NCBI GenBank assembly: GCA_023133595.1
Contig: JAGLWF010000002.1
Span: 1-64,000 of the forward strand
From: Nanobdellota archaeon
GTDB taxonomy: Archaea > Nanobdellota > Nanobdellia > Woesearchaeales > WJKV01
DNA length: 64,000 nucleotides
Reading direction: 5' to 3'
Shown: positions 1 through 64,000 of the stretch, piece after piece
Numbering within the stretch: position 1 is the first letter of the stretch
Layout of the letters: the number at the start of each line of letters is the position of its first letter
Made by a program: the position numbers and the translations under genes
Notes under the pieces: model-generated
The model's input: the letters and a program-made list of their open reading frames with translations, nothing else
Told to the model about the DNA's origin: nothing
The model's database searches: none

Positions 1-98
1 GGACAGATATTCCAGAAGCTATTATTATAGAAAACGCAGCTGCTGCAAAAGCCTACAAGAACTTTTTTGAATTCATGTGGCAGAATGCTAAGAAATAA
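1..98 (+). CDS. C-terminal end of a TrmB-like regulator (partial)
   Basis: The frame opening at base 3 runs without a stop to TAA at 96-98 and encodes about 31 residues that end in an aromatic-rich helix (KAYKNFFEFMWQNAKK). The same kind of ending (F..F...W..(A/M)KK) closes the complete TrmB-family regulator at 24641-25438, so this is probably the last helix of a TrmB-type transcriptional regulator whose body lies outside the window. The assignment rests only on this short similarity. The gene converges on the methyltransferase-like gene that ends at 223. The 124 bases between them are AT-rich and show no clear terminator. Confidence 0.45.
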   Translation, partial: TDIPEAIIIENAAAAKAYKNFFEFMWQNAKK

Positions 99-222
99 TT
101 TTAGTGTCTATAGATATTGTCATGATGATAATAATCCTACACTTGTTTTTTCTCGATGGTCAATTCTGAATACTAAAACAAAGTGTCCTGTACGCACTGC
201 TGAATATATTCTGGATAAAATA

Positions 223-1020
223 TTATTTCAATTTCTGAATCAAACCAACTGTTATCGGAAGAACCTGGGAATCATTGCCAACAAATACAAATGCTTTCGT
301 GATTTCAAATACAGACTGATCCAAAGGATTCAAAAAAGTAAAGAGTTTTGTGTCTTTAGAAACTTTCCCAGCTAACATCTTTGATAATTTCTTTGGATCG
401 TGGTGTGTTAATGACATGAAAATATGTGTATACTCAGAATAATCGTGCGTGTATAAATCATCATTTATTATTTCCATATTATATCCGCTAAACCATTGGG
501 CCCATGCATAAGCTGTACGTACTAGTTCTGGATTTCTCTCGATGCAGACAGTCCTGCATTTTGAAATATAACCAACACGGCAATCACCAGCACCAGCATC
601 ACATAAATATGAATCTTCAGTAACTTCCATCTGTTGCAGAATAAATTCTACTGAACTTATATTAGTTGGCACCCAAACTTCTGCCATACTTTTCAAGAGA
701 TGTGAAGGAACTACACGACCAGCTTCCAAGCTTACTAAATAATAATCAGCAATATTGCCTTTAATATTCAATTCTCCAATTTGAATGTATGTGCATAATG
801 GATGGTTGCGCAATGCTTCTGCATATTTATTATTTGCACTAATTACTTCAATAACTTCACCTTTATGTACAGTGCGCAAGTCAAAGAGAGGCCTTACATC
901 AATGTTTAATTCTTCTATAGCATCGACACTTCCTTTATCATACATCCTTTGCATTGCATCTATATAAGATTCTATTCGTGCACTCCAAGCATTGCATGCT
1001 ATCTTGCCAAGCCTTTTCAT
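223..1020 (-). CDS. Probable SAM-dependent methyltransferase
   Basis: This encodes about 265 residues. The central part reads YLCDAGAGDCRVGYIS, followed by CRTVCIERNPELV. That is the glycine-rich SAM-binding motif I of class I Rossmann methyltransferases with the acidic residue at the end of strand beta-2. A later NDDLYTHDYSEYTHIFMSL segment fits strand beta-4. The substrate cannot be told; similar small archaeal proteins are annotated only as methyltransferases. The frame extends 20 codons upstream to a TTG, but the ATG at 1020 is preferred because a TATA-like element (CTTTTTATATTTT, about 1041-1052) lies 26 nt upstream, the spacing of a leaderless gene. That promoter would lie inside or just before the 3' end of the upstream gene (stop at 1055). 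Confidence 0.6.
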   Translation of the reverse strand: MKRLGKIACNAWSARIESYIDAMQRMYDKGSVDAIEELNIDVRPLFDLRTVHKGEVIEVISANNKYAEALRNHPLCTYIQIGELNIKGNIADYYLVSLEAGRVVPSHLLKSMAEVWVPTNISSVEFILQQMEVTEDSYLCDAGAGDCRVGYISKCRTVCIERNPELVRTAYAWAQWFSGYNMEIINDDLYTHDYSEYTHIFMSLTHHDPKKLSKMLAGKVSKDTKLFTFLNPLDQSVFEITKAFVFVGNDSQVLPITVGLIQKLK

Positions 1021-1054
1021 AATAACAGAAAAAAAAGAGGAAAATATAAAAAGC

Positions 1055-2620
1055 TTATCCTCTTCCGAATATTCTACCAAAGAACCCGAGGATTCTTTCC
1101 ATCATTCCCCGCTGTTCTCTCAGTTCTCTTTCAATGCCTTCTATTTTCTCACCAATGCTCTGGCACATACCATCATGGCATGAATTGCTCACGCATTCGT
1201 AATTATTCTGGCACTGTTCTCTTAACTGTCTTTGCGGTTTCAGTTGCCGACTGACATCACAGAACAATGGCCTTTGTTCACCATTCTCTTTGACCAATCG
1301 TGTTCCGATAGGCAGGCAACTGTCTTCCCACTGGCACCCAGAACATTCTCTTCGGAATTCCACAGGCATTGGCTCAGGCCATGGCATTGGTTCGATGATA
1401 GGTCTGATATGTTTTGCAACGACCGCTTCTTCTTCTGGATATTCAATGTCTGGTCTCTCTTCTACTTCCACAGGCATTGGCCGGGTTCTTCTCCATTCTC
1501 CGCTCAATACTCTGCACTTGTCCCCTTTCTCTTCATACTGCCGCATTAATTCTTCTGGAATCGCCAGCTCAACACGGTTGTATTTCTCGACAAGCATTTG
1601 CTTGAACTCTTCGAGTTCTTCAATGCATCTTTCATAATCCGGATGCACTTCAACAACTTCCACGAAACGATCACATTCTCTTGAGACCTTTTGTTTAATC
1701 TCAGCTTGATCTTCTGGACTCATGCTGATAAAAACATCTTCGCTTACCATATGCTCTTCAAAACATCTGTCGTAGTCGCTTCGCATTGGTCCTGGAGGAA
1801 CCGGGACTGGCCTGCCAAAGCGTTCACCGCAAATTCTCAATCCTTCCTCTCTCAAACTTTTTGCAAGAGGATAATTTCTATCAACTCTCTCGTGATAGTT
1901 TGCGTTTTCAAAATAATTGCTCACGCACTTGTCGTACGTGAGCTCCTGTGCGGGTTGCTCAGGTTCTATAGGTTCTGGTATCGCAACTCTTTCTTCAATA
2001 ATCTCCCCAAGATGCATGGTACAGTACAATTCATTATTATAGATAAAGATCATTCCCATGTAGAGCATTGCCTGGTCATTTAATCTGTAATGAGATCTGT
2101 AACGAGTATCTCCATAACTTTCTGCTTCTTTTGCATTCCTCATCAGGATTATCTCACCGTTCACGCTTACTTTTGCTCCTCCTCTATCCAGAGATTTTAC
2201 AACAATATCATATTCTCTTCCCATCCATGCATATGTTCTGCTGGATCCTTCTTTCATTGCCTGCGCATATGCTCCAGTATAACTTAGTGAAGGGACTCTT
2301 GGAACAGCATCAATATAGAATTCTACTTTATCACCTGCAGCATCTATCAATCCGATCTCAGACAGGTCTGCCAGAAAATCCCATTGCCCAACTTCAATGA
2401 GATTTGTCACTTCACCATTGACTTTGAATTTTGCGCTTCTCTCATATACTCCGATCAAACTAACTTCATATACAGTAGCACCTACCTGCACTTCTTTTCT
2501 TTCTCCCATAGCTAATGAAGCACCAACAGCAGCATCAACAGAATTATACGCAGCTGTCGCGCCTATTGTGGTTGCCAAAAACATTGCGATCACAAGCAAT
2601 GCAAACATAATCTTTTTCAT
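1055..2620 (-). CDS. Secreted cysteine-rich protein, unknown function
   Basis: This encodes 521 residues starting with a clear signal peptide (KK, then a hydrophobic run to about residue 22, ending GATAAY). The first 200 residues look like beta-rich repeats: two similar blocks each contain a V.V.SL/SLIG segment followed by A.(F/V).VNGE. The middle (about 225-420) is charged and rich in Pro, Glu and Met, with spaced cysteines (YD.C, YERC). The C-terminal 100 residues hold a dense cysteine cluster (ECSGCQWEDSCLP and CQNNYECVSNSCHDGMCQ) resembling the disulfide knots seen in secreted proteins of small archaea. GGGGTGA lies just before the ATG, and a TATA-like AATATATAATA sits near 2670. Its role is unknown; it is probably displayed at the cell surface. 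Confidence 0.7.
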   Translation of the reverse strand: MKKIMFALLVIAMFLATTIGATAAYNSVDAAVGASLAMGERKEVQVGATVYEVSLIGVYERSAKFKVNGEVTNLIEVGQWDFLADLSEIGLIDAAGDKVEFYIDAVPRVPSLSYTGAYAQAMKEGSSRTYAWMGREYDIVVKSLDRGGAKVSVNGEIILMRNAKEAESYGDTRYRSHYRLNDQAMLYMGMIFIYNNELYCTMHLGEIIEERVAIPEPIEPEQPAQELTYDKCVSNYFENANYHERVDRNYPLAKSLREEGLRICGERFGRPVPVPPGPMRSDYDRCFEEHMVSEDVFISMSPEDQAEIKQKVSRECDRFVEVVEVHPDYERCIEELEEFKQMLVEKYNRVELAIPEELMRQYEEKGDKCRVLSGEWRRTRPMPVEVEERPDIEYPEEEAVVAKHIRPIIEPMPWPEPMPVEFRRECSGCQWEDSCLPIGTRLVKENGEQRPLFCDVSRQLKPQRQLREQCQNNYECVSNSCHDGMCQSIGEKIEGIERELREQRGMMERILGFFGRIFGRG

Positions 2621-2758
2621 GGTTTTTCACCCCCGGCCTTTAGCCAGTGATGTAGTATAGGCGTGACAAATATATAATACTTCAGCGGATCAAGAATTAT
2701 AAACTCAAACAATCTGCACCCAATCAAGAGAACAAGGCCAATTTCGTGCCCATTTCCA

Positions 2759-3715
2759 CTATTTTCCTAAGAACCAGCTTGTTAGTTTGATCTGAATAGC
2801 TTTTCCTTCCTTTTGTATTGTGATGACCCTCTTTCTCTGCAAGGATTCCAATAATCTAGCCAGGGATGTACGGGGCATGCCTAAAGAATGTCTGATCTTT
2901 GCCTGGTAGGACTGGTTGTTATTGCTCATAAGAAATGAGACAATCTCTTTCTCTTTCTTGCCTAAAGTCTGCATGATGTCATCGCTTCGCCTGCTTACCT
3001 TCTCTTCTTTCATTTCTTCTTTCTTCTCTGCTTTCTTCACTAATTTTTCTTTGGGAGTCTTTTTCTTCAGCTTGTATTGTGTGAAAAATATAAGGACTGC
3101 AAATATCATAATCACAACTATTCCAAAAGATGTCAATGAACCTCTGCTGGGAAGCTTCTTCAGGATTGTCTTGTCCAGTTTGATCTCAACATCTTTAAGA
3201 TCACCTTTTTCCAGGTCCAGTGAGACATATCCCATTGCACTGCCATAGTTTGCAAATATCTTGCAGTGGCCGACACCGATTATGTTCATGTTGAATGATC
3301 CGAACTTATCAGTTTTTGCAGGGCACACCTTGATCTCATTGCATTCGCACTTCAGTTCTGCGCCACTCACTACATTGTCCAAAGTGTCTTTTACTAATCC
3401 TTTCAGTGTAGCTGTTGGTGTCAGGTAAATCACATTGCCAGAAATATCTGTGAGAGTGAAACTGGCATAATAATCAATTCCGGGTGTGGAAGGATTGTCT
3501 GCTACAATCTCAACAATGTCATACTCGCCAAGGTCAAGGTCAATATTTTCAGCCTCAGGAAAAACCAGAGATTTCTCTCCTATCTTGACATAGCTGATGA
3601 CATCTGTAATTTTTTCATTTGTATTAAGATCCTTCAGAGTATATGTCTCTGCAGATACAGAGACTGAAAAGATTACAAGAAACAATGCAAGTATCGCTAT
3701 CGTATATACTTTCAT
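2759..3715 (-). CDS. Membrane-anchored winged-helix (MarR-like) protein
   Basis: This encodes 318 residues. Order: signal peptide (1-22); an extracellular part with a carboxypeptidase-regulatory-like beta domain (about 100-170: TLKGLVKDTLDNVVSGAELKC, then DKFGSFNMNI) and two Cys pairs; one transmembrane segment (about 197-215, FGIVVIMIFAVLIFF); a Lys/Glu-rich linker; and a C-terminal winged helix (about 245-318: KKEKEIVSFL, QAKIRHSLGMPRTSLARLLESLQRKRVI, then a basic wing). The DNA-binding domain is therefore cytoplasmic and tethered to an outside domain, as in one-component membrane regulators. Start supported by a TATA-like TTTTATAAAC about 30 nt upstream. Ligand and target genes are unknown. 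The paralogue pair upstream on the same strand may be functionally linked, but nothing shows it. Confidence 0.75.
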   Translation of the reverse strand: MKVYTIAILALFLVIFSVSVSAETYTLKDLNTNEKITDVISYVKIGEKSLVFPEAENIDLDLGEYDIVEIVADNPSTPGIDYYASFTLTDISGNVIYLTPTATLKGLVKDTLDNVVSGAELKCECNEIKVCPAKTDKFGSFNMNIIGVGHCKIFANYGSAMGYVSLDLEKGDLKDVEIKLDKTILKKLPSRGSLTSFGIVVIMIFAVLIFFTQYKLKKKTPKEKLVKKAEKKEEMKEEKVSRRSDDIMQTLGKKEKEIVSFLMSNNNQSYQAKIRHSLGMPRTSLARLLESLQRKRVITIQKEGKAIQIKLTSWFLGK

Positions 3716-3757
3716 AATCTTACATCCAGGATAAGATTGTTTATAAAAGTATCGAGA

Positions 3758-4411
3758 TTATTCTTCTGTATTAGGATGGTTAAGATCCCTTATCTCTGCA
3801 TAGAACTCTTCTGCATCTTTGAGAGATCGATCATACATCATTATGTTGGAGAAAGCTCTCAAGCATGCCTGTGCGCATAGTTCGTAGTCTCTTTCTTGTG
3901 CTGTTCGCGGTAACCTTGGGAATTTATTGTCAGGAACAAATGTCTTTTCAAATTCAGTGTTCCTATCTCTTAATGTTTCCCAATCTCTTCTCCGGACAGC
4001 AAGTATCATTTCTGATATTGCATTGTATCTTTTCTGCACTACTTCTCTTGAAGCAATAATTGCTATGACCATTAATTTATCCAGGCCTTCTTCGCCATCA
4101 GAGCCTATTACTACATCCTTTTCAGCATCACCATTTGCATACCAAACCATCCTGGATATTCTGCGTTCTTCAGGTTTAGTAGAGATCTCTAATATTTCTC
4201 CTCCACAGTCAAGAGGTATAGAATCTTCACAATACGGAACAAGTATCCCAATCTTAATGCTGTAGGTAAGTGGTTCAGGACCCACAGGTTCTATGTGAAC
4301 CTCATATCCTGTATTCAACATTGTTGCAAGACGTTCAAGTCCCCATTTTGATACTGGCGCTTCCCGGAACCTAAGTCTTCCAGATCCTCCGCTTCCTCCA
4401 CCGTTCACCAT
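3758..4411 (-). CDS. Unknown protein, paralogue of the next gene upstream
   Basis: This encodes 217 residues with no recognised domain. It opens with a Gly/Ser-rich stretch. The rest aligns end to end with the neighbour at 4411-5058: KWGLERLATMLNTGYEVHIEP against EWGIETLSNLHDIGYNVWVTP, then LMVIAIIAS..VVQKRYNAI against LIVIAMPAS.YLVHQRYEIL, and a final ERDYELCAQACLRAF against ETEYDNCRQSCLLSC. The pair therefore arose by tandem duplication. The predicted protein is soluble and alpha/beta, with a conserved C...C pair near the C-terminus. Its ATG overlaps the stop of the upstream copy by one base (TAATG), so the two are probably translated together. Confidence 0.65.
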   Translation of the reverse strand: MVNGGGSGGSGRLRFREAPVSKWGLERLATMLNTGYEVHIEPVGPEPLTYSIKIGILVPYCEDSIPLDCGGEILEISTKPEERRISRMVWYANGDAEKDVVIGSDGEEGLDKLMVIAIIASREVVQKRYNAISEMILAVRRRDWETLRDRNTEFEKTFVPDNKFPRLPRTAQERDYELCAQACLRAFSNIMMYDRSLKDAEEFYAEIRDLNHPNTEE

Positions 4412-5058
4412 TATGAATCCCCCTCGGGATCCACGAATTTAGCAAATTGTTTTTCAGCGTGTGCAATAGCTATGTCACGATCATCGACAAACATTGTGCA
4501 CGATAATAAACAAGATTGTCTGCAATTGTCGTATTCTGTCTCTACTCTGGTGCGGGGAAGAACATCTATATCAGGCATAGTCTTTTCAAACTGTTTGTTC
4601 AATACATCAAGTGACCGAGTATCCTCAGCATTCGCAGCTGTGATCATATTTTCTAATATTTCATATCTTTGATGCACCAGATAATTACTCGCAGGCATTG
4701 CAATGACAATAAGATCATCAAATCTATTATCCTCTTCAATACGCATAGCAATTTCATCTTTAGTATACCAATACATCTCAAAATACGGAGTCCAGTCAAC
4801 ACTTTTAGGCTCGAACTCAAATTCTTCAATGCATCCTTTTCTGTTTGGAAGTACTGTAAATCTTCCCTTGCCTTGACCGCAGCAGACACCACCATCACAA
4901 CCTCGGCCACAGGTAGAGCTCTCATAACCAAGAGTTTTTTTAGGAGTTACCCAAACATTATATCCTATATCATGCAAATTAGAAAGAGTCTCGATACCCC
5001 ACTCTGCCATTGTCCTTCTTTCCAGAACTTTGAAATCAATCGTGCTTGGCTTTTGCAT
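4411..5058 (-). CDS. Unknown protein with cysteine cluster, first of a tandem pair
   Basis: This encodes 215 residues, homologous over its whole length to the downstream protein at 3758-4411. It differs by an inserted cysteine cluster (about residues 50-61, CGRGCDGGVCCG) that could bind a metal or Fe-S centre; the other copy has only a single Cys pair there. The C-terminal part also has more cysteines (DNCRQSCLLSC). No family recognised. A TATA-like TTTATATATTC lies about 30 nt upstream of the ATG, so this is the first gene of a two-gene transcript. Confidence 0.65.
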   Translation of the reverse strand: MQKPSTIDFKVLERRTMAEWGIETLSNLHDIGYNVWVTPKKTLGYESSTCGRGCDGGVCCGQGKGRFTVLPNRKGCIEEFEFEPKSVDWTPYFEMYWYTKDEIAMRIEEDNRFDDLIVIAMPASNYLVHQRYEILENMITAANAEDTRSLDVLNKQFEKTMPDIDVLPRTRVETEYDNCRQSCLLSCTMFVDDRDIAIAHAEKQFAKFVDPEGDS

Positions 5059-5171
5059 TTTACTTTGAATGTATTTTCAATAATGAATATATAAAACTTC
5101 TGCTGTAGCATTTATAAAAGCAAATCTTTAAATACGCAAATATCCTGATTAAATACATCAGGAGGATTACA

Positions 5172-5426
5172 ATGGCAGAACGAAAAACAAAGAAAACAAA
5201 AGTTGCAAAACCTAAAAAGGAAAAAACAAGAGAAGTTAGTTGGGTATTGACTGTTATCATGTCAGCTGTGTTTGGTCAACTGGGTGTTGACAGGTTTATC
5301 ATGGGTCATATTGGCTGGGGAATCCTAAAACTTGTGACACTAGGCGGCTTGGGAATCTGGTGGCTGATAGATTTAGTATTGATAGCTACAAAACATGAAT
5401 TCAAGGGCGTCAAATGGGTTGAATAA
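5172..5426 (+). CDS. TM2-domain small membrane protein
   Basis: This encodes 84 residues. A strongly basic N-terminus (about 23 residues, rich in KTK/KKEK) is followed by two transmembrane helices joined by a short turn: VLTVIMSAVFGQLGVDRFIMG, then GILKLVTLGGLGIWWLIDLVLIA. The G..GVDRF..G and GIWWLID motifs define the TM2 domain. TM2 proteins are found in all domains and have no agreed biochemical role. An AGGAGG Shine-Dalgarno sits 7 nt before the ATG and a TATA-like TCTTTAAATAC about 35 nt upstream, so this gene has a short leader rather than being leaderless. A T-run follows the stop. Confidence 0.85.
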   Translation: MAERKTKKTKVAKPKKEKTREVSWVLTVIMSAVFGQLGVDRFIMGHIGWGILKLVTLGGLGIWWLIDLVLIATKHEFKGVKWVE

Positions 5427-5530
5427 ACCCTTTTTTTCCTCTATTTCTATATACAAACTATAGATAAATTTATAAATCAGGAAATTACTTCCTATATAGA
5501 TTAAGCCTAAATACAAAGGAGGTGACGTAT

Positions 5531-5725
5531 ATGGCAAAAGACACACTAAATTTAATTTCTGTGATTCTATGTTTGATTGCTGCAATCAATCTGGGACTTG
5601 TTGGTCTGTTCAAGTATAATATACTTGCAACAATCTTCGGAGGAATCCCAATACTAGAAATGATAATCTACATTATCATTGGATTAGCAGGTCTATACAT
5701 GTTGTATGGTCTATTTAAGAAATAA
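5531..5725 (+). CDS. DUF378-family small membrane protein
   Basis: This encodes 64 residues with two transmembrane helices: LISVILCLIAAINLGLVGLF and IIYIIIGLAGLYMLYGLF. The AINLGLVGLF motif followed by IIYIIIGLAGLY is the signature of the DUF378 (YuzA-like) family, common in bacteria and of unknown function. A GTG nine bases upstream is in frame, but the ATG at 5531 is preferred because GGAGGTGA ends 5 nt before it and covers that GTG. A TATA-like AATTTATAAATC lies near 5467. It is transcribed separately from the TM2 gene, about 100 bp upstream. Confidence 0.85.
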   Translation: MAKDTLNLISVILCLIAAINLGLVGLFKYNILATIFGGIPILEMIIYIIIGLAGLYMLYGLFKK

Positions 5726-5750
5726 ATTTATTTCTTATTTTCTTTTTTCT

Positions 5751-6239
5751 TTATACAGCTTCAGGATATCTAGCCCTTATTTCAGCAAGAAGACATTTTC
5801 TGGCTGGATTTGTTTTGCGATACATTGAATATCTTCCTGAATTTGCAAAAGACCGTCTAAGTATTGCCATCTGATCAACAGATTTTCCGCAAGCATCCAG
5901 AGATCCTCCCACTACAAACTTTGAAACTGCAGGATACTGCTCAAGAAGAAAATATAAGCCTGACAATCTTCTCTTGAATTCTGGAAGTGTAGTTTCTCTG
6001 AATATTCTCAATTCTTCTGCTGGAAATCTTGCATCCAATTTATCCAGGTCCATCTCTGCAAAACGGTCTTCAAGTAACTTATATGTTTCTCTGCATTTAC
6101 TGATCTCGTCTCTAAAGTCTTTCTCATCTTTACCCAGACTCTCTTCGATCCATTGCAGATTGCAAGAGAAAATAGAACCAACACTCATGAAATCACCGAC
6201 ATCAATCATGTGCCATAATTTTTTTTCATCTGGATCCAT
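5751..6239 (-). CDS. Unknown helical protein
   Basis: This encodes about 162 residues, predicted mostly alpha-helical and soluble, with charged amphipathic stretches (DEISKCRETYKLLEDRFAEMDLDKLDARFPAEELRIF) and an Arg-rich end. No domain recognised. The frame extends eight codons further upstream, but the ATG at 6239 is chosen because AAAGGT sits 4 nt before it. With that start the gene overlaps the 3' end of the 403-residue gene by 14 bases, so both probably share one transcript and act together. Confidence 0.6.
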   Translation of the reverse strand: MDPDEKKLWHMIDVGDFMSVGSIFSCNLQWIEESLGKDEKDFRDEISKCRETYKLLEDRFAEMDLDKLDARFPAEELRIFRETTLPEFKRRLSGLYFLLEQYPAVSKFVVGGSLDACGKSVDQMAILRRSFANSGRYSMYRKTNPARKCLLAEIRARYPEAV

Positions 6240-7437
6240 TTTTACCTTTAGAACCATTACCATTAGAGCCTAAAGCATAGAATACCTGCATCACATTGCC
6301 AAAAGCATCTGGGATGTAAGCAGCAGACTCATAAAGTTCTGTTTTTTGCTCTAGCTCTGTCAGAACATCTTTCATACCATATTTAGTTCTGCCTTTTCTA
6401 TCTACTCTTCGGTCTGTCTTCATTGCCTGGAAAAACTTTGCTCTTCTCAGGATACTTTTCATCAGATTTTCTTGATTTGTTGGATCATAGAAATATTCAG
6501 CAAAAAGATTTGATAGATTGTCAACCATATCAAGGATCTGTGTTTTTGTTGAAGAGTTAGGACTTCTGCAAGTAGTTTCAATTGTTTCAGGAGAAATCCG
6601 ATCTTTGTTGTATACTTTTGCAGCCTGGATTGTAACATCGATTGCTAACTTACGAGCAGCATTAATAGCAAGATCATATTGTTGTGCCTTTGCTTCTAAT
6701 TCAGTAAGTTTTTCTCTTAGTGATTCTCTTTGGTCTTCTAATTCCCTAAGCTGGTCTTTTACAAAATATAGACTCGCTTTCATCTTTTCATCAACTGAAT
6801 TGTTATTATGTAATCTTTTGTACATAGCAAATTCTTTGATAAACGGTCTCATTCTCTCATTTACTTTTTCGATTTCTTCACTTTTTCTCTTCACTTGACC
6901 CAGTTTCTGTCTCTGAAGGGCTGTGAAAAAACCAGTGTAAGCCAAAATGGTATAGTGCAGATAACAGTCTCTGTTCTCTTTTACTTTTTTAAGTCCTGCT
7001 TCAGATGAATCAATAACATTTCCATTTGATCTGTCAATCTGAGCATTGATGCAGAAATTAGGATGCATTCCCATCTCTAGATAATTATTGATAACCTGTA
7101 CCTCATTTAAGTATGGTTTGACATCTTCTTTTATTGTGAATTTCACGCCCATAGCAGTGTCTTCCATTTCTCTTCCGTAAGGTTTTGGCCAGTAGATTGT
7201 CTTATTGACTTCAGATTTTTTTGCTGCCTGTAATTGTTCGTTTACAAATCTCTTGATATCTACTAATCTCTCTTTTGATCTGAGAACTTTCGGAAGTGAA
7301 GCACCGCAGATAAGCTTGATACCGTGCCAGCTTTCATTCTCAACCATCTCAATGACTTGAGTGTCAACACTAGAGATCCTTCTAGTTGTATTCTCGTCTG
7401 CTTTGTCAAAAAAATTATCGAGGCCAGTCAATTTCAT
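6226..7437 (-). CDS. Unknown coiled-coil protein
   Basis: This encodes 403 residues. A mixed N-terminal part (1-180) includes YWPKPYGREMEDTAMGVKFTIKEDVKPYL and a Cys residue in IKLICGASLPK. A long coiled coil follows (about 180-265: QRQKLGQVKRKSEEIEKVNERM, then KDQLRELEDQRESLREKLTELEAKAQQ). A helical C-terminal half ends in a Gly/Asn/Ser-rich tail. I do not recognise the family and see no nucleotide-binding motif, so an ATPase or nuclease role has no support. A perfect palindrome (7449-7469) overlaps the expected TATA position and may be the operator of this two-gene operon. Confidence 0.6.
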   Translation of the reverse strand: MKLTGLDNFFDKADENTTRRISSVDTQVIEMVENESWHGIKLICGASLPKVLRSKERLVDIKRFVNEQLQAAKKSEVNKTIYWPKPYGREMEDTAMGVKFTIKEDVKPYLNEVQVINNYLEMGMHPNFCINAQIDRSNGNVIDSSEAGLKKVKENRDCYLHYTILAYTGFFTALQRQKLGQVKRKSEEIEKVNERMRPFIKEFAMYKRLHNNNSVDEKMKASLYFVKDQLRELEDQRESLREKLTELEAKAQQYDLAINAARKLAIDVTIQAAKVYNKDRISPETIETTCRSPNSSTKTQILDMVDNLSNLFAEYFYDPTNQENLMKSILRRAKFFQAMKTDRRVDRKGRTKYGMKDVLTELEQKTELYESAAYIPDAFGNVMQVFYALGSNGNGSKGKNGSR

Positions 7438-7448
7438 TTTATCATATG

Positions 7449-7469
7449 GTGTTTATTATTAATAAACAC
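7449..7469. promoter_or_regulatory. 21-bp perfect palindrome over the promoter
   Basis: Arms GTGTTTATTA and TAATAAACAC flank one central T. Read on the minus strand it contains TTTATTAATA at about -26 relative to the ATG at 7437, the usual place of a TATA box in this window. A protein bound here would block TBP, so this is a candidate operator. It could also simply be a palindromic TATA region. Confidence 0.4.
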
Positions 7470-7490
7470 ACTTTCGTATATCGCATTAAA

Positions 7491-7554
7491 AAAGCTCATT
7501 TTGAGCTTCTTTGAATTTTTAAAGCTTTATTTTTGCCTATAACCCTTTATAGGC
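7491..7554. terminator. Two perfect hairpins between alaS and the coiled-coil operon
   Basis: The first hairpin pairs AAGCTCA (7491-7497) with TGAGCTT (7502-7508). The second pairs GCCTATAA (7535-7542) with TTATAGGC (7547-7554). Both lie in the 220-bp gap upstream of the minus-strand gene at 7437 and downstream of the alaS stop, each followed by A- or T-rich sequence. A terminator or transcript-end role for alaS is one option. A further TATA-like CTTTATAAAAC near 7600 shows no gene behind it. Confidence 0.3.
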
Positions 7555-7657
7555 TGAAAATAGGCTTTATAATGCCGATTATATATAGAAAAAAGATAGT
7601 CCTTTATAAAACTTTGGTATTTTTGTCACTACGTAGAGGCAACATACCCCCTTCATT

Positions 7658-10204
7658 TCACAATTTCTTAATCTGCTTCTTGAAATCTTCAAGATCATGA
7701 AGGAATCTCTGTGCTGTCTTTATCAGGTGTTCTGGCTGTGTGGAAAAGACATTAGATACTTTCTCCACAACATCGCCTGCAAAAGTCTCTTTAGAAACAA
7801 GATTCAGGTCTTTCACATCAATCTTCTTTTTTTTCTTGACTGCTTTCCGCGCTTTTTTCCATTTTGTGAATAACTCCTCAGCACGTGCAGGAAGCTGGTT
7901 ATCTTTTACCTTCAATAGTTTTGCCAACTGCTTCACAAGATCGCTCTCTTGCTTGCTTGCTTTTTTTGCAGCTTCACCAGCGACAAAAGTGATGCGTACA
8001 ACACCGTCCTGTATCTTTGTCGCACTGATTATCTTTATCTTTCCCGCTTCTTTTGTGTTGTGCAGATGCGTGCCAGCACAGCATTCAATATCAACCCCTG
8101 GAATGTTTACCATCCTCAATTGTTTTCCAGGGACAGCTCCGCCTTGGTAGATGCTCATGCCGTACTTCTTCTCTGCTTCATTCCTTGGCATGAAGCATGA
8201 TTCCATCTCTATCCCCCCCCTGACAATCCTGTTTGATTCTTTTTCAATAGCATCCAATTCTTCTGGTGTCACACCTTGGAAATGCGTTATGTCCAGGTGT
8301 GCTTTCTCTTCTGTCTTTTTTGCACCAGCCTGGTTAATGTGCGGGCCCAGGATCCGCCTTGCAGCTGCATTGACAATATGTGTTGCAGTGTGATGTTTTG
8401 CTAATTGAAACCGTCTGTCTTTATCAAGGATACAATCAACACTTTGGCCAACTTTAAACTTGTGATCCTTGTCCATGACATGGACAACAACATTTCCCTG
8501 CTTGAATACATCGACAACAGACTTGCCTGCAATGGTTCCAGTATCGTGCATCTGCCCTCCGGATGTTGGGTAGAAGAATGTTTTATCCAATACAATATTT
8601 TTTCCGACCATTGACAATACTTTTGCTTTGAACTTTGTGACTTTGTAATCATCATAGTAAAGAACTTCTGTCTCTGGCACTGCTTCAAAATCTGCCTCAC
8701 CTTCTCTTCTTGTTGCGTGTATCTGTTCGATCTTCTCGTGTCTCTCAGAGACCAGTTTGTAGAAATTGTCAGGCACTTTTACTTTCTGTTTTGCTTTTGC
8801 AGCAGCCTCCTGTATTATTTCAGGTGCAATTCCCTGGGAATCGTAAAGCTCAACTAATTTGTCAGTGTCAATCTCCTGTTTTTTTGCAATGATTGATTCG
8901 ACAATACTGTGCGACTTTTGTTTTGTATTTTCATATTTGTTTATCTCCACGTCAAGGATACGGGTTGCATCATCTAAACTTTTCCGCAACTCTGGAAACA
9001 CTGACCTTAATTCATTTGCATGCCACTTGCATACATCCGGCAGATAGATTTTCCATCCATATTTATCAATGAAACCAAGCGAACGCCTGATAAGCATTCT
9101 TAAGTTATATCCACCGCCGACATTGGACGGAAGAGCACCATCATTCAAAGTAACCAAAAGTCCCCGCATATGTTCTGCGATTGAATAGATGCCTGCCATT
9201 GGCTGTATCTTTTCTTTCAAAGCTTTTGGTGTCATGTTTACTTTTTTTGCAACACTTCGCCATGCCTTGTCAATATCCTTTACTTCGTCAAGATTCAATT
9301 CTCCTGCGTGCGGTGTGAACTTTCGCATGAAAACAGGATCTGCCTTATACCCTGTTGCAGAATACATTTTCTTCAACACTGCTGGAAAAGTCGCGTCATA
9401 GATTGTAGGGGTTCCCTGCGAGAACCACGCATTCCTTTCCATGCCCATGCCCATATCAAGAACTTTTATGTTCAATTCTTTTGGTCCTGCTGATGTCTGT
9501 TCGTATAACATGTAAACCTGATTGCCTAATTCAACTCCTCTGCTAAAGTATTCCATGCAGCAGCCGAAGTTTCCACCGCCTGCCCATGCATCTTCGTGGA
9601 ATGTGACTTCTTTGTCAGGCAGACCCAGACCTTTGTTCAGCCACGCTTTGATATGCCTGAACACTTCATTCTGGTCCCAATCTTTTGGCTGGACAAACAT
9701 GTGCTGTCCTATCATGACAAAACCAGTATTGTGCGATCCAGTAATACCAACATTGTCAGTGTCTGCGAATCGCATGCAGAACTGCGGTATCACAAGCGGA
9801 TTTGCAGGAGGCTCCACTTCTCCTGAGACAACAAATGGCTGGAATGCTGCGATAGAAGAATTAGTATACTCCATTGTTGGATTCCAACGAGCAACAACAG
9901 GATATCTTTTGATAGGTGTGTAGCCTAACTTCTTGAACATCTTTGCAAACTCAAGCCACACTTCAGCATAGCTCATCTTTTTTTTGCATGGATTGGATTT
10001 ATAGAAACGGAAACCGCCAGAACATGCAGGGTCACCGCACGTCTTCTGGGTCTTGTTGACACTCCAGAAATGTGTACCGCACTTGCATCTCTTCCGCATG
10101 AAACCTTCTTTCTTCAGGACAGAAGTGGCAAAATACTTGTCCGGACTCTTTGCAGTCACAGGCCTGAACTTCTCTTTCTGCTGTTTGTCAGTAAGCATCA
10201 CCAT
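7658..10204 (-). CDS. alaS: Alanyl-tRNA synthetase (archaeal type)
   Basis: This encodes 848 residues. AlaRS charges tRNA-Ala with alanine and removes mischarged Ser/Gly. Visible parts in order: an N-terminal zinc-binding element typical of archaeal AlaRS (CKCGTHFW and CGDPAC, about 39-60), the class II catalytic core (about 65-400; FADTDNVG, GGGNFGCCMEYFSRG), the tRNA-binding helices, a beta-barrel (about 515-590) and the editing domain with its zinc ligands HHTATH (about 601) and CAGTH (about 708), then a helical C-terminal part ending near 848. It is slightly shorter than many archaeal enzymes, which run to about 900. Two close ATGs (10204, 10198) are possible; the first lies 27 nt from a TATA box (CATTTATATACC), fitting leaderless expression. 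Confidence 0.97.
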   Translation of the reverse strand: MVMLTDKQQKEKFRPVTAKSPDKYFATSVLKKEGFMRKRCKCGTHFWSVNKTQKTCGDPACSGGFRFYKSNPCKKKMSYAEVWLEFAKMFKKLGYTPIKRYPVVARWNPTMEYTNSSIAAFQPFVVSGEVEPPANPLVIPQFCMRFADTDNVGITGSHNTGFVMIGQHMFVQPKDWDQNEVFRHIKAWLNKGLGLPDKEVTFHEDAWAGGGNFGCCMEYFSRGVELGNQVYMLYEQTSAGPKELNIKVLDMGMGMERNAWFSQGTPTIYDATFPAVLKKMYSATGYKADPVFMRKFTPHAGELNLDEVKDIDKAWRSVAKKVNMTPKALKEKIQPMAGIYSIAEHMRGLLVTLNDGALPSNVGGGYNLRMLIRRSLGFIDKYGWKIYLPDVCKWHANELRSVFPELRKSLDDATRILDVEINKYENTKQKSHSIVESIIAKKQEIDTDKLVELYDSQGIAPEIIQEAAAKAKQKVKVPDNFYKLVSERHEKIEQIHATRREGEADFEAVPETEVLYYDDYKVTKFKAKVLSMVGKNIVLDKTFFYPTSGGQMHDTGTIAGKSVVDVFKQGNVVVHVMDKDHKFKVGQSVDCILDKDRRFQLAKHHTATHIVNAAARRILGPHINQAGAKKTEEKAHLDITHFQGVTPEELDAIEKESNRIVRGGIEMESCFMPRNEAEKKYGMSIYQGGAVPGKQLRMVNIPGVDIECCAGTHLHNTKEAGKIKIISATKIQDGVVRITFVAGEAAKKASKQESDLVKQLAKLLKVKDNQLPARAEELFTKWKKARKAVKKKKKIDVKDLNLVSKETFAGDVVEKVSNVFSTQPEHLIKTAQRFLHDLEDFKKQIKKL

Positions 10205-10282
10205 AGTGATTTGAATAGAAGAATGGTATATAAATGTTTTTATAGATAAGCTTATAAATTTCTATTTTATTTTTCTTCTAAA
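10205..10282. promoter_or_regulatory. Divergent promoters of alaS and the DUF6485 gene
   Basis: Two back-to-back TATA boxes occupy this 78-bp gap. On the minus strand CATTTATATACC (about 10226-10237) is 27 nt from the alaS ATG. On the plus strand GCTTATAAATTT (about 10250-10261) is about 27 nt before the ATG at 10283. No Shine-Dalgarno is seen on either side, so both transcripts are probably leaderless. Confidence 0.6.
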
Positions 10283-10474
10283 ATGGAATGCAAGCAGGCA
10301 AAGAATAAAATTGATTGTGGATGCACTTATCCAGGCTGTCCCAGGAAAGGCAAGTGCTGCGAATGCATAAGATACCATTGGAAAAGGGGGGAACTGCCAG
10401 GTTGTTTGTTTTCAAGATCGGCAGAAAAGACTTATGACAGGACTGTTGAGAATTTCATAAGAGACCAGAGTTAA
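10283..10474 (+). CDS. Small cysteine-rich DUF6485-like protein
   Basis: This encodes 63 residues. It carries CGCTYPGCPRKGKCCECI near the N-terminus, then YHWKRGELPGCLF and a closing EKTYDRTVENFI. This cysteine spacing and the GELP.C.F motif match the DUF6485 family, small proteins found in archaea and anaerobic bacteria that probably bind zinc or an Fe-S cluster; their function is unknown. The start is supported by a TATA box about 27 nt upstream. It converges tail-to-tail with the membrane protein ending at 10477, only 2 bp away. Confidence 0.8.
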   Translation: MECKQAKNKIDCGCTYPGCPRKGKCCECIRYHWKRGELPGCLFSRSAEKTYDRTVENFIRDQS

Positions 10475-10476
10475 GT

Positions 10477-11370
10477 TCATTCAAATAACCGCGCGAGGAA
10501 GTCAGTGATCAGTCCGCGGTGCTTTATCACTTCTTTTGTCGATACTAATGTCCTGTTCTTGACAACAGGTTTTTCTTTCTGCACTTCTTTGTATTCAACA
10601 GCAGGGATATGACTTGTCTTGTTCCGGTAGACAGTTGTTTCGACCAAACTCCTCTTCCCCACTTCAACTTCTTTCTGTCTTTTTTCACAGACTGTCTTCT
10701 GGCTCACGGATTCAGGTACAAGAATAATATCTTTGTCAAGGCTGAAAATAGTTTCCCATTGTATGCTTGGCAGTGTCAGGCATCTGCCAGGAAGAACTTC
10801 TGCAATAACACCGCCGTGGCAGTCAACTTCCTCAGAACCATCCATCCTACAGTGCTTGTAGATCAACTGTAATTCATAATCTTCCTCTTGATTGCAGATG
10901 ATCGGTGTCTGGTAGTAAGTCCCTTCCCAGTAGCCGACTGTGTGCAAGGAATCATATTTTTCATACATCTCGCTGAGATCACCGTGGTAGGAGATATTGA
11001 ATTCCATATCAACATCATAGCAATAATCATAAGTAATGTTTGTCTTGCTCCTATTGCTGACAAGTTCTGTCACAGCCTCCTGCTCCTGCACAGGCACCAC
11101 AACTTCATAAGGTATCTTTTCATATACATATTCAACATCGACTGTCATTATCTCTTCAGAGACAGTCTCCATTGCAGTGTACGGGACTGTGATGATTGTA
11201 TTGATGATTATCAGGAATATTAGAGTAAAAATAAAAGCCAGGAAGATAGGGGCGCTGAACTTGTGGTAGATGCACCAGAGCTTTACTTTCCTCTTCAATA
11301 GTTTGAAGAAGTGGGAAAGTTTCACCTCAGAATCTATGATCTCATCCACTATCTCTTTTTTCTTTTTCAT
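10477..11370 (-). CDS. Single-span membrane protein with large outer domain
   Basis: This encodes 297 residues. A basic cytoplasmic N-terminus (about 45 residues) precedes one transmembrane helix (about 42-62, FLAFIFTLIFLIIINTIIT); the remaining 230 residues should lie outside. The outer part contains four or more cysteines (YDYCYDVDMEF, PIICNQEEDYE, KHCRMDGSEEVDCHGG, GRCLTLP), likely disulfides, and two charged Tyr/Val-rich segments just after the membrane and at the C-terminus (EYVYEKIPYEVVVP and EVEVGKRSLVETTVYRNK) that may pair as a stalk. Function unknown. Its ATG overlaps the rsmI stop by 4 bases (ATGA), so it is the last gene of that operon. Confidence 0.65.
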   Translation of the reverse strand: MKKKKEIVDEIIDSEVKLSHFFKLLKRKVKLWCIYHKFSAPIFLAFIFTLIFLIIINTIITVPYTAMETVSEEIMTVDVEYVYEKIPYEVVVPVQEQEAVTELVSNRSKTNITYDYCYDVDMEFNISYHGDLSEMYEKYDSLHTVGYWEGTYYQTPIICNQEEDYELQLIYKHCRMDGSEEVDCHGGVIAEVLPGRCLTLPSIQWETIFSLDKDIILVPESVSQKTVCEKRQKEVEVGKRSLVETTVYRNKTSHIPAVEYKEVQKEKPVVKNRTLVSTKEVIKHRGLITDFLARLFE

Positions 11371-12032
11371 TTTTTACCGATAATGATTACAAATTCTCCT
11401 TTTGGTTTTTTTTCCACAATCCTGTCCTTGATTTCAGAGACAGTGCTGCGGAATATCTCTTCAAATTTCTTTGTCAATTCACGACAAACCATGCACGGGC
11501 GGTCAGGCAGATGCTCTGCAAAGAACTCCATTGTCTTCTCTATCCTATATTGTGATTCATAGAAAACAGAAGTTTCATTCCTTTCTTTGACAATTGAAAC
11601 AGTCTCTTCGCGTTTGCCCTGTTTCTTCTTCAAGAATCCGTAGAAAGTGAACATATTAGTAGGCAGGCCAGATATTGACAAAGCAGCAATAGCTGCAGAC
11701 GGTCCAGGAACAGGAGAGATGTCTAATTTTTCTTTTGCAGCTTCCCGCACCAGATAAAAGCCAGGATCAGAGATTCCAGGAGTGCCTGCATCTGATACCA
11801 GAGCGACATCGTGATCTTTCTTAAGTACATCGATGATAAATTTTGTCCTCCTCTCTTTGTTCCTGTCATTATAAGAAATAGTTTTCTTGCCTTTGATCTC
11901 ATAACGACTCAACAACTTCTTTATCCGCCGGGTATCTTCTGCGCATATCAAATCCACTGTCCGCAAAACAGATATCAATCTAGAAGAGACATCATCAAGA
12001 TTGCCTATAGGTGTTGCGCAGATGTATAACAT
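11367..12032 (-). CDS. rsmI: 16S rRNA 2'-O-ribose methyltransferase RsmI
   Basis: This encodes 221 residues. RsmI methylates the ribose of C1402 in the decoding centre of small-subunit rRNA, using SAM. The tetrapyrrole-methylase fold is evident from LYICATPIGNLDD (residues 2-14), AEDTRRIKKLL, ALVSDAGTPGISDPG (about 77-90), PGPSAAIAALSISGLP and FYGFLKKKQGKR. The length is close to that of short bacterial homologues, which lack or shorten the C-terminal extension. The family is mainly bacterial and is unusual in Archaea. GAGGGGGT stands 4 nt before the ATG. It sits between a small membrane protein (9-bp gap) and the single-span protein (4-bp overlap), apparently in one transcript. Confidence 0.93.
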   Translation of the reverse strand: MLYICATPIGNLDDVSSRLISVLRTVDLICAEDTRRIKKLLSRYEIKGKKTISYNDRNKERRTKFIIDVLKKDHDVALVSDAGTPGISDPGFYLVREAAKEKLDISPVPGPSAAIAALSISGLPTNMFTFYGFLKKKQGKREETVSIVKERNETSVFYESQYRIEKTMEFFAEHLPDRPCMVCRELTKKFEEIFRSTVSEIKDRIVEKKPKGEFVIIIGKK

Positions 12033-12041
12033 ATTACCCCC

Positions 12042-12200
12042 TCATTTAAATCTGGGCACCAAGACAAATGCAATCAATGCACAGCAGCCAATGACTATCC
12101 AGAATGGGATTGCCCCTACCCATCCAGCACCATAAGCGATCAGATTAACAATCACAAAAGCTATTGTAATGATACTTACTATTTTCTTTACACCTGCCAT
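12042..12200 (-). CDS. Small two-helix membrane protein
   Basis: This encodes 52 residues: a short start (MAGVKK) followed by two hydrophobic helices (IVSIITIAFVIVNLIAYGAG and IPFWIVIGCCALIAFVLV). No family recognised. The open frame extends 18 codons further, but the ATG at 12200 is chosen because a TATA-like TTTTTATAAC (about 12221-12231) lies about 26 nt upstream, giving a leaderless start. It leads the rsmI operon. Confidence 0.55.
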   Translation of the reverse strand: MAGVKKIVSIITIAFVIVNLIAYGAGWVGAIPFWIVIGCCALIAFVLVPRFK

Positions 12201-12250
12201 ATCCAACAAAAAAGAAGCCGTGTTATAAAAATCTATTGAAAAAAGTACAC

Positions 12251-12343
12251 GCATAGCACGCTACGCTTGTTCATTAAATCTTCTCATTAAGTCGAGTCTA
12301 TTTTACTAGTATATTTATTCGAGAACTACGCTGGGTGCTATGC
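12251..12343 (-). repeat. Dispersed palindromic repeat, copy A (reverse orientation)
   Basis: This is bounded by GCATAGCAC (12251-12259) and its reverse complement GTGCTATGC (12335-12343). Inside the ends lie GCTACGCTT on the left and ACTACGCTGG on the right, which correspond to the right and left ends of the other copies, so this copy is inverted relative to them. It holds only the short module 1. It lies 50 bp upstream of the rsmI operon. Confidence 0.75.
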
Positions 12344-12349
12344 CAGAAA

Positions 12350-12660
12350 AAGAGAATTTAAGAAGGGAGACAGAAATACTGTCCGCCATCACCTCCCTTC
12401 CTGTTAATTCCGGTCCCTGTTTTTCCTTTTTCTACCAAAAATCATTCATCTCTAGTTGCGGTTTACTTAACGGAGTGACCCATTGCTGGCCCAACCCAAA
12501 ATATTTCAATCTAACTTGTTCGAGCGCCTTTGGTTTTTTTCGTTTTGCAGTTCAGGTCTGCTCTGATTCCTCACCTTATCCTACTGCTCCCCAGGATATA
12601 ATCCAGTTTACTTGCGACTCCAGTGTCAATCAGAGTCAATGTTTTTTAGTTTTTGGCAAA
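12350..12660 (-). ncRNA. Candidate structured non-coding RNA, unidentified
   Basis: About 310 bases without a convincing gene. Inverted repeats fold much of it: CTCTGATT (12561-12568) with AATCAGAG (12628-12635), enclosing TATCCT/AGGATA (12577-12582, 12593-12598); and GAAGGGAG/CTCCCTTC near 12351-12401, enclosing GACAG/CTGTC. The minus strand is preferred because it reads purine-rich, and because GATATAATTC (about 12678-12688) would place a TATA box 26 nt before a start near 12657. GAGGAA on the minus strand recalls the start of the RNase P RNA CR-I motif, but the rest of that motif is absent, so no known class is claimed. Confidence 0.35.
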
Positions 12661-12786
12661 CTATGACAGTAATTTTTGAATTATATCGAACATGAAGTGT
12701 ATTACCTTGTGTTCATAACTAATAAGGCCTGCAAAAATTAACATTACAGACTTCACAATTGATGTTGATGTGAGTGTCATAAGCAT

Positions 12787-13063
12787 AAAAAAAGAAGGTC
12801 CATTTCCGATCTGATAGGGGTTGAGGGGTGTTATCAGAAATAAGTTTTCACGGAAATGGAAAGGACCTCTTTTTTGAACGTGAAATGGCTCTCCTTTTCT
12901 AGAATGGGGAGAGGGGTTGCGAGAGGCCATCTAGAAATATAATATCCCTTTAAGGAGAGCCGGAATGCGTATGATCGGATACAAATCTCAGGTTTGTATA
13001 CGTTTTTGTATACTGAGATATAATAAGCTATCCTCATATATAAATGTACCTCTTTTGTATCCG
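12787..13063. repeat. Three consecutive large inverted repeats (stem-loops)
   Basis: Stem-loop 1: CCATTTCCG (12800-12808) pairs with CGGAAATGG (12851-12859), flanked by A-rich and T-rich arms, with inner CTGATA/TATCAG. Stem-loop 2: GGCTCTCCTT (12887-12896) pairs with AAGGAGAGCC (12952-12961), and within it TTCTAGAATGG faces CCATCTAGAA. Stem-loop 3: CGGATACAAA (12976-12985) pairs with TTTGTATCCG (13054-13063), with inner ATCTCA/TGAGAT. Short frames crossing this block are by-products of the symmetry. From 13064 to 13213 I see nothing. Confidence 0.6.
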
Positions 13064-13213
13064 TGTTGTGTGTTAAATGACATTTTTAATATAGATATCT
13101 CGGCTGGGATGGAAAAGAGGAGGGCAGGATTGGTTTTTCAGAGGCAAGATCAGGGGAATTAATACATATCTTTTCAGAAATAGAGACTAAAACTGTTATT
13201 TTAAATCATAGAT

Positions 13214-15103
13214 TTAATCAGAAATCTCAAAAAATTCCTTGATCCTGTCAACATAGAGCTGGGTGATTTTCAGGTTCATATCCTTGGGAAAGACTTTATG
13301 ATAATTGCCCCATGTGAATCTCCTATCCAGGAATATGATCACGCCTTTGTCTGTTTCTGTCCGGATACAACGGCCAGCTCCCTGCAGACAACGACTCATT
13401 GCAGGCAAAGAATAACCATAATCCCATCCCTTCTTGAACTTCTCATCATAATAAGAGATCAGTTTATTTGTCTCAAGATCAGGAACTGATAATGGGATGC
13501 CCACAACAACAACACATTTCAGAAAATCACCTGGAAGATCAATGCCTTCTGCAAAAGAGCCAGACACAGCACCCAACAAAACAGCACCAGTATCAGCATA
13601 TTCTTTGTATTTCTCCAGCATCTCCTGTTTTTCTCTTTTAGTCATCTCTGGCTCTTCAAGAAATGTTGTTTTTTTGCACCTGTTCAGGAAATATTCATAT
13701 ATCTTGTCACGCAAAAAATAGCTTGGAAAGAATAATGCACTGTTTCCAGGAACCAAGTTTGTGATATCAGCCAATATTGCTGCGATCTCATTGAACATCT
13801 CAGGCGAACGTTCATTATACTTTGTTGTTGTCTTGGGAATAACCATTGCCAATCTATTTTCAACTTTGAATGGTGACTTGTACGGCTTCAACTCAGTATT
13901 TTCTGGAAAGCCTAACAAATCATTATACATGTCCAATGGTTCAAGTGTTCCAGACATGGCGATCGTAGAATAAGATTCATTTATCATTGCAGCTGTTATC
14001 AAGGAAGGATCCAGGCATCGGTAAGATAATTCAACCTTATCCTTTCTCTTCTGCAGTATCCGCACAAAACCAAAATCATCCCCTTTCCAGTTCTCTAAGA
14101 ATGTTGCTATGATGCCGACAAAAGAACGTTCTTTTTGCTCACGGATATCGTCAGCAATAAACTCAAGATCAGCAATCAGCTGTTCATAATCAGAAGAAGT
14201 TTCAGCCTCGACATTTGCGATAAAAGTTTTCTTGTCAATCATTTTCTCTTTGGTCTTCTCTTCATCTTTTTCTTCAAAAGTATCACAAAACCCGTCTAAT
14301 ACATCTTTCACACCTTTGATTATAGCACAAGTCTCTTTGTAGTCAAACTTTTCAGCCTCTTTCAGAGCTGCGCTCAAGACAAAAGACGAGAGTTTTGAAG
14401 TCATGAGATCACGCACACGGCCAGGCAGGTTGTGCCCTTCGTCTATTATTATGATGGCATTTGCAAGATGTTTTTCATTGCGGTTAAAGAAATGCTGTCT
14501 TATTGTAGGATGCAATATGTGAAAATAATCTGCGATAATCACCTTGGACTTTTTCCCCAATAAAGCAGATAGTTCATAGGCGCACAATTTTTCTTCTTTG
14601 CATATCTCAATTATCTTATCAGAATGGCAAGGACCCATGCGTTCCAAATCTCTCATGACTTTCTCAGCTTTAACTGTTCCAGTCCCTTCAGACTTTTTAG
14701 TGTTCAGGTAAAACTCGCACCTGCGGGATTGAACCTGTTTCCTGCAGAACTCCTGGAATTGTCCAGAGACAAAGTTCTCAACACCAGGCATAGAGCACAT
14801 CCATTGTTTGCCGATAAAATCAACAGCTGTAAACTCCAGATCATACTTCTCCTTTATTAGCTTCAAAGTATCAATAACAATCCTATGCTGCGTATGCCTG
14901 GGAGTTATAAAGAAGATAGTCTTGCCTCGCTCCAGAGCAAACTTCAGAGCAGGACCTAGAGTAGCAACAGTCTTTCCGATCCCAGTCGGAGCATGTATCA
15001 GCATATGTTTCTTCTCTTTTAAACAACGAGCCACATCCTCCAGCATAGAAGACTGTTCATCACGAATCTTTTCAAATGGAAATAAAAAATCTGCCCCCTC
15101 CAT
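13214..15103 (-). CDS. xpd: XPD/Rad3-family DNA helicase
   Basis: This encodes 629 residues: a superfamily 2, 5'-3' DNA helicase related to XPD/DinG, used in nucleotide excision repair or related unwinding. Visible: Q-motif region, Walker A HAPTGIGKT (about 37-45), four spaced cysteines of the Fe-S domain (QWMC near 103, EFCRK near 119, RRCEF near 128, LCAYELS near 174), Walker B DEGH (about 221), and C-terminal motifs GSFAEGID and QGAGRCIR (near 578, motif VI). All catalytic elements are intact and the length is typical of archaeal XPD. A TATA-like CATTTTAATAG lies about 25 nt upstream of the ATG, suggesting a leaderless start. The upstream gene ends 25 bp away. Confidence 0.93.
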   Translation of the reverse strand: MEGADFLFPFEKIRDEQSSMLEDVARCLKEKKHMLIHAPTGIGKTVATLGPALKFALERGKTIFFITPRHTQHRIVIDTLKLIKEKYDLEFTAVDFIGKQWMCSMPGVENFVSGQFQEFCRKQVQSRRCEFYLNTKKSEGTGTVKAEKVMRDLERMGPCHSDKIIEICKEEKLCAYELSALLGKKSKVIIADYFHILHPTIRQHFFNRNEKHLANAIIIIDEGHNLPGRVRDLMTSKLSSFVLSAALKEAEKFDYKETCAIIKGVKDVLDGFCDTFEEKDEEKTKEKMIDKKTFIANVEAETSSDYEQLIADLEFIADDIREQKERSFVGIIATFLENWKGDDFGFVRILQKRKDKVELSYRCLDPSLITAAMINESYSTIAMSGTLEPLDMYNDLLGFPENTELKPYKSPFKVENRLAMVIPKTTTKYNERSPEMFNEIAAILADITNLVPGNSALFFPSYFLRDKIYEYFLNRCKKTTFLEEPEMTKREKQEMLEKYKEYADTGAVLLGAVSGSFAEGIDLPGDFLKCVVVVGIPLSVPDLETNKLISYYDEKFKKGWDYGYSLPAMSRCLQGAGRCIRTETDKGVIIFLDRRFTWGNYHKVFPKDMNLKITQLYVDRIKEFFEISD

Positions 15104-15127
15104 AAACCAAGAAGAAAATCCGAACTA

Positions 15128-15712
15128 TTAAAATGTTTTTATTGCTGTTGTACCAGCCATCTGCTCTAATATGCCAATATAGTCCCTGCAACTGTCAGAA
15201 TAAAGACCGTCAACCACAACAGCTCCCTTATTACGGATCTCCATAAAAATCTGAGGGATGCCGTTGCATACAATGTCAAAGTAGATCATTGTATCATCCT
15301 CATCAGTTCTATTAAAAGTTATAACATCATCATGATCGAACTGTGTATCTGATACGACTTCTGTAAGATGGCGTGGAAAAACTTCAACCTCTTCATCAGG
15401 CAATTCCTCTCTAAGATTCAGAATGACTTGATATCTATCATTGTAGATACTCTCGTCTTCCTGCCAGTCCTCCAGTCTGCTGGCCCTGATAAGTGCAACA
15501 CGTTCCTTGATAATAGGATATCGCTTCCCGTATATTTCAGAAAATAAATCATTATTAAATTCTCTTCGGTTTCGTACAAGCTGTTTGCTTGCTTTCAGCT
15601 TCAAATCCATAATCCATCGTGGAAAAAAATGCTTCTTATAAGTTTCCCAAGGATGAAAAGTTTTAAGATGATAGGTAAGACGTCTAATTCCAGACTCAAT
15701 TTCATCTGTCAT
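15128..15712 (-). CDS. Unknown protein, paralogue of the next gene upstream
   Basis: This encodes about 194 residues with no recognised domain. The C-terminal half matches the protein at 15748-16281: LPDEEVEVFPRHLTEVVSD against LCEEELRIFPEHFVSVLC, and NGIPQIFMEIRNKGAVVVDGL...DYIGILEQMAG against RDQFLHAMTIAQNIILLDNL...NYIEVLRETAG. The acidic helix and FP.H motif are shared. The frame opens with a TTG three codons earlier, but the ATG at 15712 is preferred because a TATA box (CTTTATAAATTT, about 15732-15743) is 25 nt upstream. Having its own promoter suggests transcription separate from the paralogue. Confidence 0.6.
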   Translation of the reverse strand: MTDEIESGIRRLTYHLKTFHPWETYKKHFFPRWIMDLKLKASKQLVRNRREFNNDLFSEIYGKRYPIIKERVALIRASRLEDWQEDESIYNDRYQVILNLREELPDEEVEVFPRHLTEVVSDTQFDHDDVITFNRTDEDDTMIYFDIVCNGIPQIFMEIRNKGAVVVDGLYSDSCRDYIGILEQMAGTTAIKTF

Positions 15713-15747
15713 ATGATACAAATAGTCAAAGAAATTTATAAAGCTTG

Positions 15748-16281
15748 TCAGAGGCCTGCTGTCTCTCTCAAAACCTCTATATAATTATGGCTCAGATTTT
15801 GACCTGCTTCTAAGTTGTCCAGCAAGATGATATTCTGCGCAATAGTCATTGCATGCAAAAACTGGTCTCTATGATATATTTGATATGCTAACAAGGTCTG
15901 GTCTGGATCCCGCAGTTCCTTAATTGAAAAATCTGAAGCTCGGGCTTGTTCATAGTAAATGCAAAGAACAGACACAAAATGTTCTGGAAAGATTCTCAAT
16001 TCTTCTTCACATAATTCTTCATCAAGAGTGATTTCAACATATGGTTGATCTTGCTGGACTATTTCCTCTGCATTCCCCAGATGATTCCTGATCACTGCAA
16101 TCTTTTCTTCTCCAGTTGCACATTCGATCATGTCAAGACGGAATTCAAGAGCAAGCTGATCCAGTTTTTCCTTGTTCGCACGAATAAAATCATCCTGGGA
16201 TCTAGGCAAATAATGATACCTGTATATAGACCAGGCGTCGTTCAGTTCAATAGGTTTTCCAAGCATTATCATAACAGACAT
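15748..16281 (-). CDS. Unknown protein, diverged paralogue of the downstream gene
   Basis: This encodes about 178 residues from the ATG at 16281. No family recognised; predicted soluble and helical, with an acidic central part (ITLDEELCEEELRIFPEHF) and a C-terminal block shared with the neighbour at 15128-15712. The open frame runs 52 codons further upstream, but that extension is the translated end of dispersed repeat copy B, so it is rejected. A TATA box (TTTTATATATGG, about 16302-16313) sits 25 nt before the chosen ATG, matching a leaderless start. Confidence 0.6.
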   Translation of the reverse strand: MSVMIMLGKPIELNDAWSIYRYHYLPRSQDDFIRANKEKLDQLALEFRLDMIECATGEEKIAVIRNHLGNAEEIVQQDQPYVEITLDEELCEEELRIFPEHFVSVLCIYYEQARASDFSIKELRDPDQTLLAYQIYHRDQFLHAMTIAQNIILLDNLEAGQNLSHNYIEVLRETAGL

Positions 16282-16330
16282 AAGAGAATCCACATCCAGT
16301 CCATATATAAAACTTATCTGTATATGAACA

Positions 16331-16529
16331 TGCATAGCACCTAGCGTAGTCTTATAGTAAACGATCAAGTAACATAGACTCGGTTTAATGATAAGATTTA
16401 ATGAGCTAACGTAGCGTGCTATGCATATTCGAGCCATTGCTGCGTTCTGCTAGTTTTGCTCTTTGCTTTAGAAGCCGAGTCTATGCATCTCGCACAAAAA
16501 ATCTGATAGCTGCACTTGGCAGCAATGGC
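16331..16529 (+). repeat. Dispersed palindromic repeat, copy B (modules 1 and 2)
   Basis: Module 1 lies between TGCATAGCAC (16331-16340) and GTGCTATGCA (16416-16425). Module 2 follows directly, between GCCATTGCTGC (16433-16443) and GCAGCAATGGC (16519-16529). The order and internal sequence of module 2 (GCCGAGTCTA, then GCTGCACTTGGCAGCAATGG) match copy E at 57576-57781. It fills the divergent gap between the unknown gene at 16281 and the DHH gene at 16603. Confidence 0.8.
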
Positions 16530-16602
16530 TATGCGCGTATATAGAGTCAAAACCTTTATATAGAGCATCAAACCCTGTAAACAACGAGGTCAATTATGCA
16601 TA

Positions 16603-17631
16603 ATGATAAGCGAAAAGCAGTTGAAGGACATAAAAGACGAATTAGACCATTGCAAGAAGCCTATATTCTTTTTTCACGATGATCCAGACGGATTATGCTC
16701 ATTTCTATTGATGTACAAATACAAAAGAGAGGGTAAAGGTATTGTTGTGAAAGCTATTCCAGAAATGAATGCTTTTTTCGCAAAGAAAGCTACAGAGTAT
16801 AGTGCTGATAAAATATTTGTACTGGACATTGCAAGGATAAATGATTCTTTCTACAACTCTGTGAATGTTCCTATTGTATGGATCGACCACCACGACCCTC
16901 AGGAGCATCCTGCAAAAGTAAAATATTATAATCCACGGATACAAGATCCAGACGAGTACAGTCCAGTAGCTTACTGGGTCTACAAAGCATTGAAAGAATT
17001 TGAATGGATTGCAGCAGCAGGCTGTATCGGAGATTTTTTCTATCCTCCGTTCATAGACAAGGTAAAAAAACAGTACCCGGACTTAGTCCCAAAAGAAGTT
17101 GACAATATCACAACATTAAAATACGATACAAAACTAGGACGGATCGTCCGGATCTATGCATTCATCATGAAAGGAGGGACAAGCATGGTGATGAACTGTG
17201 TAAAAATACTTACACGGATGGATGATCCAAGAGAATTATTAGAAGGACAGACTTCACGCGCAAGATACGTGAAAAAACATTTTGACAGGATAGAGAAAGC
17301 ATACGATGAACTGCTGAAAGATGCACTGAAACAAAAGAAGAGAAAAAAATTATTTGTCTATACTTATGAAGAAAGCAAAATCTCATTGACAAAAGACCTG
17401 GCTGACGAGCTTGCTGCAAGATTCCCGAACAAATTCGTCATTGTTGGCAGGGAAAAGAGCGGGGAGGTCAAGATGAGCCTCAGATATTCTCAAAAACCAA
17501 TACCGCAGATACTTAAGAAAGCTCTTGCTGGTCTACAGGGATACGGAGCAGGCCATGCAAACGCAGGCGGATCGTGCGTGAGCATAGAGGATTTCGACAT
17601 ATTCTTAAAAAGGATAGAGGAAGAATTGTAA
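16603..17631 (+). CDS. DHH-family phosphoesterase (RecJ-like)
   Basis: This encodes 342 residues. The DHH superfamily hydrolyses phosphodiester bonds in single-stranded nucleic acids or nucleotides using two metal ions. Visible motifs: FFFHDDPDG (about 23-30, motif I), VLDIAR (about 73), DHHD (about 94, motif III), AAAGCIGDFF (about 132-142, motif IV) and the DHHA1 substrate loop GAGHANAGG (about 315-323). In Archaea such proteins include the GINS-associated nuclease and RecJ-like exonucleases; which one this is cannot be told from sequence alone. A TATA-like CCTTTATATAG lies about 45 nt upstream and a GAGGT about 10 nt upstream of the ATG, so a short leader is likely. Confidence 0.88.
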   Translation: MISEKQLKDIKDELDHCKKPIFFFHDDPDGLCSFLLMYKYKREGKGIVVKAIPEMNAFFAKKATEYSADKIFVLDIARINDSFYNSVNVPIVWIDHHDPQEHPAKVKYYNPRIQDPDEYSPVAYWVYKALKEFEWIAAAGCIGDFFYPPFIDKVKKQYPDLVPKEVDNITTLKYDTKLGRIVRIYAFIMKGGTSMVMNCVKILTRMDDPRELLEGQTSRARYVKKHFDRIEKAYDELLKDALKQKKRKKLFVYTYEESKISLTKDLADELAARFPNKFVIVGREKSGEVKMSLRYSQKPIPQILKKALAGLQGYGAGHANAGGSCVSIEDFDIFLKRIEEEL

Positions 17632-17670
17632 AAGTTTATATATTGATTTCTTATTTGATCTCATGGGGAA

Positions 17671-19794
17671 ATGGACAGATTAGAACGCAGAGTTTTGGAA
17701 TTTGTAGTTAGACATCCTAAAGGTACAGCTGCATTGGGCCTAGTAGTTGCATTTGGACAAATGGCAATGAGCGGCAATACTATAAGAGATCTAAAACCAT
17801 CAAACCTTAACTTTGCAGGAGCCTGCGCTCTTTACACCGGACTGACCCTGGCAAAAGATTATTGGTTAGGTGCCAGGGAGACAATCGAACCAAGGACAGA
17901 TTCTTTGTTTCAGAAAGTTGTCACGGGGATAAGAAATAATCCAAAGATTCCAGCAGTTGCTGCAGGACTGGCACTTGGAGCCCAGTCTCTTGTGCTGCAC
18001 CCCGGAGATTTTCCAAAAGCAGCATTCAATTATATTGTTGCGTTTGGATTAGGTTACTGGCTCTGTGAAACAAGCAAGCAGGAAGAACTTGCACGCAGAG
18101 CAGAGAAAAAAAGTAGAAAAGGATTAGCAGGAAAATTATTGGATATATATGACACAATACTAGAACATCCTAAGATTCCAGCTATTGGTGTTGCAGCCTA
18201 CTGGGCTTTCAAATATTTACGTTTTGATCTTCCTCCAAAAGACCAGTTTACTCATCTTACTGCCTGGTGTTTTGTAACAGGTTTAGCTTCAGGAGCAGCT
18301 TATCTTGCAGGGTTAGGAATAGGAGGATTACTTCATACCTCCAGCCTTAATAAATTTAGATTAATGTATAAGAGATGGAGAGCAGAAAGAAAAGAAGATT
18401 ATGAAAAAGCATCAGAGATCCAGGAAGAATTTTTAGAAACATCAATGCCGATACAAAAGAGATTAAAAGAAATGGCAAGACTTGCAAAATTTTATGCTCT
18501 TAAGGAAGATCTTCCAAGTGCAATGAATATAGCAAACGAGATGCTTGTTGTTCCAAAAAGTTATCCGGAAGTATCAAGTGCGTTAGATGTTCTGACAAAC
18601 ATGCTGAGTCCAGCAATCATAGAAAAAGAAAGGATGGTGAATGCTGCAAAAAGCTCGTTCAAGGAAGGAGGAGTTGAATTAGCATTACACTATTTCATGC
18701 AAAAAGATTATGAGAAATCAATCCAGGTTTGGGAAGATATAATCCCAAGAAGTTTTAACCCAGACTATACACGTCTTCTAAAAACACAAAATCTGAGATT
18801 AATGGAGATGCATGAAGAAGCAAATGCAGCCATAACTAGATTTATATCCAAAAACAGACAGTATTTCAAAACAAGGTTTGGGTCACTATTCAAAATTATT
18901 ACTTTTGATCCTGAATCAGGGCTTGGAAATTTAATAGCAATAAAGACAGGAGTGCAGAAAAATCGTTATGTGACAGAATGTTTAAAGAGAGAGCATAATG
19001 TTTCAAGATATATCAACTTATGTCTCAGAAACCACTCTCCAGTTCCAATGGGACTGTATGATACTAAAGAAGCAACTTTCTATATGATGTCTCATCTTCG
19101 AGGAGAACCTCTAGGCGAACTTATAGACGAGGATAAAACAGTCCTGCGGCAATTGATGAGAGATTTTGCAACATTTCAAAAAAGGACTACAGAGAGCAGA
19201 GGCAAACTAAAAACATTGAAAATTGAGATTCCAAACTTATCAATACAGAATTGGGGTTATGACAAGATCCTGAAAAGATTGCGTACAGATGAACACGGTC
19301 TTTTAGATGCACTAAAAGAAATAGAAGTTCACATGCAGCATTTAACAATGTTGTTTTCAAACGGAGACCTGCACAGAGATAATGTTATACGAGGAAGAAA
19401 TTACTGTTTCCTTGATTTCGAGCGTTCATGTTTTACATGGCCGGCATTTGTCCTGTTTGGAATATATGAAGATCCCCGGAATGGAATTAATGGAAAAATG
19501 AAAACCACTCTTATTAACGATTATCTCGAAGAATTAAATTGTGACAGAACTATAATCTCAAGAGATCAGTTTGATCTTGCTTACGATCTGATATACAGTC
19601 CAAGGATGCTCGCGACAGTAGCAATGTTCCATGATTATGCTAAAAGAGATTCACGATTCCTAGATTCTGCAAAAAGTGCATTAAGAAAATTAGATGAACA
19701 TTCACCGATCTCAAGCCCTGCAAAAGAGTTCAAAGATGCTGCAACAGATTTTGTCTATAGAACAGGATGTCTTGAACAGTACATTGCCTCTTAA
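17671..19794 (+). CDS. Membrane protein fused to an APH-type kinase domain
   Basis: This encodes 707 residues. The first 230 hold about five hydrophobic segments (GLVVAFGQMAMSG, LNFAGACALYTGLTLA, AAVAAGLALGAQSLVL, YIVAFGLGYWLC, ACFVTGLASGAAYLAGLGIGGLL-like), arranged as repeated helix pairs. A basic, helical middle (about 230-410) looks TPR-like. The last 290 residues form an aminoglycoside-phosphotransferase/choline-kinase-like domain: ATP-binding Lys in GNLIAIKTG (about 420), a likely alpha-C Glu in LKREHNV, catalytic NGDLHRDN (about 565; usually HGDxHxxN, so His is Asn here but Asp and Asn are kept) and metal-binding FLDFE (about 581). The substrate is unknown; it could act on a lipid, sugar or protein at the membrane. 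Start by position 30 nt after GTTTATATATTG. Confidence 0.7.
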   Translation: MDRLERRVLEFVVRHPKGTAALGLVVAFGQMAMSGNTIRDLKPSNLNFAGACALYTGLTLAKDYWLGARETIEPRTDSLFQKVVTGIRNNPKIPAVAAGLALGAQSLVLHPGDFPKAAFNYIVAFGLGYWLCETSKQEELARRAEKKSRKGLAGKLLDIYDTILEHPKIPAIGVAAYWAFKYLRFDLPPKDQFTHLTAWCFVTGLASGAAYLAGLGIGGLLHTSSLNKFRLMYKRWRAERKEDYEKASEIQEEFLETSMPIQKRLKEMARLAKFYALKEDLPSAMNIANEMLVVPKSYPEVSSALDVLTNMLSPAIIEKERMVNAAKSSFKEGGVELALHYFMQKDYEKSIQVWEDIIPRSFNPDYTRLLKTQNLRLMEMHEEANAAITRFISKNRQYFKTRFGSLFKIITFDPESGLGNLIAIKTGVQKNRYVTECLKREHNVSRYINLCLRNHSPVPMGLYDTKEATFYMMSHLRGEPLGELIDEDKTVLRQLMRDFATFQKRTTESRGKLKTLKIEIPNLSIQNWGYDKILKRLRTDEHGLLDALKEIEVHMQHLTMLFSNGDLHRDNVIRGRNYCFLDFERSCFTWPAFVLFGIYEDPRNGINGKMKTTLINDYLEELNCDRTIISRDQFDLAYDLIYSPRMLATVAMFHDYAKRDSRFLDSAKSALRKLDEHSPISSPAKEFKDAATDFVYRTGCLEQYIAS

Positions 19795-19843
19795 AAATAT
19801 AATAACAAACTTTATAAACCAAAACTGTATTTTTAGGTATAAA

Positions 19844-20038
19844 GTGGGGAAGAGATGCGTAATCTGCGGGGATGAGGCTGAGTTCATCATCAAGAATTCT
19901 CAGGACGCTTACTGTAAAGGCTGTGCCCTGGATTGTTTCTCTGATTTATCCTACCTGCAGAAGGTCGAGAAGCAGGCACAGGAACTGAAATATCTTGTCA
20001 AAAAGAAGATGGAAGAGGACCTTCTAGACCAGGATTGA
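19844..20038 (+). CDS. Small zinc-finger protein
   Basis: This encodes about 64 residues. Two Cys pairs (CVICGDEAEF and YCKGCALDCF) form a likely treble-clef or zinc-ribbon site, followed by a charged helix (YLQKVEKQAQELKYLVKKKMEED). Function unknown. The open frame starts earlier inside the kinase gene in another phase; that part is rejected. GTG at 19844 is the only sensible start, 30 nt after a TATA box (ACTTTATAAACC). The 3' end overlaps the convergent Lrp gene by 15 bases. Confidence 0.6.
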   Translation: MGKRCVICGDEAEFIIKNSQDAYCKGCALDCFSDLSYLQKVEKQAQELKYLVKKKMEEDLLDQD

Positions 20039-20470
20039 GTTTGACATGAATTTCTCTCGAACAATTTCCTTCAGGATATGGTGAACCTGCTTTCCATAGA
20101 TAATGTGATTTTTCTCTATCACCTCGATGAATGCTTCCAATTCATCAAGAGTCTGGAACACGACTTCCACTAAAAAATCAAAACCAGCATTTATCTTGTA
20201 CAATGAATTCACACAATCCTGTTTTTGCAGGAACTGCATCAATCTATCCTTGTCCTCTGGCGCGACTGCAAACGCGAGATTTGCCCTGATAAAATATCCA
20301 AGCTTGTCAAAGTTCAGAAGGGCAGTATACTTTTTCAGGTATCCCCTATTTTTTGCTATATTCTCATGCACAGAAGTCACAGGCATGTGAAGCTCTTTTG
20401 CAATCTTTGAACTTTTCTTTCTCGCATCCTTGCGCAGGGCAGCTATCAATAAAAGATCATTTCTTTCCAT
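20024..20470 (-). CDS. Lrp/AsnC-family transcriptional regulator
   Basis: This encodes 148 residues. The N-terminal winged helix (about 1-55: LLLIAALRKDARKKSSKIAKELHMPVTSVHENI) is followed by a RAM/AsnC ligand-binding beta-alpha-beta domain (about 65-140: FIRANLAFAVAPEDKDRL, DFLVEVVFQTLDELEAFIE). These regulators form dimers and octamers and respond to amino acids or other small molecules. The length is normal. A TATA-like ACTAAATAG lies about 28 nt upstream. No ligand can be named. Confidence 0.88.
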   Translation of the reverse strand: MERNDLLLIAALRKDARKKSSKIAKELHMPVTSVHENIAKNRGYLKKYTALLNFDKLGYFIRANLAFAVAPEDKDRLMQFLQKQDCVNSLYKINAGFDFLVEVVFQTLDELEAFIEVIEKNHIIYGKQVHHILKEIVREKFMSNSILV

Positions 20471-20550
20471 GCAATAGAATAGACATCAAGACTATTTAGT
20501 TATTTTCCTTATACAAAATATAGAAGTATAGATGTATATACTTTAGATTT

Positions 20551-20880
20551 TTATTTTTTTTTGACAGTTGTTTTCTTCTTCACAACAAACCGCATGTGCT
20601 TTTTGCAGTCTTTGCAATAGTAAACAACCTTTCCCAGATGTGTCCTGACCCGCAGATTGACACCAGGAACCAGATAATGATAGCAGTGCTTGCAGAACTT
20701 CCGCTGCAAAGAAGCAGGTATTTTTGCATTATACCGCATGGCCATCTTTCTGGCCAAGGCTACATACCTGTTGGCGCGTGCCATATTCTTTGGAGCGATC
20801 CCTGCTGCCTGCTTGAAGAGCTCTTTGACCCGCTCCAGAGCAGCCTCTTTCTGTGCTTTCTTGTCTCTTGGTTTTGCCAT
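20551..20880 (-). CDS. rnp4: RNase P protein component 4 (Rpp21)
   Basis: This encodes 109 residues. Rpp21/Rpr2 works with Rpp29 on the specificity domain of RNase P RNA during 5' tRNA maturation. The N-terminal helices (LERVKELFKQAAGIAPKNMARANRYVALARKMAMRYNAKIP) match the family, as does the zinc ribbon KFCKHCYHYLVPG, then YYCKDCKKHMR (two CxxC pairs). A Lys-rich tail closes the protein. The ATG at 20880 is preferred over the TTG two codons upstream because a TATA-like CCTTTTTATC is about 28 nt away. The gap to the divergent winged-helix gene is 109 bp and holds both promoters. Confidence 0.93.
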   Translation of the reverse strand: MAKPRDKKAQKEAALERVKELFKQAAGIAPKNMARANRYVALARKMAMRYNAKIPASLQRKFCKHCYHYLVPGVNLRVRTHLGKVVYYCKDCKKHMRFVVKKKTTVKKK

Positions 20881-20989
20881 TATCAATATGCCAATACTGC
20901 TTCAGATAAAAAGGTTTAGATGCCACTCAAGAAGCATACCAAAATATTTATATACTATAATGGTTATTCTGGAGTATCTAATAGGGAAG

Positions 20990-21259
20990 ATGATGGCTGA
21001 AAAAATCTTTGATATAATATTTAGGGAAAAGCCTGCTTTAATGCTGGTTAATATGAAGAATGCAAAAGACACTACATATGCTTCTTCACTGGCAAAATCA
21101 GTAGACTGCACATATTCCCATGTTGTGAAGATCCTGCAGAAGATGCAGGAAGCAGACCTTGTCCAGTTCGAGAAACAGGGCAGGTTGAAACTTCTTCGTC
21201 TGACAAAAAAAGGAAGAGAAGTTGCAGAGCATATTGAAGGTGCGAAGAATCTGCTTTAA
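20990..21259 (+). CDS. Small winged-helix regulator
   Basis: This encodes 89 residues that are essentially one winged-helix domain: KIFDIIFREKPALMLVNM, then DTTYASSLAKSVDCTYSHVVKILQKMQEADLV, then a wing FEKQGRLKLLRLTKKGREVAEHI. It resembles the MarR/ArsR-like single-domain regulators of Archaea. The open frame extends 100 codons upstream through rnp4 in antisense and is not real there. The ATG at 20990 follows AGGGAAG directly and lies about 40 nt after ATTTATATAC. Target unknown. Confidence 0.7.
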   Translation: MMAEKIFDIIFREKPALMLVNMKNAKDTTYASSLAKSVDCTYSHVVKILQKMQEADLVQFEKQGRLKLLRLTKKGREVAEHIEGAKNLL

Positions 21260-21290
21260 GCACGAAGACTTCTAAGGGGATATTGATAAT

Positions 21291-22010
21291 TTATTTTGTC
21301 CTTCCAAAAATATCATTAAGCCATAATTTAAAGAGACAAATCCCCATATGCCGGCCCTCCCTGAAAACATTTATATTTGAATCCGCCCTTGTATCAGTAT
21401 AAGTTATTGGAACCTGCACTACTCTAAGTCTTTTTTTGAAAGCTCGATATAGCAGCTCTGTGTCAAAGAACCATGTTTTGATTTTTATTTGTTTGAATAA
21501 ATTATTCGATAACGAATTCCATGATTTTGCGCCAGCACAGGCATCGTTCGTTTTTATATTTAAGGTTAATCTCAAAAGAGAATTGTATGTTCTAGATGCA
21601 ATTTTCCTCATAAGAGGTCTGCTGGATTTGGTCCCCATATATCTTGAACCAATAGCTATATCTGCTTTATTATAAATAACTGCTTGAACTATCTTAAGGA
21701 ATTCCCCTAATTCTACAGGAAGGTCAGCATCAATAAAAGCATAAAAATCACTATCATAAGCCATGGTTGCATTTATTATCTTTTCAGCCTTCCCGTTAGC
21801 AATTATATCGGAATTGATTATATCGTCAAATTCTTCTGAAAGGTCTTTGGCTATTTTAGGTGAGGAATCTCTGCTTTCCTGCCCTGTGACTAATATTATC
21901 CTAAAAGCATGTTTTAAGTTTGATTTAAGGAAGTTCCTAAGCATAATAACATTCTGCCTAAGTATTTGTTCTTCATTATGTATTGGAATCAGTATTGATA
22001 ATTTAGACAT
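21291..22010 (-). CDS. Family 2 glycosyltransferase (DPM1-like)
   Basis: This encodes 239 residues. The GT-A fold is shown by LSILIPIHNEEQILRQNV at the N-terminus, FYAFIDADLP (about 92-102, the DxD metal/nucleotide-sugar motif), AIGSRYMG (about 120) and the acceptor region WFFDTELLYRAFKKRLRVVQVPITY (about 180-207). It is close to dolichyl-phosphate-sugar synthases and cell-surface glycan transferases and lacks C-terminal membrane helices. Next to the CDP-sugar genes it probably builds a surface glycan or N-glycan precursor; donor and acceptor are inferred only. Confidence 0.85.
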   Translation of the reverse strand: MSKLSILIPIHNEEQILRQNVIMLRNFLKSNLKHAFRIILVTGQESRDSSPKIAKDLSEEFDDIINSDIIANGKAEKIINATMAYDSDFYAFIDADLPVELGEFLKIVQAVIYNKADIAIGSRYMGTKSSRPLMRKIASRTYNSLLRLTLNIKTNDACAGAKSWNSLSNNLFKQIKIKTWFFDTELLYRAFKKRLRVVQVPITYTDTRADSNINVFREGRHMGICLFKLWLNDIFGRTK

Positions 22011-22085
22011 AATCCCCTGAATCTTATATGAGTTTTTAAATGTTTTTATAGCGGGATTTTCGATATAATGTTAAAACTGATTGTT

Positions 22086-23087
22086 TTAATCTGTTTTAAA
22101 GAAATCAACATACCATTCGATAGTCTCTTTAAGACCTTTATCAATACCCCATTTTGCTTCCCAGCCCAGTAATTCTTTTGCCTTTTCACATGAAAGATAC
22201 TGGTCTCTTATCTCATTAGCTGCTTCATTGAGTATTATAGGTTCAGTATCCCTTCTGAAAGCAGAGATTATTTTATTTACCAGATCCAAGGCCTTTAAAT
22301 GATCTTCAGTCCCGAAATTGAAAGCTTCTCCTACTATTCTTGGATTATCCATATTTTCAGCAAGGCATAAATATGCGTCAACTGCGTCACGAACATAGAA
22401 ATAATCTCTTATGAATGTGCCGTCACTTCTAATGATAGGCACTCTATTCATTATAAGCGAACGGATAGTATCCGGAATGATTCTATTAAAATTAAGGTCC
22501 CCGCCGCCATAAAGATTTCCACATCTGGTAATACAAACAGGAAGTTTATATGTTTTGAAATAGGTCGTAGCTAAGAGATCACAGCACGATTTAGATGCAT
22601 CATAGGGATATACTCCCTGAAGTGAAAAATCTTCTGTGTACGGAAGTTTACTATGAGTGCCATATGCTTTATCACTTGAAGCCAGGACCATTCTTTCAAG
22701 AGTGGCACTGTTCCTTGCTGCTTCCAGAACGTTCCAAGTTCCCTTTATGTTAATTTCAAATGTATCGAGCGGATTTTCAATAGCGATACTTACAATCGGT
22801 TGTGCTGCTAGATGGAAACAAGTATCAATCATGTAATCAGCAAAAATTCTCCTAATACAGTTGTAGTCTACGATATCCCCATTAGCCACATTAACTTTCT
22901 TTATTGTTCCAGTTGTAACTAGCATGGATTTAGGAACAATATCTCTGACAAGACAAGTTACATTTGCGCCTTTATCGACTAAAGCACCAGTAAGCCAAGA
23001 ACCGAGAAAGCCTGTTGCACCAGTTACAAAAACATTTCTATCCTGCCAAAAATTCTTTTCTTCCATCTTAGTTACCATCTCCTCCAT
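22086..23087 (-). CDS. rfbG: CDP-glucose 4,6-dehydratase-like SDR protein
   Basis: This encodes about 333 residues of an extended short-chain dehydrogenase. RfbG converts CDP-glucose to CDP-4-keto-6-deoxyglucose. Visible: NAD-binding VFVTGATGFLGSWL (GxxGxxG), HLAAQPIV, the catalytic LASSDKAYG and YPYDASKSCCD (Y..(x)K), and the substrate region RCGNLYGGGDLNFNRIIPDTIRS, which is typical of CDP-glucose dehydratases. The start is uncertain: the frame begins at 23108, the ATG at 23087 has GGGG 7 nt upstream, and an ATG at 23066 follows the stop of the upstream gene. It overlaps or abuts rfbF, the enzyme that makes its substrate. Confidence 0.85.
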   Translation of the reverse strand: MEEMVTKMEEKNFWQDRNVFVTGATGFLGSWLTGALVDKGANVTCLVRDIVPKSMLVTTGTIKKVNVANGDIVDYNCIRRIFADYMIDTCFHLAAQPIVSIAIENPLDTFEINIKGTWNVLEAARNSATLERMVLASSDKAYGTHSKLPYTEDFSLQGVYPYDASKSCCDLLATTYFKTYKLPVCITRCGNLYGGGDLNFNRIIPDTIRSLIMNRVPIIRSDGTFIRDYFYVRDAVDAYLCLAENMDNPRIVGEAFNFGTEDHLKALDLVNKIISAFRRDTEPIILNEAANEIRDQYLSCEKAKELLGWEAKWGIDKGLKETIEWYVDFFKTD

Positions 23088-23845
23088 GGGGCATCCCCTT
23101 TTTTCCATAAATGATCCAGTTTTTGGGCATCTTTAAATGTGTTCATGCACTCCCAAAAACCATCGTGTTTAAAGACACCTATTTTCTTGTCTCTAACTAA
23201 TTCTTCAAATGTTTCCCTTTCCAGATCATATCCTTCCTTGATATAATCAAATACTTTCCTGTTCATTACAAAAAATCCTCCATTGATCCAGTCTTTCATT
23301 CGAGGTTTTTCTTTGAATTGTGTTATCTTATTATCATTGTCAATTTCAAAAACTCCAAATTGGGAAATAGGTTTTATTGCTGTAAGAGTAATGATATTTC
23401 CAGTATTTCTATGCTGGTATAACAATTCATTTATATTTACATCAGACAAATCATCACCATAAGCTAAAAAAAATTCATCTTCAGTTATGTGTTCTCTTAC
23501 TTTCTTTAATCTTTCTGCTTTATTGCTTTTAAGGCCTGTTTCTACAAAAGTTATATTCCATTTTTCCATATTATTATTATGTACTTTTATGTTCTCAGCT
23601 TCAGAACCAAAATTAAGTGTAAAATCACTATTTTTTAAACTATTATAATTCAAGAAATACTCTTTGATTAAATGTCCTTTATATCCTAAGCATAGTATAA
23701 AATCATTATATCCGTAACTCGCATATATTTTCATAATATGCCATATAATGGGCTTATCGCCTATTTCAATAAGAGCCTTGGGTATACTTTCTGTATGCTC
23801 TCTGATCCGGGTTCCTTCCCCCCCACATAATATTGCTACTTTCAT
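23072..23845 (-). CDS. rfbF: Glucose-1-phosphate cytidylyltransferase
   Basis: This encodes 257 residues. It makes CDP-glucose from glucose-1-phosphate and CTP, the first step of the CDP-6-deoxyhexose pathway. Motifs: AILCGGEGTRIREHTESIPKAL (nucleotide-binding GGxGTR and PKAL), AYGDDLSDV (metal-binding), TAIKPISQFG, WINGGFFVMN, and the C-terminal HDGFWECMNTFKDAQKLDHLW...APWRRW that identifies RfbF. Full length. ATG at 23845 chosen; GTGGAG lies about 10 nt upstream and AATATTTATATATTG about 50 nt upstream. No further CDP-deoxysugar gene (rfbH or later) is in the window, so the end product is open. Confidence 0.92.
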   Translation of the reverse strand: MKVAILCGGEGTRIREHTESIPKALIEIGDKPIIWHIMKIYASYGYNDFILCLGYKGHLIKEYFLNYNSLKNSDFTLNFGSEAENIKVHNNNMEKWNITFVETGLKSNKAERLKKVREHITEDEFFLAYGDDLSDVNINELLYQHRNTGNIITLTAIKPISQFGVFEIDNDNKITQFKEKPRMKDWINGGFFVMNRKVFDYIKEGYDLERETFEELVRDKKIGVFKHDGFWECMNTFKDAQKLDHLWKKGDAPWRRW

Positions 23846-23942
23846 TAGTCGCTCCACGAGATATAAGTACTAATGCCCTGAAAATTTACTGCAATATATA
23901 AATATTCTGTTTAGAATTGAATAGAAAAAAAGAATAGAAAAT

Positions 23943-24395
23943 CTATTCTAACAGCAACTCTGCCCTTTTAGCATCATAGTACCAGTCTGCGTCAAGAACA
24001 CCAGTTCTCTTATAGTACTTCATCAGCCTCTTGATCTTGGATTCTGTCAGTGTCAGACCGCGTTTTGCTGTCTGGTCTCTCTTAGAAGTGCTGATATGTT
24101 TTCTGATAGCAATCGCTTTCTCGATCAAAGAAATAAAATCTTCTGGTAGTTTTTTTGCAATCTTTTTCTCTTTCAGAATAGAATTAACTTTTTTTCCTGT
24201 GATCGCTTTTACACTCGGAACACCGTAAGCGTCTCGAAGATGCAATCCGATCTGGCTTGATGCCATGCCTTGTTTTGCAAGTTTCACAACAAGCATCTCC
24301 ATCTCTTTCTGCTTAAAGCTAACCCATGTAGGTTTCTGCTTTAAAGGTTTCTTAGAACCAGCTTTTCCCTTATCTCTTGAATGCATACGTGCCAT
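23943..24395 (-). CDS. rps15: 30S ribosomal protein S15 (archaeal/S13e type)
   Basis: This encodes 150 residues, the archaeal/eukaryotic length (bacterial S15 is about 89). The N-terminal extension MARMHSRDKGKAGSKKP and the core GLHLRDAYGVPSVKAITGKKV, HISTSKRDQTAKRGLTLTESKIKRLMKYYKRTGVL are characteristic. It binds the central domain of 16S rRNA. A full AGGAGGA Shine-Dalgarno sits 5 nt before the ATG, and a TATA-like CCTTTATAAAGG lies about 70 nt upstream, so the transcript has a real leader, unlike many neighbours. Confidence 0.97.
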   Translation of the reverse strand: MARMHSRDKGKAGSKKPLKQKPTWVSFKQKEMEMLVVKLAKQGMASSQIGLHLRDAYGVPSVKAITGKKVNSILKEKKIAKKLPEDFISLIEKAIAIRKHISTSKRDQTAKRGLTLTESKIKRLMKYYKRTGVLDADWYYDAKRAELLLE

Positions 24396-24583
24396 TTTTG
24401 TCCTCCTGTAAGACCCAGCTATACACCGAATCTTCCCTCAGATACTCCATAGAAACGGCATTTCCTTTATAAAGGTTTGTATATGATATTTATAAATCGA
24501 TTTTAGTTCGCCACCTAAGAGTAGTAGCTATACGAAAGGTTTAAATACTGCCTGCGTCTCCATTACTATCTTAGAAGGACAAC

Positions 24584-24613
24584 ATGAGAGATTTTGTGAT
24601 AGGTGCTTGGTGA
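24584..24613 (+). CDS. Possible 9-residue leader peptide before the TrmB gene
   Basis: This is an ATG-started frame (MRDFVIGAW, then TGA) with AAGGA a few bases upstream, located after a TATA-like GGTTTAAATACTG (about 24539-24551). Its stop lies in a hairpin (GTGCT 24603-24607, AGCAC 24615-24619) just upstream of the GGAGG of the TrmB gene. A translated leader that controls the downstream gene is possible, but a chance frame cannot be excluded. Part of the hairpin also resembles the end of the dispersed repeat. Confidence 0.25.
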   Translation: MRDFVIGAW

Positions 24614-24640
24614 TAGCACACACGTGGAGGCTTTATAAAA

Positions 24641-25438
24641 ATGATCGTAGAAACAGCGTTTTTAGACAAACTCAAACAATTCGGCTTAAACAGCTACCAA
24701 GCAAAACTATGGACAGCATTATTATCAAGAGGTGTTGCAACTGCAGGTGAATTATCTGATATTTCTAATGTTCCAAGATCAAGAGCCTACGATGTTCTTG
24801 AAAGTTTAGAGAAAAAAGGTTTCATAATCATGAAGATCGGCAAACCGATCAAATACATTGCTGTGCCACCAGCTGAAGTGGTCAAAAGAGTACAGAACAG
24901 AATAAAGACAGATGCTGACAAACAGACAGAACAGATCGAATCATTGAAAGCGAGCGAAACCATGAATGAGCTTCAACTGCTGCACACACAAGGCATTGAG
25001 AAGGTCGATCCTACTGAAATGACAGCTTCTATCAAAGGAAGAAATAATCTTTACGAGCATCTTTCTGATATGCTTGACAGAGCAGGAAAAAGTGTTGTGA
25101 TCTGCACAACCTCACAGGGTCTTGTGCGGAAAGCAGATGCTTTGAAACGTAACTTCAAGCAGTTGAAACGAAAAGGTGTGAAGATAAGGATCGCAGCTCC
25201 TATGGATGATACTTCAAAACCTGTTGCAAAAGAACTTGCACAGTTCGGAGAAGTGCGAAATTCCAATATGGATGCAAGATTCGTCCTTATTGACGGAAAA
25301 GAACTTACATTCATGCTTGTTGATGACAAGGATGTGAATGCAAGCTATGATACAGGGATCAAGGTACAATCAGATTTCTTTGTTAATTCATTCCAGAACA
25401 TGTTTGATGTCCACTGGAAAGCTATGAAAAAGATATGA
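24641..25438 (+). CDS. TrmB-family transcriptional regulator
   Basis: This encodes 265 residues. The N-terminal winged helix (about 8-75: LKQFGLNSYQAKLWTALLSRGVATAGELSDISNVPRSRAYDVLESLEKKGF-type helices) is a clear TrmB domain. A coiled linker (about 85-110) follows. The C-terminal part (about 125-260) resembles the HKD/phospholipase-D-like or sugar-sensing regulator domain (GRNNLYEHLSDMLDRAGKSVVICTTS, VKIRIAAPMDD, RFVLIDGKELTFMLVDD). TrmB proteins act as sugar- or metabolite-responsive regulators in Archaea. GGAGG lies about 11 nt before the ATG. A 40-residue zinc ribbon follows 13 bp downstream and is probably in the same transcript. Confidence 0.88.
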   Translation: MIVETAFLDKLKQFGLNSYQAKLWTALLSRGVATAGELSDISNVPRSRAYDVLESLEKKGFIIMKIGKPIKYIAVPPAEVVKRVQNRIKTDADKQTEQIESLKASETMNELQLLHTQGIEKVDPTEMTASIKGRNNLYEHLSDMLDRAGKSVVICTTSQGLVRKADALKRNFKQLKRKGVKIRIAAPMDDTSKPVAKELAQFGEVRNSNMDARFVLIDGKELTFMLVDDKDVNASYDTGIKVQSDFFVNSFQNMFDVHWKAMKKI

Positions 25439-25451
25439 GGTGGAAGATAAA

Positions 25452-25574
25452 ATGAATGATAATTGTGATGGATGCGGTGCAGTACGGATTGTCAAGCGCG
25501 GTTACTGCAAAAGATGCCGGATGGACGGTACAGTTCTAGCTGCAGAAGCAAGTATTGCAGAAGCTTCTGCTTGA
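25452..25574 (+). CDS. 40-residue zinc-ribbon miniprotein
   Basis: This is a short frame directly downstream of the TrmB gene. The protein has two Cys pairs, CDGCG (residues 5-9) and CKRC (19-22), separated by AVRIVKRGY, a compact zinc-ribbon knuckle, then an Ala/Glu-rich tail (AAEASIAEASA). GGTGGAAG lies 6 nt before the ATG. Its size, spacing and intact cysteines argue for a real gene, perhaps a partner of the regulator. Function unknown. Confidence 0.6.
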   Translation: MNDNCDGCGAVRIVKRGYCKRCRMDGTVLAAEASIAEASA

Positions 25575-25576
25575 TC

Positions 25577-25639
25577 TTATTTCTTCTTTATCAGATTCTC
25601 GCCAGTCATCTCTTTTGGTTTTTCTATGCCTAAAAGGAA
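25577..25639. repeat. 63-bp direct repeat, distal copy (duplicate of gpmI 3' end)
   Basis: It is identical over 63 of 63 bases to 26870-26932, which is the last 20 codons plus stop of gpmI. Here the sequence is no longer joined to a gene body. Together the two copies flank the Fic gene, like the two junctions of an insertion that used the gpmI 3' end as target. Confidence 0.9.
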
Positions 25640-26869
25640 TATATGCAAAAAACAGCTATTCTTATTTTTAATAGTTAATAAAGTATAGGACTTTATTAAT
25701 TTGAGAATTTATTTTGCACAAACAAAATTTTCTGAGAGGAGAATAACTACAAGAAAAGGTTCCAGTATGTTTCAGTCAGTTCTTTTGTTGAGAATTCAAC
25801 TAAATCCTTATAATGTTTCACGCTGCTGTCTTCTAAATTAGCTTTGTCAGCAACACTTAAAAACTGAATATATTCTGTTCTATTCCTGTTTCTAAAGATT
25901 AAAGGAGGATAATTGTTATTCATTAAGATATGGTTCATCAACATTCTTCCTGTTCTTCCGTTTCCGTCCATAAATGGATGTATTTTTTCAAACTTATGAT
26001 GAAACAAAACAGCTAAAACAAAAGGATGCAGCTTATTTTTGTTTTCATTATGCCACTTTAACAACAAGTTCATGTCAGTTAAAACATATTGTGCTGGAGA
26101 AGATTTGAATCTGCTCCTGAAAACTCTTACATCCTCTTTTCTGTATCCTTTTCTATCATCAATTCTTTCAAGCAGATCATCATGAATTTTAGATATTAAT
26201 TCATGATTTAATACTTTATTGGGATTCTCAATTAAATCGAGGAATACTTTTTCTGTGTTCTGCAAATCATAAATCTCCCTTACTGTTCTATTTTTAGGAG
26301 TTCTGTTTTCAAGCAATAGCTTTTCTGCTTCTTTTAATGTGATCGTATTTCCTTCTATAGATGTTGTGTTAAATGCAAATTCTATTGTAAATGCTTCAAG
26401 AATCTCTTTTCGTGTCAATTTATGATGTTTTTTGAATACTTTATTCCAATGCAATCTGCATGCTTCTAAATTATTAAGATATTCTTTGGGTAAATAAGGA
26501 TTAGATTTAAGTTTTAAGGCCTTTATTTCATTAAGATAATTGTTTATCTCAATAAATCTATTTATTGTTCTGTAAGCTTTCCTTATTTCCTTAGAGTATT
26601 TTTTAGGTAATTTGTCTATTCGAGCTTTAAGCTTATTCGCATCATTGCCAAGATAAGCTATATCTTTGATGATTACTTTAGAGCCTTTTCTAGAGCCAGC
26701 TCTAAGATAATAATATTCCTTATCCCCTATCCTTTTTCGGTATATGTAAACCATGTTGTAAGGTAATAATATCTAGTATATAAATATTACCCCTAACAAT
26801 GGAATGTATATATGTTGAGGGTAAAACTTAAAATATCAGAAATAATATGCTATTTTCTAATATCTCTTA
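25640..26869. mobile_element. Fic cassette between att-like repeats
   Basis: The 1.23 kb between two perfect 63-bp repeats carries only the Fic gene with its own promoter. No integrase, transposase or terminal inverted repeat is visible. The layout (3' end of a gene duplicated, with the complete gene on one side) resembles site-specific integration into a coding 3' end, but homologous duplication or slippage could give the same picture. The flanks inside the cassette (25640-25746 and 26755-26869) are AT-rich with no other gene. Confidence 0.5.
25747..26754 (-). CDS. Fic-domain protein (probable AMP-transferase)
   Basis: This encodes 335 residues. Fic enzymes transfer AMP or other nucleotide parts to protein side chains. 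The catalytic motif HPFMDGNGRTGR (about 251-262) matches HPFx(D/E)GNGRxxR with the essential His. An inhibitory-helix motif, TTSIEGNT (about 134-141, (S/T)xxxE(G/N)), precedes the domain, as in self-inhibited class II Fic proteins. The N-terminal 50 residues (YYYLRAGSRKGSKVIIKDIAYLG) recur in archaeal Fic proteins. A TATA box (AATATTTATATAC) is about 26 nt upstream of the ATG: leaderless. It lies alone inside the 63-bp repeats, so recent gain is likely. Target unknown. Confidence 0.92.
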   Translation of the reverse strand: MVYIYRKRIGDKEYYYLRAGSRKGSKVIIKDIAYLGNDANKLKARIDKLPKKYSKEIRKAYRTINRFIEINNYLNEIKALKLKSNPYLPKEYLNNLEACRLHWNKVFKKHHKLTRKEILEAFTIEFAFNTTSIEGNTITLKEAEKLLLENRTPKNRTVREIYDLQNTEKVFLDLIENPNKVLNHELISKIHDDLLERIDDRKGYRKEDVRVFRSRFKSSPAQYVLTDMNLLLKWHNENKNKLHPFVLAVLFHHKFEKIHPFMDGNGRTGRMLMNHILMNNNYPPLIFRNRNRTEYIQFLSVADKANLEDSSVKHYKDLVEFSTKELTETYWNLFL

Positions 26870-26932
26870 TTATTTCTTCTTTATCAGATTCTCGCCAGTC
26901 ATCTCTTTTGGTTTTTCTATGCCTAAAAGGAA
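26870..26932. repeat. 63-bp direct repeat, gpmI copy
   Basis: This covers the final 20 codons and stop of gpmI and is identical to 25577-25639. The repeat begins exactly at the stop codon (minus-strand TAA), so gpmI stayed intact after whatever event placed the Fic gene next to it. Confidence 0.9.
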
Positions 26933-28399
26933 GAGTATGGATGGTGCGACATCACCCAGTCTGCCGTCCTTCACTTTGCATTTGTAGAAATTATAGATAA
27001 TAAAGTCAACAGGATTCTTTGAATGCTGTGTCAGCATGTTTCCTTCTGCATCAATCATGTATTCTGCATTGCCGTGGTCAGCTGTTATCACAGCGCAGCC
27101 ATCTAATTCCTTGATCTTCTCCAGAACTTTACCCACACATTCGTCAACAACTTCCACTGATTTGATAGTCGCGTCAAAATCACCTGTATGAGCGACCATG
27201 TCTGTATTTGCATAGTTCAGGACAACAAGATCATACTTATGCATCACTTCCAGCAATTGTTCTGTGATCTTATACGCGCTCATCTCAGGAGTCTCGTCAT
27301 AAGTTGCTACTTTCGGGGATGGTATCACTATCCGATCCTCGCCCGGCAACGCCTCTTCATTCTCGTCATTGAAAAAGAATGTGACATGCGCATATTTCTC
27401 AGTCTCTGCAATGCGCAGTTGTTTCATATTGCTCTTTGCAACCATAACACCTAAAATATTCTTCAATTCCTGCACATGGTACGCAACACAGACATTAGGA
27501 ATATCATTCAGTTTTGCATAATAGTCTGCAAACGGAACATATACAATATTCTTTTTCTTCCTCTCAAACTTGTCAAACACAGGATCAACTAGAGCGTGCG
27601 ACAGCTGGCGCGAACGGTCATAGCGGTAATTGAACAATATAATAGAATCATTGTCCTGCATACCAGAATAGTCTCCAATGATTGTCGGTGAGATGAATTC
27701 ATCCCGTTCTTTATTCTCATAAGCCATCTCCACAGCATGTTTCATTGTCTGCGCTTTCCTGCCTTCTGCATTTACAATGCAATTGTATGCTTTCTCAGTG
27801 CGTTCCCAGCGATTGTCACGGTCCATTGCAAAATATCTTCCGCATAATGTTGCAAATGTGGCATCAACTTCTAATTTTTTTATCTCTTCCTGCAGTTCTT
27901 CAAGATATCTGTTCACTGACTTAGGCAGACTGTCCCTGCCGTCGCTGATTATGTGAAGCTTGATTTTCTTCAATCCATTTATCAGGACAAGATGAAGAAG
28001 AGCATAGAGGTGCGTGTTCATTGCATGCACACCTTCATCCTGCAGAAGGCCTGCGATATGGAGTGTTGAGTCATGCGTTTTGCAGTTCTCGACAGCTGCA
28101 AGCAATGCCTTGTTCCTTTCAAACTCACCGCTCTCAATCTCTTCATTGATCCCTGTCGCCATCTGTTTTACAACACGGCCGGCACCTAAATTAAGATGAC
28201 CGACTTCACTGTTTCCCTGCAGGCCAGGAGGCTGGCCAACATCAACACCAGAAGCTTTCAATTGTGAGTGCGGGCACTGTTCAAAGAGGACGTCGTGCAC
28301 AGGTGTATGCGCCTGTGCAACTGCATTGCCTTCTATATCTTTAGAGATACCCCATCCATCCCGGATAATCAGAACAACTGGGCCTTTTACTAATTTCAT
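26870..28399 (-). CDS. gpmI: Phosphoglycerate mutase, cofactor-independent (bacterial type)
   Basis: This encodes 509 residues, the length of the bacterial/plant enzyme. It interconverts 3- and 2-phosphoglycerate in glycolysis/gluconeogenesis using two Mn ions and a phosphoserine. Motifs: IIRDGWGIS (DGWG, metal), GNSEVGHLNLGAGR (about 59-72, nucleophilic Ser), HIISDGRDS, DRDNRWERTEKAY and TADHGNAEYMID. Most Archaea use the different apgM type, so this form is notable. It overlaps the enolase stop by 4 bases; enolase is the next pathway step and lies upstream in the same operon. Its last 63 bases are duplicated beyond the Fic gene. Confidence 0.96.
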   Translation of the reverse strand: MKLVKGPVVLIIRDGWGISKDIEGNAVAQAHTPVHDVLFEQCPHSQLKASGVDVGQPPGLQGNSEVGHLNLGAGRVVKQMATGINEEIESGEFERNKALLAAVENCKTHDSTLHIAGLLQDEGVHAMNTHLYALLHLVLINGLKKIKLHIISDGRDSLPKSVNRYLEELQEEIKKLEVDATFATLCGRYFAMDRDNRWERTEKAYNCIVNAEGRKAQTMKHAVEMAYENKERDEFISPTIIGDYSGMQDNDSIILFNYRYDRSRQLSHALVDPVFDKFERKKKNIVYVPFADYYAKLNDIPNVCVAYHVQELKNILGVMVAKSNMKQLRIAETEKYAHVTFFFNDENEEALPGEDRIVIPSPKVATYDETPEMSAYKITEQLLEVMHKYDLVVLNYANTDMVAHTGDFDATIKSVEVVDECVGKVLEKIKELDGCAVITADHGNAEYMIDAEGNMLTQHSKNPVDFIIYNFYKCKVKDGRLGDVAPSILFLLGIEKPKEMTGENLIKKK

Positions 28400-29658
28400 A
28401 TTATCCTCCTGCCTGCATATCTTGCTTTTGGCCCCAGCTGATCTTCGATACGAAGAAGCTGGTTGTACTTTGCCAATCTCTCACCCCGGCACGGAGCTCC
28501 TGCTTTTATCTGTCCGCACCCGATGCCGACTGCAAGATCTGCAATGAATGAAGAGTTTGTCTCTCCGCTTCTATGTGATACCATGACTTTCCACCTGTTT
28601 CTCATTGCAAGAGAAGCAGCATCCAGTGTTTCTGTCAATGTGCCAATCTGGTTAGGTTTCAGCAACAATGTGTTGCACATTTTATTCTGGATCGCATTCT
28701 TTATCCGTTCAGGATTTGTGACAAGAAGATCATCTCCCACAATATGTACTTTTCTGCCGATCTTTTTTGTCAGTTCTGCAAAATTCTTTTCATCTCTCTG
28801 ATCAAACGGATCCTCGATAGAGATTATTGGATAAGTCTTGACTAATTTCCTATAATAATCTACTAATTCCCCTCCTTGATAATATTTCTTGTTAACATAG
28901 TAACCTTTATGCGCATAATAAAATTCAGAGGCTGCTGCATCTATTGCCAGCTTAATCTTTCGTTTGTAACCCAACTTGTTCACAGCCCTCATTATCAGGC
29001 GGAAAGGCTCCTCGACATTTGACAGATTAGGTGCAAAACCACCTTCATCACCAACATTTGTAAAAGCTTTGCCGTACTTGGAAGCAATTATCTTCTTTAG
29101 CTCATGGTAAGTTTCAGTGCCAATGCGCAATGATTCTGCAAAAGTCTTTCCAAACGGTGCGATCATATACTCCTGGAAGGATAAATCATTCTCTGCATGC
29201 TTTCCACCATTGATAATGTTCAGGAATGGAACAGGCAACAATAAACGGCCGCCGAACTTTTCATATAAAGGCACTTCTTCTATCATTGCTGACAAGCGGG
29301 CGCACGCTAGTGAGACACCGAGAATAGAATTCGCACCAAGCTTTGACTTGTTCTTGGTACTGTCAAGATCTATCAGGATATTATCTATCTGTCTCTGGTC
29401 TTTTAGTTCAAGCCCTATCAACCGGGAATTGATTTTTGTATTGATCAGCTTGACAGCTTTCTTGACACCAAGACCGCGATACGCTTTTCCGCCATCGCGC
29501 ACCTCTTTTGCTTCGTACAATCCTTTTGACGCACCTTCCGGCACTTCCTCGCGCGCGACAAATTTCCGTCTGTCAACTTTTGTCATGACATCGACTTCGA
29601 TTGTAGGATTGCCGCGCGAATCCAGTATCTGGCGTGCATGAATTTTGCGGATATACAT
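28396..29658 (-). CDS. eno: Enolase
   Basis: This encodes 420 residues. Enolase dehydrates 2-phosphoglycerate to phosphoenolpyruvate. Visible: ARQILDSRGNPTIEVDV, NGGKHAENDLSFQEYM (catalytic His and QE), GDEGGFAP, SIEDPFDQRDEKNF, GDDLLVTNP, LLLKPNQIGTLTE (Lys), SHRSGETNS and KAGAPCRGER (Lys), so all main catalytic residues are present. Two loop positions differ from the usual form: the mobile loop normally reading PSGASTG is PEGASKG (about 36-42), and the usual HAGN is HAEN. GAGGTG lies 5 nt before the ATG. It forms an operon with gpmI (4-bp overlap). Confidence 0.95.
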   Translation of the reverse strand: MYIRKIHARQILDSRGNPTIEVDVMTKVDRRKFVAREEVPEGASKGLYEAKEVRDGGKAYRGLGVKKAVKLINTKINSRLIGLELKDQRQIDNILIDLDSTKNKSKLGANSILGVSLACARLSAMIEEVPLYEKFGGRLLLPVPFLNIINGGKHAENDLSFQEYMIAPFGKTFAESLRIGTETYHELKKIIASKYGKAFTNVGDEGGFAPNLSNVEEPFRLIMRAVNKLGYKRKIKLAIDAAASEFYYAHKGYYVNKKYYQGGELVDYYRKLVKTYPIISIEDPFDQRDEKNFAELTKKIGRKVHIVGDDLLVTNPERIKNAIQNKMCNTLLLKPNQIGTLTETLDAASLAMRNRWKVMVSHRSGETNSSFIADLAVGIGCGQIKAGAPCRGERLAKYNQLLRIEDQLGPKARYAGRRII

Positions 29659-29720
29659 CTAGACACCTCTTTTTTGTTTGTTATGTTTTTGTTGTTTAAA
29701 AACATTGTGATTATGAGTAT

Positions 29721-29910
29721 GTGCATAGCACCAAGCGTAGCCATTGCTGCCAAGTGCAGCCTTCTGATTTTCTCATACTACATACATAGAGTCGTCTTCT
29801 AAAACAAAAAACCAAACTAGCGGAACGCAGCAATGGCCATAAAACAGTCAAGGTTACTAGACTCGTCTTCTGGATACAATCTTTGATCAATAGCGAAGCG
29901 TGCTATGCAC
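29721..29910 (+). repeat. Dispersed palindromic repeat, copy C (module 2 inverted inside module 1)
   Basis: Outer ends are GTGCATAGCAC (29721-29731) and GTGCTATGCAC (29900-29910). Directly inside the left end a reversed module 2 runs from CCATTGCTGC (about 29750) to GCAGCAATGG (about 29827-29836). After it the rest of module 1 continues to the right end. Thus here module 2 sits inside module 1 in the opposite direction, whereas copies B and E have it alongside. Confidence 0.8.
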
Positions 29911-30238
29911 GTGTGATTATGATGGGGATAAAAAAAAGAAAAAAAAGGGGGAAAATTCCAAAGTAGAATTTTCCTTCCGACTGCTTGCCATAGTTCTGAG
30001 TGTTGAAGGCTTTTTGGGATATAGGGCCTTTACGATTCTCAAAACTATTCACAGTTGGATGAAAAGCTGCACGAGATAGCTGGCTGCTATTCGCTGGCTG
30101 CCTACCAGTTGGCCAACTGGCTAGCACAAATTCCACCCATTCTGGAATACCCCCGAAAAATATGAGGTCATTTGCATTCTCACATCTAGTTTGTTCCCAT
30201 TCTCGGGTTCGTGTTTCAACTAGTGTTTTGTATCTCAT
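29903..30238 (-). pseudogene. Decayed fragment of the giant surface protein
   Basis: A 111-codon frame overlaps the stop of the giant gene (ATGA at 30235-30238). Two blocks match that protein's own N-terminal region (about residues 570-635): NDLIFFGGIPEW against NLTFFGGIPDG, and RKGPISQKAFN against VRGPISQTGQF, in the same order and spacing. At DNA level a 16-base run TTTGGGATATAGGGCC is shared with 48757-48772. The parts between are unrelated and include a 16-bp palindrome (30105-30120). The end runs into repeat copy C. Most likely a remnant of a duplicated domain, not a working gene. Confidence 0.4.
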
Positions 30239-33200
30239 TCTAACTCGACATAGAAGACGACACCCTCAGTGCCGCTATCATAGGTTCTCATTATTGCAGG
30301 CACTCTAACCTCGTAGTCTATTGCTCCGTATTGGCTAGCTGCATTATTGCTGATGTTAGTGATGAACAAGAGATCCTCCTGGTCAGAAGTGTCGTATTCA
30401 CCATCTGCACCGATATCGTCAGAATAATCCCAGACAATACCAGTGACAAATTGGCTGTTGTTCGTACTGTTGATTATAGGAACATCATCAATCTGTAAAC
30501 CAGTTAAGGTGAAGGATTTTGTGAAGTTTGCAACCGAACCATTGTTGCCAGTCCATAAGATCGAGACAGAATCATTGAAATCTGTCATATTAAGGTTCGA
30601 ATCAACATCAGAGAAATCAGTTGTTGCATTGGCGCCGCTTGAATTTTTACCAAGCGCCTGCAACGTTAAAAAGTTAATGCCGCTGTCAATATCAGTGAGG
30701 TATACAACGCCTTTTGGCGATGCGACTGTCCAGGAATACATTGTATCGCCGGATGCATCTGCCAATGATATATTGCCTGATATCTGTCCCCAGAAAATGT
30801 GGTGCGCTCTGGTGTGCAATTGTGTTGCTGCATAATTGTTTGATTCGTTATATTCTGTGATTGATCCGTTTGTTGCTGTCGGCGGATCGACAACAACTGT
30901 GATTGTCTTGTTTCCTATTGTTGCATTATATGTTATGTTCATAGTGACATTGCTGGTTGCAGAGATATTTACAGTCAAGTTTCCATTGATCTGCGTTCCG
31001 TGAGTTTCATTTCCTTCAAAGAATTGTACTATGACATCTGTCGCGTTCGTTGTTCCTAAATTGTAAATGGTCGCATTTATCGTGATATTGTCCTTCTCAT
31101 TAGGATTAGAATCATTGAACTGTATATCTGTCGCGTTCAAGGTGAGATCTATATTCGCAGCTGCTCCAGTGAAATTTATCTCAATGCTCCTGTTCTCATC
31201 ACCCCAATCACTGTTATCAGACGTATCATAAGCAAGACAGTTCCAGGTGTAATTTCCATTCTGCAGGCTCAGGGTCCAGTTCGAGGAATTGCTTGTGCCG
31301 CCGATGTTTGTTGTCTGGTTCAAGGTGAAGGAACTATTTGTCGAGTCTGTGATGTAAAGGCTGATATTGAACAAATTAATATTATCTGTCGCTGAGCAAT
31401 TGAAAGGTATGTCAACAGGATCAGAAGTATCATTGTAATATGGATGCGCTGGAAGATTCAGGGTTATATTTGGATTCTCAACATCATCAAGTGTTATGTT
31501 AATGTTAATTGTTTGAGAATATTCGATCAATTCTATTGTCTCATTGCTGCTTGTTGATTTGTTTGCTGTGAAGTTTGACTGAGTGAAATATGTGAAACCA
31601 GTACTACTCTGGTTGTATTCAACGATTTCTCTCCATCCTGTCAAACCACTTGCTTCTGTCTGAGTAGAGAAAGATTCAACCCAGGTACCAGAATTATTGA
31701 AATAACCTTTGACAGTTGCGTCATCGATTGGATTTCCGACATTAGTTGTCACATTTCCACGCACATACCATTTTGTAGTCAGTATCGCAGTGTCGCTCAT
31801 GAAAGGTTCTGACTTGTTGAAAGTGGAATTTATTGAAGTCATTAATGCGCCATTCAATAACCAGATCTCGTAATATGTTGGTATAGAATAATTTGCAGTC
31901 AATGTAGAGTTTGAAAGAGTTATATTCTGGGAATTCGGAGCATAGATTGCATAATAATTGGTATTATCGATTTTGGTATTATCTATAACAGTATTATCAA
32001 CCTGGTCTATCCATATACCGTTTGTGTTAGTGTAATTAATTATAGTATCTTCTACTGTGCTATTATATCCTTGAAGCCAGAGAAGGATACCTGCACTGTT
32101 TACTCCCCATGTGTTATTGATGTTATTGTTGATGATATAGTTGAATGGTGTCTCGAGTGTAATACCATAAAGCTGGGCATCGCTGACAGAGTTGTCTATA
32201 ATCGTATTGTTAATCGATCCGCCACCAACATTGTAAATAGATATTCCTCGCAGACCACCAACAACTGTATTGTTCCGGATAATGTTATTGTTTGCGTCCA
32301 AATCCAGAGCGATCATTGCAGTGCCGCCGCCGATATGCTCTACAGTATTATTCTCGACAATACTATTATTTGCAGAATCTAAGACAATTCCCCAATTGCT
32401 GTTATTTACGATAAAATTAGAATAAATCTTAATATCTGTTCCATTTGAGATCTGGATACCACGGTCGCTGTTATTGAGAACAGTATTATTCTTTATTGTT
32501 ACATTTGTATTTACTTCGTCAAGGAAGATTCCATACAATGGATGGAATTTTGCAGTATTATTCTCGATAAGATGATTGCTATTATTACCATATAAATAAA
32601 TCCCAGAGTAAGTATTATTGATTAGTGTATTATTAATTATTCTAGAATCATTGGAATCAAAAGCTACAGTTAGGCCATATATCCCGTTATAATTAATCTG
32701 GTTATTTGTGAAATTATTGCGCAGACCAGCAGTAGAATAGATACCATAGAAGCCATTAAAGCGGATATCATTTCCATCGAACAGATTATCAGTTGTGGGT
32801 CCAGGAGTATATATTCCATAATTAGTATTGTTCCAGATTGTGTTGTCTTGGATGACATGATTAGAGATATATTCTAGATTAAGACCATTATCACCAGATT
32901 CATTTAGTGTATTGTTTATGATTCTATTGCCAGTAGAATTTCCATAAATATAGATGTTATCATCAGTGCTGTCTATAATAGTATTGTTTGTTATATTGAT
33001 GTAATTAGAATTCTGGACCACAATCCCATATAAATTATTGACAAAGATATTGTCTGTTATCAGGGAATTATTTGTGCTGTTCAGATAGAGATAACGGGAG
33101 TGATTGATTCTGTTTCCTCGTAACACAACATTGTCCAAATCCTTAAGCAATATACCGAAAGAACCATTATTAACACCAGCCTGGCTTACTTCAGAATACT

Positions 33201-36200
33201 GCATTGTGAAGTTATCATTATCATTCGACCCAAACACGTAGAAATCAAAGAAAAGTCCTGTTTCATTCGACTGCAATATACTTTTATCATTTGTTGTTGC
33301 TTGATTACTGTCCAGGTCATAGATCCACAATCCGCCTCCAGATGATTTATTGATGAAGAGGCTTCCATTATAGTCCAAGTTGAAATTGAAAGTTGCATTT
33401 CTTAATGTTAGATTACCTCCTTGCAGGATTGTCACGTTACCAGTTATAGGGACTGTCTCATTTTCACACACAACATTTGTCAAGATATCCCAATCACCGG
33501 AGAAATATTGACCCTGACAATATGATGCATTAATCTCAATACTTCTGTTAGCATCTCCCCAATCAGAATTTCCAGAGGAGTCATAAGCAAGACAATTCCA
33601 GGTATAATTCCCATTGTTCAAGTCAAGCTGCCAATTAGAAGAATTGTAGGTTCCAGTTGTATTCATTGTCTGGTTCAGTGTGAAAGAACTGTTTGTCTGG
33701 TCTGTGATGTACAAGCTTAAGTTTTGCAGCAGATAATCATCTGTCACAGAACAATTAAATGTTACAATAGTTGGTTCAGTATCATCATAATACTCAGGCC
33801 CAGGAAGATTCAGAGTTACAGTAGGATTATTTGCATCTGTCACTGTGAAATTATCAGTAACAGGATCCGCTCTGTTGTTCTGTGTATCATTTGCATAGAC
33901 AGTGTAATTCTGGATGCCTACTAATGTTGTGATATTAACAGTTACATTCCAGATATTTCCTGAAGTTTGGATGCCAGTCAGATTTATACCATCGACATAC
34001 CAGTCATCTGCATCCCCATTCATTCCGTCTGATAGGAATTTTATCTCGACAGTATCATCAAATGTACAATTCTCAGTTGATAGCTCGATTTCAGAATAAA
34101 TCCATTGTTCTTCAGCATAATCCCCATCAGTCAGCCTCCAGATCTCGTTTCCATCGCAGAGTACCTGTACATATTCATTAGGCTCAAAACTATATTCCCA
34201 AGACCAGAAACTTATATTGACTGAATCATAACCAGTGAAGCTGAAGCTTTGATTGAAACGAGAATCAAGAGTATCATCCTGGAGGTGCGCGATAAATCCT
34301 CCCGCAGCACTGCAATCACCACTATCATCACACTGACTTGGCGGCGGCCGCAGTGCACCTTCTGCAATTCTCTCTGAATCTGCAGCGCCTGCTGGAAGAT
34401 AAGTGAAATTCCATCCTTGGTCTCCTGCTTCAAATCCAGCAAAATGAATGCCTACTTCTTCTGCAGATGTTGCGCTCACTAGGGAATAATTAGTGCCATT
34501 GATCGTTACCCAGACAGAATTCACTGAATAGGATCCTGCTGTGACATTAGCAGTTATAGTTATGTTCTGGTTCTGGTCTATCGGATCAGGAGTATCATTG
34601 ATTGCATTGATGACTGGCAGGGTTACACTCGTTGTTGTGAAATTATAAGGTCCTGTTGTGTTGCAGTTGCCGGCAATATCACAGGATGTGACATTATAAT
34701 AATAAAGTGTGTTGTTCATCAACCCTGTTATCAATACATTATGTGATGTCACACGAGCAGTGCCTACCTTGATGGTTCCTAAGGCAGTAGTATCTCCATA
34801 ATTGACAGAACTATTAGAGTCTTCATCTGTGGTCCATACGATATTTGCTCTATCAGCATAAATATTTGTTGCATTCTCATCAGAGATAAATGGAGGAGTA
34901 TTATCTATGGTGAAATTATTAACAGTCAATACACTTTCAATATTTGAAGAATTATCATCTGCAACTGCAGTGACATTCATTCTGTATTCGCCGTCGTCAA
35001 CAAGAGAGGTATTGAAGGAGATGTTAAGATCACTGTCATTAGGACTGTAGAAACTTGCATTTATAGTATAATTGATTGTTCCATCCAGATTACATAGATA
35101 TAAAGAATGGTTCACTGTTCCAGGAACATTCGGATCTATCCCTATGTTGACATGGATTGTCATGTTCCTGCTGTGTGCTCCATCTAATGTTATATCGAAT
35201 CCTCCAGCATCGCTCGTATAAGTTTCTATATTCGGGGAAGAGATAGGGAGATTAAGTGGATCAAGGGAATCGTTATATAACACAAGGTTAGTATAATTGT
35301 TTCCAGCCAGATCTGTGATATATACTCCCATCTGGAACTGGTCTCCTACCTTGGCTTGGGCATCCCAGATGTCAGGTGTAAAGTTTGCCTGGATGAAATT
35401 ATTCCCGCCATCATTTGTGGTCCAGGCTGTCTGTGTCTCGCTGAAGCTTACATTTGTGATAGTACTTCCATTAGCATACCGGATTAGGAATTTTCCTGTT
35501 GCTGCCAGTGAATCACTCTGATAGTAGAGATAATTAGCTCCTGTTGCTTCTATCCCTCCGATCTCTCCATTGATTATCGAGAATTTGTCAGAGATATAAC
35601 TGCTGTTTCTCGAAGTGAAATCACAAGACCCATTCAAGTCAGCTGTAGACAGTGATTGTATGAATACACAGTTGGTTATATCATCCAATGGAGTCACTGT
35701 TCCAGATATATTATAACTGCTGTTACAATAATAAATCGTCAGGTCCTCGACAGGAGCTCCGCTGAAATTAACATTAACAAATATAGACATAGTATAATTA
35801 TCTATATCTCTCATACTCTCTATATTCCAGAATTTGACCAACAAAGCATTCTGTTCAAAGACTTCATAATCCTTCTTTATCTCTGCCTCCATATCTTTTA
35901 TAGTCAAATAATGCATCTGGCTGTAACCAGTAGACTCGACAAGCCAGGTATAATTCAGCAATGCCCAGTCACTGCCAGTTGTCACATTCAGTTTATCATT
36001 CTCTCCATCATTGACAGCATAAGAATAAGTGTCATTGAATATTCCAAGAGTTTCATACCAGAAACTCTCATTCCTTCCCATTGCGCGCAGTATCGGTTCG
36101 GTCACAGGTCCTCCGCTTACAGTGAGATTGTTGGCAGGAGGATAGAGACTCCAGAAGCGTCCCAGAAAAGGACTGTAAGGCAGACTTAGGTTATGGATTG

Positions 36201-39200
36201 TTCTTGTGACAAAAGTGTTATAGTGATTTCCAGTCAGGGTCACATTCAATCCACTAGGATCAGTACAATTTATTATTGCTTCAAACGCTCCTCCTGAAAA
36301 TATAGTTAGATTGCTTGGAGTCACAGACACTATTGTACAATTTGGAGGAGTTACGTCTGCTTCAGAAATTGTTAAATTAAATATTTTTGAATATTCAATC
36401 AATTCTATTGTCTCATTAGCTACAGATGATTTATTCGCAGTGAAATTTGACCAGGTGAAATAAGTGAATCCTCCACTGCTCTGGTTGTACTCGACAATTT
36501 CTCTCCATCCTGTCAGACCGTCTGCACCAGTCTGCGAAGAGAAAGATTCAACCCATGTTCCAGAATTATTAAAGTAGCCTTTGACAGTCGCGCCAGAAAC
36601 AGGACTCTTGAACTGGTCTGTCACATTTCCTTGGACGTACCATCTTCTTGTCAGGACTGCAGTGTCACTCATGAACGGTTCTGTCTTTAAGAATGTGGAA
36701 TTTGTCGCAATCATCTTTGCACCATTCAAGAGCCACATCTCATAATATGAAACATTATTATAATCACCATTGATCGAAGAATTAGCAAATGTGATATTCA
36801 GGGCAGTATCTCCAAGAATACCAAACTGACTTGAATTACTTATATGTGTATTATCTATGAATGTATTATCTATTCCTTGATAAATCCACATTCCACAATA
36901 GCCGCTATGATTTATTCTATTTCCTATAATCGTAGTGTTTGAGCCATTAGCTTGTAGAAGCATACCACAAGAACTCGCTCCACCAACAGTATTATTGATA
37001 TAATTAGCAATAATAAAGTTGTTAGCCTGCTCTATTGCAAGACCATAATCTGTTGCATCAGAGACATTGTTACCTTGAATTGTATTGTTTATGTTTATTC
37101 TGACATTATAAATTCCGATTCCTCGGGTTCCTCCAGAGACAATATTATCTTTGATCAAGTTGTGGCAGGCCCCATAATCAATTCCGATCTGTGCGTATGC
37201 ACTGCCAGATACATTGTTCTCAGCCATTTCTCCATACATTACCTCGTCAAATATCAGTCCCCAGTTACCGTTGTTTATAGCAGTGTTATTGTAGATATAG
37301 ATCTCAGATACATTCCATATCAGCATTCCTCTCTCGATATTAGAATTAACAGTGTTGTATTGTATAGTGACATTCCGGCTGGAATTATATATGTATATTC
37401 CGACCTCAGTGTTTATATTCGCAGTATTATTCTCGATCAAAATATCTTCAGATTCCCACGTTACATAGATACCGTGAACACTGTTATTATTTACAGTGTT
37501 GTTGATGATCCTTGTATTGTTCGATCTTTCTGTGAATATTCCATACCAAGTGTTGTTATGGGCTATGTTGTTGGTGACATTAACATAATTAGAACGATCC
37601 ACTAGAATTCCAGGATATGCATTATATGTCACTTCGTTGCTGTCAATAGTATTGTAATCTGCAAAGTAAAGCATAATTCCATAGTTGGTACCAGTAGTAT
37701 TACTAACAGTATTATCTTGAATCAAGTTATAATTTGCATTATTCTGAAGTGTTATTCCATCCCAAACTGTAATATTTATTAGAGTATTATTTAGTACCTT
37801 GTTATTGTTGCTATTATTTTGTAAGATAATTCCAGACTGATCTATGTTATTTATTGTATTGTTTGCGATTGTTACATTATTACAACGTCGCTCACAAGAG
37901 ATTGCCCACATACTATCATTAATAGTGTTATCTACAACTATACTGTTGTTGGAGATATCAAGAAGGATTCCACGAGTGTCATTTATGTAATTGCCTTTTA
38001 TCAATGCATCGCTTACATTACACATTGTTATTGCTCCGGTTCCTATAACTCCATTCCAAAGTCCTGCACTGGATATCCGCGAGTATTGGACTGTTAGATT
38101 ATCATTTCCATTTACACCCCATGCAAAGAAATCATAATATAATCCTGTTTCATTCGGCTGAAGAACACTTCTGTCATTTGTTGTTGCTTTATCATTATCC
38201 AGGTCAGTGATGAACAAGGCACCGCCTTCTGTCTTGTTAAGGAAAAGAGTTCCATTACCATCCAGATTGAAAGTGAAAGTTGCATTTCTTAATGTCAGAT
38301 TACCTCCTTGCTGGATTGTCACGTTACCAGTGATCGGAACTGTCTCATTCTCACAGACAACAGCTGTTGAGATATCCCAATCACCAGAACTGTACGCACC
38401 GTTACAATACGTCCCTGCCGCTGTATAATTTATCTCAATGCTCCTGTTCGCATCACCCCAGTCAGTGTAGCCTACACTATCATATGCAAGACAGTTCCAA
38501 GTGTAATTGCCGTTCTGCAGACTCAGAATCCAGTTCGAGGAATTGTAAGTTCCAGAAGTGTTCATTGTCTGGTTCAGTGTGAAGGACTGGTTCAAGGAGT
38601 TTGTGATGTATAAGCTTAAATTTGTCAGATTATAATTATCTGTAACTGAACAGTTGAAAGGAACATTGACTGGGTCAGAAGTGTCATTGTAATATGGATG
38701 CGCTGGCAGGTTCAAGGTCACATTCGGAGGGGAAGTGTCAATAAAAAATGTCCAGGTGTCGCTGACATTAGTCAAACTGCCGTCACTGCAATTGACAAAT
38801 ACAGTATAATTGCCGTCACCCAAAGTCTGATTTATCTCGATAAGTGAAGGGGTGGCAGCAGGAATCGAGCTGTTTGCACCATAACCAACAGAACTATTCA
38901 CATATAATTCACAAGATAACGTGGACTCTTCAGAATCCTGGACAGTGAAATTTATTTCAGGCTGATTATCATTTGTAACAGAATTATTTGCCTTGCCGTC
39001 TATATCATGGATAGTAATGCCATAAGGGGCAGTATTTACACCTTCAATTATCGTGACATTGAACTTGCTGGTTGTATTGCTTATTGACTCATCGCTTGTC
39101 AGGTTAGCGTATGCAAAGAATTCCCAGACAGAATTTATCGAGCCTGTCGCATTGACCCAGAAAGTGACCAACTGGCTCTGGCTATTATTCAAATTAATTA

Positions 39201-42200
39201 TCCTTGGGTTTGAATCATTTGTCCAGAATGGTTCTGTTCCAGGCGCTGTAGAGATCAAGCCTTTTTCCAGGAAGTCGATTGTAAGGTTTCTTACTTCAGA
39301 CATATTCTGGCTGGCCCGGTCTGAGCAGTTGATCCACCAGGTATAATTATCATCTGCTAATGTGTCGTTTGCAGAAATAGTTGTTGTTGTAGCGTTCAAT
39401 ACAGAATCATTGATTCCATAAGATTCTACTGAACTATTAGTATTATTCATCCATAATACGCAGCTCATGTTTGTTGCCATATTATCTGTTGCATTGAAGA
39501 TAAAGTCAGGCTGTCTTGATGTTGTATTTTTAGTATTATTTGCAGGGGCTTCCAAATAGATATGTGGCGGAGTTGTATCAGTGAAATAGGTAAAGGTACT
39601 TATCGAGCTCGTGCTGTTTCCTTCGCTGTCATAAGCAGTGACCTTCCAGTACCAGATTGTGTCTGTTGTCCAGTCAGAAGTGACCTGGTATGAAGAATTC
39701 GTGACAGTATTTCCAAGCACATAGGTGTAGTTGACAGAAGTGAAATCTGCATCATCGTCAACCTCCACAGTATAATTCTGGAAATCAGCATCTGATGTGT
39801 CCTCCCAGTCAAGGAAAGGTGTCAGATTTGCTGATCTGGTGCCGTTTGCAGGCAAAAGAAGGTCGAATGGTGTTGGCAGTCCTGCTTCCAGCAGGAAAAT
39901 CGTTATTGAAGAGTCATTTTCAAGATCAGTGGTGTTCATTGCATAAAAGCTGGAATTTGCCTTCAATAAATCCCATGAAGAATTGTACCAGTTCACATTA
40001 TAATCATTGTTGTTCATGGTTACATTAGAAACATTGTGATCATAATTATTTGTAATAGTGCAGACAGTCTCTCCAGAAGCTGTTGTGCAATTCGCCTTGA
40101 CATACTGCCACTCTGTCAGGCAATCACTACAATAGCCAGTACGCTGGTTGTCGTACTTGAGGGTTGACCAGTTTTTGCCAGTGCCAACACCTATGTCAAA
40201 TGCATAGACATACCAATCATCAGTTGTGAAAGACAGTATTCCGTCTGCAACAGCAGGAGCACTGAAACTTCCAGCTCCCATCTGATAACTCCAGATCTCA
40301 TCTCCATTGGTCTCATTAAATAGATGAACTTTGTCAGTAGCGATCAAAAGCATAAATACAAAGTCATTGTAGACGCTAGCATAACTCCCATAGTTACTGC
40401 CTGAATCTCCAGGAGTGACTGATGTTGTCCATAGCTCAGCACCAGTCGAGGCATTCAATCCATAAACCATATGTTCAGTAGCATCTGCAGTTGAAAAGAA
40501 AAGCTTGTCATCGTGGTAGCTCGGAGTCCTGTATATGTCACCGTTAGGATCATAGGACCAGTTCACTCCTCCAACTCCGTCATTGTTCAACGAATATAAC
40601 CTGCTGCCAGTTGTTCCGACATAAACTCTGCCAAGATCTGTTGCGATTGTCGGAGAACTGTCCCAGATCATTGCATTCAAGCTCGTGTTCCAGATATGAT
40701 CTCCAGTTGTCGCGTTCTGTGCATAGAAGTCTGTTGAAGCTCCTCCACTGATGTAGACAATATCTTCATAATATGATGGAGAAGAACCTGGAGAGCCCCA
40801 CCCAGCAACTCCAAATGATTGGTTCCAGATAGGAGTGCAGTCAGTTGCATTCAATGCCCACACAAGAGAAGGTACGCTTGCGTCATACAACTCTGCGAAG
40901 TAGAAATAATCTCCCTCGACCAGAGGAGAGTTTGCAGAACCATCATAAGTATCATTGCCTTCAAAAGTATAATTGCAGATCTGCAGACCTGTTGTTGTAT
41001 TATATATAAATGCAGTGCTGAATCCATTATACGTCAAATGGTAGACCTTGTCATCTCTGGAGTAAGGTGTAGCATCACTGTTTCCATATGTCTCATTCCA
41101 GAGGAACTCGCCTGTTGTATGATTCAAACAAGCAATCCAGGTAAAACCATCTTCGTCAGGGCCTGGTTCTGGCCAGCCTTGTTTTGATGTGATCGCCAGT
41201 CTGTCATTGAGCACTGATGTACCGCCGAACTCATCGTAGGTTCCAGTTGCATTTGTCTTCCACAATAATTCATGTCCAATTGCATCACCTGTCAAATTCA
41301 GATCTATCAATACACTCGGAGCATCAATATTTACCAGATTATAAGCATAATCAACACTTATGCCGAACTCGAATTTAAGTACGTGTTTGCCAGGTGTCTT
41401 TACCATCGAGATTTCTGTACCAGTCTCATTACACGAATAATTTTGATAGAATACTGATGATCCATTATATGTTGCATTCAGAACCGTATTTCCGCATTTT
41501 AATTCTAAAAAGTCTAAATCTGTCATAAACGCAGTACCTAAAACAGGAGTGATTGTCAGGTTCGCGCTTCCATTTGTAGAGAATAAGACTGTCCAGTTGC
41601 CGTTCAGGGTTGGATAACTTTGCGTATTGATTATCTGTATCTGGCCAGCGATATATGCTGAGAATTCATTCACTGTGAATGTCACTTCACCATCAGCTTC
41701 TGTAAAAGGTATGCCTGTTGCAAGCCATTGCATGCATTCGCCAGTGTCTGTATTGAAATCAGGACAGTGAAGGATAGTGCTCACTTTTCCCTCGACAGGC
41801 AGTGTTATTGTTGCATTTGTGAACTCAAAGCTTTCATTGACAGCAAATACTTCTGATTTTACTGCTATTTGGGTGAGCTGTCTCATTCCCCGGACAACGG
41901 TCTTTACCTGTTTTTCAGGAGCAGCCTCAGAATAGACAGTTATATTCTTTAATTCTGTCATACCTCTTATATTCACTTTCACGCCTTTTGCTTTCTGCTC
42001 GACAATCTCCAGATCATACAATGCGCCTCTTTGATTCACAGTATAATCAAAGAATTCAGGCTTATTGCTCTTGAAAGTAATTTTCATCATATCTGATTCT
42101 GCCACTATAACTGATTCTGTAAATGCAGTTGTTTCTATAGTTTCTTCTATCTCTGATTCGATTACAGGTTCTTTAACAAGCGGTTCTGGGTCTGGAATTG

Positions 42201-45200
42201 GTTCTGGAGTTTGAGCTGGAACCAGCTTTGGAACTGGTTGTTCAGCTTTGATGATTTCAGGATAAATATATTCTGTCTCAGCAAGAATTTCTTCAGGAAC
42301 AGATGCTGCAGAACTTTCTGGGTCGAGGCTGACATTAATATTGCCACAATCAGCATTATAACAACTAACATTGACTGTGACATTGAACCATCCATACTGA
42401 GTTGCATTGATGTCTGTTGTCGGTGATACTAAATAAATGCCGATTGTAGGTTGTACAGCAGGAGTAGCATTGATCTCAATACTCCTGTTCGCATCTCCCC
42501 AGTCACTGTTATCAGACGTATCATAGGCAAGACAGTTCCATGTATAATTGCCATTCTGCAGGCTCAGGGTCCAGTTCGATGAATTGCTTGTTCCGCCAAT
42601 GTTTGTTGTTTGGTTTAAAGTGAAGGAACTGTTTGTTGAATCTGTGATGTATAGTGAGATGTTTGTTAATCCAGTATCGTCTGTTACAGAACAGTTGAAA
42701 AGCACATCAACTGGATCAGAAGTGTCATTGTGATAATCAGGTGCTGGCAGGTTTAGGGTTACGTTTGGAGGATTTAATTCTGTCACTTTAAAGTATGTGG
42801 CAGTAAATGTCTGGGAATTGCTGTTGCCATAAGAATCAGTACCATATCCATTTGTTATGTTATATGTTCCAAACTGGTCTGTATTGTTAAAGTCTGTATA
42901 ATACACGCCTGTTACATTTTGATAATATATTTTTACCCATACATTTACGTAATTTATCTCATCAATGATTGATGCAGTATGCCAGTCCAGACCAACCCCT
43001 CTTACCTTTATGTTCCTGTTTTTGTAGCTTTGCTGCCAGGCATTTAAATAAGCTGCAGTAGTGATGTTGACAGTGAAATTAACATTAGTCGTATTCAACG
43101 AACCTCCTGTATATGTATTATTGAGACTAAAGTTAGCCACTGGCATGAATCCTGATTCATATCCGCCACCAGTATAAATGTATAATTCCAGATCAGGATA
43201 TGCATTTCCTTGTTCTGCGCTTGCATTAGGGTCATAAGAATCTACTTCAACAATCACACTTATTTGAGTGATATTGCCATATTCATTTGTTGTCACATAG
43301 GTATAATCTGTATAATTTGTATACATGTCAGTTGTGTTTGAATCATTGAATTTCGCAAGGAAACAGCCCCATTTGTAAGAATTGTCTAGCAGATTCAAGT
43401 ATGGTATAGGGTCTGGCAGACTTGGGTATGGATTTGTCCAGTCATAAACCCGGCTCCTGGCATCACCCCTTCCAGCCGCAACCCTATAAGCACAGTCAGT
43501 ATTCTGTACAGTTGGTACAAAATAGTATGTTGTTGAAGCATTAAGCATGCAATCATCTGAAGATGCATTGACAGCACCGCACTGCCATCCGTTTGCATCA
43601 GGTATGCTTATAGGCACTGAATAACATAAAAGATCATTCGGTCTGTCTGTAGTGCCATTTTGCGTGTATATCCCAATAATCATATTATTCGTGCCAGCTC
43701 CTGCATTTGTTGTGTAAACACAAAGCTCGGTTACATTTCCAGAACCAGTATAAACCCCTGTGCCTACCATCTCTTCGAGGGGTCCCAGTGTTCTTTCTTC
43801 AGATTCAAGAGCATATGTTTCCGGAGTGTCCAAGCCGCCAGAATATCCAAAATGTTCAGGTCTGTTATTCATACATCCAAACTTTCCTCCTGTGTAGCCT
43901 TTTTTGCTGACAGTTCCATTCTCTCTGTCAGAGGATGTATCATTAAAGCTGTCCATGTAAGAAGTTAGTGTTACATTTGTTTTGCTGGAGTTTGGATACC
44001 TGATTGTGGCATTTACAATTGTTACTTTATTGTTTCCACCTGGATGAGTAGCTGTCATGTTGATTCTAACTGAAGCATTCTGGGCTACACTGGTGTCATT
44101 GACCACTGCATTGCTTAGTGTAGGCAGGGTTGTATTTGAAGTGAAGGTTATTGTGTCTGTTGCAAGGTCATTGTCACTGTTGTTAGCGTATACAATTATA
44201 GTATTAGAACCAGAGGTTGGTGTTATTTCAGCAGTGTATATCACTGAAATGTTTCCAAATGCATAAAGCATCCAGGTGTCAGTAGGCATGTATAAGATGC
44301 CGTCAACAAGTGCAGGAGAACCAAACACCTGTCCGCCATGATCATAAGACCATATCAGGCTTCCGTCTGTTTCATTTAAAACATATGTCTTGTTATCAAG
44401 AGAGCCGAACACTATCTTTCCGTCAGCAACAACAGGCGATGAATATACATCGTTGCCAGTTGAGTAATCCCACTTTAATTCACCTGTTTTTGCATCCAGG
44501 GCATATATTTTATTAGTTGCTCCTCCTGCAAATATTGTTCCATCATGCAGTGCCGGAGTTGCAAGCATGTACGTGTTTCTTGACCCTGTGTCATATTTCC
44601 ATTCTACTTCCAGGTTTGTTGCATTGTAAGCATATATATTGCCATCACCTCCTCCTATGTAAAAAATTCCAGTATCCTTGTCTATTGTTGGTGAAGAATC
44701 CCAGTAGCCTCTTAGCTCGTTCTGCGTCGCGTAAAGGGCAGCGCCGTTTGATTCGTTTATTATAAATAAGTTTCCTCCGCTTTCACCGTATGTGAATCCT
44801 GGAACATAGAGTTTGTCATTGTATATTGTGATTGAGCTTATCATGTAGTAATAATAAAATCCAAGGCTTACATTCCATATGTGCGCTCCTGTTGTTGAGT
44901 TTAGTGCAAATACGCGCGAATAATCTTTTGTGTTGACAAAAACCATATCTTTTTCTTGGTCAAGTGCTGGCGCGCCTATGAATTTTCCAGGATAGGTAAA
45001 GTTCCATATATGTTGGCAATTTGTTGCGTTTAAAGCATAAGTTGTGTTATAACTGCCGTCAATAGATGCCATGTATGCCATTCCATTGTCTCCAATGCTC
45101 AGTGGACTGTCTGTTCCTCCTGTGGTTATATTGCATATCTGCTCTCCTGTTGTGGCATTTATGAAAAAAGTGCGCCTGTGGCCTGCATATGTTGTTTCAT

Positions 45201-48200
45201 CGTCATCATAATCTTTTCCTGCAATGTATAATATATCATTCTTAATAGTTGGCTGTTGGAATATATCAAACTCGCCTGTCACATTTATCATCCATAACAC
45301 GTTTGCTTGTTTTGGCATTCTGCCTTTGACTGCTGATGTTCTGTATTGGTCTGCTCCCCGCTGTGTGTAATTGATTATGTATTTTGTCATTGAAACATTG
45401 GCAGCGCCGTTTAAAGAATAAGTTACACCATCTGGCACCACGCGGTCCACTATCACTTCAACTGTCACAGTGCTTGAATAATTTTCACTATTATCAGCCG
45501 GAGTTATTATTTCTATTAATGGCGTTGCCTCATTTACAGTGCAAGCCACAGTTATATTGTCCCCTGTTGAATTCTGGTCTGATTTGACATTGAATATGGA
45601 TGTGTAATTGCCTGGTGCCTGGACTTTTGAAGGTGAGCACTCGAACCGCACCTCACTTAGGTTATTGTTCATGTCACCCAAAGACATTGGAGTGGCAGTT
45701 ATGAAATGTACAGGGGTTGCATTAAAGTCAGTTGCATTAGTGAACACCTCAGTTACAACCACGTTTTCATTGGAATTCGTTGCATTGACAGTGGCGTTTT
45801 TTGAACCTGTGAGTCCCTGGTCTGCACTTAATGACAATGTTGACTGGTTCCATTCAACAGATGCTGTTGCTGTAGAATTGATCTCAATGCTCCTGTTTGC
45901 ATCACCCCAGTCACTGTTGCCAGCAGCATCATAAGCAATACAGTTCCAGGTGTAATTGCCGTTCTGCAAACTCAAGGCCCAGTTAGAAGAATTGTAAGTC
46001 CCGCTTGTGTTCATTGTCTGGTTCAGAGTGAAGGAACTGTTTGTTGAATCTGTAATGTATAAACTTAGATTGGTCAGATTATGATTGTCTGTTACAGAAC
46101 AGTTGAAAGGCACATTGACTGGACTGGAAGTGTCATTGTAATAATCTGCTGCTGGAAGATTCAAGGTCACATTTGGAGATGCAGTGTCAATAGTAAACGC
46201 CCAAGTATCGCTGACATTAGTCAAACCATTGTCACTGCAATTGACAAATACAGTATAGTTGCCGTCACCCAAACTCTGATTTATCTCAATAATTGAAGGA
46301 GTGGCGACAGGAATCGAGCTGTTGGCGCCATAACCAACAGAACCATTCACGTACAACTCGCAAGACAAAGTAGCTTGCTCAGAGTCCTGGACAGTGAAAT
46401 TAACCTCAGGCTGGTTGTCATTTGTGGCAGAATTATTTGCCTTGCCGTCAATATCATGGATAATCATGCCATAAGGGGCAGTGGCTTGTAATGTATAATG
46501 AACTTCAACCCATGCTTGTGTGACATACGCTGTTGTTCCGCCCCAGCTGCCTATTGCTCTTGATTTTACACCAATTTCCAATACATCAATGTCTGCCCAT
46601 TCCCACGCTTGGTCATCTGCAGGATTCAGCAGCCATGTCTCACTGTCATTTGTCCATGTTGCATAATCAAGTTTGTCTGCACTGCAGGATTCTGTTCCAT
46701 CAGATTGAATGCAGACTGCAAATTCTTCTGTGCCTGTGCTGGATTTTGTTCTTAACCATACTGTTATATTATGGATCGTGCCTATTTCTGTAGTGTGGTT
46801 TTCTACTGTCCAGTAATCTTCATAATTTTGTGTGCCAGCAGAAACATAGCTAGAATCATCATCTGCAATTGTCTCATTGACCTCTTCAAAATGCGTGTTT
46901 CCTCCTAAAGGTGTCCAGTCCAGTTCATGGCCATCTCCATCTGGTCTTAATATTAAGACGCTTGGGTCTATGATGTGATCAAATTCCAGGTATGCGCTTG
47001 CATTAGCATCATTGTTCTTGATCTTCAGATCAAATGTGTCGTGGCTTCCATTCATCCCTGTCAGGTACACTTTATAGTATTTTGTTTCTGTTATGACTGG
47101 AAATTCTGTTATCTTATTAGATGAGTTGAAATAATAAACTTCCACTGTTGTGTTCGCACTTTGATTGTTTCTTGCATACAAAGTTATGTCTCGTGACTGG
47201 TCCAGTTCCTGCTCGAATGTCACCCTGATATATTCGTTGTGATAAATTGCAGGAGACCATATATTATCCAGTGCTCTCACATGGTTATATATATCTTCAA
47301 TAGTGCTTTTGTTTAAATCCAGATGCAGTGCCTTTGTGATCAGAATCTCGCCTGCACCGCTTCCAGTCACATTTTCTATTACATACTTGCCAGCGTCGAT
47401 ATATACAGTGTATCCGTCTTTTGTCACGTTCGCAAGGATCTCAGCATAAAAGAAGGTGGTCATGTTTGCACAGCCCTGATAAACGCCAGACAATTCCTCT
47501 GCTTGTGGACAGATGTACAATCCAATGTTCTGCGTATTCTCAAAATAGAGTGTGTGCGCTTCTTCAACACCAGTTACTCCTGAGAAATTTACAGCAATTC
47601 TTGTGCTGTCTTTTCTTATCTTTAATTTTCGCAGATCAACATTACCTTCACCGAACTTTGCTCTCAATCCAAGTGCTCTTCCTTTTGCTGGATGACGGAA
47701 CAATACTTCCTGGTCCTCTTTAGAGACCCAGCCGCCAGTTATAACAGGAGTCACATCACCTTCTGCAAGATATTCAGCTGTCTCTGCATCTTCTGGTGCA
47801 AGATACAATGAAGAGATTGAATAGTTGATTCCACTTATCTCTCCGCGCAGGTAGAAGTTGTTGATTGTTGTCAGGTAGACTGCCTGCTTCCCTTGTTGTT
47901 TTTTATCCTGGCCTTTGCCCTTGCCTTTACTTGTTCCTGGGCCTCTAGGAGGAGGAGCATCTGGTATAACGATCTCTTCTTGCACTGGTTCTTCTGGCAG
48001 TTGCTCTTCTTCTGCTCCCTGCGAAGTTTCATTTACTTGCGGTCCTGGGATTGGTTCTAGAGCTTCTGGTATAACAGGAGCAGTTATCTCTTCTTCTGGT
48101 GCTATTACTGCACCACCACTAATAGAATCTATGTCAGAATCAAATCCGAACAGGCCAAAGATCTTAAGGAAAAGGTACTGGACAATGTAGTATCCAGATT

Positions 48201-50628
48201 TCATAAAAGGCTTGATTATTTTATCTGTTTCTTTATATTCGCCAACTATTGCCAAAGCTGTGGCAATTTCCAGGGAAGTATTCGATCCTCCAGGAGGATC
48301 GTAGGTCACGTTAATCTTTGTCAACTCTGAGATGTTCTGCAGTGCTGTCACAGAGACATTGAACACTTTAGTTTCATTCACTGCAAAAGGAGGCCATTCA
48401 CAATAGACAGCGCTCTTCCCTTCAAAGCTGATGATTGATTTATTCTCGCAGGCATCAGATACATCATTTGCCGTGATCAGGAACTTGGTTGGATCGAATC
48501 TCCAGTGGAACATCACAGGATATCCCACCATAGATTCAGTATTACCAATGTTCGAGACATTAATCTTCAGCATTGCAGTGTCGACAAATGTTCGCTTGTC
48601 AATCACTGTTGTCTGATTCCCTGCAAACTCATAACTCATATCAAAGAATGCTCGAGAATCATTAACCAAAAAAGAAAAAAAAGTTGTATTCGATATGAAA
48701 GAAGCATTGTTTATAGTGTAATTGGCTGAAGCACTAAAGTTAAACTGGCCTGTTTGGGATATAGGGCCTCTTACTTTTAACTTCAGGACTCGCAGCTCTT
48801 TTACTTCCAAATCTCCTACTGAAATAACAATGGAGTTGTTACCCAATGAAGAATTGGATGGCATACCTACAATACTAAATCCATCTGGAATACCTCCAAA
48901 GAATGTAAGATTTGTGATATTTTCCTGTCTGTCATTGACAAGAACAATTTCTATGTCTGCCTCTTTTCCCTGGCCAATTCCGTCAGGCGCTTCGACATAG
49001 ATCCTGAGATCCTCTGCAATCTCCTGCGTGACCAGAGTCACATTTTCTGGCTCAACAAATTTCTCTGCAAATCCAGGATCATCTGCTGTCAAGGTCAATG
49101 TATAACCAGAGCCAGAGAAAGTCTGTAATTCTTCCCATTCACCTCTGCATATCCGGAAATCAAAGTTCCAATCTTTGCATTTATAGACAACATTTGATCC
49201 AGAGGCTGTGACACCGACAGTTGCGAAATTCAGATTGAAATCAGAAAGATCAATAGCATACATCTGCTTCCATTCCCCAGACATATTGCCGTACAAAGGA
49301 ATTACTGGATCTAATCTAAGAGTAAGATCCTTATCTTCCTCAATCATGAAATCGTGGATCTCGATATTGAAAATCGGTCCGGTGTGCGGTTCAACAATAA
49401 GATCGTATTTCTCTCCAGCGTATAAAGTGAATTTGTTGTTATTATTGTGTATCTCTTTTCCATTCTCTACTGCTTCATAGCAGGTGATTGTTGCTGGAAC
49501 ATCTAATCCAAGCGCATTCTTCATGCTCAGCTGTGCCCGGACTTCAGCAGCAATTATCACATCAAAGTATATTGTCTGTGATACAGGTTCTCCGCCAATA
49601 GTTCCATACACTGTGATTGCATATCTTCCAGGACCAGACGGGATGAAAGTATATTCCCTCCTGTCAGTCTCAAATATCTTGAACAGTTCTTTATCAATGA
49701 CCTGGCTCACTTCCATCCTGTCGAAATTAGCAATATCCACTGTAATGCTGACTGGCTCACCGAATGAATACACAGCTTTGTCAATATGTACAAGATCTCC
49801 AGAAACAGGATGTACCTCAAATGTTGCAGTCGCGTTCTTGACAATACTGCCAAGACGTGCTTCTGCATAAACAGTGTATGTTCCTGTTTCCTGTGGAGAA
49901 AATGTGTCTGAACCTCCTAGCAATTGATAATCCTGACCAGCTTTAGTGATAGTTATCTCATAGCCAAGATAATCAGGGGAGGTTACATCAAACAAGACTT
50001 GTTCTCCAAGAGTATAGAGTGTCTTGTCTGTGGATATGAAGAACTCGATAGTTTCAGGATCAACAAAAAAAGCAGAAAGAGAGCTTTTTTCAGAATAATC
50101 AACACTTATGTTTTCAAGCGAGGATAGATCAACATAAATGACTTGCGCAGATACAATATTATTTTCAGTCGCACCCAACCGGCCAGGATAGATTTGTAAA
50201 GGAGAATCCCAGGCATCCAGGATAGGATCAAGATCTATAAAGTTACAGCAGATCTCTTCACCATAACATTCGTATCTTGTCCTGCCAGAATCAAGAGATT
50301 CAACTTCCCATCTGGTACATAGTTTATTTTGATCAAGAGCAATCTCAAACAAGGTGTCTTCTACTGTGAAATCTATAACACCATGAGGAAGAAATTCAAT
50401 ACCATCATCATCAGGATCCCAAAGTGTTCCGGATTTAAAGTTTAGGTCCAATAGGATTTGTCCGTTATTTTGTTCAGAAAGAGTTGTTTCAGGTGCATAG
50501 TTCCCACTATATGGGTTCGCTGATACTAAAGCTGTATCACTAACCAAAGCTGAAGTGAAAATAGTTAAAATAGCTAAAATTAGAGCTAACACTAAAAAAT
50601 ACTTTAGCTTCTGGTTTACTTTAGCCAA
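30235..50628 (-). CDS. Giant secreted multidomain surface protein (6797 aa)
   Basis: One open frame of 20.4 kb. Order (approximate residues): signal peptide 1-37; Ig/CARDB-like modules to about 640, including a FFGGIPDG block; hydrophobic segment about 805-835; Pro/Glu and Lys/Gly-rich hinge about 842-917; Ig-like module 1 (NVTLNLP...SVTD...NYTWNC) about 1479-1586; PQQ-type beta-propeller about 1770-2120; Ig-like 2 about 2619-2723; Pro/Glu hinge about 2780; second propeller about 3115-3500; FnIII-like about 3585-3677; Ig-like 3 plus parallel beta-helix about 3963-4616; carboxypeptidase-like insert about 4667-4753; Ig-like 4 plus second beta-helix about 5599-6249; Ig-like 5; CARDB about 6487-6607. 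Asn-x-Ser/Thr sequons are very frequent. The start is TTG, with AGGGTG about 8 nt upstream. No C-terminal anchor. Probable adhesin or cell-contact protein (inference). Confidence 0.93.
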   Translation of the reverse strand: MAKVNQKLKYFLVLALILAILTIFTSALVSDTALVSANPYSGNYAPETTLSEQNNGQILLDLNFKSGTLWDPDDDGIEFLPHGVIDFTVEDTLFEIALDQNKLCTRWEVESLDSGRTRYECYGEEICCNFIDLDPILDAWDSPLQIYPGRLGATENNIVSAQVIYVDLSSLENISVDYSEKSSLSAFFVDPETIEFFISTDKTLYTLGEQVLFDVTSPDYLGYEITITKAGQDYQLLGGSDTFSPQETGTYTVYAEARLGSIVKNATATFEVHPVSGDLVHIDKAVYSFGEPVSITVDIANFDRMEVSQVIDKELFKIFETDRREYTFIPSGPGRYAITVYGTIGGEPVSQTIYFDVIIAAEVRAQLSMKNALGLDVPATITCYEAVENGKEIHNNNNKFTLYAGEKYDLIVEPHTGPIFNIEIHDFMIEEDKDLTLRLDPVIPLYGNMSGEWKQMYAIDLSDFNLNFATVGVTASGSNVVYKCKDWNFDFRICRGEWEELQTFSGSGYTLTLTADDPGFAEKFVEPENVTLVTQEIAEDLRIYVEAPDGIGQGKEADIEIVLVNDRQENITNLTFFGGIPDGFSIVGMPSNSSLGNNSIVISVGDLEVKELRVLKLKVRGPISQTGQFNFSASANYTINNASFISNTTFFSFLVNDSRAFFDMSYEFAGNQTTVIDKRTFVDTAMLKINVSNIGNTESMVGYPVMFHWRFDPTKFLITANDVSDACENKSIISFEGKSAVYCEWPPFAVNETKVFNVSVTALQNISELTKINVTYDPPGGSNTSLEIATALAIVGEYKETDKIIKPFMKSGYYIVQYLFLKIFGLFGFDSDIDSISGGAVIAPEEEITAPVIPEALEPIPGPQVNETSQGAEEEQLPEEPVQEEIVIPDAPPPRGPGTSKGKGKGQDKKQQGKQAVYLTTINNFYLRGEISGINYSISSLYLAPEDAETAEYLAEGDVTPVITGGWVSKEDQEVLFRHPAKGRALGLRAKFGEGNVDLRKLKIRKDSTRIAVNFSGVTGVEEAHTLYFENTQNIGLYICPQAEELSGVYQGCANMTTFFYAEILANVTKDGYTVYIDAGKYVIENVTGSGAGEILITKALHLDLNKSTIEDIYNHVRALDNIWSPAIYHNEYIRVTFEQELDQSRDITLYARNNQSANTTVEVYYFNSSNKITEFPVITETKYYKVYLTGMNGSHDTFDLKIKNNDANASAYLEFDHIIDPSVLILRPDGDGHELDWTPLGGNTHFEEVNETIADDDSSYVSAGTQNYEDYWTVENHTTEIGTIHNITVWLRTKSSTGTEEFAVCIQSDGTESCSADKLDYATWTNDSETWLLNPADDQAWEWADIDVLEIGVKSRAIGSWGGTTAYVTQAWVEVHYTLQATAPYGMIIHDIDGKANNSATNDNQPEVNFTVQDSEQATLSCELYVNGSVGYGANSSIPVATPSIIEINQSLGDGNYTVFVNCSDNGLTNVSDTWAFTIDTASPNVTLNLPAADYYNDTSSPVNVPFNCSVTDNHNLTNLSLYITDSTNSSFTLNQTMNTSGTYNSSNWALSLQNGNYTWNCIAYDAAGNSDWGDANRSIEINSTATASVEWNQSTLSLSADQGLTGSKNATVNATNSNENVVVTEVFTNATDFNATPVHFITATPMSLGDMNNNLSEVRFECSPSKVQAPGNYTSIFNVKSDQNSTGDNITVACTVNEATPLIEIITPADNSENYSSTVTVEVIVDRVVPDGVTYSLNGAANVSMTKYIINYTQRGADQYRTSAVKGRMPKQANVLWMINVTGEFDIFQQPTIKNDILYIAGKDYDDDETTYAGHRRTFFINATTGEQICNITTGGTDSPLSIGDNGMAYMASIDGSYNTTYALNATNCQHIWNFTYPGKFIGAPALDQEKDMVFVNTKDYSRVFALNSTTGAHIWNVSLGFYYYYMISSITIYNDKLYVPGFTYGESGGNLFIINESNGAALYATQNELRGYWDSSPTIDKDTGIFYIGGGDGNIYAYNATNLEVEWKYDTGSRNTYMLATPALHDGTIFAGGATNKIYALDAKTGELKWDYSTGNDVYSSPVVADGKIVFGSLDNKTYVLNETDGSLIWSYDHGGQVFGSPALVDGILYMPTDTWMLYAFGNISVIYTAEITPTSGSNTIIVYANNSDNDLATDTITFTSNTTLPTLSNAVVNDTSVAQNASVRINMTATHPGGNNKVTIVNATIRYPNSSKTNVTLTSYMDSFNDTSSDRENGTVSKKGYTGGKFGCMNNRPEHFGYSGGLDTPETYALESEERTLGPLEEMVGTGVYTGSGNVTELCVYTTNAGAGTNNMIIGIYTQNGTTDRPNDLLCYSVPISIPDANGWQCGAVNASSDDCMLNASTTYYFVPTVQNTDCAYRVAAGRGDARSRVYDWTNPYPSLPDPIPYLNLLDNSYKWGCFLAKFNDSNTTDMYTNYTDYTYVTTNEYGNITQISVIVEVDSYDPNASAEQGNAYPDLELYIYTGGGYESGFMPVANFSLNNTYTGGSLNTTNVNFTVNITTAAYLNAWQQSYKNRNIKVRGVGLDWHTASIIDEINYVNVWVKIYYQNVTGVYYTDFNNTDQFGTYNITNGYGTDSYGNSNSQTFTATYFKVTELNPPNVTLNLPAPDYHNDTSDPVDVLFNCSVTDDTGLTNISLYITDSTNSSFTLNQTTNIGGTSNSSNWTLSLQNGNYTWNCLAYDTSDNSDWGDANRSIEINATPAVQPTIGIYLVSPTTDINATQYGWFNVTVNVSCYNADCGNINVSLDPESSAASVPEEILAETEYIYPEIIKAEQPVPKLVPAQTPEPIPDPEPLVKEPVIESEIEETIETTAFTESVIVAESDMMKITFKSNKPEFFDYTVNQRGALYDLEIVEQKAKGVKVNIRGMTELKNITVYSEAAPEKQVKTVVRGMRQLTQIAVKSEVFAVNESFEFTNATITLPVEGKVSTILHCPDFNTDTGECMQWLATGIPFTEADGEVTFTVNEFSAYIAGQIQIINTQSYPTLNGNWTVLFSTNGSANLTITPVLGTAFMTDLDFLELKCGNTVLNATYNGSSVFYQNYSCNETGTEISMVKTPGKHVLKFEFGISVDYAYNLVNIDAPSVLIDLNLTGDAIGHELLWKTNATGTYDEFGGTSVLNDRLAITSKQGWPEPGPDEDGFTWIACLNHTTGEFLWNETYGNSDATPYSRDDKVYHLTYNGFSTAFIYNTTTGLQICNYTFEGNDTYDGSANSPLVEGDYFYFAELYDASVPSLVWALNATDCTPIWNQSFGVAGWGSPGSSPSYYEDIVYISGGASTDFYAQNATTGDHIWNTSLNAMIWDSSPTIATDLGRVYVGTTGSRLYSLNNDGVGGVNWSYDPNGDIYRTPSYHDDKLFFSTADATEHMVYGLNASTGAELWTTSVTPGDSGSNYGSYASVYNDFVFMLLIATDKVHLFNETNGDEIWSYQMGAGSFSAPAVADGILSFTTDDWYVYAFDIGVGTGKNWSTLKYDNQRTGYCSDCLTEWQYVKANCTTASGETVCTITNNYDHNVSNVTMNNNDYNVNWYNSSWDLLKANSSFYAMNTTDLENDSSITIFLLEAGLPTPFDLLLPANGTRSANLTPFLDWEDTSDADFQNYTVEVDDDADFTSVNYTYVLGNTVTNSSYQVTSDWTTDTIWYWKVTAYDSEGNSTSSISTFTYFTDTTPPHIYLEAPANNTKNTTSRQPDFIFNATDNMATNMSCVLWMNNTNSSVESYGINDSVLNATTTTISANDTLADDNYTWWINCSDRASQNMSEVRNLTIDFLEKGLISTAPGTEPFWTNDSNPRIINLNNSQSQLVTFWVNATGSINSVWEFFAYANLTSDESISNTTSKFNVTIIEGVNTAPYGITIHDIDGKANNSVTNDNQPEINFTVQDSEESTLSCELYVNSSVGYGANSSIPAATPSLIEINQTLGDGNYTVFVNCSDGSLTNVSDTWTFFIDTSPPNVTLNLPAHPYYNDTSDPVNVPFNCSVTDNYNLTNLSLYITNSLNQSFTLNQTMNTSGTYNSSNWILSLQNGNYTWNCLAYDSVGYTDWGDANRSIEINYTAAGTYCNGAYSSGDWDISTAVVCENETVPITGNVTIQQGGNLTLRNATFTFNLDGNGTLFLNKTEGGALFITDLDNDKATTNDRSVLQPNETGLYYDFFAWGVNGNDNLTVQYSRISSAGLWNGVIGTGAITMCNVSDALIKGNYINDTRGILLDISNNSIVVDNTINDSMWAISCERRCNNVTIANNTINNIDQSGIILQNNSNNNKVLNNTLINITVWDGITLQNNANYNLIQDNTVSNTTGTNYGIMLYFADYNTIDSNEVTYNAYPGILVDRSNYVNVTNNIAHNNTWYGIFTERSNNTRIINNTVNNNSVHGIYVTWESEDILIENNTANINTEVGIYIYNSSRNVTIQYNTVNSNIERGMLIWNVSEIYIYNNTAINNGNWGLIFDEVMYGEMAENNVSGSAYAQIGIDYGACHNLIKDNIVSGGTRGIGIYNVRININNTIQGNNVSDATDYGLAIEQANNFIIANYINNTVGGASSCGMLLQANGSNTTIIGNRINHSGYCGMWIYQGIDNTFIDNTHISNSSQFGILGDTALNITFANSSINGDYNNVSYYEMWLLNGAKMIATNSTFLKTEPFMSDTAVLTRRWYVQGNVTDQFKSPVSGATVKGYFNNSGTWVESFSSQTGADGLTGWREIVEYNQSSGGFTYFTWSNFTANKSSVANETIELIEYSKIFNLTISEADVTPPNCTIVSVTPSNLTIFSGGAFEAIINCTDPSGLNVTLTGNHYNTFVTRTIHNLSLPYSPFLGRFWSLYPPANNLTVSGGPVTEPILRAMGRNESFWYETLGIFNDTYSYAVNDGENDKLNVTTGSDWALLNYTWLVESTGYSQMHYLTIKDMEAEIKKDYEVFEQNALLVKFWNIESMRDIDNYTMSIFVNVNFSGAPVEDLTIYYCNSSYNISGTVTPLDDITNCVFIQSLSTADLNGSCDFTSRNSSYISDKFSIINGEIGGIEATGANYLYYQSDSLAATGKFLIRYANGSTITNVSFSETQTAWTTNDGGNNFIQANFTPDIWDAQAKVGDQFQMGVYITDLAGNNYTNLVLYNDSLDPLNLPISSPNIETYTSDAGGFDITLDGAHSRNMTIHVNIGIDPNVPGTVNHSLYLCNLDGTINYTINASFYSPNDSDLNISFNTSLVDDGEYRMNVTAVADDNSSNIESVLTVNNFTIDNTPPFISDENATNIYADRANIVWTTDEDSNSSVNYGDTTALGTIKVGTARVTSHNVLITGLMNNTLYYYNVTSCDIAGNCNTTGPYNFTTTSVTLPVINAINDTPDPIDQNQNITITANVTAGSYSVNSVWVTINGTNYSLVSATSAEEVGIHFAGFEAGDQGWNFTYLPAGAADSERIAEGALRPPPSQCDDSGDCSAAGGFIAHLQDDTLDSRFNQSFSFTGYDSVNISFWSWEYSFEPNEYVQVLCDGNEIWRLTDGDYAEEQWIYSEIELSTENCTFDDTVEIKFLSDGMNGDADDWYVDGINLTGIQTSGNIWNVTVNITTLVGIQNYTVYANDTQNNRADPVTDNFTVTDANNPTVTLNLPGPEYYDDTEPTIVTFNCSVTDDYLLQNLSLYITDQTNSSFTLNQTMNTTGTYNSSNWQLDLNNGNYTWNCLAYDSSGNSDWGDANRSIEINASYCQGQYFSGDWDILTNVVCENETVPITGNVTILQGGNLTLRNATFNFNLDYNGSLFINKSSGGGLWIYDLDSNQATTNDKSILQSNETGLFFDFYVFGSNDNDNFTMQYSEVSQAGVNNGSFGILLKDLDNVVLRGNRINHSRYLYLNSTNNSLITDNIFVNNLYGIVVQNSNYINITNNTIIDSTDDNIYIYGNSTGNRIINNTLNESGDNGLNLEYISNHVIQDNTIWNNTNYGIYTPGPTTDNLFDGNDIRFNGFYGIYSTAGLRNNFTNNQINYNGIYGLTVAFDSNDSRIINNTLINNTYSGIYLYGNNSNHLIENNTAKFHPLYGIFLDEVNTNVTIKNNTVLNNSDRGIQISNGTDIKIYSNFIVNNSNWGIVLDSANNSIVENNTVEHIGGGTAMIALDLDANNNIIRNNTVVGGLRGISIYNVGGGSINNTIIDNSVSDAQLYGITLETPFNYIINNNINNTWGVNSAGILLWLQGYNSTVEDTIINYTNTNGIWIDQVDNTVIDNTKIDNTNYYAIYAPNSQNITLSNSTLTANYSIPTYYEIWLLNGALMTSINSTFNKSEPFMSDTAILTTKWYVRGNVTTNVGNPIDDATVKGYFNNSGTWVESFSTQTEASGLTGWREIVEYNQSSTGFTYFTQSNFTANKSTSSNETIELIEYSQTININITLDDVENPNITLNLPAHPYYNDTSDPVDIPFNCSATDNINLFNISLYITDSTNSSFTLNQTTNIGGTSNSSNWTLSLQNGNYTWNCLAYDTSDNSDWGDENRSIEINFTGAAANIDLTLNATDIQFNDSNPNEKDNITINATIYNLGTTNATDVIVQFFEGNETHGTQINGNLTVNISATSNVTMNITYNATIGNKTITVVVDPPTATNGSITEYNESNNYAATQLHTRAHHIFWGQISGNISLADASGDTMYSWTVASPKGVVYLTDIDSGINFLTLQALGKNSSGANATTDFSDVDSNLNMTDFNDSVSILWTGNNGSVANFTKSFTLTGLQIDDVPIINSTNNSQFVTGIVWDYSDDIGADGEYDTSDQEDLLFITNISNNAASQYGAIDYEVRVPAIMRTYDSGTEGVVFYVELE

Positions 50629-50720
50629 ATCTATACACCCTATACCCCAATTAAAACCGGTAGTGAAGTTAGAATAAAAAGATGCATTTGCACTGAAGAG
50701 TACTCCTAATATTTTTTATG

Positions 50721-50865
50721 TCAAGAATCGCCAGTCAAATAGACTGGCAGTATGAACGTTGTTCATAGACTATCTAGGCGGTTCTTGAGCACGCTCAGGA
50801 ATTCCTTGACCTTCGCCATCCAATGGATATTTCAACCCCTCCTCAATAGAGGAGAGGAGTTCCTG
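50721..50865. ncRNA. Cloverleaf-like structured segment, unidentified
   Basis: Unit 1: a 12-bp stem TCAAGAATCGCC (50721-50732) with GGCGGTTCTTGA (50777-50788; one G-U) closes over CCAGTC/GACTGG (50731-50736, 50742-50747) and a perfect TATGAAC-GTT-GTTCATA hairpin (50751-50767). Unit 2: CAGGAATTCC (50796-50805) pairs with GGAGTTCCTG (50856-50865; one G-U), enclosing CTCCTC-AATA-GAGGAG (50839-50854) and CCAT/ATGG. Unit-1 CC can serve either of two stems. It could be an RNA, or a DNA palindrome cluster; the strand is undetermined. It lies about 100 bp upstream of the giant gene. Confidence 0.5.
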
Positions 50866-50902
50866 ACGTTTCAATTTAATTATACGTAGGTGTAATTCGT
50901 AT

Positions 50903-51094
50903 GTGCATAGCACCAAGCATAGCCTTTGAATAAACGCGCCAATAATATAGAATCGTTTTTATGAGCAATATGCTAAACCGCAACCAAAATTTCAAACTAT
51001 TATACTTGCGGTTTAGTATTACGAAGCCGCAACAAGTTAGTAATAATATTTGCGGCTGAGTATATTATAATCGTGCAAAGCGTGCTATGTGCAT
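50903..51094 (+). repeat. Dispersed palindromic repeat, copy D, with nested palindromic insert
   Basis: The left end GTGCATAGCAC (50903-50913) and following bases match copy E almost base for base up to GAGCAAT (about 50969). Then about 95 bases absent from E follow, consisting of two perfect hairpins (CTAAACCGCAA/TTGCGGTTTAG and AGCCGCAA/TTGCGGCT). The E sequence then resumes (ATTATAATC) to the right end GTGCTATGTGCAT (51082-51094). Confidence 0.8.
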
Positions 51095-51111
51095 ACGAGA
51101 ATAGGCTATAA

Positions 51112-51408
51112 TTATAAATATCCTAATTTCTTAAGATATATTCTGAGTTCTTTATATTCCTTTGCTCTGTCAAGGATACAAAGGATTTTTACAAAAGGTT
51201 TATCTACAAGATAAATCACTCTTTTCTCTTTGCGATTATCTTCAAATCTTATTCTGAATAAAAATAAACCATATCCATGAATTCGTTTATATCTAAATGG
51301 ATTTATTTTAATTATTTTAAGTTTTTTATCTAGAAGTTTGGCAGCTTCATTACTGAGATCATCAAGTTGTTTTAAGAAAAATTTAGTTGGTTTTAATGTA
51401 AAAACCAT
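51112..51408 (-). CDS. RelE/ParE-family toxin
   Basis: This encodes 98 residues. The fold pattern fits RelE/ParE toxins: an opening strand (VFTLKPTKFFLKQLDDL), two helices (SNEAAKLLDKKLKIIKINP), RYKRIHGYGLFLFRIRF, then RVIYLVDKPFVKILCILDRAKEYKEL. ParE poisons gyrase; RelE cleaves mRNA on the ribosome; which applies is not decidable here. It lies 5 bp after the ribbon-helix-helix antitoxin gene on the same strand and ends where repeat copy D begins. Confidence 0.75.
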   Translation of the reverse strand: MVFTLKPTKFFLKQLDDLSNEAAKLLDKKLKIIKINPFRYKRIHGYGLFLFRIRFEDNRKEKRVIYLVDKPFVKILCILDRAKEYKELRIYLKKLGYL

Positions 51409-51413
51409 TCTAT

Positions 51414-51659
51414 TTATTTTCTCCTTAGCTTCTTAAATAATTCTTCTTCTGTTCCATAGAGATTTTTTTTCTCACTAATTTCAGCAAGTTTTCTAACTAA
51501 AGCTAATTCTTCTTTAGATATTTCTGGTTCATCAAACAGCTTTTCTCTTACAATTTCCTTTATAAATTCTTGCACAGTACTAAATCCATGCTCTTCAGCA
51601 TACGTCTTGGCTGTGCTAAGGATTTTTTCTTGAAACCTTACATTTATTTGTGTGTTCAT
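51414..51659 (-). CDS. Ribbon-helix-helix antitoxin
   Basis: This encodes 81 residues. The N-terminus INVRFQEKILSTAKTYAEEHGFSTVQEFIKEIVREKL is a ribbon-helix-helix DNA-binding motif (beta strand plus two helices). The acidic C-terminal half would wrap the toxin. Such antitoxins repress their own operon. A perfect 16-bp palindrome lies between the TATA box and the start (51663-51678). The gene is leaderless or nearly so. Confidence 0.75.
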   Translation of the reverse strand: MNTQINVRFQEKILSTAKTYAEEHGFSTVQEFIKEIVREKLFDEPEISKEELALVRKLAEISEKKNLYGTEEELFKKLRRK

Positions 51660-51662
51660 ATT

Positions 51663-51692
51663 GGTATCTATAGATACCTGAAACTATATAAA
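51663..51692 (-). promoter_or_regulatory. Promoter and palindromic operator of the RHH/ParE module
   Basis: The palindrome GGTATCTATAGATACC (51663-51678) starts 4 bp upstream of the antitoxin ATG. The TATA box ACATTTATATAG (about 51682-51693) and a BRE-like CCGAAA lie immediately beyond. A dimeric RHH antitoxin bound there would cover the transcription start, the expected autorepression. Confidence 0.65.
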
Positions 51693-51952
51693 TGTTTCGG
51701 TTTTTTGTGCCCATACATTATTAATTTATTTTATAATTTTTCTATCTGCTTTTTTCTACATCTGACTACATACAAACCCTATTTTTGAAAATTTAGTAAA
51801 GTCATCAAATTGGACAAAGTTATTCCGAAAGGTACGGAATTTAGGGAAAATCTTACCCCTACTTTTCTTTGAAAAATTAAATATTTGCAGAAAGGTAAGG
51901 GCAAACTTTAGAAATTTTATTGGTTCTCAAAAAACTCTTATGGTTTCGGAAA
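51693..51952. other. Intergenic gap between the two toxin-antitoxin modules
   Basis: About 260 bp, strongly AT-rich, with no gene. It contains one small hairpin (TTCCG/CGGAA near 51823-51840) and short T-runs that may end the downstream RelE transcript. Nothing else is seen. Confidence 0.5.
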
Positions 51953-52201
51953 TTACTGCTCGTTTTTATGGTACAAACTTAGAAAGACAATTTCATCCTT
52001 TTCCTTAAAATAAACATAGGCCAGCCTGAATGGTTTGATATAAACTTCTCTTGTTCCTTTTCTGACATTTCTCAGGGGTTTTCCAATTTCTGGATTGTCT
52101 TTGATTTTAGAAAACTGTTTAATTATTTTCTCTTTCAGACCATTATCTTTTATTTTCGAAAAAATCTTCCGAAAGACAGGATTAAAAGAAACTTTCACCA
52201 T
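51953..52201 (-). CDS. relE: RelE-family mRNA interferase toxin
   Basis: This encodes 82 residues with the RelE core: VSFNPVFRKIFSKIKDNGLKEKIIKQFSKIKDNPEIGKPLRN, then KGTREVYIKPFRLAYVYFKEKDEIVFLSLYHKNEQ. Basic residues in the strands and the terminal YHKN(E) fit the active face of RelE/YoeB-like toxins that cut mRNA. It overlaps the AbrB-type antitoxin gene by 7 bases, the classic toxin-second arrangement. Confidence 0.85.
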   Translation of the reverse strand: MVKVSFNPVFRKIFSKIKDNGLKEKIIKQFSKIKDNPEIGKPLRNVRKGTREVYIKPFRLAYVYFKEKDEIVFLSLYHKNEQ

Positions 52202-52461
52202 TTTTTAGCTTTTTCAATAAATTCATCAAAATCCATTTTGATGAATTCCCCTCTTTCATAAGCTTTCAAGGCTTCTTCTGTTTTCCTGGCGAATTCCAGA
52301 TCTTCTTTTAGGTTCTCATCTAGTTTACTGGCCTTCTTCAGGATTAATTGTCCATTGTTCTTGATAACAACAATTTTATCTCCTTCATGAAGCCCTCTCC
52401 TCATCTCAACAGGTATAACAATCTGGCCTTTGGAACTCATTTTGGTTATAGCAATATCCAT
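52195..52461 (-). CDS. SpoVT/AbrB-type antitoxin
   Basis: This encodes 88 residues. The first 45 form a swapped-hairpin AbrB DNA-binding domain (TKMSSKGQIVIPVEMRRGLHEGDKIVVI). The acidic C-terminal helix (EDLEFARKTEEALKAYERGEF) would neutralise RelE. It is transcribed first. A palindrome (AGTAAGA, TTAG, TCTTACT at 52474-52491) stands between its TATA box and ATG. Confidence 0.85.
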   Translation of the reverse strand: MDIAITKMSSKGQIVIPVEMRRGLHEGDKIVVIKNNGQLILKKASKLDENLKEDLEFARKTEEALKAYERGEFIKMDFDEFIEKAKKW

Positions 52462-52473
52462 TTTTAATCACCA

Positions 52474-52503
52474 AGTAAGATTAGTCTTACTAACTATATA
52501 AAC
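52474..52503 (-). promoter_or_regulatory. Promoter and operator of the AbrB/RelE module
   Basis: Arms AGTAAGA (52474-52480) and TCTTACT (52485-52491) form an 18-bp operator 13 bp upstream of the antitoxin ATG. GGTTTATATAG (about 52493-52503) is the TATA box, with a BRE-like CCCGAAA next to it. The layout copies that of the neighbouring RHH module although the operator sequence differs. Confidence 0.65.
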
Positions 52504-52584
52504 CTTTCGGGTTTTTTTGATGAGAATAATCAGAGAAAATAATAAATAAGCACAAAAAATTATTTAACATCTATTTTTTGCAAC

Positions 52585-52669
52585 AATAATGTTTAAATAG
52601 AAGCAAGGGTTTTCAATTAATTCCACAACATCTTGTGTATTCTAGACCAACTCTACGCAAGGGGTTGTA
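52585..52669 (+). promoter_or_regulatory. nrdR-nrdJ promoter with two candidate NrdR boxes
   Basis: The TATA-like ATGTTTAAATAG (about 52588-52599) would start transcription near 52615-52625. Box 1, CACAA-CATC-TTGTG (52624-52637), is a perfect palindrome. Box 2, CGCAA-GGGG-TTGTA (52656-52669), keeps the CAA/TTG core. Their starts are 32 bp apart, about three helical turns, which is the known arrangement of bacterial NrdR boxes. They lie over and just after the expected start site, so repression is plausible. Confidence 0.5.
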
Positions 52670-52739
52670 TTACTTGAGAGGTGTAAAATTAGCATCTTTA
52701 GAAACTAGCGAGAGCTATTAACTACATGAGGTAAGATAA

Positions 52740-53192
52740 ATGAGATGTCCGTACTGCTCTGCCACAGAATCAAAAGTTGTAGACAAGAGAGAGACAACTA
52801 ACAACGACAGCACACGAAGAAGAAGAGAATGTCTCAAGTGCAGCAAGCGTTACACAACTTATGAACGCACTGAAAACTTCAATGTCACAATAATCAAGAA
52901 AGACGGCAGAAGAGAAGCATTTGACAGGGAAAAAGTTCTGAAAGGAATATTGAGGGCGTGTGAAAAAAGACCGGTTCCAAGAGAAACTATTGAGAACGGA
53001 ATCGACATGATCGAGACAAAAATAAAAAATCATGACAACAGCGAAGTCCCAAGCAAAATCATTGGAGAGGAGATAATGACCTTTCTGGCAGAACTGGACA
53101 AGATCGCTTACATCAGATTCGCATCTGTATACAGGGAATTCACAGATGTGAACACATTCATCGAGGAGATAAACAAGATTCTGAAAAAATAA
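52740..53192 (+). CDS. nrdR: Transcriptional repressor NrdR
   Basis: This encodes 150 residues. NrdR represses ribonucleotide reductase genes according to bound ATP/dATP. The zinc ribbon (MRCPYCSA, then RRRRECLKCSKRYTTYER; two CxxC) is intact, followed by the ATP-cone (VTIIKKDGRREAFDREKVLKGILRACEKRPV, about 48-140). Length and order are exactly those of bacterial NrdR; the family is rare in Archaea. GAGGT lies about 9 nt before the ATG. The target gene, class II reductase, follows 15 bp downstream, and candidate binding sites lie upstream. Confidence 0.96.
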   Translation: MRCPYCSATESKVVDKRETTNNDSTRRRRECLKCSKRYTTYERTENFNVTIIKKDGRREAFDREKVLKGILRACEKRPVPRETIENGIDMIETKIKNHDNSEVPSKIIGEEIMTFLAELDKIAYIRFASVYREFTDVNTFIEEINKILKK

Positions 53193-53207
53193 AGGTGAGG
53201 GAAAAAA

Positions 53208-55808
53208 ATGGTACGAATAGAAGCAGATTATGCAACACTTAAAGAGGCACTTATTGGATTTCAACAAGCAAAAGCAAAAGAGCTTGGTAGAACTTGTCCA
53301 ATACGGACAGGAAATTTCGCTTACAAAGTTGGAGAGGTGCAGGATCTCGAAGAGGAAAGAGCTATTTCGCTTACAGATAAATTAAAGGGAGAATATGATA
53401 GTTTATCAGAACCTAATTTAAATCCGATCTCAGTAGCTGTTCTCGAAGACAGGTATCTAAAAAAGACTGAAAAAGGAAGGTTTTTAGAAAAACCTAAAGA
53501 TTGTCTTTTTCGGGTTGCTCGAGTGGCAGCAATGGTTGAAGCACAGTATGGAAAAATAGACGAAGAAGTTGTAGATTACTTCAAAAGTTTCTATAATGTA
53601 ATGGCAAATTGTGATTTCATGCCTAATTCTCCAACATTGATGAATGCTGGAATGGCCCTGGGGCAATTAAGTGCTTGTTTTGTACTGCCTATAGAGGATG
53701 AGATTGCAAACGAATTAGAAGAAGGAGGAATCTTTGACACTGTCAAAGCAACAGCAATTGTGCACAAATCAGGGGGAGGAACTGGATTTTCGTTCAGCAG
53801 AATAAGGCCTCACGATGATTTTGTAAAGACTACGTATGGAAAATCCAGTGGTGTGCTTTCATTCATGAAAGTTTTTAACAGTGCAACAGAAGAAATAAAC
53901 CAGGGAGGTTTCAGGCGCGGAGCAAACATGGGTGTTCTTCGGGTTGATCATCCGCAGATAATTGAATGGATAAATGCAAAGACAGATGGAACCTCTTTTA
54001 ATAATTTCAATATTTCAGTTGCCGTTACTGATAAATTCCTAGAAGCCTACAAAACTGATGGCGAATACGAACTAGTTAATCCTAGAAATGGAAAAGTTAC
54101 TGGAAAATTAAGAGCAAGAGAAGTAATTGCTTTGATTGAGAAGAATGCGCACGAATACGGAGAACCAGGAATCATGTTCCTCGATAGGATGAACAGGGAC
54201 AATCCAACTCCGCATATAGGAGAAATAGAAAGCACAAATCCATGCGGTGAACAGCCACTGCTTCCACACGAAGCATGCAACCTGGGTTCAATCAATATAG
54301 ACACTTGTGTAACAAAAGAAGGAGAAATTGATTATGAGAAACTAGGAAGATTAGTAAGAACAAGTGTAAGATTCCTAGATAATATTATTGATGCAAGCAA
54401 TTATCCAAAGTATGAAATTGCAGAAATGGTTGGTGGAAACAGGAAGATTGGTATGGGTATCATGGGTCTTACTGATGCATTGATCAGAATGGGTATTCCC
54501 TACGATAGTAAGGAAGCTGTTGAAGAAGCAGGAAGGATAATGAAATTTGTCCAGGAAGAAGGACATAAAGCATCACAAGAACTTGGAAAAGAAAAAGGAA
54601 ACTTTTCTAATTTCAAGGGAAGTGTCTACGACGGAAAAGTAGAGTATATGAGAAATGCAACAGTTACAACAATCGCTCCAACAGGCAGTATTAGCTTGAT
54701 AGCAAATAATACTTCCAGTGGAATAGAACCTTTATTCAGGGTCCAGGCTCAAAGAACCATTACTGGATCAGATACAACCCTTGTCTATATGAGTCAGGCT
54801 TTTGAGTACTTAATGAGAAAAGCAGACTTAAAACCTGAAGATTTCACAAACCAAATAGTAAAAAATAATGGAAGTATACAAGGGATAGAGGGAATTCCAG
54901 AGGAGATTCAGAGGCTTTGCAAGATCTCAGGAGAAATTCATCATGATTGGCATTTTGCAATGCAGGAAGCAATCCAAGAACAAACAGATAATGCAGTATC
55001 AAAGACAGTTAACTTTTTTGCTGATGAACCACGAGAAAAAGTCGCTGAACTCATTCAACGAGCAATAAATAGCAAAGTCCTGAAAGGACTTACTGTTTAT
55101 AGAGAAGGCTCAAGAGAGGATGTTATTAGTTCTGGAAAAGGGATTGAAGAGTTAGTCTTCTTTAACATTGAAAAACCAGGTCTTCTGATGGAAAAGCCAT
55201 TGGTCTGGGGTTTCAAGATAGAGATAGGGTCAGATGAGAAAATCCATCCATTCATGAGCTGCAGTTTCTACAGGCACAAAGAGACTGGAAAGATATATGC
55301 CATGCCTTACGAGATATTCCAATTAAAGAGGCCTATCGGCCATAAAGAGAATGTCCGTTTTGCGCAGAGTGGTGTGGAACGTTCAAGAATCCTTGTCGGA
55401 GCGGATCCTGATTTTGCAGAATTCATCGAGGATCTGAAAAGTGTCAGGGAGACAGAATGGGGTCTTGGTCCTAAGAAAACATTTGGCCAGGATTATTCAG
55501 TAGGTGTTGCACTGGAATACGTCCTTAGAACATTAGGAATCATTGGCAGCGACAAGACAACAGGCAGGATCGTAAATCTGATCCAGAAATCCGACCTTGA
55601 GCCGATCACAGACATGGATGAGAAGAGGGAGATCCAGAAAAGATTCTTTCATCTGCGAGGAAATTTCAAGGGAGCAAAAGAATTAAAATACAATATCACT
55701 GAGGGTATTAAGAAGAAAGACAATTGTCCTATATGTGGAAAACCATTAGTCCACGACGGCGGTTGCCACGGCGGAAGATGTCCTGACGGGCATGTTGATT
55801 CGTGCTAA
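53208..55808 (+). CDS. nrdJ: Class II (B12-dependent) ribonucleotide reductase
   Basis: This encodes 866 residues. It reduces ribonucleotides to deoxyribonucleotides with adenosylcobalamin, so the cell needs B12. The barrel carries PNSPTLMNAG, SACFVLP (about 155, substrate Cys), KSGGGTGFSFSRIRP, NPCGEQPLLPHEACNLGSIN (about 343-362, catalytic N, C, E) and TIAPTGSIS (about 488-496). A C-terminal region (about 640-830) is related to the TSCPD domain, although its usual cysteine-containing core is altered. The last 27 residues (CPICGKPLVHDGGCHGGRCPDG...C) form a zinc/redox tail. No separate nrdD or nrdAB is in the window. GGTGAGG precedes the ATG. Confidence 0.95.
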   Translation: MVRIEADYATLKEALIGFQQAKAKELGRTCPIRTGNFAYKVGEVQDLEEERAISLTDKLKGEYDSLSEPNLNPISVAVLEDRYLKKTEKGRFLEKPKDCLFRVARVAAMVEAQYGKIDEEVVDYFKSFYNVMANCDFMPNSPTLMNAGMALGQLSACFVLPIEDEIANELEEGGIFDTVKATAIVHKSGGGTGFSFSRIRPHDDFVKTTYGKSSGVLSFMKVFNSATEEINQGGFRRGANMGVLRVDHPQIIEWINAKTDGTSFNNFNISVAVTDKFLEAYKTDGEYELVNPRNGKVTGKLRAREVIALIEKNAHEYGEPGIMFLDRMNRDNPTPHIGEIESTNPCGEQPLLPHEACNLGSINIDTCVTKEGEIDYEKLGRLVRTSVRFLDNIIDASNYPKYEIAEMVGGNRKIGMGIMGLTDALIRMGIPYDSKEAVEEAGRIMKFVQEEGHKASQELGKEKGNFSNFKGSVYDGKVEYMRNATVTTIAPTGSISLIANNTSSGIEPLFRVQAQRTITGSDTTLVYMSQAFEYLMRKADLKPEDFTNQIVKNNGSIQGIEGIPEEIQRLCKISGEIHHDWHFAMQEAIQEQTDNAVSKTVNFFADEPREKVAELIQRAINSKVLKGLTVYREGSREDVISSGKGIEELVFFNIEKPGLLMEKPLVWGFKIEIGSDEKIHPFMSCSFYRHKETGKIYAMPYEIFQLKRPIGHKENVRFAQSGVERSRILVGADPDFAEFIEDLKSVRETEWGLGPKKTFGQDYSVGVALEYVLRTLGIIGSDKTTGRIVNLIQKSDLEPITDMDEKREIQKRFFHLRGNFKGAKELKYNITEGIKKKDNCPICGKPLVHDGGCHGGRCPDGHVDSC

Positions 55809-56080
55809 GAATAAGCAATCCCAAAACCGTTGAGGTCTCCGCGGTAAATCTCTTTTTCTATTTTTATATCTTTTACTTCTGCGTTAGACGGTCCCTGCCG
55901 GCACAATGAGATAAGTTCATTTATTTTCCTTTCTTCGCCTTCGACCAGGATTTCGACCTGGTTATGGTCCTTGTTCCGCACCCATCCCTTGAGATCGAGA
56001 TGGTTTGCCTTCCTGTAAACAAATCTTCGAAATAAAACTCCCTGAACAATACCAGTAAGAAAGATATGACATCTGATCAT
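55805..56080 (-). CDS. acyP: Acylphosphatase
   Basis: This encodes 91 residues. It hydrolyses acyl phosphates. The catalytic Arg lies in GIVQGVLFRRFVYRKA (about 10-25) and the Asn in LKGWVRNKDHNQVEILVEG (about 30-48); both are present. Full family length. It overlaps nrdJ tail-to-tail by 4 bases, and its ATG overlaps the stop of the upstream membrane protein by 4 bases, so it is the last gene of that transcript. Confidence 0.93.
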   Translation of the reverse strand: MIRCHIFLTGIVQGVLFRRFVYRKANHLDLKGWVRNKDHNQVEILVEGEERKINELISLCRQGPSNAEVKDIKIEKEIYRGDLNGFGIAYS

Positions 56081-57519
56081 CGTGATTGTTTCATTCGAAG
56101 GCTGACAGGAGAAGAAAACACTATCTTTGCAATTTTGTCTTTGTCAAACCTTGCTTCAGCAGCTGGCAATCTAAGATCGCCCATGACTTTCAGTTTTGCT
56201 TTTATCCTGTATGTGATTATCCTTTCATCTTTTCCGTACAGATCACCCAGCTCCCAGATCAGGACCTCGCCTGCTTCCATTGTCTTTATTTTTGTCGGAC
56301 GGATAGAACCAAGGATATCTTTTGGAACATACGACGCTATCTTTGGTATTTTATCACGGATCTTCACGTTTCTTAATGTTTGATTGGTTGCGTTCTTGAA
56401 ACTAAGGATGATTTTCGCGCCTGTCAAGGTGCCGTCTTCTGGACTGAAGATCGGTTTTGCCTTCTTTGTTATGACAATGTCTGGCTTGAAATGTTGATAG
56501 ATGAAGACAAGAAGCAGTATCGCGATTATTGTCAATAAGATGTATCGATAATTATAAGTAACAACAACCCTGGTTGCCTGTTCTGGATACAAGCTGAGGT
56601 CCCATTGGTATGCTTTAGAGATAATAGGCACTTTAGGTTTTGTCGAGGTCACAACGCGCCCGAAAAATGAGACTGGAACCCGAAACTGTTCTGTCTTCTT
56701 GATATTTGCAGGATTATCAATCTTGTAGGTCACTTTTTTCCTGAGAAAACTTTTGTCGACAACCTCTTTGATATTGAATGAGATGTCAGCATCAATGATT
56801 TCATACTCAAATTCTTTTGAAGTGATGACTTCATTATCAACAAGAAGCTTAATGTATAAAGTATCTGTCTGCGGCAAAGTATGTGAATCAAGATCAAAAT
56901 TAAATTTCAGGTCTGCTTTTTCGTACGGCCCCATTGGGATTGTCTTTTCTCCCTTGAAGAAATTAGAAGACACCTTTACCAATAACTCAGGGATATTAAG
57001 GCTGTTCTTGTTCAACAGATGGACATCTACTGTGAAGGGCTTGCTTGGATCTATCTTTTCTGGAAATTCTGGTGCAGGATCAACAACAACGCGCGGAAGA
57101 TAGGTCACAAGATAGCCAGACGGATTGATTAAATGCACATTAAGATTATTTCTTATCTTGGTTCCTTCGCCTTCAACCTCTATGATTATCGTATATATCC
57201 CATACCCAAGACCAGAACCTATTGCCCTGATAAAAAGATCCACTGTCTTTGTCATCCCTGGCCGCAGTTCAAATTGCGAATCTTTTATAGGTTTTGTGAG
57301 AACAGACCATTTGGTTGTGATTACATTAGGGGAGGTGACACTGAACCTTATCCTATTATTATCATTGTTCGCCACTGTAAGCTTGTATTGCGCGCTCTCG
57401 TTGCGAAGAATCCTGTCATTGACAGGAATTATATCCACGTCAAAACTTGCAGCAGAAACCACTGTAGCTAGAAGTAGCAGTAATATTGCACAGATTATAC
57501 TCCCGACGAATAACTTCAC
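56077..57519 (-). CDS. Membrane protein with outer Ig-like domains
   Basis: This encodes 480 residues. Order: signal peptide (1-23, IICAILLLLLATVVSAAS); three beta-sandwich domains outside (about 24-325; FDVDIIPVNDRILRNESAQYKLTVAN and similar, resembling NEW3/CARDB-type domains); one transmembrane helix (about 327-345, YILLTIIAILLLVFIYQHF); and a C-terminal domain (about 355-480; SFKNATNQTLRNVKIRDKIPKIA, a DUF11-like fold) in the cytoplasm by topology. The start is GTG with GGTGAG 4 nt upstream. A TATA box (AGTTTATATAAACC) sits about 35 nt upstream. Function unknown, perhaps surface assembly. Confidence 0.7.
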   Translation of the reverse strand: MKLFVGSIICAILLLLLATVVSAASFDVDIIPVNDRILRNESAQYKLTVANNDNNRIRFSVTSPNVITTKWSVLTKPIKDSQFELRPGMTKTVDLFIRAIGSGLGYGIYTIIIEVEGEGTKIRNNLNVHLINPSGYLVTYLPRVVVDPAPEFPEKIDPSKPFTVDVHLLNKNSLNIPELLVKVSSNFFKGEKTIPMGPYEKADLKFNFDLDSHTLPQTDTLYIKLLVDNEVITSKEFEYEIIDADISFNIKEVVDKSFLRKKVTYKIDNPANIKKTEQFRVPVSFFGRVVTSTKPKVPIISKAYQWDLSLYPEQATRVVVTYNYRYILLTIIAILLLVFIYQHFKPDIVITKKAKPIFSPEDGTLTGAKIILSFKNATNQTLRNVKIRDKIPKIASYVPKDILGSIRPTKIKTMEAGEVLIWELGDLYGKDERIITYRIKAKLKVMGDLRLPAAEARFDKDKIAKIVFSSPVSLRMKQSR

Positions 57520-57575
57520 AATCTCACCCAGTCAGAGATATTAGACCGGTTTATATAAACTTTTCTTATTGTTGT

Positions 57576-57781
57576 GTGCATAGCACCAAGCGTAGCCTTT
57601 GAATAAACGCACCAATAATATAGAATCGTTTTAATGAGCAATATTATAATCTTGCGAAGCGTGCTATGCACAATAGAGCCATTGCTGCGTTCCGCTCGCA
57701 TTGCTTTTCGTTTTAAAAGCCGAGTCTACGTATCCAGTAGAAAAAATCAGAAAGCTGCACTTGGCAGCAATGGCTATGCAC
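57576..57781 (+). repeat. Dispersed palindromic repeat, copy E (modules 1 and 2)
   Basis: Module 1 is 96 bp, bounded by GTGCATAGCAC (57576-57586) and GTGCTATGCAC (57661-57671). Module 2 runs from GCCATTGCTGC (57678-57688) to GCAGCAATGGC (57764-57774) and ends in TATGCAC. It has the same order as copy B, and module 1 is nearly identical to that of copy D apart from the insert there. It occupies most of the gap 57520-57851, which has no gene. A 61-codon frame across it is the repeat read through. Confidence 0.85.
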
Positions 57782-57851
57782 ATATTTATGGTTTAAAAAC
57801 TGGAAATCAAGAATGTAGGGATAGTAAAAATAAAGAAAGAAAAAAGAAGAT

Positions 57852-58439
57852 TTATTTCTTCTTCTTTTTAGACTTTTTGCCTTTGCCTTTCATGAAGTAC
57901 CATAGCACTATCAAGATTATTACTATGATAACAATCCATAATGCGCCAAGTCCTTTCTTCTCAGGCTCTGGTTCCGGAGTTACTTCTGGTGCTGGTTCTG
58001 GTGCTGGTTCTGGTTCAGCAAGTCCAAGCTCTTCAGCAACTTCCTTTTTTGCCTCTTCTGTGATTGTCTCGATATCTGGTGCAGCTTCTCTTTTCGCAAT
58101 ATCTTCTGATGTGAAACCTTCGTCTGCATCGTATTCAGCGTATGGAATTGGAGGCTGATCATTCAGTTCAAGACATGTCTTTTCAGCGATTCTTTCACAG
58201 ACAGCTAATTGCTCTTCTGTCCATTTTGGATCACATAATCTTGCAAAAGTTTTACATGCTCTTTGCGCAAGTATAATATCTTCTTCTGCATCGCCGGTAT
58301 TGTCACAGTTTCGCTCTGCTCTCATAATCCCTACTTTTTCAGGGTCGCATTCAAAACGTTCGTAAGCAGCTGATGCAAATACAGATGTAATAAGTAACAT
58401 ACATACTGCCAATAGAACAAATAAACTCAATTTTTTCAT
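57852..58439 (-). CDS. Secreted protein with C-terminal membrane anchor
   Basis: This encodes 195 residues. Order: signal peptide (KKLSLFVLLAVCMLLITSVFASA); a helical domain with six cysteines (FECDPEKV, ERNCDN, QRACKTFARLCDP, AVCERIAEKTC), likely three disulfides; an acidic stretch; a Pro-Glu repeat (PEPAPEPAPEVTPEPEPEKK) spanning the wall or S-layer; one transmembrane helix (ALWIVIIVIILIVLWYFM); and a poly-Lys tail. So it is a surface protein held by its C-terminus. The ATG at 58439 is chosen for GAGGTGG 7 nt upstream. A TATA-like AACATTTATATTTAAG lies further upstream. Family not recognised. Confidence 0.75.
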   Translation of the reverse strand: MKKLSLFVLLAVCMLLITSVFASAAYERFECDPEKVGIMRAERNCDNTGDAEEDIILAQRACKTFARLCDPKWTEEQLAVCERIAEKTCLELNDQPPIPYAEYDADEGFTSEDIAKREAAPDIETITEEAKKEVAEELGLAEPEPAPEPAPEVTPEPEPEKKGLGALWIVIIVIILIVLWYFMKGKGKKSKKKKK

Positions 58440-58593
58440 GTAATCCACCTCGGTTTTTTTATCTATCTAATATGATACTAGTGTACATCTGAAAACCATT
58501 CTTAAATATAAATGTTGCGGTTTTTAAAGGGGCAAATTTACCCTTTTTGTAAATAAAAAGCTTTTTAAACAGCGATTGAACCCATATGATCAG

Positions 58594-58723
58594 CCCCGCT
58601 TAGTTCAGTGGCTAGAACGCTCGGCTGTAGATGATATCGCTGCTCGACTGTGTCTTTGGACAATGGGATGACCAGCAGTCAGCCGGGACCGAGAGATCCC
58701 CGGTTCGAGTCCGGGAGCGGGGA
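58594..58723 (+). tRNA. tRNA-Tyr (GTA) with intron
   Basis: Exons 58594-58630 and 58688-58723 give a 73-nt tRNA: acceptor CCCCGCT/AGCGGGG, D stem GTTC/GAAC, anticodon stem CTCGG/CCGAG with loop CTGTAGA, T arm CCCGG-TTCGAGT-CCGGG, discriminator A. C1-G72 is the archaeal tRNA-Tyr identity pair. The 57-nt intron (58631-58687, one-base shift possible) follows position 37. CCA is not encoded. A TATA-like CTTTTTAAACAG is about 27 nt upstream. Confidence 0.93.
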
Positions 58724-58967
58724 CTTTCTTTTTTCTACTATATTGAAGAGTTTTGTCCCAATATTGGAGTAACGGACAGAAATCGTATATAATTCCTAAA
58801 TAGCTGATTATATTGGATTTTACCACAATCTTTATAAACGGGTGCTAATTTTTCCATGCAAAATGCCGAAAAAACCCTTCTTAGCTTATAGTCTATTAGA
58901 TATGTAAATTTTATAGAGAGAAGAGTAGGTATAATCAAAAAGAAGGGGAGGGGAAAATTATACATAT
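58724..58967. other. Intergenic gap between tRNA-Tyr and tRNA-Asp
   Basis: This is AT-rich, with no gene. ATCTTTATAAACGGG (about 58829-58843) looks like a strong plus-strand promoter, followed 26 nt later by an ATG with only 11 codons, which I do not call. A second TATA-like TAAATTTTATAG lies near 58905-58916 and may serve the tRNA-Asp. Confidence 0.4.
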
Positions 58968-59097
58968 GCCCTGGTAGTGTAGTGGCCTAGCATGAAGCCC
59001 TGTCGAGGTGACATAATTGCCACAGAAAGGCTTCGACCCGGGTTCGAAAGGGCATTTAGGCTTGTAGCTTAATACCACGAAAGTCCCGGCCGGGGCG
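58968..59097 (+). tRNA. tRNA-Asp (GTC) with two introns
   Basis: Exons 58968-59005, 59028-59048 and 59084-59097 join to exactly 73 nt: acceptor GCCCTGG/CCGGGGC, anticodon stem AAGCC/GGCTT with loop CTGTCGA, variable CGAC, T arm CCGGG-TTCGAAT-CCCGG, discriminator G (Asp). Intron 1 (59006-59027) has a BHB with central helix CTGT/ACAG and bulges CGA and AAA. Intron 2 (59049-59083) lies in the T loop (59/60), with central helix TTCG/CGAA and bulges AAA and AGT; its own loop folds as TTAGGC/GCTTAA. A TTTT run follows. Confidence 0.92.
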
Positions 59098-59106
59098 TTT
59101 TCCCTT

Positions 59107-59180
59107 GGGCCGGTAGCTTAGCTCGGTAGAGCACTCGACTTTTAATCGAGTGGTCGCGGGTTCAAATCCCGCCCGGCCCA
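59107..59180 (+). tRNA. tRNA-Lys (TTT)
   Basis: A 74-nt cloverleaf without intron: acceptor GGGCCGG/CCGGCCC, anticodon stem CTCGA/TCGAG with loop CTTTTAA, T arm GCGGG-TTCAAAT-CCCGC, discriminator A. CCA is not encoded. It starts 9 bp after the tRNA-Asp and ends 33 bp before rpoH. Confidence 0.96.
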
Positions 59181-59213
59181 TCATATTCATTTCATTCACC
59201 CGACAAACCAAAA

Positions 59214-59456
59214 ATGGCTAAAGACGATTATCTAGATAAACATGAGCTTATCCCTAAGCATACAAAATTAGGCGAGCGCGCAGTGAAAGAGTTGCTTGCA
59301 ACTTTTAATATTTCAAAGGTGCAGCTCCCAAAAATTCTTGCTTCTGATGTTGTTGTAAAAAATCTTGGTTTGAAGATCGGCGATATTGTCAAGATAGAAA
59401 GAAAAAGTCCAACAGCAGGAAAGAGTACATATTACAGGGTGGTTGCAGATGGCTAA
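59214..59456 (+). CDS. rpoH: RNA polymerase subunit H (Rpo5)
   Basis: This encodes 80 residues. Rpo5 is the small jaw subunit found only in archaeal and eukaryotic polymerases. HELIPKHTKLGERAVKELL and KIGDIVKIERKSPTAGKSTYYRVV are the family signature; it matches archaeal length. There is no clear TATA box between the tRNA-Lys and this ATG, so the operon promoter may lie upstream of the tRNAs. The next gene overlaps its stop by 8 bases. Confidence 0.96.
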   Translation: MAKDDYLDKHELIPKHTKLGERAVKELLATFNISKVQLPKILASDVVVKNLGLKIGDIVKIERKSPTAGKSTYYRVVADG

Positions 59457-60948
59457 CGAGAGATCCAAGATTTTGCTAAAAAATTATTTCGGGAACAGGA
59501 CATTCGTAAAGTCAGACATAGAGTCGTACAATAATCTCATAACCTTAGGGCTGCAGAAGGTTATTGGAGAACTGGAAGATATTGAACCAACAATAATTCC
59601 GCACGATATCGACGAACTGAAAATAAGGTTCGACAATGTGCGTGTTGCAAAACCGATCATCATCGAGGCTGACGGTTCTGAAAGGAAAATATTCCCTCGG
59701 GAAGCAAGACTGAGGAACATAAGTTATTCTGCCCAAGTCATGGTCGATGTCTCGACACACATCAATGGTGTGCAGCGGGAGGTTTTCCAGGCAAACATCG
59801 GAAAGATCCCTGTCATGCTGAAGAGTGATATCTGCCACCTGAAAGGATTATCAAAAGACCAGCGTACAGAGGTCGGTGAGGATCCTAATGATCCAGGCGG
59901 ATATTTTATCATCAATGGAACAGAGCGTGTCCTGATCGCAATGGAAGACCTGGCACCGAACACATTTTTCATCGAGAAGGCTTCGACAGGAACATCTCCG
60001 TTCGTAGGAAAATTATTCTCCCAGCGAGGGGCGTATCGGATCCTCCATAAGATGGAGCAACCTAAAGACGGCATCTTCTATCTTTCTTTCACACGCGTTT
60101 CAAAAATCCCGATCATTGTCATCATAAAAGCGCTGGGTCTTATCAAGGACGAGGAAATCACACACTTTGTCTCTTCAAAGACAGACTATGACCAGGTCCT
60201 GGTGAACTTGTACAATTATACAGATATCAAGACAGAAGAAGATGCCCTGGATTATATTGCCAAGAAATTAAGGAGCACAAAACCAAAAGAAATCAGGATA
60301 CAGAGAATGCAGGAAACACTGGACAAATATCTTCTTCCGCATCTCGGAACATCAAAAGAGGACAGGATATACAAAGCATACAACCTGTGCAAGATGATCA
60401 AGAAGTTTATCCGGGTTTCAAACGGAGAGCTTCCACTGGATGACCGGGACCATTATGCTAACAAAAGACTGAAACTGAGCGGTGAACTGCTGGAAGAACT
60501 GTTCAGGACAAATCTGAGAAGTCTTGTCAAAGATTTATTGTATAACTTCCAGAGAATTGTCAAGAGAGGAAAATTCCCGTCGATAAAAGTCATTATCCGT
60601 GATAAACTATTGACAAACAGCATATATTCTGCAATGGCGACCGGGAACTGGGTTGGCGGAAGGAAAGGTGTCAGCCAGAGGATACAGAGAGTTAATCATC
60701 TTGATACAATATCACACCTGCAGAGGGTTGTCTCTCCGCTGTCTCCATCGCAGGAGAATTTCGCGGCTCGTGCACTGCACCCGACACATCTTGGAAGATT
60801 GTGTCCTATCGAGACTCCAGAAGGTACTAACATCGGTCTGAGAAAAAATCTCTGCCTGTTGGCAGAAGTCAGCATGGGCCTGGAAAAAGATGAGAGACAA
60901 AAAACAATGGAGGCACTGCGCAATCTTGGCCTGCGCTCAGTAAGATAA
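59449..60948 (+). CDS. rpoB2: RNA polymerase subunit B'' (Rpo2N)
   Basis: This encodes 499 residues, the N-terminal part of the second-largest subunit (lobe and protrusion). Recognisable stretches: DVSTHINGVQREVFQANIGKIPVMLKSDICHL, DPGGYFIINGTERVLIAMEDLAPN, ATGNWVGGRKGVSQ, and the terminal RALHPTHLGRLCPIETPEGTNIGLRKNL. The B subunit is split here, with the second half in the next gene 5 bp downstream, as in many Euryarchaeota and DPANN. ATG 59449 is chosen over a start two codons upstream; GGGTGG lies about 8 nt upstream. Confidence 0.95.
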   Translation: MANERSKILLKNYFGNRTFVKSDIESYNNLITLGLQKVIGELEDIEPTIIPHDIDELKIRFDNVRVAKPIIIEADGSERKIFPREARLRNISYSAQVMVDVSTHINGVQREVFQANIGKIPVMLKSDICHLKGLSKDQRTEVGEDPNDPGGYFIINGTERVLIAMEDLAPNTFFIEKASTGTSPFVGKLFSQRGAYRILHKMEQPKDGIFYLSFTRVSKIPIIVIIKALGLIKDEEITHFVSSKTDYDQVLVNLYNYTDIKTEEDALDYIAKKLRSTKPKEIRIQRMQETLDKYLLPHLGTSKEDRIYKAYNLCKMIKKFIRVSNGELPLDDRDHYANKRLKLSGELLEELFRTNLRSLVKDLLYNFQRIVKRGKFPSIKVIIRDKLLTNSIYSAMATGNWVGGRKGVSQRIQRVNHLDTISHLQRVVSPLSPSQENFAARALHPTHLGRLCPIETPEGTNIGLRKNLCLLAEVSMGLEKDERQKTMEALRNLGLRSVR

Positions 60949-60953
60949 TCACG

Positions 60954-62756
60954 ATGACTGAAGTATACATTGATTCAACATTTGTCGGAAAAGTCGAGGA
61001 TCCGAAATCATTCATTGAACAGATCAAGGCTGAACGTAGAGCTAGCAGTATCACTAAAGAGATCAATGTCAGATACAATGCTCAATCAGATGAGATAAAG
61101 ATCGAGCTCGCAAAAGGAAGAATCAGGAAACCGCTTATTGTTATCGAGAATGGAGAACCAAAATTAAGAAAAGAGCACCTGGAAAAATTAGAGAAAGGCG
61201 AGATATCATGGGACAATCTTGTCAAGGCTGGGATCATAGAATATATTGATGCGAATGAAGAAGAGGATTGTCTTGTTGCATTCTTTCCAGAAGATCTGAC
61301 AAAGGACCATACTCATCTTGAGATAACTCCGTTCGCAATGCTGAGCCTGGCAACATCTATTGTTCCGTTCTCAAACTATTGTCTCGCGACAAGGACACAC
61401 GGAGGCATGAAAAGTTTAAGACAGGCTCTTGGCCTTTATACTGCAAATTACGCAGTACGAATGGATACTGATGTTAATCTGCTTATGTATCCCCAGATTC
61501 CTATCTCAAAAACTTTGATGTACGATATTGCAAATGAGGACGAGCATCCTTCTGGACAGAATATTGTTGTCGCGATCCTAAGTTATGAAGGTTATAACAT
61601 GGATGACGCAATCATCATCAACAAAGGAAGTGTTGATCGTGGATTCGCGCGTTCCATCTACTTCAGGCCGTATGTCGCTGAAGAATTAAGATATTCCGGA
61701 GGATTGATCGATGAGATCAGCATTCCAGACAAAGAAGTCAAGGGATACAAGAGTGAAAAAGATTACAGATTCCTTAACGACGACGGTATTGCTTATCTTG
61801 AGGCGCAGATCAATCCAGATGATGTATTGATCGGAAAGACTTCACCGCCAAGATTCCTTAGCGGAATGGATGAATATACTTTAGGCACAAGTTCAAGACG
61901 TGAATCTTCAACAGCAGTGCGGCACGGAGAGAAAGGCACTGTTGATTTTGTTGTGGTCACAGAGAATGAAGAAGGGAACAAATTTGTCCAGGTCAGGGTA
62001 AGAGACCAGAGACTTCCTGAGATAGGAGACAAGTTTTCATCCCGGCACGGACAGAAAGGTGTTGTGGGTATGCTTTTCCCCCAGACAGATATGCCGTTCA
62101 CAGCATCTGGAATTATTCCTGATGTAATATTTTCACCGCATTCCATACCAACTCGTATGACAATCTCGCACCTGATCGAGCTTGTCGCAGGAAAAGTAGG
62201 ATGCCTGTCAGGAAGAAACATCGACGCTACTGCGTTCTCTTCTGAGCCAGAGAAAGCCCTGAGAGAGGAACTGAAATCACTAGGATTCCGGGAGAATGGA
62301 TCAGAAACATTATACAATGGCCTTACAGGCGAACAATTCAAAGTAAAGATCTTTATCGGAAACCAGTTCTACCTGAAACTAAGACACATGGTCGCGAACA
62401 AGATACACAGCAGAGCAACAGGGCCGATTACACTCCTTACACGACAGCCTACAGAAGGCAAGGCAAAAGAGGGTGGACTTCGTCTTGGAGAGATGGAGAA
62501 GGACACATTTGTTGCGCACGGCGCAGCATTATTGTTGAAAGAAAGGTTCGACTCTGACAAGACAATTGTACCTGTCTGCGAAGAGTGCGGGATGATGGCT
62601 TATGTCGACAAATTCAAGAACAGGCACATCTGTCCTATCTGCGGAGAGACAGCAGAGATCAACCAGGTTGAGATGAGTTACGCTTTCAAGCTATTGCTCG
62701 ACGAACTGAAGAGCATGGCAGTATACCCAGAGATAAGACTGGAGGACCAGTACTAA
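60954..62756 (+). CDS. rpoB1: RNA polymerase subunit B' (Rpo2C)
   Basis: This encodes 600 residues, the C-terminal part of the second-largest subunit (wall, hybrid-binding domain, clamp). Key elements: LSYEGYNMDDAIIINKGSVDRGFARS, KFSSRHGQKGVVGMLF (active-site region), DVIFSPHSIPTRMTISHLIE, GRNIDATAF and the zinc-binding CEECGMMAYV...CPICGE near the C-terminus. Complete. It starts 5 bp after rpoB'' and ends 1 bp before rpoA'. Confidence 0.96.
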   Translation: MTEVYIDSTFVGKVEDPKSFIEQIKAERRASSITKEINVRYNAQSDEIKIELAKGRIRKPLIVIENGEPKLRKEHLEKLEKGEISWDNLVKAGIIEYIDANEEEDCLVAFFPEDLTKDHTHLEITPFAMLSLATSIVPFSNYCLATRTHGGMKSLRQALGLYTANYAVRMDTDVNLLMYPQIPISKTLMYDIANEDEHPSGQNIVVAILSYEGYNMDDAIIINKGSVDRGFARSIYFRPYVAEELRYSGGLIDEISIPDKEVKGYKSEKDYRFLNDDGIAYLEAQINPDDVLIGKTSPPRFLSGMDEYTLGTSSRRESSTAVRHGEKGTVDFVVVTENEEGNKFVQVRVRDQRLPEIGDKFSSRHGQKGVVGMLFPQTDMPFTASGIIPDVIFSPHSIPTRMTISHLIELVAGKVGCLSGRNIDATAFSSEPEKALREELKSLGFRENGSETLYNGLTGEQFKVKIFIGNQFYLKLRHMVANKIHSRATGPITLLTRQPTEGKAKEGGLRLGEMEKDTFVAHGAALLLKERFDSDKTIVPVCEECGMMAYVDKFKNRHICPICGETAEINQVEMSYAFKLLLDELKSMAVYPEIRLEDQY

Positions 62757-62757
62757 A

Positions 62758-64000
62758 ATGACAGAATATATCCATAAAAAGGTGCAGAGCATCAAGTTCA
62801 GGGTAATGTCACCTAAAATTATCAAGAAGATGTCAGCAGCCAAAGTTGTCACACCAGAACTCTACGACAAGGAAGGTTATCCTGTCGACGGTGGACTGAT
62901 GGATATCCGTCTTGGTGTCATTGATCCTGGTCTGACATGCAAGACATGCGGTTCAAAACTGAAAGAATGCCCTGGACACTCGGGATACATCGAGCTTGCA
63001 CGTCCAGTCCTTCACATTCAATTTATCACTACTATCCTTAATCTATTGAGATGCAGCTGCCGGGAATGTGGCAGAATCCTTGCGTCTGAAGCAGAGATCG
63101 GTGCGCAGAAAAGAAAGCTGAAAAAGATTATCGCTGAGCGTGGACTGAAAGAAAAGAACACTGCGATCAAGACTTTCCTGCAGAAAGTAAGGACAGTCAG
63201 CAAGTGTCCGCACTGCAGGTCACGGCAGATACCAGTCACACTGGAAAAACCTACCCGCTACCTTGAGAAAGATAAAAGATTGTCACCTATTGAGATCAGG
63301 AGCAGGCTGGAAAATGTTCCAGACAATGATGTTGAACTGTTCGGCATTGATCCAGCTGCATTAAGACCGGAATGGATGATACTGACTATATTGCCTATTC
63401 CATCTGTAAGCATGAGGCCTTCGATCACACTGCAGTCTGGAGAACGTGCAGAGGATGATCTTACTCATAAGCTTGGCGACATTGTAAGGATTAACCAGAG
63501 ACTGTTCGAGAACATCAATGCAGGCGCGCCAGAAATCATTATCGAGGACCTGTGGGACCTATTGCAATATCACGTTACAACATTCTTCAAGAATGATGTT
63601 GCTCAGCTTCCTCCTGCCCGGCACAGGAGCGGAGAACCATTGAAGACATTGAGCAACCGTATCAAGAGCAAACAAGGACGTATCAGGCATAACCTTGCCG
63701 GTAAGAGGACTAATTACAGTGCGCGTACTGTAATCTCTCCAGACGCAATGCTTAAGATCAACGAGGTCGGTGTTCCGTCACAGATGGCCAGGAAATTAAC
63801 TGTTCCTGAAAGAGTCACATCATGGAACATTGAATACCTTAAATCATTGATCCAGAAAGGCCCTGGTGTTTATCCAGGTGCGAATTATGTTACACGGCCA
63901 GACGGCCGGAGAAAAAGGATCACAGACGAGACAAAAGAGGAGCTGCTTGAAGAGCTTGAGCCAGGATATACTGTAGAGCGACACATCATCGACGGAGATG
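62758..64000 (+). CDS. rpoA1: RNA polymerase subunit A' (Rpo1N), partial
   Basis: About 414 codons up to the window edge; the 3' part (with the NADFDGD catalytic loop) is outside. It forms the clamp and active-site half of the polymerase. Visible: clamp zinc sites CKTCGSKLKECPGHSGYI (about 61-78) and CRECGR (about 102)/CPHCRS (about 153), and the lid/rudder region NLAGKRTNYSARTVISPDAMLKINEVGVP (about 312-340). In frame throughout. Confidence 0.96.
   Translation, partial: MTEYIHKKVQSIKFRVMSPKIIKKMSAAKVVTPELYDKEGYPVDGGLMDIRLGVIDPGLTCKTCGSKLKECPGHSGYIELARPVLHIQFITTILNLLRCSCRECGRILASEAEIGAQKRKLKKIIAERGLKEKNTAIKTFLQKVRTVSKCPHCRSRQIPVTLEKPTRYLEKDKRLSPIEIRSRLENVPDNDVELFGIDPAALRPEWMILTILPIPSVSMRPSITLQSGERAEDDLTHKLGDIVRINQRLFENINAGAPEIIIEDLWDLLQYHVTTFFKNDVAQLPPARHRSGEPLKTLSNRIKSKQGRIRHNLAGKRTNYSARTVISPDAMLKINEVGVPSQMARKLTVPERVTSWNIEYLKSLIQKGPGVYPGANYVTRPDGRRKRITDETKEELLEELEPGYTVERHIIDGD

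Follow-up and report, generated by a model that had tools for sequence, protein, structure and literature searches.

Positions 58968 to 59097 of the window (the whole stretch of DNA analysed, 64,000 nucleotides) hold a tRNA-Asp(GUC) gene that is split by two introns, one of them in the T loop. We hold with high confidence that this is a working gene whose two bulge-helix-bulge (BHB) introns are cut by the splicing endonuclease EndA and whose exons are joined by the ligase RtcB. Read directly from the sequence, and all on the forward strand, the gene comprises exon 1 (58968 to 59005; 38 nt, tRNA positions 1 to 37, with anticodon GTC), intron 1 (59006 to 59027; 22 nt, at the canonical position 37/38), exon 2 (59028 to 59048; 21 nt, positions 38 to 59), intron 2 (59049 to 59083; 35 nt, at position 59/60 in the T loop), and exon 3 (59084 to 59097; 14 nt, positions 60 to 73, including discriminator G). 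With both introns removed, a regular 73-nt tRNA-Asp is obtained in which the acceptor stem and the D, anticodon, and T arms are all complete; the acceptor has 7 bp including one G-U, the anticodon loop reads CTGTCGA, and the T arm is CCGGG-TTCGAAT-CCCGG. This bears out the original prediction, made from the letters of the window, that the gene carries two BHB introns whose removal gives an exact 73-nt tRNA, and that taking out 59049 to 59083 restores the T arm, a seven-position acceptor with one G-U, and the discriminator G. An intronless tRNA-Lys(TTT) gene (59107 to 59180) lies 9 nt 3′ of tRNA-Asp, and the Asp-Lys pair is followed by an rpoH-like open reading frame (59214 to 59456) that served as a synteny marker. 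A further neighbor, separate from the Asp gene, is a tRNA-Tyr gene (58594 to 58723; 54.2 bits in the Rfam search) whose anticodon region contains an intron. All three are on the forward strand.

The RNAfold minimum-free-energy structure of the unspliced gene shows both BHBs without any constraint. The motif of intron 1 has the central helix CUGU/ACAG with bulges CGA/AAA, and that of intron 2 has UUCG/CGAA with bulges AAA/AGU. Each motif folded alone has a z score of -2.67 against shuffles, with equally stable shuffles found in 3/200 cases for intron 1 and 1/200 for intron 2. Intron 1 corresponds to the canonical 37/38 BHB (4-bp central helix, two 3-nt bulges, cuts after the second bulge base) and is a strict hBHBh′ motif with an inner helix of 5 bp. 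Intron 2 shows the same 4-bp central helix and two 3-nt bulges at 59/60, the central helix TTCG/CGAA stacking on the T stem, which acts as the outer helix, and its excision restores the T loop and T stem. The claim that the two introns share this architecture holds with one refinement, namely, that the inner helix of intron 2 is weak: it consists of two G-C pairs and one unpaired A beside the central helix, followed by a 7-bp hairpin. The intervening A sets intron 2 apart from the strict subtype, in which the inner helix h′ adjoins the bulges; the requirement applies to that subtype alone, since relaxed forms also count as members, and both the position and the pairing of intron 2 are conserved in relatives (see below). 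From these structures we infer a pathway, including cleavage, ligation, and the order in which the two introns are spliced. The transcript would fold so that a BHB at the anticodon stem is formed by intron 1 and a second BHB, with the T stem as outer helix, by intron 2. EndA, encoded by one alpha-type gene and probably homotetrameric, would then cleave each 3-nt bulge between its second and third bases, and RtcB would ligate the exons into the 73-nt tRNA.

The same intron site is occupied in related genomes. The rpoB-like gene near the tRNA pair has its best matches in Woesearchaeota and Nanoarchaeia genomes, with 80% identity to its counterpart in L012. The Asp-Lys-rpoH-rpoB gene order is conserved in relatives, with tRNA-Asp upstream of tRNA-Lys and rpoH in L002 to L010 and L012, and a 59/60 T-loop intron is present in 10/10 of these syntenic tRNA-Asp genes. 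The ten introns are 16 to 84 nt long and mostly unrelated in inner sequence. That of L012, from the same family, is homologous in sequence to window intron 2 and identical to the intron of the sister genome G001, the only other genome sampled from this family; the 37/38 intron is absent from L012. At L011, tRNA-Asp is intronless and located elsewhere, and the tRNA-Lys carries a T-loop intron. Besides the T-loop intron, the tRNA-Asp genes of L004, L006, and L007 have a D-loop insert. At L009 (4430 to 5000), the T-loop introns of the adjacent tRNA-Asp and tRNA-Lys genes share their start (TTCGAATGGTT...) and their end (AGAAAAT), a sequence likeness that suggests spread of the intron between tRNA genes.

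The survey was extended to 288 genomes of the order (Woesearchaeota-like) by two pattern searches in which only the exon ends were fixed and the intron's pairing strand was left unspecified. In this way 115 T-loop introns, 111 of them distinct, were recovered from tRNA-Asp-like genes of about 114 of the 288 genomes, a lower bound since the pattern was strict and allowed zero mismatches. The partners of positions 54 to 57 form 4/4 pairs in 91 of the 111 distinct introns and at least 3/4 in all of them. Covariation is seen between position 57 and its partner in the intron (A-T 70, G-C 17, G-T 9, and C never opposite A), and 0 of 20,000 permutations matched the observed Watson-Crick count, a result inflated by shared ancestry because the permutation test ignores the relatedness of the genomes. 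Alignment A1, with 100% pairing, was excluded as evidence because pairing had been a criterion in choosing its sequences; the 111 introns, which had not been selected in this way, were used instead. The T-loop introns of this order-wide tRNA-Asp set range from 12 to 58 nt (20 nt or less in 31/111) and their inner sequences vary freely, which argues for selection on the BHB motif. A strict inner helix of at least 2 pairs is present in 42/111, with less than 2 bp in the other 69. On this comparative evidence, i.e., the ten syntenic genes, the 111 distinct introns, the central helix with at least 3/4 pairs, and the covariation at position 57, we take the T-loop intron to be functional.

T-loop introns are not confined to tRNA-Asp. 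A scan for complete tRNAs with such introns in about 1 Mb of fetched loci gave 76 matches, compared to 1 in reversed sequence and 0 to 1 in five shuffles, and the matches span the isotypes Asp, Lys, Ile, Arg, Pro, and Tyr, as judged from anticodon loops read by eye. T-loop introns were also seen at one Bathyarchaeota and one Diapherotrites locus (L016 and L068). A covariance model of the T-loop intron motif had four matches in the window genome, tRNA-Asp among them; three of the four were training sequences, the gene on C4 being newly found. The other three are tRNA-Ile(TAT) (C34:71356-71420), a tRNA with a CAT anticodon (C4:1774-1830; L206), and tRNA-Arg(TCT) (C38:44053-44137), each apparently with an anticodon-loop intron as well. 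The view in the original prediction that such introns are uncommon in genomes of this kind is thus contradicted by all ten syntenic genes, by about 114 of the 288 genomes, and by at least three other tRNAs of the window genome itself.

The window genome has a single EndA gene (C1:151522-152007), whose 190-aa product carries both Pfam domains (PF02778 and PF01974) and the catalytic Y/H/K triad. It has the sequence characters of the alpha4 type (a single gene of ~180 aa, both domains, Y/H/K, no second subunit gene), and as a single unit of 190 aa it does not correspond to the epsilon-2 type, a fused three-unit protein of ~390 aa with an ASL. A LigT-like 2′-5′ RNA ligase/phosphodiesterase gene and a TRAM-domain gene adjoin endA on the opposite strand (L001 86-1101). 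In an alignment of 20 EndA proteins of the order, the Y/H/K residues are conserved and the L10 loop is acidic, like that of the Methanocaldococcus jannaschii homotetramer; the CSL, an insertion of ~10 residues between 'YG' and the LSLIE helix that is present in Sulfolobus 2cv8, is absent in 20/20. Judged by these sequences, EndA of the window lineage is probably a homotetramer. Alpha4 enzymes have been described as narrow, cutting canonical BHBs only (PMC4033280, PMC6379350), and relaxed motifs have been tied to (alpha-beta)2 or epsilon-2 EndA with a CSL or ASL (PMC4033280, PMC6379350, PMC12397907). Given this reputation and the weak inner helix of intron 2, efficient cleavage by the window EndA is an assumption.

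Intron and enzyme are therefore mismatched, and either the alpha-type EndA has a broad specificity despite lacking the loop or there is a second subunit that went undetected. The latter explanation concerns the enzyme only and would leave nothing unusual about it, EndA being heteromeric and of broad specificity. It has in its favor that the closest solved structure to the window EndA is 3iey_A, from the heteromeric enzyme of Nanoarchaeum equitans (alpha subunit), and that structural beta subunits can diverge strongly. Even so, we consider it rather unlikely: no second EndA gene was found in the window genome, and throughout the order, a few exceptions aside, one gene per genome has either EndA domain, including in G010, a single-contig genome scored 100% complete. 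Moreover, the acidic L10 loop kept here as in M. jannaschii is reduced in the catalytic subunits of N. equitans and Sulfolobus.

RtcB was not found in the window assembly. Since it is present in 92/99 relatives, the sister genome G001 included, its absence is most likely due to incompleteness of the assembly (91.7% complete), and a different ligase in its place, for which the LigT-like gene near endA came into consideration, is for the same reason not preferred. In several genomes of the order, the rtcB coding sequence is itself broken by predicted BHB introns of 12 to 33 nt at a few fixed sites near the catalytic motifs, i.e., within the Tyr codon of xGYGFP, after PDGH, and before and inside GFDINCG (loci from G037, G067, G224, G243, G271, G258, and other genomes of the same order). 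A scripted test showed that a single way of excising BHB-framed inserts, and no other, restores MPDxHxGYGFP...G(F/Y)DINCG in L185, L188, L193, L195, L196, and L198; the introns resolved in these six genomes have inner helices of 5 to 10 bp, except for one relaxed 12-nt intron in L198. The script gave no resolution for L192, L194, L197, L199, and L200, where rtcB has stops or breaks at the same sites, or for L187; for L186, inspection by eye gave a fit at the Tyr-codon site. As read from these genes, the RtcB ligase would be required for splicing of its own mRNA; no published report of BHB introns in rtcB was found in the literature searched. In G026, G077, G078 (L190), and G085, rtcB has open frames of ~980 to 1000 codons in which the match to the family is interrupted after residue 28 to 50, which looks like an intein.

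Whether the order's alpha4-like EndA, devoid of CSL and ASL, removes both the relaxed bulge-helix-loop T-loop introns of tRNA-Asp and other tRNAs (down to 12 nt) and the BHB introns of the rtcB mRNA seems to us an evenly balanced question. If it does, the accepted view that relaxed or non-canonical introns go with specific enzyme loops would no longer hold, and production of the ligase would become dependent on ligation.

Very improbable, in our judgment, is that the tRNA-Asp gene is a decaying pseudogene, broken by its T-loop insert while another tRNA-Asp does the work. Such decay would agree with the failure of the gene finders, which, as foreseen in the original prediction, miss the gene (ARAGORN reported tRNA-Lys as the sole tRNA, and Rfam at the gathering threshold matched only tRNA-Tyr and tRNA-Lys), and with the presence in the assembly of one other tRNA-Asp(GTC), intronless, at C24:667-738. 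However, every exon stem of the split gene is intact, the insertion site is retained across many families with covarying pairs, and no further archaeal tRNA-Asp was found in searches of the window genome. As to the intronless gene, a second complete tRNA-Asp(GTC) had been named in advance as counterevidence and formally exists, but C24 (L082, 1-7781) carries ~15 tightly packed tRNAs, this one among them, and encodes a DNA polymerase III alpha of bacterial type together with a PD-(D/E)XK nuclease and an HNH endonuclease. From this gene content we take C24 to be a phage contig misbinned with the archaeon, so that its tRNA-Asp, rejected as a rescue gene, does not refute the split one; it might serve translation if C24 belonged to a resident virus. 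Scarcely credible, too, is that the T-loop insert is merely BHB-like and leaves by a non-EndA route, e.g., as a self-splicing or mobile element, for although 69/111 introns at this site have less than 2 bp of strict inner helix, a group I or II ribozyme would not fit into introns of 12 to 58 nt, the cut sites obey the BHB rule, and the covariation falls exactly in the BHB central helix.

Beyond the working tRNA-Asp(GUC) gene with its two BHB introns, the added interest lies in the order-wide conservation of the T-loop intron and in an enzyme whose type does not match that of the introns. One consequence for annotation is that, wherever T-loop introns are left unmodelled, tRNA counts in this order and the completeness estimates that depend on them will be too low. 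For enzymology, a whole order with relaxed introns and without a special EndA loop would be a counterexample to current reviews. In evolutionary terms, one tRNA-Asp T-loop site is occupied across many families while the inner sequence is free to change, and this combination makes it a good system for studying how introns are gained, lost, and passed between tRNA species.

Non-canonical tRNA introns, including those at 59/60, are known in Thermoproteales and other archaea, and 59/60 introns and multi-intron tRNAs have been recorded, in Nanoarchaeota too (reviewed in PMC4090602); a direct report of Woesearchaeota or DPANN tRNA introns was not found in the literature searched (mostly without subscription journals). 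The introns described here resemble the Thermoproteales type in position, BHB logic, co-occurrence with a 37/38 intron, and presence in several isotypes, but they occur in a Woesearchaeota-like order, with the tRNA-Asp intron conserved across families and a single alpha-type EndA without CSL. ARMAN (Micrarchaeota, PMC12397907) is likewise small and of DPANN type, and it too has introns away from the anticodon loop; its EndA, in contrast, is a fused three-unit epsilon-2 protein with an ASL, whereas that of the window lineage is a single unit of ~180 to 200 aa with no insertion at the ASL site. The (alpha-beta)2 EndA of N. equitans (3IEY) is the closest solved homologue and has a reported broad substrate range, but no second EndA gene was detected here, and the tRNA-Asp locus has cis introns, not split tRNAs. 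The alpha4 EndA of M. jannaschii (1A79) shares the domain architecture, the lack of a CSL, and the acidic L10 loop; that enzyme is classed as 'narrow' (PMC6379350), whereas the window lineage has many relaxed T-loop introns.
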